From a virus, in IMG/VR virus record IMGVR_UViG_3300020274_000023, positions 1-21,802 of that record: 21,802 nucleotides of DNA; one strand, written 5' to 3'. The notes under the pieces are model-generated. The model was not told the origin of the DNA, made no database searches, and saw only the letters and a program-made list of their open reading frames with translations. This document shows positions 1 to 21,802 of the stretch, in pieces. The translations under genes and the position numbers were made by a program. Numbering within the stretch: the stretch's first letter is position 1; every line of letters begins with the position of its first letter.

Positions 1-3000
1 CCAGAGTAGAATGCGATACCACCGTTTTCTTTCTGTGACTGTGCTAATAATGTCTCAGCATCAGTAAGAACTCTGTTCTGAACTGAAGGTAGACCAGTAG
101 AATAGTTACCAGGTCCGAAACCAACATATTCAAATGTATGGTTACCAGATCTTAGAATACTTGGTCGTCTAAGTTCAGTTGCGGTTCCACCCGTTGCATT
201 TACGGGTATCATTCTCAATGCTTGATCTATTTCAGATGCCTCACCATCTCTTGCTTCAAGTGTGATGTATCCTGCAACAGCAACATCACCTGTAGATGCG
301 TTAGTATACTGGTTTCTATTTTCAATTATCCAGTCACCCATAGCTTCTTTAGTTATGGATAATGATAGATCCTCTACACCTGATCCGTTAGTAGTTTCAA
401 CTAAACCAACAGTGATGTTACTTGCAACAGATGTTGCTTCGTTAGGATCTTCCGTTGGGTTGTCCTTATCTAAGGTAGGATATAGATTGTTAATATTCTG
501 TGCGAATGAGAAGTCACTTAAGTTACCATTTGTAGGTGATATACTACCTTTCAATACTGTCATGTAGTAGATACCATCTTGAACTGACTTCTTCAGTTCT
601 TGTTCTGTCTGTATATCATAGATGTAGTAAACATCTCCATATGATTGTCCAGTAGGAACGTTTCTTGGTTGGATAACATAACCGTTGATAGGTTCTCTTG
701 ATAGTGATGTAGAGTTGTCTACAGTGTAACGAACTCTGTATGTTCTATCTCTTGATGATCTGTTATCTGCAATACGTTGTGTATAAGATGATCCTGTAAA
801 CAGTGAGTTAGCATAGAATGACTCATTACCAAGATGATAATGAATACCCTTGTATCCTGTAGTTCCGTTAACATTCTGATCACCAGATGTTGCTGCTGTT
901 ACTCTTAGATACCAGTTGCCATGGTATGTGTCATACTGTAGTGGATGATTAGGGTCGCCAGGTGTAAATCCTTGAACTGTTAAGTCAGTGTATTTGTCAT
1001 CAGCAGGACTTGTGCTGCCATCAGGAGATATCAATGCAGAGTATGTGCTTTGTGATGATCCATCAATCAAAGATACATAAATCTTATCTTGTTTCCTAGC
1101 ACCAATGGTGAAACCTTGTAGTTTGAATGGTGGTTTGGTTGCAACAGAAGTATATCCATATAGATATAATCTTGTGTTGACTGCACCAATGTATGCCCAT
1201 GTAACCTCATTATCAACAGCGATACCAGATGTATGTGTAGGTCCTGATCCTGCTCCTGCAGTAGATCCTGTTCCACCCGCACCAGAGACAGCAGTTGCTA
1301 AGTAAGCATTACCACCGTTAGTTTTTGAATCACCAACTACAATACCAGACTGGTTAATTGCCCATGCACTGTTACCTTGTGATGCGTTGTCCTGTATTTT
1401 CTGAACGTCAAGTGCAACATAACCAACAGGAATCTCACTAATAGTTCCTTTATATGCAGTCTGTGATGCACCACTAACAGCAGAACTTATATTTCTATAT
1501 CCTCTGCTAAGTGTTAGTTCACCACTTGAACCATTTACTGCAGTTACAAGATATGATTCTGGGTGATCGCTAGTTCCAAATCTTATATAATCACCAGCTA
1601 CAATACCATGAGTATTGTTTGTAGCAGGGACTTCTTTAGTATCAAATGTAAGAGTAAATGTAGTTCCACCTACAGCAGCATATGTTCTTGCTAACTTTTG
1701 TGGTGGTATGATATGAGTGATCGTTCCAGCTTTATCCTGTGTGAATGGTGCTGCCTTGAATCCTTTTGCTCTTAGTGCACATGAACCAAAGTTACTATTA
1801 GAGTTGGTGATAGATTGATCACCACCAGACTCAGCAACGAAGTGATCAGCAAATCCAACAGCAAACACTGACACCGCTTGAATAACACTGTCATTGGATC
1901 CTTTTACGTGATGGTTTCTGTATGATGCTTTGTATATACTATCTCCATCTGTGTGTGATCCTGCAATATATGCTGAACCATCCCACTTGATGAATGCATT
2001 ATCATCTTTTTGTAGTGATACACCAGTGAACTGAGCAACAACCATGGATTTGAATCCACTTGCCTTACTACCGTCAGCGTGCATACCTTGCATACCCCAT
2101 GTTGAACGTAGGGATATGTTAAAGATATATGGTGATGAACTATCAACGTTATCAACTTCTACTTTCACCGTTGATCCACTAGCAGTTGGGTTACCAGATG
2201 GTGCACCTGTGCTAGGATTCTTGATAGTATATCTAAATGTTGTTGGTGTAGGTATCGCACTAATGAAGAACGATCCGTTAAATCTGGTAGCGTCGGTTCC
2301 AGTTACACCCTCAAGTAATACGGGAGTTCCTACTGAGAACCCGTGAGCATCAGATGTTGTAACCTCTGCAGTTGTTGTGAATACGTTTGTGCTAACAAAG
2401 TCAGTAACAATACTACTGATTGTTTTAGGACCTGCTGTGTTAGGACCTACGATTCTGTTCTCTTCTACACGTGCCTGTAGTTCGTCAGCAGATATAACAC
2501 TTGTGCTATCAGGAATATCTTGCCATGCTTTTGCTACTTTCTGATAGTATAGTTGTAAGTCAGTAACTGACAATGCATTACCATCAGTTCCGTTTACTGT
2601 GGTCTGAACATTCTTACCATCAGCATACTCAAAACATGTAAGTTTGTGGTGTGAATATGTTGGTGGTGAAGATGCACTTGGTTGTGCAGGGTCTTTATAC
2701 ACACCCTGTGATATACCATCAAAGAATGAGAACTGCCAGAAGTAACAACCACCTGTTACACGGAAGATTGCACTAGGATTTATTGATCCAGATGTAGGAT
2801 CGGGAACATATAGAGGACGTAATTTAGTCTTACGTAAGTCCATACCTACGATAGATGTTCCTCTTGGAACTATTACACCACCCTCTATTGAGTTAAATTT
2901 ATATAAAATATTGTTTGGATTTATATTACCACTATCATCTACCAGTGTGACGTCGCTAGAAGCACTTAATTCTGCAATGTCATTTGGTATGAATGCTTGA

Positions 3001-3269
3001 CCAGATGTATTTGAGCCAGGTCTGTTGTCAATAACATAGTCGCCAGGATATAATACAATACTAAATGACTCGAATGTATCGTTAAACTGTCCACTCTTGT
3101 ATGAGAATCTAGCTGCCTCAATTAGTGCCCTTTGTATGCTTTTAAAAGGACGGTTTGGTGAGTTACCTCTATTGTCAAAACTGTCTGATGCATCAAAATC
3201 ATCTGAGTTGACATATAGGCAACGTCCAGTTTTTGATGTAAAGACGTTCTTTAGTCTTGTAAGTGCCAT
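1..3269 (-). CDS. Large virion structural / tail-appendage protein, C-terminus outside window
   Basis: I read this frame from ATG at 3269 to the left edge without a stop, giving at least 1089 residues; the C-terminus is missing. Residues about 17-85 have the look of a right-handed beta-helix entry: a Tyr-Val-Asn-Ser-Asp start, the segment NRPFKSIQRALIEAA, then SIVLYPGDYVIDN, as in pectate-lyase-like phage fibre proteins. The rest is rich in Gly, Ser, Thr and Asn with no obvious transmembrane or catalytic motif. It is the third gene behind the late promoter at 6010-6017 and starts 12 bases after the stop of the preceding gene, with no clear Shine-Dalgarno. Related large proteins are common virion components in T4-like cyanophages. 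Whether it is a fibre, a baseplate-attached appendage or another particle component is inference. Confidence 0.75.
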   Translation of the reverse strand, partial: MALTRLKNVFTSKTGRCLYVNSDDFDASDSFDNRGNSPNRPFKSIQRALIEAARFSYKSGQFNDTFESFSIVLYPGDYVIDNRPGSNTSGQAFIPNDIAELSASSDVTLVDDSGNINPNNILYKFNSIEGGVIVPRGTSIVGMDLRKTKLRPLYVPDPTSGSINPSAIFRVTGGCYFWQFSFFDGISQGVYKDPAQPSASSPPTYSHHKLTCFEYADGKNVQTTVNGTDGNALSVTDLQLYYQKVAKAWQDIPDSTSVISADELQARVEENRIVGPNTAGPKTISSIVTDFVSTNVFTTTAEVTTSDAHGFSVGTPVLLEGVTGTDATRFNGSFFISAIPTPTTFRYTIKNPSTGAPSGNPTASGSTVKVEVDNVDSSSPYIFNISLRSTWGMQGMHADGSKASGFKSMVVAQFTGVSLQKDDNAFIKWDGSAYIAGSHTDGDSIYKASYRNHHVKGSNDSVIQAVSVFAVGFADHFVAESGGDQSITNSNSNFGSCALRAKGFKAAPFTQDKAGTITHIIPPQKLARTYAAVGGTTFTLTFDTKEVPATNNTHGIVAGDYIRFGTSDHPESYLVTAVNGSSGELTLSRGYRNISSAVSGASQTAYKGTISEIPVGYVALDVQKIQDNASQGNSAWAINQSGIVVGDSKTNGGNAYLATAVSGAGGTGSTAGAGSGPTHTSGIAVDNEVTWAYIGAVNTRLYLYGYTSVATKPPFKLQGFTIGARKQDKIYVSLIDGSSQSTYSALISPDGSTSPADDKYTDLTVQGFTPGDPNHPLQYDTYHGNWYLRVTAATSGDQNVNGTTGYKGIHYHLGNESFYANSLFTGSSYTQRIADNRSSRDRTYRVRYTVDNSTSLSREPINGYVIQPRNVPTGQSYGDVYYIYDIQTEQELKKSVQDGIYYMTVLKGSISPTNGNLSDFSFAQNINNLYPTLDKDNPTEDPNEATSVASNITVGLVETTNGSGVEDLSLSITKEAMGDWIIENRNQYTNASTGDVAVAGYITLEARDGEASEIDQALRMIPVNATGGTATELRRPSILRSGNHTFEYVGFGPGNYSTGLPSVQNRVLTDAETLLAQSQKENGGIAFYS

Positions 3270-3281
3270 CTTTTATATGTG

Positions 3282-4298
3282 TTATGAGAGTGATTCAGCA
3301 GTTTCTTCAAATCCAATTAGGGAGAATGAAACAGCAGCGGAAGAACTAACAAAAATAGTTTGATAAGATCCTAAGACCAAACCAGTCAACTCAAAAGTAG
3401 AAGCGTCAGAGACTGACTTACCTCTTGTAATATACTGATAGTCAGCACATTGTGATACAGCAGATACTAATACCTCAGTGCCCGCAGCATCAATAAACTC
3501 TGTAGCTGGTGTTGTGTTTCCTGCTGCAGCGAATCTAGTTACTGTAGTTCCAACTGGTCTCCAGATTCTGCCATTAGATCTGTTGAGATTGTTGTTACTT
3601 TGCTCACGAACTTCACTAGCGTTGTTCGCATATAGGTGAACATAATCTAAATTGTTTCTGAACTCACGATTCTGTAAAAATATTGTTCCAGTAAGTGAAT
3701 CATAAAACCTAACGATACCTGAGTGACCGTTAGTTCCACCAGTTCCTGCATATGAAGAACCCGCAGAACATGTTGCACCAGATGTTCCACCAGTAAAGTT
3801 GGTGTCACCAGATACCTCTAACCCTAGTGGGTGAGACATGTTTCTTAACCACAATTTTTTATTAACTGTGTCTGAATAATGAATTACTGCAGTTTGTGCG
3901 TTAGGAGTTCTGTTTGAGTTATTCCAACTCAAAGTCTCTCCTACTTGGAATGTTCCAGACTCGTTTCCATACTCTAAAACAACTGATGTTGTATAGTTAG
4001 TTGGCGTTCCTGATGGAAAGGCAAATGCACCATAGTTTGCAGGAGAACCAGGTTGTGATCCTAGTGCATCAAGTTGTATAACGTCTGTCTGTTCTACTAT
4101 TCCAACATCTATAGTGGCAGCACCACCTGTATTATTTGCAACAATTAATTTTGCACTAGTCAATGTAGCAGTAGGGCACGTATACATTGCCCACCCATTA
4201 GTCGCTACTGCGTTAGCGTTTGCAGCAACCGTTTGGTTAGTATATTTTGATACTGTTGGAGTAAAGGTTGCTAGAACTCCATTTTGTTTTACCGCCAT
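3282..4298 (-). CDS. Putative virion structural protein, 338 residues
   Basis: This is a 338-residue protein of Gly/Ser/Thr/Asn-rich beta-type composition, with no signal peptide and only two Cys (in SGATCSAG and SQCADYQ, besides one near residue 41). The N-terminal part (TNGWAMYTCPTATLTSAKL) resembles small adhesin-like or decoration-type phage proteins, but I cannot name a family. It lies 6 bases downstream of the 558-residue fibre-like gene and 12 bases upstream of the very large appendage gene, all on one strand, so it is very probably co-transcribed with them as a late gene. Composition and position indicate a tail-fibre or baseplate accessory. The exact role is unknown. Confidence 0.65.
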   Translation of the reverse strand: MAVKQNGVLATFTPTVSKYTNQTVAANANAVATNGWAMYTCPTATLTSAKLIVANNTGGAATIDVGIVEQTDVIQLDALGSQPGSPANYGAFAFPSGTPTNYTTSVVLEYGNESGTFQVGETLSWNNSNRTPNAQTAVIHYSDTVNKKLWLRNMSHPLGLEVSGDTNFTGGTSGATCSAGSSYAGTGGTNGHSGIVRFYDSLTGTIFLQNREFRNNLDYVHLYANNASEVREQSNNNLNRSNGRIWRPVGTTVTRFAAAGNTTPATEFIDAAGTEVLVSAVSQCADYQYITRGKSVSDASTFELTGLVLGSYQTIFVSSSAAVSFSLIGFEETAESLS

Positions 4299-4304
4299 GA
4301 TTGA

Positions 4305-5981
4305 TTAATTAGCTAAAAAGTAAACTCTGCCTCGTGAAAGACCTCCACCTCCGCTTATTGCGTCTAGTGTGGTGGTGGCGTTAGTTGTTGGATCAGTAAG
4401 AACCAACTGTCTAGCAGATATTTTACCACCTGTGTTGTTTGTAGGATTGGTTGTGACAATTTCTATGTCACCATCAATTTTAGTGTTTCCAGAAACATCC
4501 AACTTTACAGATGGTGTTTTACCAATACCAAAGTTACCAGAAGCGTCTAGGACTGCTTCATCAGTTCCAACGTAATTGGTGAAATGTAATCCAATAGCAG
4601 CAACACCCTTTTGAAGGATGAGTTTTCCTGCGGATCCATTTCCTGCAATAATAGTAGAACCTGTAGAATATATAGATCCCTCAACCTCTAGGTTATATGT
4701 GGTTGCGGGTCTACCAATACCTAGTTTAGTAGGATCAAGTTGGGAACCGAACTGGAAGTCAGTTCCTGTAGCAGCGGTAATATTACCGCCATTTACGATA
4801 TTGCCCCCGAAGACTGCATTACCAGTGCTAGAATCCAGAGTAAACTTATCAGTAGCGATAGTGATGTCGCCACTGCCAGTGATAGATGTGACAGCATCTA
4901 TTGCACCTCCAATTGAAATTCCTGTATTTGTTGTGACTAATTTTTGAGATCCACCATAACCAATACCAACAGCACCAGTATTAGCAATTGTTATGGTATC
5001 CCACTGTAAGGATCCACCACTAACTTGTCTTATTTTAAATGGTAGTCCATCTGTGGTGCTTGTATTTCCTCTTAGAAGAAACTCACCTTCACCGTTATCA
5101 TACTGACTAAGTTTAATTCCTGTAGGAGCATCTACTTTGTAAGTGTCATTTACTACGACAACACCATAAACGTTCTGATCATCAGTAGCAACTGTAAGGA
5201 CATTGTTTCCTGTGCCATTATCATTTAAAGTTAAACTGTTTGCTGTTGCATCAGTAGCAGTAAAACCTTGGTTAAAAATAACTGAGTTAGAGAATGTTGT
5301 TGATGAAGCAAATGTCGCTGCAGCATTAACAGTCAAACTGTCTGATGCTTCATTACCAATGGTAGCGTTGCCTGTGGAAGCAAAACTTTCTATTGCAAGA
5401 GTTCCAGTAAATATAGGAGATACTAGAGTCTTGTTCTCAAGAGTCTGTGTTGCTTTCAGTGTTGTAAGTTCATCAGTTGTGTTAGTCAATCCCTGATTAG
5501 ATGGGAATGAATACACGTTTGTCAAACCAGCTACTAGGTTTGCTGAACTAAACTTTGCTACTTTTGTCTCATCAATCGAGTTAGGAACTATAAAGTTAAG
5601 ATCATTGATTGCTAAAACAGAACCTAGACGTATCTTACCTGTTCCCTGTGCAGAAATGGTAAAGTCTAGGTTAGTATCAGCATCATCTTTTGCTTGTATA
5701 TTAAGGGTCGTTCCTACTTTCTGTAAGTTAAGTCTAGCATTTCCCATCGCAAGACCAACCTGTCCCTGAGTCTCGGAGAAAACACCAGTAGCGGTCTTGC
5801 CCTCAAAGCGAACGCCAGGTGCTGTAAATGTTCCAGAAGGGACTGCAGTAAAAATGCTTCCTACTGCTGATCTTTTATTTTGATCGGTTGGGTCTGAGTT
5901 ATCTAATAACAGCAGCGTATCGGAACTTGATACTTGTCCTGCTCCTAATAATGTAAGGTCAGATATCTTACGAGTTGCCAC
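4305..5981 (-). CDS. Tail-fibre-like protein, 558 residues
   Basis: The N-terminus MATRKISDLTLLGAGQVSSS followed by DTLLLLDNSDPTDQNKRS is the typical attachment-end pattern of marine phage fibre proteins. The body carries repeated short motifs such as VGIGYGG, LGIGRPATTYNLEVEGSI and FGIGKTPSVKLDVSGNTKI, a recurrent fibre-shaft pattern. No S74 chaperone or other catalytic domain is visible at the C-terminus, which ends LSRGRVYFLAN. The start is GTG at 5981, because the nearest upstream ATG (5986-5984) is followed at once by TAG; ATGTAGTG therefore overlaps a minimal start-stop with the real start. A TATAAATA late promoter lies 29 bases upstream. Its binding partner and the receptor cannot be told from sequence. 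Confidence 0.75.
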   Translation of the reverse strand: MATRKISDLTLLGAGQVSSSDTLLLLDNSDPTDQNKRSAVGSIFTAVPSGTFTAPGVRFEGKTATGVFSETQGQVGLAMGNARLNLQKVGTTLNIQAKDDADTNLDFTISAQGTGKIRLGSVLAINDLNFIVPNSIDETKVAKFSSANLVAGLTNVYSFPSNQGLTNTTDELTTLKATQTLENKTLVSPIFTGTLAIESFASTGNATIGNEASDSLTVNAAATFASSTTFSNSVIFNQGFTATDATANSLTLNDNGTGNNVLTVATDDQNVYGVVVVNDTYKVDAPTGIKLSQYDNGEGEFLLRGNTSTTDGLPFKIRQVSGGSLQWDTITIANTGAVGIGYGGSQKLVTTNTGISIGGAIDAVTSITGSGDITIATDKFTLDSSTGNAVFGGNIVNGGNITAATGTDFQFGSQLDPTKLGIGRPATTYNLEVEGSIYSTGSTIIAGNGSAGKLILQKGVAAIGLHFTNYVGTDEAVLDASGNFGIGKTPSVKLDVSGNTKIDGDIEIVTTNPTNNTGGKISARQLVLTDPTTNATTTLDAISGGGGLSRGRVYFLAN

Positions 5982-6009
5982 TACATGCTTACAGTAATAC
6001 TATCAAGTC

Positions 6010-6017
6010 TATTTATA
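6010..6017 (-). promoter_or_regulatory. T4-type late promoter (TATAAATA)
   Basis: Read on the minus strand the octamer is exactly TATAAATA, the T4 late -10 element recognised by gp55/gp33-modified host RNA polymerase. Its last base is 29 bases before the GTG of the fibre gene at 5981. It overlaps the stop codon of the CpeT-like gene (6013-6015). By T4 geometry, transcription should begin near 6004. It would supply late transcripts of the three appendage genes separately from the accessory cassette upstream. Confidence 0.8.
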
Positions 6018-6438
6018 CTTTCTTTTTGAATGTAAAGAATCCCTCTGCCCCTTCCCAGTAACCTTTGTCCCATGTGTGGTATTCATTACGATATAATCTT
6101 GCTTGACTCTCTAATGATTTACCTTTATATGTGCATTCTGGTTCGGATGTGCCTTCCCAATAGTGACCACCCTCTACAAATGAGAACACCATATCACATG
6201 CAGGATTCTTTATTATTATAATAGGACAATTTGCACCTAGAACGTGTGGTTCTGTTACCTCCACAGTCTGTTCTCTGTATGGTTCTTTTGAGTAGCTATA
6301 TCTAGACGTAGTGTGGAATCTAGAATCACCTATCTTTTCATGTTTAACTATTATATGTGCCCATTTCGTAGGATTTGATGCTGCCTGTGACCAGTTATCA
6401 AACTCACCCTCGAACCATTCACAAAAACTTTTTTTCAT
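6013..6438 (-). CDS. cpeT: CpeT-like phycobiliprotein bilin lyase homologue
   Basis: This 141-residue protein matches the CpeT/CpcT layout. An N-terminal GEFDNWSQAASNPTKWAHI resembles the family's Gly-Glu-Phe-x-Asn...Gln-Ala...Asn-Pro...Ala-His-Ile block. A Pro-Tyr-Arg triad follows at 53-55, then PACDMVF at 79-85 and ECTYKGKSLES at 101-111, and an Asp-Lys-Gly plus Gly-x-Phe-x-Phe end at 124-138. Cyanobacterial CpeT/CpcT proteins are about 190-200 residues and act in attaching phycoerythrobilin or phycocyanobilin to phycobiliproteins. The phage forms are shorter, and cpeT is a recognised cyanophage auxiliary gene. The gene overlaps the preceding oxygenase gene by ATGA and is last in the accessory cassette. 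Assignment is by remembered family pattern; lyase activity of this copy is unproven. Confidence 0.78.
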   Translation of the reverse strand: MKKSFCEWFEGEFDNWSQAASNPTKWAHIIVKHEKIGDSRFHTTSRYSYSKEPYREQTVEVTEPHVLGANCPIIIIKNPACDMVFSFVEGGHYWEGTSEPECTYKGKSLESQARLYRNEYHTWDKGYWEGAEGFFTFKKKV

Positions 6439-6923
6439 CTTTCAAAGTAACTGATGTTTAAAACAAGACGACGATCTACATCTGTGGCAGGAACCCCTCT
6501 ATGTTCCATATTAGTATCAAATATTAGTGCAGTGTTTGTTCTGCTATAAAACTTCTCGCCTGTCTTGAATTCTGTATAACCGTTGTTATCATTTAAGTAT
6601 AGCACACATGTCTTACTTGGTGTGGATATTTGCCAATCCGTATGCCATTCTTGCTCTGGTGCATTCCTAGGAGTAGCATTTAATTTTACTCTTAATATAG
6701 CAATGACCCCTAACTGCTCAGTTGCAGTCATGAGACATCTATTCATAGTAGGATTCATCGCACTGGAGAACTGATGATCAAAATATAATAAGTTTACATA
6801 TTGCTCTGGTTCTCCAATGGATTGTGTCCAATACCATGGAAAGTTAGGACTATTGAATTGAGCTAGCAATTCAGTAAATGTATAATATTTAAGAAAGTCC
6901 TTGACTACCTTAATCTTGCTCAT
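6435..6923 (-). CDS. 2-oxoglutarate/Fe(II)-dependent oxygenase
   Basis: This 162-residue protein has the facial triad of the 2OG-Fe(II) oxygenase superfamily. His94 and Asp96 sit in EWHTDW and the distal His141 in NMEHRGVP, followed by Arg151/Arg152 in [11 protein letters not shown] as the likely 2-oxoglutarate carboxylate ligand. The strand [17 protein letters not shown] is typical of the prolyl-4-hydroxylase-like branch found widely in marine phages. The substrate is unknown; proposals for phage members include protein hydroxylation and nucleic-acid modification. Its start lies inside the end of the ACP gene (14-base overlap) and its stop overlaps the cpeT-like start, so the three genes are translationally linked. 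All recognisable catalytic residues are present. Confidence 0.85.
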
Positions 6924-7383
6924 CTAATTCTTTTAAATCATTATGTAACTGTTCTGTAGCAGCAATTTGTGGGTTAATGTATTTGCCAGGTGGGTTTGCC
7001 ATGAAAGGACTGTCTGGATGTGGAACCTTAGTTTGCTTGCTCTTGTATGCTGCAGCGTTTATCTTCTTCTTCTTTCCTTTGTTTGCTTTTGCTTTCTTGA
7101 TTGTTTCAATTGCATTACCAACCGTCACGATATCTCCTGCCATTTCGTCAGGGATCTCGATACCGAAGCATTCTTCTAAGAACATGACAAGTTCTACCAT
7201 GTCAAGACTATCTGCTTCAAGGTCAATAAATTTTGTGTCCCATTCTATCTTGTCCATCTCCACTTTATCTCCTAAAGTTTCTTTGATAGCAAGTTGTGCT
7301 ATTTTCAGCATCATGGGTTTAGTGATCTTCTTGGAGTCTCTTAAGATCTCTTTGATTTCACTGTAAGTTTTGTTGTAAGACAT
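6910..7383 (-). CDS. acpP: Acyl carrier protein with N- and C-terminal extensions
   Basis: Residues about 29-97 are a clear acyl carrier protein: [20 protein letters not shown] then [21 protein letters not shown] closely parallel bacterial AcpP, including the Asp-Ser-Leu-Asp site in which Ser59 would carry 4'-phosphopantetheine. Bacterial ACPs are about 77-85 residues. This one is 157, with about 28 extra residues in front and a Lys-rich, probably disordered tail (KANKGKKKK, then [18 protein letters not shown] and an acidic end). It could intercept host acyl or phosphopantetheine flow in fatty-acid or lipid metabolism, or act as a partner for the neighbouring oxygenase; both are inference. 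The start ATG overlaps the preceding stop as TAATG. No synthase or phosphopantetheinyl transferase is encoded in this window. Confidence 0.87.
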
Positions 7384-7562
7384 TAGACGTAGGTTACCTC
7401 TTCACTTGTTAACATGTCACGAACGACTTCAAGGACTCTCATGAATTGTTCTGCATCGCAGTCAATTCTTTTAGTGTCCCCAGTATCACTTACTATTGTA
7501 AATGATCTCGATGTAATGTCAACTATGACCTTTTCGAGTTTCTCTTCTTCGTCGTAGAACAT
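7383..7562 (-). CDS. Small conserved-looking protein, 59 residues, unknown function
   Basis: The frame runs ATG at 7562 to TAA at 7385-7383 and encodes 59 residues, beginning [20 protein letters not shown] and ending [10 protein letters not shown]. The stop overlaps the ACP start as TAATG, which supports translation. It is the first gene after the host-type promoter at 7586-7614, with a predicted leader of only about 17 bases and no visible Shine-Dalgarno. It is acidic, with one Cys (Asp-Cys-Asp) and alternating hydrophobic residues suggesting a small beta strand plus helix. I recognise no family. Position suggests an early accessory product co-made with the ACP. Confidence 0.7.
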
Positions 7563-7585
7563 GGTTATGCAATAGATATGAGAAT

Positions 7586-7614
7586 ATTATAGCACGCCAT
7601 TGGCACTATGTAAA
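7586..7614 (-). promoter_or_regulatory. Near-consensus sigma70-type promoter for the ACP/oxygenase/CpeT cassette
   Basis: On the minus strand a -35 TTTACA (7614-7609) is followed after exactly 17 bases by a perfect -10 TATAAT (7591-7586). Transcription would start near 7579. The -35 hexamer also encodes the last two residues (Phe-Thr) of the upstream 75-residue gene. This is an early, host-polymerase-type promoter inside a late structural operon. It would let the 59-residue gene, ACP, oxygenase and cpeT-like gene be made before late modification of the polymerase. I see no terminator after cpeT, so read-through into the fibre genes is possible. Confidence 0.8.
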
Positions 7615-7833
7615 GTAGGTAGAATTACCTGCTCTGCTTGCTCTTCTAATTGTGTCCTCGATCTTGCCTATGAGATCAAGTCCTGCCTGTCTGTTTTCTT
7701 GCATGTGCTTCATCGCATGCTCTGTCTTATCTTCCCTTACCATTTCTTCGACGAAATCGTCTAAATGCTTTGCAAGAATGCTTTTCAAAAATTTAGCTTC
7801 CTGCATAGTTACTGACATATGGTGTTGTGTCAT
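7606..7833 (-). CDS. Small helical protein, 75 residues, unknown function
   Basis: This 75-residue protein is rich in charged residues, Met and His, and looks almost wholly alpha-helical (LKSILAKHLDDFVEEMVRED and AGLDLIGKIEDTIRRA), with no transmembrane segment. In-frame ATGs at residues 6 and 10 are alternative starts; no strong Shine-Dalgarno favours any of them. It sits 21 bases after the beta-helical spike-like gene and is the last gene before the host-type promoter, whose -35 lies in its final codons. It may be a small chaperone or assembly factor of the baseplate operon, but that is guesswork from position. Confidence 0.6.
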   Translation of the reverse strand: MTQHHMSVTMQEAKFLKSILAKHLDDFVEEMVREDKTEHAMKHMQENRQAGLDLIGKIEDTIRRASRAGNSTYFT

Positions 7834-7854
7834 GTGTTTTTGTAAATGCTGCTA

Positions 7855-8676
7855 TCAATTCAAGTATATGTTTGTGGCATCTATATCTACGTTGCCATTT
7901 ACATTGATTCTATAAGCATTACTATCAGGTGATGAGATCATTCCAGTGAATGCACCTCCATCAATACATGATATATCAGCACCATCTACTTGTGTCTTAA
8001 CTTTACCGCCCACCTGAGACAGTAAGTTACCACCAACCTGTTCGTATCGGCATCCAGATGCCTTTGTGCGAAGGTCTCCATCACTATTGATAGAGAATGT
8101 AGATGTTTCTTTTAATATCTTAACTTCATAATTACCTTTTACGTTCTCTTTTACGGAACCGCCTTCACTCAAATCATTTTCCAAGAACGTTGTCTTGTTT
8201 GTGTAGGCATTGGATTCTAATTTCATTTCGTTCTTAGCTTGTATTGCTAAGTTCTCGTCTGACTGAATAGTGCATACACCACCGACTTGCATCTGGTAGT
8301 TGCCATTTACTCTGTCAAATCTATCACCCTCAACTTCACTATGCATGTCACCTTCAACGTATATGTTGACATCACCAATTACATGCAGTGCCATTCTGTC
8401 ATTGTCCACATCCTTGCCTATTTTTATAACAAGATTGTGGTCTGATAGAATATATGTATCATTATATGAAACTAGAGAGTTGTTATTCTTCTCATCTAAG
8501 TTAAGGAAATTACCATTTGCATTGAGCAAACGTATGTATTCACCATCCTTTGTATTGTTCATCTCGAACATATGTCCTGCAGATGTCGATTGAACAAAGT
8601 TTCTAGGATATCTTATTCTTACCTTTGATAAAAGGTTCGCTAAGTTAGTTCCACCTGTAAATAAATTAATTGCCAT
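7855..8676 (-). CDS. Beta-helical baseplate spike-like protein (gp5 C-terminal-domain-like)
   Basis: This 273-residue protein has, from about residue 95 onward, runs of short beta-strand repeats with Gly/Asp/Asn turns. Examples are VIGDVNIYVEGDMHSEVEGD, RVNGNYQMQVGG, VKGNYEVKIL and QVGGNLLSQVGGKVKTQVDG. This octad-like pattern is what the triple-stranded beta-helix needle of T4 gp5 and related spike proteins look like. Its start overlaps the stop of the gp5-like OB-fold gene (TAATG), and a strong GGAGG lies in the final codons of that gene, so expression is coupled. I infer that it forms the needle that in T4 is the C-terminal part of gp5. No PAAR-type tip protein is visible next to it. Confidence 0.7.
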   Translation of the reverse strand: MAINLFTGGTNLANLLSKVRIRYPRNFVQSTSAGHMFEMNNTKDGEYIRLLNANGNFLNLDEKNNNSLVSYNDTYILSDHNLVIKIGKDVDNDRMALHVIGDVNIYVEGDMHSEVEGDRFDRVNGNYQMQVGGVCTIQSDENLAIQAKNEMKLESNAYTNKTTFLENDLSEGGSVKENVKGNYEVKILKETSTFSINSDGDLRTKASGCRYEQVGGNLLSQVGGKVKTQVDGADISCIDGGAFTGMISSPDSNAYRINVNGNVDIDATNIYLN

Positions 8677-11489
8677 TAGTAACCTCCATAACCACCTTGC
8701 TGTTGGTTATTGTTTTGTTGCTGCTGCTGTTGATTGTTCTGCTGCTGTTGCTGTTGTTGATTGTTCTGTTGTTGAGTTTGTTGTGTTTGTTGCTGCTGTG
8801 TTCCTGTGTCAGGAGTTACAGGTGTAGATACTGGATCTGCAACGGTAGGAGTAGAAACTGTAGTTGTGTCACTATCAGTTGTAGTCTCCTCTAATTGACT
8901 GTCAATTAAGTTAAATCCTCTATCTGCCAATCCATCATCCTCTTCTTCCTTTGCAGATTTTATCATAGGATGACCCACACAGTCAACATATTGTGTCAAT
9001 GGTAAAACATTATTTTCTCTGAGTTCTCTTGGACTTGTGTATTCATATACTACACTGACCTCTGCACCAGTTCCAGTTCCCTCTATATCATTAGCTTCAA
9101 ATCCTAAATCTTCCACGACAGGTTTAACAAATCCCAATACAGATTCAGTCAAATCTAATTCTACCAGTCTACCTTGAGCATCTTTAGTTGCAGTTCCTAT
9201 CTGTCTTTTCTTTGTGCCAGTTCCAATAGTGATAACTGGGTTGACATAGTTTCTACCAACGTTCCTTACACTTAACTTATCAACTTTAGGAATTATGTCA
9301 CCACACTTAGCATAGATCGCTGTTGCTCCTTGTGGTATTACCAGTGTTGGGAACTTACCGTCAAAGTTTAATACAAACTCATGTCCAGATTTAGTTTTTA
9401 GATTCATACCCACTTCTAATTGTGGATTGAAAGATGGATCTATAGTTGCTAACAATATATGATCTGGATCATAGTCAGTATCCACAACTTGTAATATATC
9501 AGGGTTACCTAGAACTACATGTTCTACAAACTCTCCATCACTAAGATGCTCTTGTAGTCCTAATTTATTAACTAGAACTCCATACTGCTCATTAGGACAG
9601 TATGTGCTTGCAGGATCAAATCCATATCCTATGCCAGGATTGATTACCTCTATAGAATCTACCTTTCCATTGACTATGTTTGGTTTGAACTTAGCACCAC
9701 TACCCTCTGGGTCGTTACATGTAAATTGTGCTTTGACTGATGCTTCAGCGTTGACATTAGTTCCTTTCTTATTCATCAACACACCAAGAATCTGTCCTAT
9801 GTCATCTACTATAGGCAATGCTCTTACTGGACTTGTTGATTGTAGATTATCCCATACTAATTCTGGGAAGCATGGTTTCTTATTCAAGATAGAGTTAGAA
9901 CAATTGACTGCCTCGCTAGAAACATTACCTTGAGAGTCATAGAAGTTAATACCCTCAAACTTCTCTAGAGGTCCTCGTGTATCAAATGCTTTCTCTGTCA
10001 AACCTGTTGCAATTCCCGCTGCACTGTTTAGATCAACTAATGCACCGCTTGTAGTGTCAAATATTTTCTTGACTCCATTACGATCTATAGTTGGAACAAA
10101 ACCATTCTTAGGTATACCTTTACCAACAACTGATATAGAGTTTGGTGGTTTGATCTTATACTGACTGATTGCTTTAGCTGCTGCTTCAAGTCCTTTTGGT
10201 TTAGCACCAAGACCTGTCTCAAATACTGATGCACCGATAGAACATGATAACTGACCATCGCAGAATAAATCTAAGAAATCACCGACCTTGTTTGTTAAGT
10301 TTTGGATCTTGTCTGCAGATCCTTTGATTGCACCCGTTACACCTTTCAATACATCTAATGCACCCGTAATATTATCCATCAATTTTTTCATGATATCACC
10401 GAGCATGTTCTGCACAAGACATAGTGCAGTGTCTAATACATTCTCTACTAGATCTTTCAACATACCTTTGATGAAATCACCAAGTTCACCTATTGCTTGC
10501 TTGAACAAACATGATACAAGATCACCAACATCCTTGAGTTGTTTTCTAACTGCAGTATCTAACTCTGGATCTGGAATACTTAGGTCAGCGAGTCCTTCTT
10601 TTACAAGTTTGTTGGTCTCCTCCATGACCACGCCCTTGATGTTAGCAGTCAGTCCTGTAAGTTTCTTCTGTATACGTTGTGATACTATGTTTATCTCATA
10701 GTCAAGATCTACAACAGCACCAGTTGTCTTATTGATGAATTGATCTATCTCATTCTTTTCTATACCACGAGCAAACTTCATGAACTCTGCCATAGGTGCT
10801 TCTAACTTTGCAGCAGTCTCGCTGCCACACTTACCGTTACCTACATGGACAGTTACTTGTTGTTTCTCTGTTGCTGTCTTCTGTTTCTCACTCTCAGTCT
10901 TTGCAGGTCCTCTCTCGTTCTTATCAGAATTCTCTCCCTCTTCATCTTTGTGTCCATCATTATTCTTTGGTGCTTCGTCTACACCAGTTTCTTCATTAGT
11001 TTCAACTGTGCTTCCTGTATTAGCAGGAGAACTACCTTGCTCTTTATGGTCAGGAAACTTATAGTTTGGACTTACTAATTGCTCAAATCCCTGCTCTTTA
11101 CCACCTTTTACACCGTAACTAGATTTAGGATTCTCATCACCAATAGTTCCCATAACAACAGGAATCTGTGCAGACGCACCATCCATAAAGAAACCAATAA
11201 CCCAAGAGTTTACCTCTAGTTGATGGTTAGCACCAATACCAGATCTCTGTGCATATGTTGGTGGCATCAATACCTGTGCCCATGGTAGATCTGAGGTTGG
11301 TAACTCTTTTCTATTAGGGTTGTGATATCCTATGATTCTAACTTTTACTTTATTAGTCCAGTCCCAGTCAGAGAAATCAAATGTCCCGTTAACTGCATTC
11401 CAGAACCCGTAACCATCATTCTCTACCTGTCCAATCCACCAGTTGAACCCGTCCTTTCCTATAAAATTAGCTAATGATTCATTCATCAT
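8676..11489 (-). CDS. 5: Baseplate hub protein, gp5-like (OB fold, no lysozyme)
   Basis: The first 130 residues match the T4 gp5 OB fold. The Trp-Trp-Ile-Gly-Gln-Val opening is followed by VKVRIIGYHNPNR, then DLPWAQVLMPP, GIGANHQLEVNSWVIGFFMD and a Gly-Thr-Ile-Gly end; T4 gp5 has the equivalent VRVRVVGLH, LPWMSVIQP and HFLD. No T4-type lysozyme motif follows. Instead there is an acidic, Lys/Glu-rich linker (about 130-220), a long helical segment (about 230-410), and a beta-rich region with Asn-Pro-Gly-x-Gly-Tyr-like motifs. The last about 41 residues are almost only Gln, Asn and Thr, ending GGYGGY. It is 937 residues against 575 for T4 gp5. The start overlaps the gp27-like stop (ATGA), as fits hub partners. 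gp5/gp27 is the membrane-facing hub of the tail in T4. Confidence 0.85.
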   Translation of the reverse strand: MMNESLANFIGKDGFNWWIGQVENDGYGFWNAVNGTFDFSDWDWTNKVKVRIIGYHNPNRKELPTSDLPWAQVLMPPTYAQRSGIGANHQLEVNSWVIGFFMDGASAQIPVVMGTIGDENPKSSYGVKGGKEQGFEQLVSPNYKFPDHKEQGSSPANTGSTVETNEETGVDEAPKNNDGHKDEEGENSDKNERGPAKTESEKQKTATEKQQVTVHVGNGKCGSETAAKLEAPMAEFMKFARGIEKNEIDQFINKTTGAVVDLDYEINIVSQRIQKKLTGLTANIKGVVMEETNKLVKEGLADLSIPDPELDTAVRKQLKDVGDLVSCLFKQAIGELGDFIKGMLKDLVENVLDTALCLVQNMLGDIMKKLMDNITGALDVLKGVTGAIKGSADKIQNLTNKVGDFLDLFCDGQLSCSIGASVFETGLGAKPKGLEAAAKAISQYKIKPPNSISVVGKGIPKNGFVPTIDRNGVKKIFDTTSGALVDLNSAAGIATGLTEKAFDTRGPLEKFEGINFYDSQGNVSSEAVNCSNSILNKKPCFPELVWDNLQSTSPVRALPIVDDIGQILGVLMNKKGTNVNAEASVKAQFTCNDPEGSGAKFKPNIVNGKVDSIEVINPGIGYGFDPASTYCPNEQYGVLVNKLGLQEHLSDGEFVEHVVLGNPDILQVVDTDYDPDHILLATIDPSFNPQLEVGMNLKTKSGHEFVLNFDGKFPTLVIPQGATAIYAKCGDIIPKVDKLSVRNVGRNYVNPVITIGTGTKKRQIGTATKDAQGRLVELDLTESVLGFVKPVVEDLGFEANDIEGTGTGAEVSVVYEYTSPRELRENNVLPLTQYVDCVGHPMIKSAKEEEDDGLADRGFNLIDSQLEETTTDSDTTTVSTPTVADPVSTPVTPDTGTQQQQTQQTQQQNNQQQQQQQNNQQQQQQNNNQQQGGYGGY
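8679..8801 (-). repeat. CAA/CAG-rich tract coding poly-Gln/Asn
   Basis: The minus strand reads as long runs of CAA, CAG and AAT/AAC codons, giving three Gln blocks separated by Asn pairs or triplets at the C-terminus of the gp5-like protein. Both Gln codons are mixed, so it is not a pure triplet repeat, but length variation between related phages is likely. The tract ends with codons for GGYGGY that also hold the GGAGG ribosome site of the next gene. Confidence 0.85.
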
Positions 11490-12736
11490 TTCTTTTCACC
11501 ATCCGAGTCAGTGAATAATGTTAGTTTAGTAGTCATTTTATCCTCAGAACTCTTGAACGTTCTTTCTACCATACCAATAACATATCTACCAGAGTTTGCA
11601 AAATCCAGTTCCCTATCTGCTGATCCTTTATATATGTCCAGTTGGACAACCTCTCCTATCTCTAATGAATAGTCAGATACAAATTCTACAGTCACTTTTT
11701 TGCTGTAAAATAATTTTTCCCGTAAAGAGGATTGTGAAAGTTGTTTTGTATATCCCTGTGTGTATGTTCCACGAGTGAATAGTGCAGAGTCGGATACCTT
11801 TGACATGATTCTGGTGAATGTTCTCTTATTATCAAATCCCTTATAAAATTCTGGAGGTCTCCCAGAGTTCATGGTTTTAACTTCGTCATAATATTTATTG
11901 ATGCTGAAAGGATAATCCTGATACTTCATGTCCTTCAGATCTATTGTCATCACATTACTAGAGTATGATCCTAGATTCAATCCTTTCAATAAATCTACAG
12001 ATGATTCTATTGTCAACTTATCAACTCCAACGATGTTCTTATCCTCGTCATCTTCTAACTCTTCTTTCTCATGACCAATGACCATTCTACATACAGGTTT
12101 CTTCTCTGCAAATGAGTCATAAGATTTAAAATGATATCCAGATCTTGTCTCATAGAATGCATATCCTGCACTAGCTGCCTTACCAGAACCTGATGTCTCT
12201 GGTATTGCTTTCGCTGCCAACCATCTTATAGCAGTAAATGGATTCCAGTATGGTGATACGAATGAAAAGTTATTGACAGTTGCTTCAAAATCTGTCAATC
12301 TATTCTCATCAACTCCCATCAAATCTTGTAGTATTTCTTTCTTTACTATATCATCTATCTTCTTTCCTCTGCCCTTACCAAATCTTCTTGATATCTTATT
12401 AGCAGCGTTGTTTAAGAAATCAACCTTACATAACATCAATACAGCAGATGATTTACCTTGAATGTTTCTCCTGTCTTGTATATCATAGATAACAAATTCT
12501 CCACCAATCTCAGTCGTTCCTGTGCTATCACCTATCTGTATGAATACATTTTCCATTCCTGTTAACTGTGACAAGAAACCTGTCTGACTGTCTGTAATCT
12601 GAACTTCCATTCTCATTGTAGCAGATCTTATGTCCTCTGTGTATTGCACATACAATACCTGATTAGGACCTATAGGAGGAAAGTCCGCAATCTGAAAGCG
12701 TATGAGTTGAAAATTTGACTGTGCGTTAACTGACAT
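11486..12736 (-). CDS. 27: Baseplate hub protein, gp27-like
   Basis: This 416-residue protein (T4 gp27: 391) has the gp27 arrangement. An N-terminal beta domain is followed by a central segment (PYWNPFTAIRWLAAKAIPE, about 162-180) that corresponds in place to the T4 segment before its second domain. After it come a long extended region and a C-terminal beta barrel (LEIGEVVQLDIYKG then SGRYVIGMVERTFKS) like the T4 end that senses the hub. Sequence identity to T4 is low. Direct coupling to the gp5-like gene (ATGA overlap) and placement after gp26 and gp51 reproduce T4 hub logic. The gp27 trimer forms the torus joining gp5 to the tail tube. I rate the family call as likely rather than certain. 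Confidence 0.75.
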   Translation of the reverse strand: MSVNAQSNFQLIRFQIADFPPIGPNQVLYVQYTEDIRSATMRMEVQITDSQTGFLSQLTGMENVFIQIGDSTGTTEIGGEFVIYDIQDRRNIQGKSSAVLMLCKVDFLNNAANKISRRFGKGRGKKIDDIVKKEILQDLMGVDENRLTDFEATVNNFSFVSPYWNPFTAIRWLAAKAIPETSGSGKAASAGYAFYETRSGYHFKSYDSFAEKKPVCRMVIGHEKEELEDDEDKNIVGVDKLTIESSVDLLKGLNLGSYSSNVMTIDLKDMKYQDYPFSINKYYDEVKTMNSGRPPEFYKGFDNKRTFTRIMSKVSDSALFTRGTYTQGYTKQLSQSSLREKLFYSKKVTVEFVSDYSLEIGEVVQLDIYKGSADRELDFANSGRYVIGMVERTFKSSEDKMTTKLTLFTDSDGEKK

Positions 12737-14067
12737 TAGAATTGCGACGTTACGTTATATAGATCAAAGTATGGTGATTCATTGATCTCAGGTTGTGCAA
12801 GTTCACCACCCTCTTGTTGATATGGAGGTGCACTTCCTTCCTCTCCACCCATAGCACCACCAGTTCCTGCAGCAGTAGCGATTTGCTTCTCAGTTTTAGC
12901 ATCTGCACTTGCTCTATTTTCTTTGATGGTCTTATCTGTAAGTTCTGTCAAGTTAGTTACTTGATCACCCTTCGGTGCAAATAAGTTTTTAGCACCACCA
13001 AATGCTTTCATGCCAAGTTTTAAACCCATACCCATGGGTGTCATACCAAATGCTTTGCCAGCTAAACCTTTCAAACCTTTACCTAAACCAGATCCTGCTG
13101 CTTTACCCGCTAATCCTTTTGCACCTTGGAATATCTTGTTACCCGCATTGAATGCCATACCCATTGGCGTCATGCCAAATAATTTTTTAGCAAGACCACC
13201 CTTACGTTTCTTGATAGGTTGCATTGCTCTACCACTACCATCACCAAGACCTATACCATCAGCAGTTCCTGTGTATGGTGCTCTCTTACCATGAGAAGGA
13301 TCACCAGCTCCTGCTAATAGTTTTTGCTGTGGACTGGATCCACTAATTTGTGCTTGATCACCACCACCCTCAGCAGAACCACTAGCTTTGCCCATTATTG
13401 CACTGAGACCTTTCTTTAGAAGAACAGTCCATAGTGGAGGTCCTTCTTTCTTCTTCTTCTTATCGTTATCCTCTTCATCATTAGCAACTTCTTGACTAGC
13501 AGCACCTAACTTGAATGCATTAGTAACCTTAGACATGTTTCTGTTTAAGATCTTAGATGCTTCCTTACTTGGTGCAGGGATTTTCTCTAGCAAGTCAATC
13601 AATGCCACAGCAGCAGACTTAGCGGGTAGTGCTAGTGCGTCACTAAATGCTTTCTTCATCTTAGGATCTAGTTCAAAATCCTTTTCTAATTTTTTGTCTA
13701 TATTTTTCTTCGTTGTGCCTTCATCCATTCCACCGTCTTTCAGTTCAGTAACTGTTCCTGCTTTCGGTTGATTATGTGCATCATCAATCTGCTGCTGTAT
13801 CATTTTCTTTCTGAATACAGGATCTTTTCTCGCTCTCTCTGCCCTTGACATCTTAGAATAGTCAGGAGGTGCAGCAGCACTAAGTAATGGTTGTGTTTTT
13901 GGTGCGGGTAATAAGTTTTGTTTTGGTGCTGCGGGTGAAGATACTGGTGTAGCAGATACATCTATAGTCTGTTGCGACGCAGGAATATCCATCGCCTTCT
14001 GCATGTGCGATTTGCTCAGGACTAAACCTGATCCTACTGATGACATTGCGGGAGGTAATGCTTTCAT
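12736..14067 (-). CDS. Gly/Lys/Ala-rich hub-operon protein, 443 residues
   Basis: I recognise no named family. The N-terminal 120 residues are Pro/Ala/Ser-rich and probably disordered. A helical part follows (about 125-190), then an acidic-to-basic switch (NDEEDNDKKKKKEG). The segment PLWTVLLKKGLSAIMGKA is amphipathic or hydrophobic. Residues about 290-365 are a Gly/Lys/Ala-rich segment with two FGMTPMGM motifs 43 residues apart, and the protein ends in ESPYFDLYNVTSQF. It lies between gp51 plus the peptidase-bearing gene and gp27, where T4 carries 28 and 29, and both ends overlap neighbours as TAATG. A virion hub, tape-measure accessory or membrane-active ejected protein would fit. None is shown. 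Confidence 0.7.
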   Translation of the reverse strand: MKALPPAMSSVGSGLVLSKSHMQKAMDIPASQQTIDVSATPVSSPAAPKQNLLPAPKTQPLLSAAAPPDYSKMSRAERARKDPVFRKKMIQQQIDDAHNQPKAGTVTELKDGGMDEGTTKKNIDKKLEKDFELDPKMKKAFSDALALPAKSAAVALIDLLEKIPAPSKEASKILNRNMSKVTNAFKLGAASQEVANDEEDNDKKKKKEGPPLWTVLLKKGLSAIMGKASGSAEGGGDQAQISGSSPQQKLLAGAGDPSHGKRAPYTGTADGIGLGDGSGRAMQPIKKRKGGLAKKLFGMTPMGMAFNAGNKIFQGAKGLAGKAAGSGLGKGLKGLAGKAFGMTPMGMGLKLGMKAFGGAKNLFAPKGDQVTNLTELTDKTIKENRASADAKTEKQIATAAGTGGAMGGEEGSAPPYQQEGGELAQPEINESPYFDLYNVTSQF

Positions 14068-16004
14068 TATCTTACGTGTGCGAATGTGGTTCGTATGTCA
14101 TAACCAGATGACTTACCATGAGGATCTATGATGGCAATCCTCTCTTTGATGAATGCCCTCTTTTCTTTTTTAGGCATACCATAAGGAACATTGACAACCA
14201 TTCTCTTAGGAACAGGAATGACCACTGGTTTAGCGACGTCTCCACCACCACCTTGTGTTCCTTGTGTGACAGGTTCTTCATTGAGAACATCTTTTGCTCC
14301 TGATGTAGGTGGTGCACTGACATTTCCACCACCACCTGTAGGTGCAGTGCCAGTTCCTGACGATGATTTTTTAGAATCTGCAGGATCAATGTTAGGTATC
14401 CACTTGTTTTTGCCAGGTTTCAACCATTTATCATTATCTTCGCTGTTTATTAAGTCAAAGTGAACAGGATCCTTCTCACCCTGCCATTGGAAACCATACT
14501 TCTTACCATTCTCTCTCATCCATTCGTTTGCTTTACTTCCTGCTGTGATGTCTATTGCCCAACCTTGTCCGTGTGGTGATGCTCCAACTGGTGCAGGATT
14601 GATAGCACGTTCATCGCCAGCTTCTGCAGCACTGATCAATGCTGCCTGTTGTTCTGGACTTCTGTATGATGATGTGACACTTGCGGGTAGGTTGATACCA
14701 TCTTTTGCTGCAGCGTTCACTGCTTTCTTCCATGCTTTTTCAGTGGATGGGTTCAATACAATTGTCTTACCATACATGTCTCGTGATGGATCAGGAGCTT
14801 GTAATCCTTGTTGCTGCTCCTCCGCTTGTTTCTGACCTGGCAACACACCCATATCTTTTGCTGCAAGTGTAGCATCAAGTCCTATGGATACAGCAGTTCC
14901 AATGCCAGGTATTGTAGAAGCGATACCAGATGCTGCTTCGAGCATAGCACCCTTGAAGTCGCCCTTCATCAATCGTTGTCCTGCAAATAATAATCCTGCA
15001 CCCATACCTACAAAAGGTATCTTCTTCAATAATCCTTTACCTAGTGCCTTTGCACCTACCTTTGCTATTGCTTTACCACCTACCTTTGCAGCAATTTTCT
15101 TAGCACCTTTCTTTAGTAATGCCTTTCCTGCCTTACTACCAACATTTGCTAGGGTCTTGCCACCCTTCATTAATTTTCCTGCAGACTTACCAACTTTACC
15201 TAGACCTTTGCCTAGTTTACCCATCTTACCTAGAGCTTTGCCCGCAGTTTTACCTTTCTTACTTAAAAATACTTTTGCCTTTCTACCAAGTCTAGACTTA
15301 CGAAAGTTTTTAAATTTATTAAAAGTTTTTCCTAGACTCTGTAGGATATTTCCACCACTACTCTTCTTATCACCACTCTTCTTACCTTGCTCTGGTGCTT
15401 TCATAGAAGGTTGTGCAGATGCAGCAACACCAGTGCTAAAGTTCTCTAATTTTTGTTTTAATCCTATCTTAAATGCAGGTTTTGGTGTATCAGATATACC
15501 AAATATACTTTTTAATCTATTAGCTTCTGATAATACACTTGCCCTTGCAGGAGATGCGGGTAGTGTCTGTAAGAAACCTTGCGATGAACTTATGAGTAAC
15601 GATGCACCTTCTTTATATACTGCCTCAATTGATTTACTAAACTTTGATAGTGGGATGATTGCTTCTGGTTCACCACCCTCACCAATCTCTGCTACTGTGC
15701 GTCTTTTTGTAATAGCACCTTCCTTGAGACTTACCGATGGTTTCTTCTCATAAGGTAAGTTTCTTTGTTGTGCTACAGTCTTTATTGTTTCTAATACTAC
15801 TTCTTCATATCTCTGATCTTCTTCTTTAGGAGGTCTTTCTATTACATTTGCCTGACCATATGACGTATCTACTTCTGATATAGGAATAGGTGCTATAGCA
15901 GGAACAACTCTTGCTCCTTGATTATTTGCAATGGCACCCGCAGCTCCAACAGCAAGTGACTTTGCTGCCTTCTTAAAAAAATTAATAACTGCTTTGCCTT
16001 TCAT
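14067..16004 (-). CDS. Hub/tape-measure-like protein with M15 (VanY-type) peptidase domain
   Basis: This is a 645-residue multidomain protein. Residues 1-200 are mixed. Residues about 225-325 are a Lys/Gly/Ala-rich helical run. Residues 329-385 hold hydrophobic stretches (IPFVGMGAGLLFAG and IASTIPGIGTAVSIGL) able to touch membrane. Residues about 411-540 form an M15 peptidase: SYRSPEQQ, then SPHGQGWAID with His478 and Asp485, and DPVHFD with His515 and Asp512 at the position of the usual catalytic Glu. M15 enzymes cut peptidoglycan stem peptides using zinc. In virions this would open the wall at DNA entry, a job T4 gives to the gp5 lysozyme. The tail is Gly/Pro-rich. It follows gp51 (TAATG). 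Whether it is the true tape measure (T4 gp29 analogue) is inference. Confidence 0.8.
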   Translation of the reverse strand: MKGKAVINFFKKAAKSLAVGAAGAIANNQGARVVPAIAPIPISEVDTSYGQANVIERPPKEEDQRYEEVVLETIKTVAQQRNLPYEKKPSVSLKEGAITKRRTVAEIGEGGEPEAIIPLSKFSKSIEAVYKEGASLLISSSQGFLQTLPASPARASVLSEANRLKSIFGISDTPKPAFKIGLKQKLENFSTGVAASAQPSMKAPEQGKKSGDKKSSGGNILQSLGKTFNKFKNFRKSRLGRKAKVFLSKKGKTAGKALGKMGKLGKGLGKVGKSAGKLMKGGKTLANVGSKAGKALLKKGAKKIAAKVGGKAIAKVGAKALGKGLLKKIPFVGMGAGLLFAGQRLMKGDFKGAMLEAASGIASTIPGIGTAVSIGLDATLAAKDMGVLPGQKQAEEQQQGLQAPDPSRDMYGKTIVLNPSTEKAWKKAVNAAAKDGINLPASVTSSYRSPEQQAALISAAEAGDERAINPAPVGASPHGQGWAIDITAGSKANEWMRENGKKYGFQWQGEKDPVHFDLINSEDNDKWLKPGKNKWIPNIDPADSKKSSSGTGTAPTGGGGNVSAPPTSGAKDVLNEEPVTQGTQGGGGDVAKPVVIPVPKRMVVNVPYGMPKKEKRAFIKERIAIIDPHGKSSGYDIRTTFAHVR

Positions 16005-16165
16005 TAGCGTCGGTTTTCTTCAGCGATACGGTCTCGTTCTTTTTGCAAGTGAGATGCTAACATATTCACATATACCTCGCGTTCCCAAGGCATCATATTC
16101 TCAATATCTGTCAAACTATATTTATGGTGTTGGACAAGGGAAAAGTTAGTTTGATAAAAGGTCAT
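16004..16165 (-). CDS. 51: Baseplate hub assembly protein, gp51-like
   Basis: This short gene has an ATG at 16165 and a TAA at 16006-16004, encoding 53 residues. The core MPWEREVYVNMLASHLQKER is the recognisable signature of T4-like gp51, a small helical protein needed for hub assembly and not found in the finished particle. It lies directly between gp26 and the peptidase-bearing gene, the T4 order being 26-51-27. The stop shares a base with the next start (TAATG). A GAGGG ribosome site 4 bases before the ATG is inside a hairpin (16169-16186) whose other arm begins at the gp26 stop codon, which suggests coupling to gp26 translation. Confidence 0.82.
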   Translation of the reverse strand: MTFYQTNFSLVQHHKYSLTDIENMMPWEREVYVNMLASHLQKERDRIAEENRR

Positions 16166-16168
16166 GAT

Positions 16169-16186
16169 GCCCTCATGAAAGAGGGC
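16169..16186 (-). promoter_or_regulatory. Hairpin sequestering the gp51 ribosome binding site
   Basis: On the minus strand GCCCTC and GAGGGC form a perfect 6-bp stem around a 6-base loop (TTTCAT). The right arm is the gp51 Shine-Dalgarno, 3-4 bases before its ATG. The left arm begins with the last base of the gp26 stop codon (TAG, 16188-16186). A ribosome terminating on gp26 would cover and open the left arm, freeing the site. There is no U-run after it, so it is not a terminator. Confidence 0.6.
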
Positions 16187-16884
16187 TATACGAAAAAATC
16201 AGATAAACCTTCTAATACAACCTCGTTTGATACCTTAGTCTTAGGGTTTTTAACCTTCAATACATGCCTGAGTGATGGCATAGTCTCAAAAAATTCTTGA
16301 ATAGAATCGAATTGTGCACTTGTAAGTGACTCTACCCACCCTTTAGATTCCTCTAAAGTAAATGAACTATAATCCTGTTCACCCACATAAACTCTCTTGA
16401 TGCATTTTGCCATCAATTCGTATGGATCTGGTTCATCTTTAGTAAAGTTAACCTGAGTAAAGTAATCAAGGTTTGGATACTTCATCTCAACGGTTATATC
16501 ATCAGATAACTTGATAACGTTAGTATGACCTTTGGGAAAGTTTACTTTGACATCATTGACCATAAACTTGACGTCAACTTCAGTCTCACCGTCATCTGCA
16601 CATGTAACTTTCATCTCAATCTCTTCACTGATTGATCTAGCACGTATCTGTAGAAACAAATACTCTATATCAAACAAAGATAACTCACTTAGTTTTACCT
16701 TTGTTATTAGACAATTATCTATTGTTTTAGTTATAGCGTCTAATATCTGCTGTTGGTCATCATTCTCTAGTGCCAGTATTAATAACTTCTGCTCTTTTAC
16801 AAGGAACGGTCTATACTTTACTCTCTTCTTGGTAGAAGGCACAGTCAACGTATAGATTGGCGTTGCAATATCAGGTAATGGCAT
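16186..16884 (-). CDS. 26: Baseplate hub subunit, gp26-like
   Basis: This 232-residue protein (T4 gp26 is 208) opens with a beta strand ending LPSTKKRVKYRPFLVKEQKL. That is the hallmark of the T4 baseplate hub family, in which a short strand, a Lys/Arg-rich turn and Arg-Pro-(Phe/Ile)-Leu-x-Lys-Glu precede a helix. A helical region (LILALENDDQQQILDAITKTI) and beta-rich middle follow, ending in NPKTKVSNEVVLEGLSDFFV. In T4 gp26 is required for hub formation. It lies 31 bases after the gp54-like gene and 20 bases before gp51. I see no Shine-Dalgarno in the AT-rich 31-base gap, so it may depend on transcript from the late promoter at 17625-17632. Confidence 0.85.
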   Translation of the reverse strand: MPLPDIATPIYTLTVPSTKKRVKYRPFLVKEQKLLILALENDDQQQILDAITKTIDNCLITKVKLSELSLFDIEYLFLQIRARSISEEIEMKVTCADDGETEVDVKFMVNDVKVNFPKGHTNVIKLSDDITVEMKYPNLDYFTQVNFTKDEPDPYELMAKCIKRVYVGEQDYSSFTLEESKGWVESLTSAQFDSIQEFFETMPSLRHVLKVKNPKTKVSNEVVLEGLSDFFV

Positions 16885-16915
16885 AATTTATAAAATCAGT
16901 ATAGTATATAGGGGG

Positions 16916-17599
16916 TCAATCAAGGATCAAATGACTGTATTCGTAGTAGAATCCAACAGTTACCTTAACGAGTTGTGCTGCCTGTGATGAGTATGGTATT
17001 GATGCTACAGTGTATGGATAGGCGTTGACCAATCTTACATTCCACGGGTTAGCATAAGTATCTTTTTTTGAGTTACCGTTCTCATCTTTTGTGCCAGCTA
17101 TAGTTCCATCATATTTCTCCAGTTTAGATATGAACATGTCACATGCGTAGTCTTCATAGTAATTAAATGCTGATGCTCTTCTATATGACTGATCTCCATA
17201 GAAATTGACAGGATCAGGTGCGACAGTGTTTGATGTAAAATCTTGCCATGCTCTAAAAAATCTGAGTGGCATTGATGTTCCATCTAAAAAGAAACTGACA
17301 TCTAATTCATTGTATACTTTATTAGTTGCTATCTTTTGTGTAATACCTTTGTGCACTGACTTAACATCAAATGCTGAGTATGTCACACCTGGCAACTGTA
17401 TTTCATTGCATAACAACTGTAGGTTCAACCCATCACCGTTGTCAGTTAGTTGTAAAAAGTCTTCACCTAATTGATTTTCAAAAAATTTTCCTAGTTTATC
17501 TTTCTTATTAAATGAGAATTGGTATAGGTTAGACGCAGAGATTCCACCAGACTTTCCAATAGCCTGCATAAAATTCTGTAGTCCTCTTGCGGTTGCCAT
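16916..17599 (-). CDS. 54: Tail-tube initiator-like protein (gp54/gp19 tube fold)
   Basis: This 227-residue protein shows the T4 tube-protein pattern. An N-terminal helix ends in GISASNLYQFSF, followed by EIQLPGVTYSAFDV, then the core VYNELDVSFFLDGTSMPLRF with Phe-Arg-Ala-Trp-Gln-Asp, a YYEDYACDMFI strand, and a C-terminal NPWNVRLVNAYPYTVASIPY followed by VTVGFYYEYS. gp19, gp48 and gp54 of T4 share this fold. T4 gp54 is longer (320). The opening and the place beside gp48 and the hub genes favour gp54, the ring that starts tube polymerisation. The real gp19 normally sits next to the sheath gene, which is not here. It starts with ATG at 17599, AAGG 6 bases upstream, and a TATAAATA late promoter 26 bases away. 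It heads the hub operon. Confidence 0.75.
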   Translation of the reverse strand: MATARGLQNFMQAIGKSGGISASNLYQFSFNKKDKLGKFFENQLGEDFLQLTDNGDGLNLQLLCNEIQLPGVTYSAFDVKSVHKGITQKIATNKVYNELDVSFFLDGTSMPLRFFRAWQDFTSNTVAPDPVNFYGDQSYRRASAFNYYEDYACDMFISKLEKYDGTIAGTKDENGNSKKDTYANPWNVRLVNAYPYTVASIPYSSQAAQLVKVTVGFYYEYSHLILD

Positions 17600-17604
17600 A
17601 AATA
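17597..17604 (+). promoter_or_regulatory. Probable late promoter for gp4-gp53 (CATAAATA)
   Basis: CATAAATA differs from the T4 late element TATAAATA in only its first base. Its end lies 29 bases before the GTG proposed for gp4, the same distance as the clear late promoter at 6010-6017. Its CAT is the complement of the gp54-like start codon. No other promoter is visible for this plus-strand operon. Confidence 0.55.
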
Positions 17605-17624
17605 ACCTTATGGTTTGATATATG

Positions 17625-17632
17625 TATTTATA
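17625..17632 (-). promoter_or_regulatory. T4-type late promoter for the hub operon (TATAAATA)
   Basis: This is an exact TATAAATA on the minus strand, 26 bases before the gp54-like ATG. Initiation is expected near 17619, followed by a leader carrying AAGG (17606-17610) before the ATG. The element touches the GTG start proposed for gp4 on the other strand. It faces the plus-strand late element, so the 5' ends of the two transcripts should overlap by roughly 10 bases. Confidence 0.8.
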
Positions 17633-18067
17633 GTGACTTACAAGGGTAAATACCGAGTAAAAAATTACAAGAAGTATAAAGGCGATCCTACGGGTGTAGT
17701 ATATCGCTCCTTGTGGGAACGAAAGTTTATGAAATACTGTGATAGCAGTCCTAATGTAATAGAATGGTGGTCAGAAGAACTTGCTATACCATACAAAGAT
17801 CCCGTTACAAAGAAGTGGCGTCGTTACTTTCCAGATTTCTGGATGAGAGTTAGAGAGAAAGACGGGACTATAAAAGCATATCTTATTGAGGTTAAACCTA
17901 AAAGACAGGTCGAAGGTCCTAAACCTCAGAAGAGAAAAACAAAGGCATACATCACAGAAGTAATGACCTTTGCCACCAACAAAGCAAAATGGGAGGCAGC
18001 AAATGACTACTGCAGGGACAGGCTTTGGGAATTCAAACTCGTTACCGAACGAGAGCTCAAGGTTTGA
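17633..18067 (+). CDS. 4: Head completion protein gp4 (PD-(D/E)XK nuclease-like)
   Basis: This is a close match to T4 gp4 (about 150 residues). From the GTG at 17633 the product is 144 residues beginning MTYKGKYRVKNYKKYKGDP, the usual family start; TTG at 17615 would add six residues but is less likely. Motifs in order are VVYRSLWE with Glu29, WWSEELAIPY, a Tyr-Phe-Pro-Asp-Phe with Asp68, and LIEVKPK with Glu86 and Lys88. These fit the TnsA-type PD-(D/E)XK nuclease core. NKAKWEAA and VTERELKV close the protein. In T4 gp4 acts after packaging to complete the head. The only late element I see is CATAAATA at 17597. The next gene begins inside its last 65 bases. Confidence 0.9.
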   Translation: MTYKGKYRVKNYKKYKGDPTGVVYRSLWERKFMKYCDSSPNVIEWWSEELAIPYKDPVTKKWRRYFPDFWMRVREKDGTIKAYLIEVKPKRQVEGPKPQKRKTKAYITEVMTFATNKAKWEAANDYCRDRLWEFKLVTERELKV

Positions 18068-18467
18068 CACATTGATTGAGCAAGTAAAAGGTAAAAAGAT
18101 ATCTAAATCAAAATTAAGAGAGGAAGTATTCAATATACTACTAGATGATGCGACTGAGCAACCTCAAGCAGACAAATACTATACATTTGAGTATGATCCC
18201 AAATACAAAGATCAAATGAAAGTGTGGGATGAGTATCCAATTGTCTACGCCATGGAGTTTAAGAAGAACAATTTGCTTGGTGCGAACATACATCACATCA
18301 AGGGAACAAACTCCAGATTAAAGGCACTAAATAATAAAAGGTTTCCTAAATCTACATTACGTTACTATATACCTAGAAGAGCAGACCGCATCTTTTTCGA
18401 GATATCAGAGAGTGAAGTGCAACTACTGAGCACACTACCCATAGAAAAATTTCATTACAATAGATAA
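18003..18467 (+). CDS. Conserved T4-like phage protein between gp4 and gp48, function unknown
   Basis: I place the start at ATG 18003, six bases after a strong GGGAGG (17991-17996), rather than at the upstream TTG; this gives 154 residues and a 65-base overlap with gp4. The central segment YYTFEYDPKYKDQMKVWDEY, then PIVYAMEF, LLGANIHHIKG and the following SRLKALNN form a motif found in unnamed proteins of many T4-like phages (Tyr-Thr-Phe-x-Tyr-Asp-Pro ... Leu-Gly-x-Asn-x-His-His/Tyr). The first 45 residues look helical and charged. I cannot assign a biochemical role. Co-expression with gp4, gp48 and gp53 suggests head-neck or baseplate assembly. The stop overlaps the gp48 start (TAATG). Confidence 0.72.
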   Translation: MTTAGTGFGNSNSLPNESSRFDTLIEQVKGKKISKSKLREEVFNILLDDATEQPQADKYYTFEYDPKYKDQMKVWDEYPIVYAMEFKKNNLLGANIHHIKGTNSRLKALNNKRFPKSTLRYYIPRRADRIFFEISESEVQLLSTLPIEKFHYNR

Positions 18468-19777
18468 TGACTAGTCAAAAAGTAATTGAATACCCCACAG
18501 GTTTATCTGGCATACCTTATGCCTCTTTCCTAGAGATAGAGAGGTATAGTTATGATGAAGCTATGCAGACTGTTGCAAAAGAACAGAACGATGCATTTGG
18601 TTCATACAATAGAAGTAAGATTGCTCCTGCTGTAAGAGGTGTTTCAGAGTTAGCAAATAATGCTTATGGTTCTGGTGACTGGAATGCAAGAAATAACAGT
18701 AAAGAGATTGGAACTGGGAAGTTTGCATCAGCAGATGCAGATGAGCAAGGGGTATTAGGAATTGGAAAAAAATATTATACATTGGATGGAGATCCAAACC
18801 AAAAAGTTAAATTACCGAATGGTGAGATAACAACTTTGGGTGCATTACAGAAACAGAAGAACGAGAAAACAAAGAGAAAGTTAGAAAAAGGTTTACTGTC
18901 ATCTTTCTGTCATCTACCATTACCAAATGAGTTTCAATATAAGTATGGTGCAGACTGGAGTAACGAATTTAAGTTAGGAACTTTAGCATTAGCAGCAGAC
19001 AACATCGGTAGATTTGCAGCAGTTGCAGGAACTGGTGCAGTTGTAGGTGGTGCAGGAGCATATGCCTTAGACAAACTTACATCAGCAACATCTCTAACTG
19101 ACGTAGCAGGAAAAGTTGGTGGAGTAAATATTGACAAGATAGTTGGTGGTGCAGCGAAAGGTGCAGGGACAGCGATAAATCCTTTTGGAGTTAACAGTCA
19201 AATAAATCCTAAGAATATTGCAGGATTAGCAGGACTAGCACCAAACGAAAACTCAATACAATTCTTTGAAAGAATGCAAGGTAGAGAGTTTAGTTTTAGA
19301 TTTGAATTAGCAGCAAGAAATAAGAAGGAGAGTTCAAAAGTAGAAGCTATAATTGAGTGGTTCAAACGTGGTATGCATCCTAACGCAAAGAATGGTAAAG
19401 GTAGTGCAGTTCTATTGACATTCCCAGACGTATTCTTACTGACTCCTAAGTTTGTAAAATGCGATGAGCAAGGAACTCCAATACCTAATGGAATTATCCA
19501 ACATCCTATGATGCCTAAGACAAAACTATGTGCATTGACAGGACTAACTATAAACACTACACCATTTGGTCAGTTACAAACAGTGTTTGATGGAACTATT
19601 CCTATGGTTACTATGGAATTGATGTTCAAAGAAACAACAAAACTTACACGTGTGGATATGGAAGGTTCTGCATATACAGACAGAGTGGGAGTATTTGGTA
19701 AAGGTGTTATCTCTGGCACAGAAGGAACATTCATCAGAGATACAGATGATGTCGGCAACCCTAACGTTACATTCTAA
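18467..19777 (+). CDS. 48: Baseplate tail-tube cap protein gp48
   Basis: This 436-residue protein (T4 gp48 is 364) begins with PYASFLEIERYSYDEAM, the typical opening of cyanophage gp48. Its C-terminal half has the tube-type core: FFERMQGREFSFRFELAARN, a helix SSKVEAIIEWFKRGMHP, LLTFPDVFLLTPKF, LCALTGLTINTTPFGQLQ, and a final Pro-Met-Val-Thr-Met-Glu-Leu-Met-Phe-Lys-Glu. Between residues 180 and 260 there is a Gly/Ala-rich hydrophobic insertion (AAVAGTGAVVGGAGAYALD). gp48 caps the hub and, with gp54, seeds the gp19 tube. It is joined to the preceding gene by TAATG and is followed after two bases by gp53. Its partner gp54-like protein is on the opposite strand. Confidence 0.83.
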   Translation: MTSQKVIEYPTGLSGIPYASFLEIERYSYDEAMQTVAKEQNDAFGSYNRSKIAPAVRGVSELANNAYGSGDWNARNNSKEIGTGKFASADADEQGVLGIGKKYYTLDGDPNQKVKLPNGEITTLGALQKQKNEKTKRKLEKGLLSSFCHLPLPNEFQYKYGADWSNEFKLGTLALAADNIGRFAAVAGTGAVVGGAGAYALDKLTSATSLTDVAGKVGGVNIDKIVGGAAKGAGTAINPFGVNSQINPKNIAGLAGLAPNENSIQFFERMQGREFSFRFELAARNKKESSKVEAIIEWFKRGMHPNAKNGKGSAVLLTFPDVFLLTPKFVKCDEQGTPIPNGIIQHPMMPKTKLCALTGLTINTTPFGQLQTVFDGTIPMVTMELMFKETTKLTRVDMEGSAYTDRVGVFGKGVISGTEGTFIRDTDDVGNPNVTF

Positions 19778-19779
19778 AC

Positions 19780-20394
19780 ATGTTAAAAAAATTACCATCA
19801 TTAGCATATAACTTCTCAACGAATCCACTTGATGCGGATTATCTAATCGTCAAAAATATATGGAGACGAGGTGAGGTTCTAAGTGCATTTAAAAATCAAA
19901 CAACATTGTTTACTGAGGTCAATGTAAAAGATGGAGAGAAACCAGAAGATGTTGCAACTAGAATGTATAGAAATCCATTTTACAACTGGACTATACTTAT
20001 TATTAATGACATCACTGATGTGTATAGTCAATGGCCACGATCACAATTTCAGTTAGAAGAGTTTATCAATAACAAATACGATAATGCACAAGCAACTAAG
20101 CATCATGTAACAACAGAAGTTAGAGATGCTAATAATAATATTATTGTTCCTGCGGGTAAAGTTGTAGCATCTAACTATCAAGTGTCATACTACAATGGTA
20201 ACAACACCGTAACAGCTACACCTGTTGTGTCAATCAGCAATGCACAATATGAATCAGAACTAAATTCTAAGAAACAAAATATACAAGTTGTAAAACCAGA
20301 ACTAATAGAAGATTTTGTAGACGTATATGCAGATATACTAGCGAAGGGAAATATATCAGTGGTTGGTATATCAGCGTCAGATATAAACATGTAA
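19780..20394 (+). CDS. 53: Baseplate wedge protein gp53
   Basis: This 204-residue protein (T4 gp53 is 196) carries the family pattern LAYNFSTNPLDADYLIVKNI near the start, then a Glu-Lys-Pro-Glu-Asp-Val-Ala motif (LysM-like), MYRNPFYNWTILIINDITDV and a YSQWPRSQFQLEEFINNKY stretch, where Trp-Pro, Gln-Leu and the closing Asn-Lys-Tyr are conserved. gp53 attaches to the wedge heterocomplex in T4 and is needed for wedges to join around the hub. It is the last gene of the plus-strand operon, two bases after gp48. It ends only a few bases from the terminator of gp32 coming the other way, so there is little room for its own terminator; I see no U-run on this strand. Confidence 0.85.
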   Translation: MLKKLPSLAYNFSTNPLDADYLIVKNIWRRGEVLSAFKNQTTLFTEVNVKDGEKPEDVATRMYRNPFYNWTILIINDITDVYSQWPRSQFQLEEFINNKYDNAQATKHHVTTEVRDANNNIIVPAGKVVASNYQVSYYNGNNTVTATPVVSISNAQYESELNSKKQNIQVVKPELIEDFVDVYADILAKGNISVVGISASDINM

Positions 20395-20420
20395 TAAAAA
20401 AAGCACCCCGAAGGGTGCTT
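20394..20420 (-). terminator. Intrinsic terminator of gp32
   Basis: The minus-strand RNA folds AAGCACCC-UUCG-GGGUGCUU, a perfect 8-bp stem closed by a C(UUCG)G tetraloop and followed by UUUUU. It begins 28 bases after the gp32 stop. The plus-strand side lacks a U-run after the stem, so termination should be one-way, for gp32 only. Confidence 0.88.
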
Positions 20421-20448
20421 GATCCATCTCGAACTTGGATAAGACTAT

Positions 20449-21336
20449 TTAGTCATCCTGTGCGAGTTGAGCGAAATATGATAATGTATCATCTTCAGTG
20501 CTCTCGACTGACGAAGGTGTTCCGATTCCAACAGCACTAGGTGTTGGTGTTGACTCTACCTCTTCGTATGCTGTCTCAGCATCAACTGGTTTGTTGAAGT
20601 TGCCTTTCAATGTAGACTCAAGACGTTGCTTAAGTTCATCATAAGTTTTGAACTGATCGTCAGCAGTAAATGCTGCAAGACTATGCTCTTGCTTCCAGAT
20701 TGACTCCAACTCTTTGTCGTTTAAATCGCCTAGTGTGGCGGGTTCAGCGAACTCAGACTTGTCGTAGTTCCAGAATCCTGCAACTCGTGTGATCTTCAAT
20801 TTGAAGTCAGCACCTTTCCAGAAATCAAATGGATTTACTGGTGTCTCATCATCAAATGCGGGTTGCATTGATTCCATGATCTTATCAAAGATTTTCTTAC
20901 CAAACCTGTATAAGAATACCTTACCTTCATTAGAAGGATTTGCACTATCTTTTACAACGTAGATGTTGCTGTAATAGTTTAACTTACGCTTTTGCTTTCG
21001 TGCTTGATCTCTTTGTGGAGATCCCTCTGCTCCTGCGTTCCATAGTTCTCTGTTGAGGTCAGAGACTGGATCTTTCTTGCCTAAAGTTGTTAAGGAGTTT
21101 TCAATATACCAACCACCAGGTCCTTGGAAGGCATGACTCCAAACTTGTGCCCATGGTAGGTCTTCACCATTGGGTGCAGGAAGGAATCTGATTACAGCGT
21201 AACCGTTTCCTGCTTTATCGACCTCTGGTTTCCAGAGACGCTCATCAGGACCTGCTTTGGTCTCTGACTTATTGAGTGATTCTGCTTTAGAAAGTAAGTC
21301 CTGATATGTGGACTTCTTAAGTGAAGCAAATGACAT
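20449..21336 (-). CDS. 32: Single-stranded DNA-binding protein gp32
   Basis: This 295-residue protein (T4 gp32 is 301) has the N-terminal cooperativity arm (MSFASLKKSTYQDLL). The core is highly conserved: AGNGYAVIRFLPAP, LPWAQVWSHAFQGPGGWYIE, a Ser-Asn-Ile-Tyr-Val-Val-Lys-Asp strand, NEGKVFLYRFGKKIFDKI, and an acidic C-terminal arm ending YFAQLAQDD that would contact other replication proteins. In T4 the core holds zinc through His64, Cys77, Cys87 and Cys90. Here the His (68) is kept but all three Cys positions are replaced (DPVSDLNRELWN region), and the whole protein has no Cys. gp32 coats ssDNA in replication, recombination and repair. It has its own promoter, leader and terminator, and GAGGA 8 bases before ATG 21336. 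Confidence 0.95.
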   Translation of the reverse strand: MSFASLKKSTYQDLLSKAESLNKSETKAGPDERLWKPEVDKAGNGYAVIRFLPAPNGEDLPWAQVWSHAFQGPGGWYIENSLTTLGKKDPVSDLNRELWNAGAEGSPQRDQARKQKRKLNYYSNIYVVKDSANPSNEGKVFLYRFGKKIFDKIMESMQPAFDDETPVNPFDFWKGADFKLKITRVAGFWNYDKSEFAEPATLGDLNDKELESIWKQEHSLAAFTADDQFKTYDELKQRLESTLKGNFNKPVDAETAYEEVESTPTPSAVGIGTPSSVESTEDDTLSYFAQLAQDD

Positions 21337-21389
21337 ACTCGTATTCCTCGTATTTTTGTATTGTGTGTATTACTGCCGAAGCAGCGTTA
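21337..21389 (-). promoter_or_regulatory. gp32 leader with UUCG hairpin and AATACGAG repeat
   Basis: The predicted leader is about 53 bases. A CTGC-TTCG-GCAG hairpin (21373-21384) lies near its 5' end, then an unstructured A/U-rich stretch. Two copies of AATACGAG (21338-21345 and 21347-21354) separated by one base follow directly before the start, with the GAGGA ribosome site at their junction. T4 gp32 represses its own translation by nucleating on a folded 5' leader element and coating the unstructured RNA up to the ribosome site. This layout is consistent with a similar scheme, which is inference. Confidence 0.5.

Positions 21390-21802
<413 letters not shown>

Follow-up and report, generated by a model that had tools for sequence, protein, structure and literature searches.

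Two predicted T4-type late promoters lie face-to-face in the divergent gap upstream of gp4 in a cyanomyovirus

The divergent gap upstream of gp4 was analysed in a 21,802-nucleotide stretch of viral DNA (the window; IMG/VR record IMGVR_UViG_3300020274_000023, a 21.8-kb record that makes up its entire assembly). It very probably holds two gp55-type late promoters that are packed face-to-face into 33 bp by the usual promoter-to-start distance and that would be mutually exclusive if both are active. This conclusion is based on the sequence and position of the octamers, a calibration of the motif, deep conservation, and the persistence of the pair beside different partner genes; from these we infer the exact start sites, the use of the promoters late in infection, and their mutual exclusion. 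The pair is genuine and conserved, and amounts to a modest variation within a promoter type already known.

Table 1. Features of the gp4 junction and its flanking operons (positions in the window)
Feature	Position	Strand	Basis or role
Plus octamer CATAAATA	17597..17604	+	Late-promoter match for the gp4-gp2-gp48-gp53 operon
Minus octamer TATAAATA	17625..17632	-	Late-promoter match for the tail-tube/gp26/gp51 hub operon
20-bp spacer	17605..17624	.	Contains both predicted transcription starts
Tail-tube-like protein (T4-GC 10; "gp54-like" in the sequence-only reading), first gene of minus operon	16916..17599	-	PHROG 45 tail tube, E=3e-33; PF23849; P-HM1 annotation T4-GC 10
gp26 baseplate hub subunit, second gene of minus operon	16186..16884	-	PHROG 150; PF12322
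gp4 head completion/closure protein, GTG start, first gene of plus operon	17633..18067	+	PHROG 218 (head closure), E=6e-58; the P-HM1 annotation starts gp4 at the aligned GTG
gp2 DNA end protector, overlaps the end of gp4	18003..18467	+	PHROG 429
gp48 baseplate tail tube cap	18467..19777	+	PHROG 230
gp53 baseplate wedge	19780..20394	+	PHROG 232; PF11246

The virus of the window is a cyanomyovirus close to the Prochlorococcus phages P-HM1 and MED4-213, with 78% DNA identity over the stretch and the same gene order around the junction. An earlier reading of the letters alone (the sequence-only reading) had described two operons diverging from this point, and PHROG and Pfam matches showed its account of their contents to be essentially right: the tail-tube-like and gp26 hub genes on the minus strand, and gp4, gp2, the gp48 cap and the gp53 wedge on the plus strand (Table 1). 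The last 65 bases of gp4 are shared with gp2 in another frame, and P-HM1 is annotated likewise.

The two facing octamers were read directly from the sequence and span 36 bases (17597-17632). The plus strand across them is CATAAATA-ACCTTATGGTTTGATATATG-TATTTATA, followed by the gp4 GTG at 17633-17635; TATTTATA gives the plus-strand letters of the minus octamer, which itself reads from 17632 to 17625. Between the plus octamer and the gp4 GTG there are 28 bases, and between the minus octamer and the ATG of the tail-tube-like gene there are 25, close to the 26-29 bases of the sequence-only reading. That reading had also embedded each octamer in the opposing start codon. This was correct for the plus octamer, in which CAT (17597-17599) complements the ATG of the minus-strand gene, but not for the minus octamer, which adjoins the GTG without containing it. 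Both octamers contain the opposing ATG in the sister lineages L027, L031, L036, and L048. Where the sister lineages have the gp4 ATG, the window clade has ATA, and gp4 starts one codon later, at GTG (17630-17635). The A that spoils this ATG supplies the minus octamer with the consensus T, as against C, as its first letter, and the change may represent a trade-off between start codon and promoter. No clear Shine-Dalgarno sequence was found in the gp4 leader of the window clade.

The T4 late octamer lies about one helical turn upstream of the transcription start, its first base being at −13 (PMC2988020). By T4 numbering (octamer at −13 to −6), transcription is predicted to start at about 17610 on the plus strand and about 17619 on the minus strand, and the first 10 or so nucleotides of both transcripts would therefore be complementary, the same overlap of 5' ends as proposed earlier. 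The octamers are opposed across 20 bp, and their predicted polymerase footprints overlap.

The two octamers agree with what is known of late promoters in these phages. The late promoter published for cyanophages is NATAAATA, and all cyanomyoviruses have been reported to carry g55, g33, and g45 (PMC2984593). T4-type late promoters require gp55 and are activated by gp45 and gp33; the genes for these three proteins lie outside the window. Judged by its letters, the minus octamer is an exact T4-type late octamer, and the plus octamer is of the NATAAATA type. The motif was calibrated in P-HM1, S-RIM2, S-BM3, and P-SSM2 (L297-L315, L325-L346), with a simple gene caller for the genome-wide controls. 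ATAAATA and CTAAATA were 33- to 46-fold and 19- to 41-fold denser, respectively, upstream of gene starts than elsewhere. The corresponding values were 0- to 3.3-fold for the rearranged controls ATAATAA and CTAATAA, and 3- to 14-fold for AATAAAT and CATAAAT, the latter being itself part of the motif. Since CTAAATA is placed nearly as strongly as ATAAATA in cyanophages, their late motif is better written [A/C]TAAATA. In T2, ATAAATA alone was enriched upstream of genes, and CTAAATA was not. The modal distance from motif to start codon was 20-29 nt in the four cyanophage genomes, and the 28 and 25 nt found in the window, upstream of structural and assembly genes, fit this range.

ATAAATA occurs in the window at chance frequency (6 seen, 6.3 expected). 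The number of octamers therefore proves nothing and was discarded as evidence; position and orientation carry the significance. A facing pair of the form TAAATA-N15-40-TATTTA occurs once in the window, at the gp4 junction. When TAAATA-N5-35-TATTTA was searched for in whole genomes, the gp4 junction was the single place in P-HM1, MED4-213, Syn30, S-RIM2, S-BM3, and ACG-2014f, and one of several places in P-HM2, P-SSM2, and P-SSM7, so that 9 of the 11 cyanophages examined have the pair there. No such match was present at gp4 in S-SSM7 and S-CAM1, which keep the plus octamer without a consensus minus octamer; the minus operon of these phages therefore dispenses with the minus octamer or uses another site. 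In a larger set of 290 gp4 junctions in 97 sequence clusters, with gp4 starts set from protein alignment and annotation, the pair was present in 83 clusters, compared with 0.6 expected from dinucleotide shuffles, and absent from 14. The 83 clusters are related by descent and are not independent events, though the rest of the junction differs widely among them. The distance between the hexamers ranged from 7 to 26 bp, and was 15-26 bp in nearly all relatives. The pair therefore recurs in most of the related cyanophages.

The octamers are also conserved further than the start codons demand. The 16 octamer columns were all invariant among 18 distinct close junctions, whereas 16 of 39 flanking columns in the tail-tube gene and 12 of 30 in gp4 varied. 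In distant lineages in which the plus octamer is clear of the opposing ATG (CACTCTAAATA, CCTAAATA), the TAAATA core is kept. A plus octamer conserved no further than its start codon requires would have refuted the sequence-only reading; the outcome instead favoured the promoter. Across the 97 clusters, the minus octamer (TATTTATG) includes the gp4 ATG in 41, and in 7 further clusters with TATTTATTTATG it does so with the core repeated; the plus octamer includes a CAT in 11. These results bear on the reading that one octamer is active and the other is maintained by the start codon and A+T richness. It draws on the chance frequency of ATAAATA in the whole window and on the CAT of the plus octamer, which is fixed by the start codon; however, five further bases of the octamer are invariant and the hexamer is kept where the opposing start codon is elsewhere, and we consider this reading improbable. 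Both octamers, with a motif and distance that match the cyanophage calibration, are accordingly predicted to be late promoters, as had been suggested from the letters alone.

In many lineages, the sense strand carries the hexamer TATTTA immediately before the start codon, where it might instead provide an AU-rich leader as a context for translation initiation. In five genomes, TATTTA was found within 22 nt upstream of the start codon at 12 of 1033 tandem genes (21 of 1033 for the rearranged control) compared with 11 of 38 divergent genes, and TAAATA is kept at varied distances from the opposing start. The reading of TATTTA as a translation signal was rejected by this tandem-versus-divergent control, and the chance that it is right appears minimal. 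The octamers are also arranged as an inverted repeat whose arms could pair in a transcript spanning them, so the repeat might act as an RNA hairpin or a protein operator rather than as two promoters. The predicted folding, however, was within the range of shuffled sequences (z −1.25), on which ground the hairpin was rejected. In addition, the spacer varies in length, each arm separately fits the late-promoter motif and distance, and no covariation was seen between the bases beside the cores (CTCTAAATA occurs with TATTTAG, and CCTAAATA with TATTTATG). A hairpin or operator is therefore very unlikely to explain the repeat.

Within the close clade, only columns 17605-17608 and 17618 of the spacer are variable, and 17609-17624 is nearly invariant. 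The latter segment holds ATG GTT TGA at the predicted plus start, and neither promoter clearly explains its near-invariance. A related TATG..TGA block is found upstream of gp4 in other lineages.

The gene opposite gp4 differs between lineages while the pair stays. In P-HM1, P-SSM2, S-SSM7, and S-BM3, a tail-tube-type gene is opposite gp4, and gp4 runs with gp48 and gp53. In S-RIM2, Syn30, and P-SSM7, gp48 is opposite gp4, which runs with the hub genes. The pair was present in 42 of 45 clusters with gp48 on the left, 27 of 33 with the tube gene on the left, and 7 of 9 others. At least 10 partner changes were counted on a FastTree phylogeny of gp4, a figure that rests on a rough assignment of partners and shows only that the partners differ. 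Inversion of gp4 together with the promoter pair is a candidate event that would account for the differing partners. A more far-reaching proposal is that the pair and gp4 form a flippable T4-like module inverted between baseplate arms, with the orientation of the clamp picking the direction of firing, so that replication geometry would set the hub-to-cap ratio; this we regard as speculative and unlikely.

Facing late octamers also occur in other T4-type phages, between genes 53 and 4 of the E. coli phages T2 and RB18 (7 bp between hexamers), Klebsiella phage KP179 (10 bp), and Acinetobacter phage Berthold (15 bp), where gp4 directly follows a gap of 47-53 bp. These junctions differ from that of the window in their partner, gene 53, in the tighter spacing of the hexamers, and in octamers placed against or close to the Shine-Dalgarno sequence instead of the start codon. 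In the window, the divergent partner of gp4 is the tail-tube-like gene and not gene 53, and in S-RIM2 and Syn30 it is gp48. Vibrio phage Va3 has a back-to-back arrangement; overlap is therefore not obligatory. RB43 and K490 have a minus-strand match only, and in Aeromonas phage 31, in which gp4 is in tandem, no pair was found at gp4. T2 has a second facing late pair (PV648364.1 139051-139082; L322:19051-19082) between a minus-strand gene of 503 aa and a plus-strand gene of 226 aa separated by a 50-bp gap.

In the explanation that we favour, two T4-type (gp55-dependent) late promoters would face each other within the 33-bp gap of divergent late operons, each with the customary spacing to its own gene (28 nt to gp4 and 25 nt to the tail-tube gene). 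Since this distance is about the length of the gap, each octamer would come to lie on or against the start codon of the other operon. With polymerase footprints almost wholly overlapping, only one direction would be open at any one time, and each polymerase would have to clear through the other promoter. We take the main cause to be compaction under a fixed promoter-to-start distance. Proportional and mutually limiting output of the low-copy hub and head-completion proteins is plausible as a consequence rather than a demonstrated purpose.

Selection may instead have acted on the overlap itself, as a regulatory device in which competition fixes the ratio of hub (minus) to head-completion, cap, and wedge (plus) products, or in which the orientation of the gp45 clamp chooses the promoter. 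This is compatible with the packing explanation and differs from it in the target of selection. The retention of the pair through changes of partner gene and across host groups is in keeping with such a device. In T4, moreover, the polarity with which late promoters are activated depends on which strand is nicked and on how the clamp is oriented, and a late promoter needs its primer-template junction to lie downstream (PMC2988020); by analogy, oppositely oriented clamps would serve the two facing promoters. However, the variation of the hexamer distance argues against one tuned geometry, and Va3 separates the promoters. We therefore hold a regulatory device to be possible but rather doubtful.

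Overlapping face-to-face or bidirectional promoters with transcriptional interference are known in bacteria, where opposed initiation takes place within one polymerase footprint at sigma70 −10 and −35 elements. The pair in the window resembles these in its predicted opposed initiation within one footprint, but is expected to involve a phage sigma factor and a sliding clamp. It shares its octamer, its distance to the gene, and its association with late structural operons with the T4-type gp55 late promoters (TATAAATA, and NATAAATA of the cyanophages S-PM2 and Syn9; PMC2984593, PMC2988020); it differs from them in that two face each other and overlap or touch the opposing start codons, and in that the cyanophage motif includes CTAAATA too. 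No description of face-to-face late promoters in T4 or cyanophages was found in the literature searched, which covered non-subscription papers and is weak evidence of absence. RNA-seq of P-HM2 infection exists (PMC5082946). The junction is an example of deeply conserved overlapping codes, in which a short stretch would be the promoter of one operon and the start-codon context of the other in both directions, and the pair offers a natural, compact test of direction choice in replication-coupled, clamp-activated late transcription. The cyanophage late-promoter motif is also extended, to [A/C]TAAATA.

Elsewhere on the minus strand of the window, the large late protein encoded at 14067-16004 combines a VanY/M15 peptidase domain with a stretch like tape-measure proteins. 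By eye, 6910-7383 and 6435-6923 (minus strand) are acyl-carrier-protein-like and 2-oxoglutarate dioxygenase-like reading frames, respectively, among structural genes.
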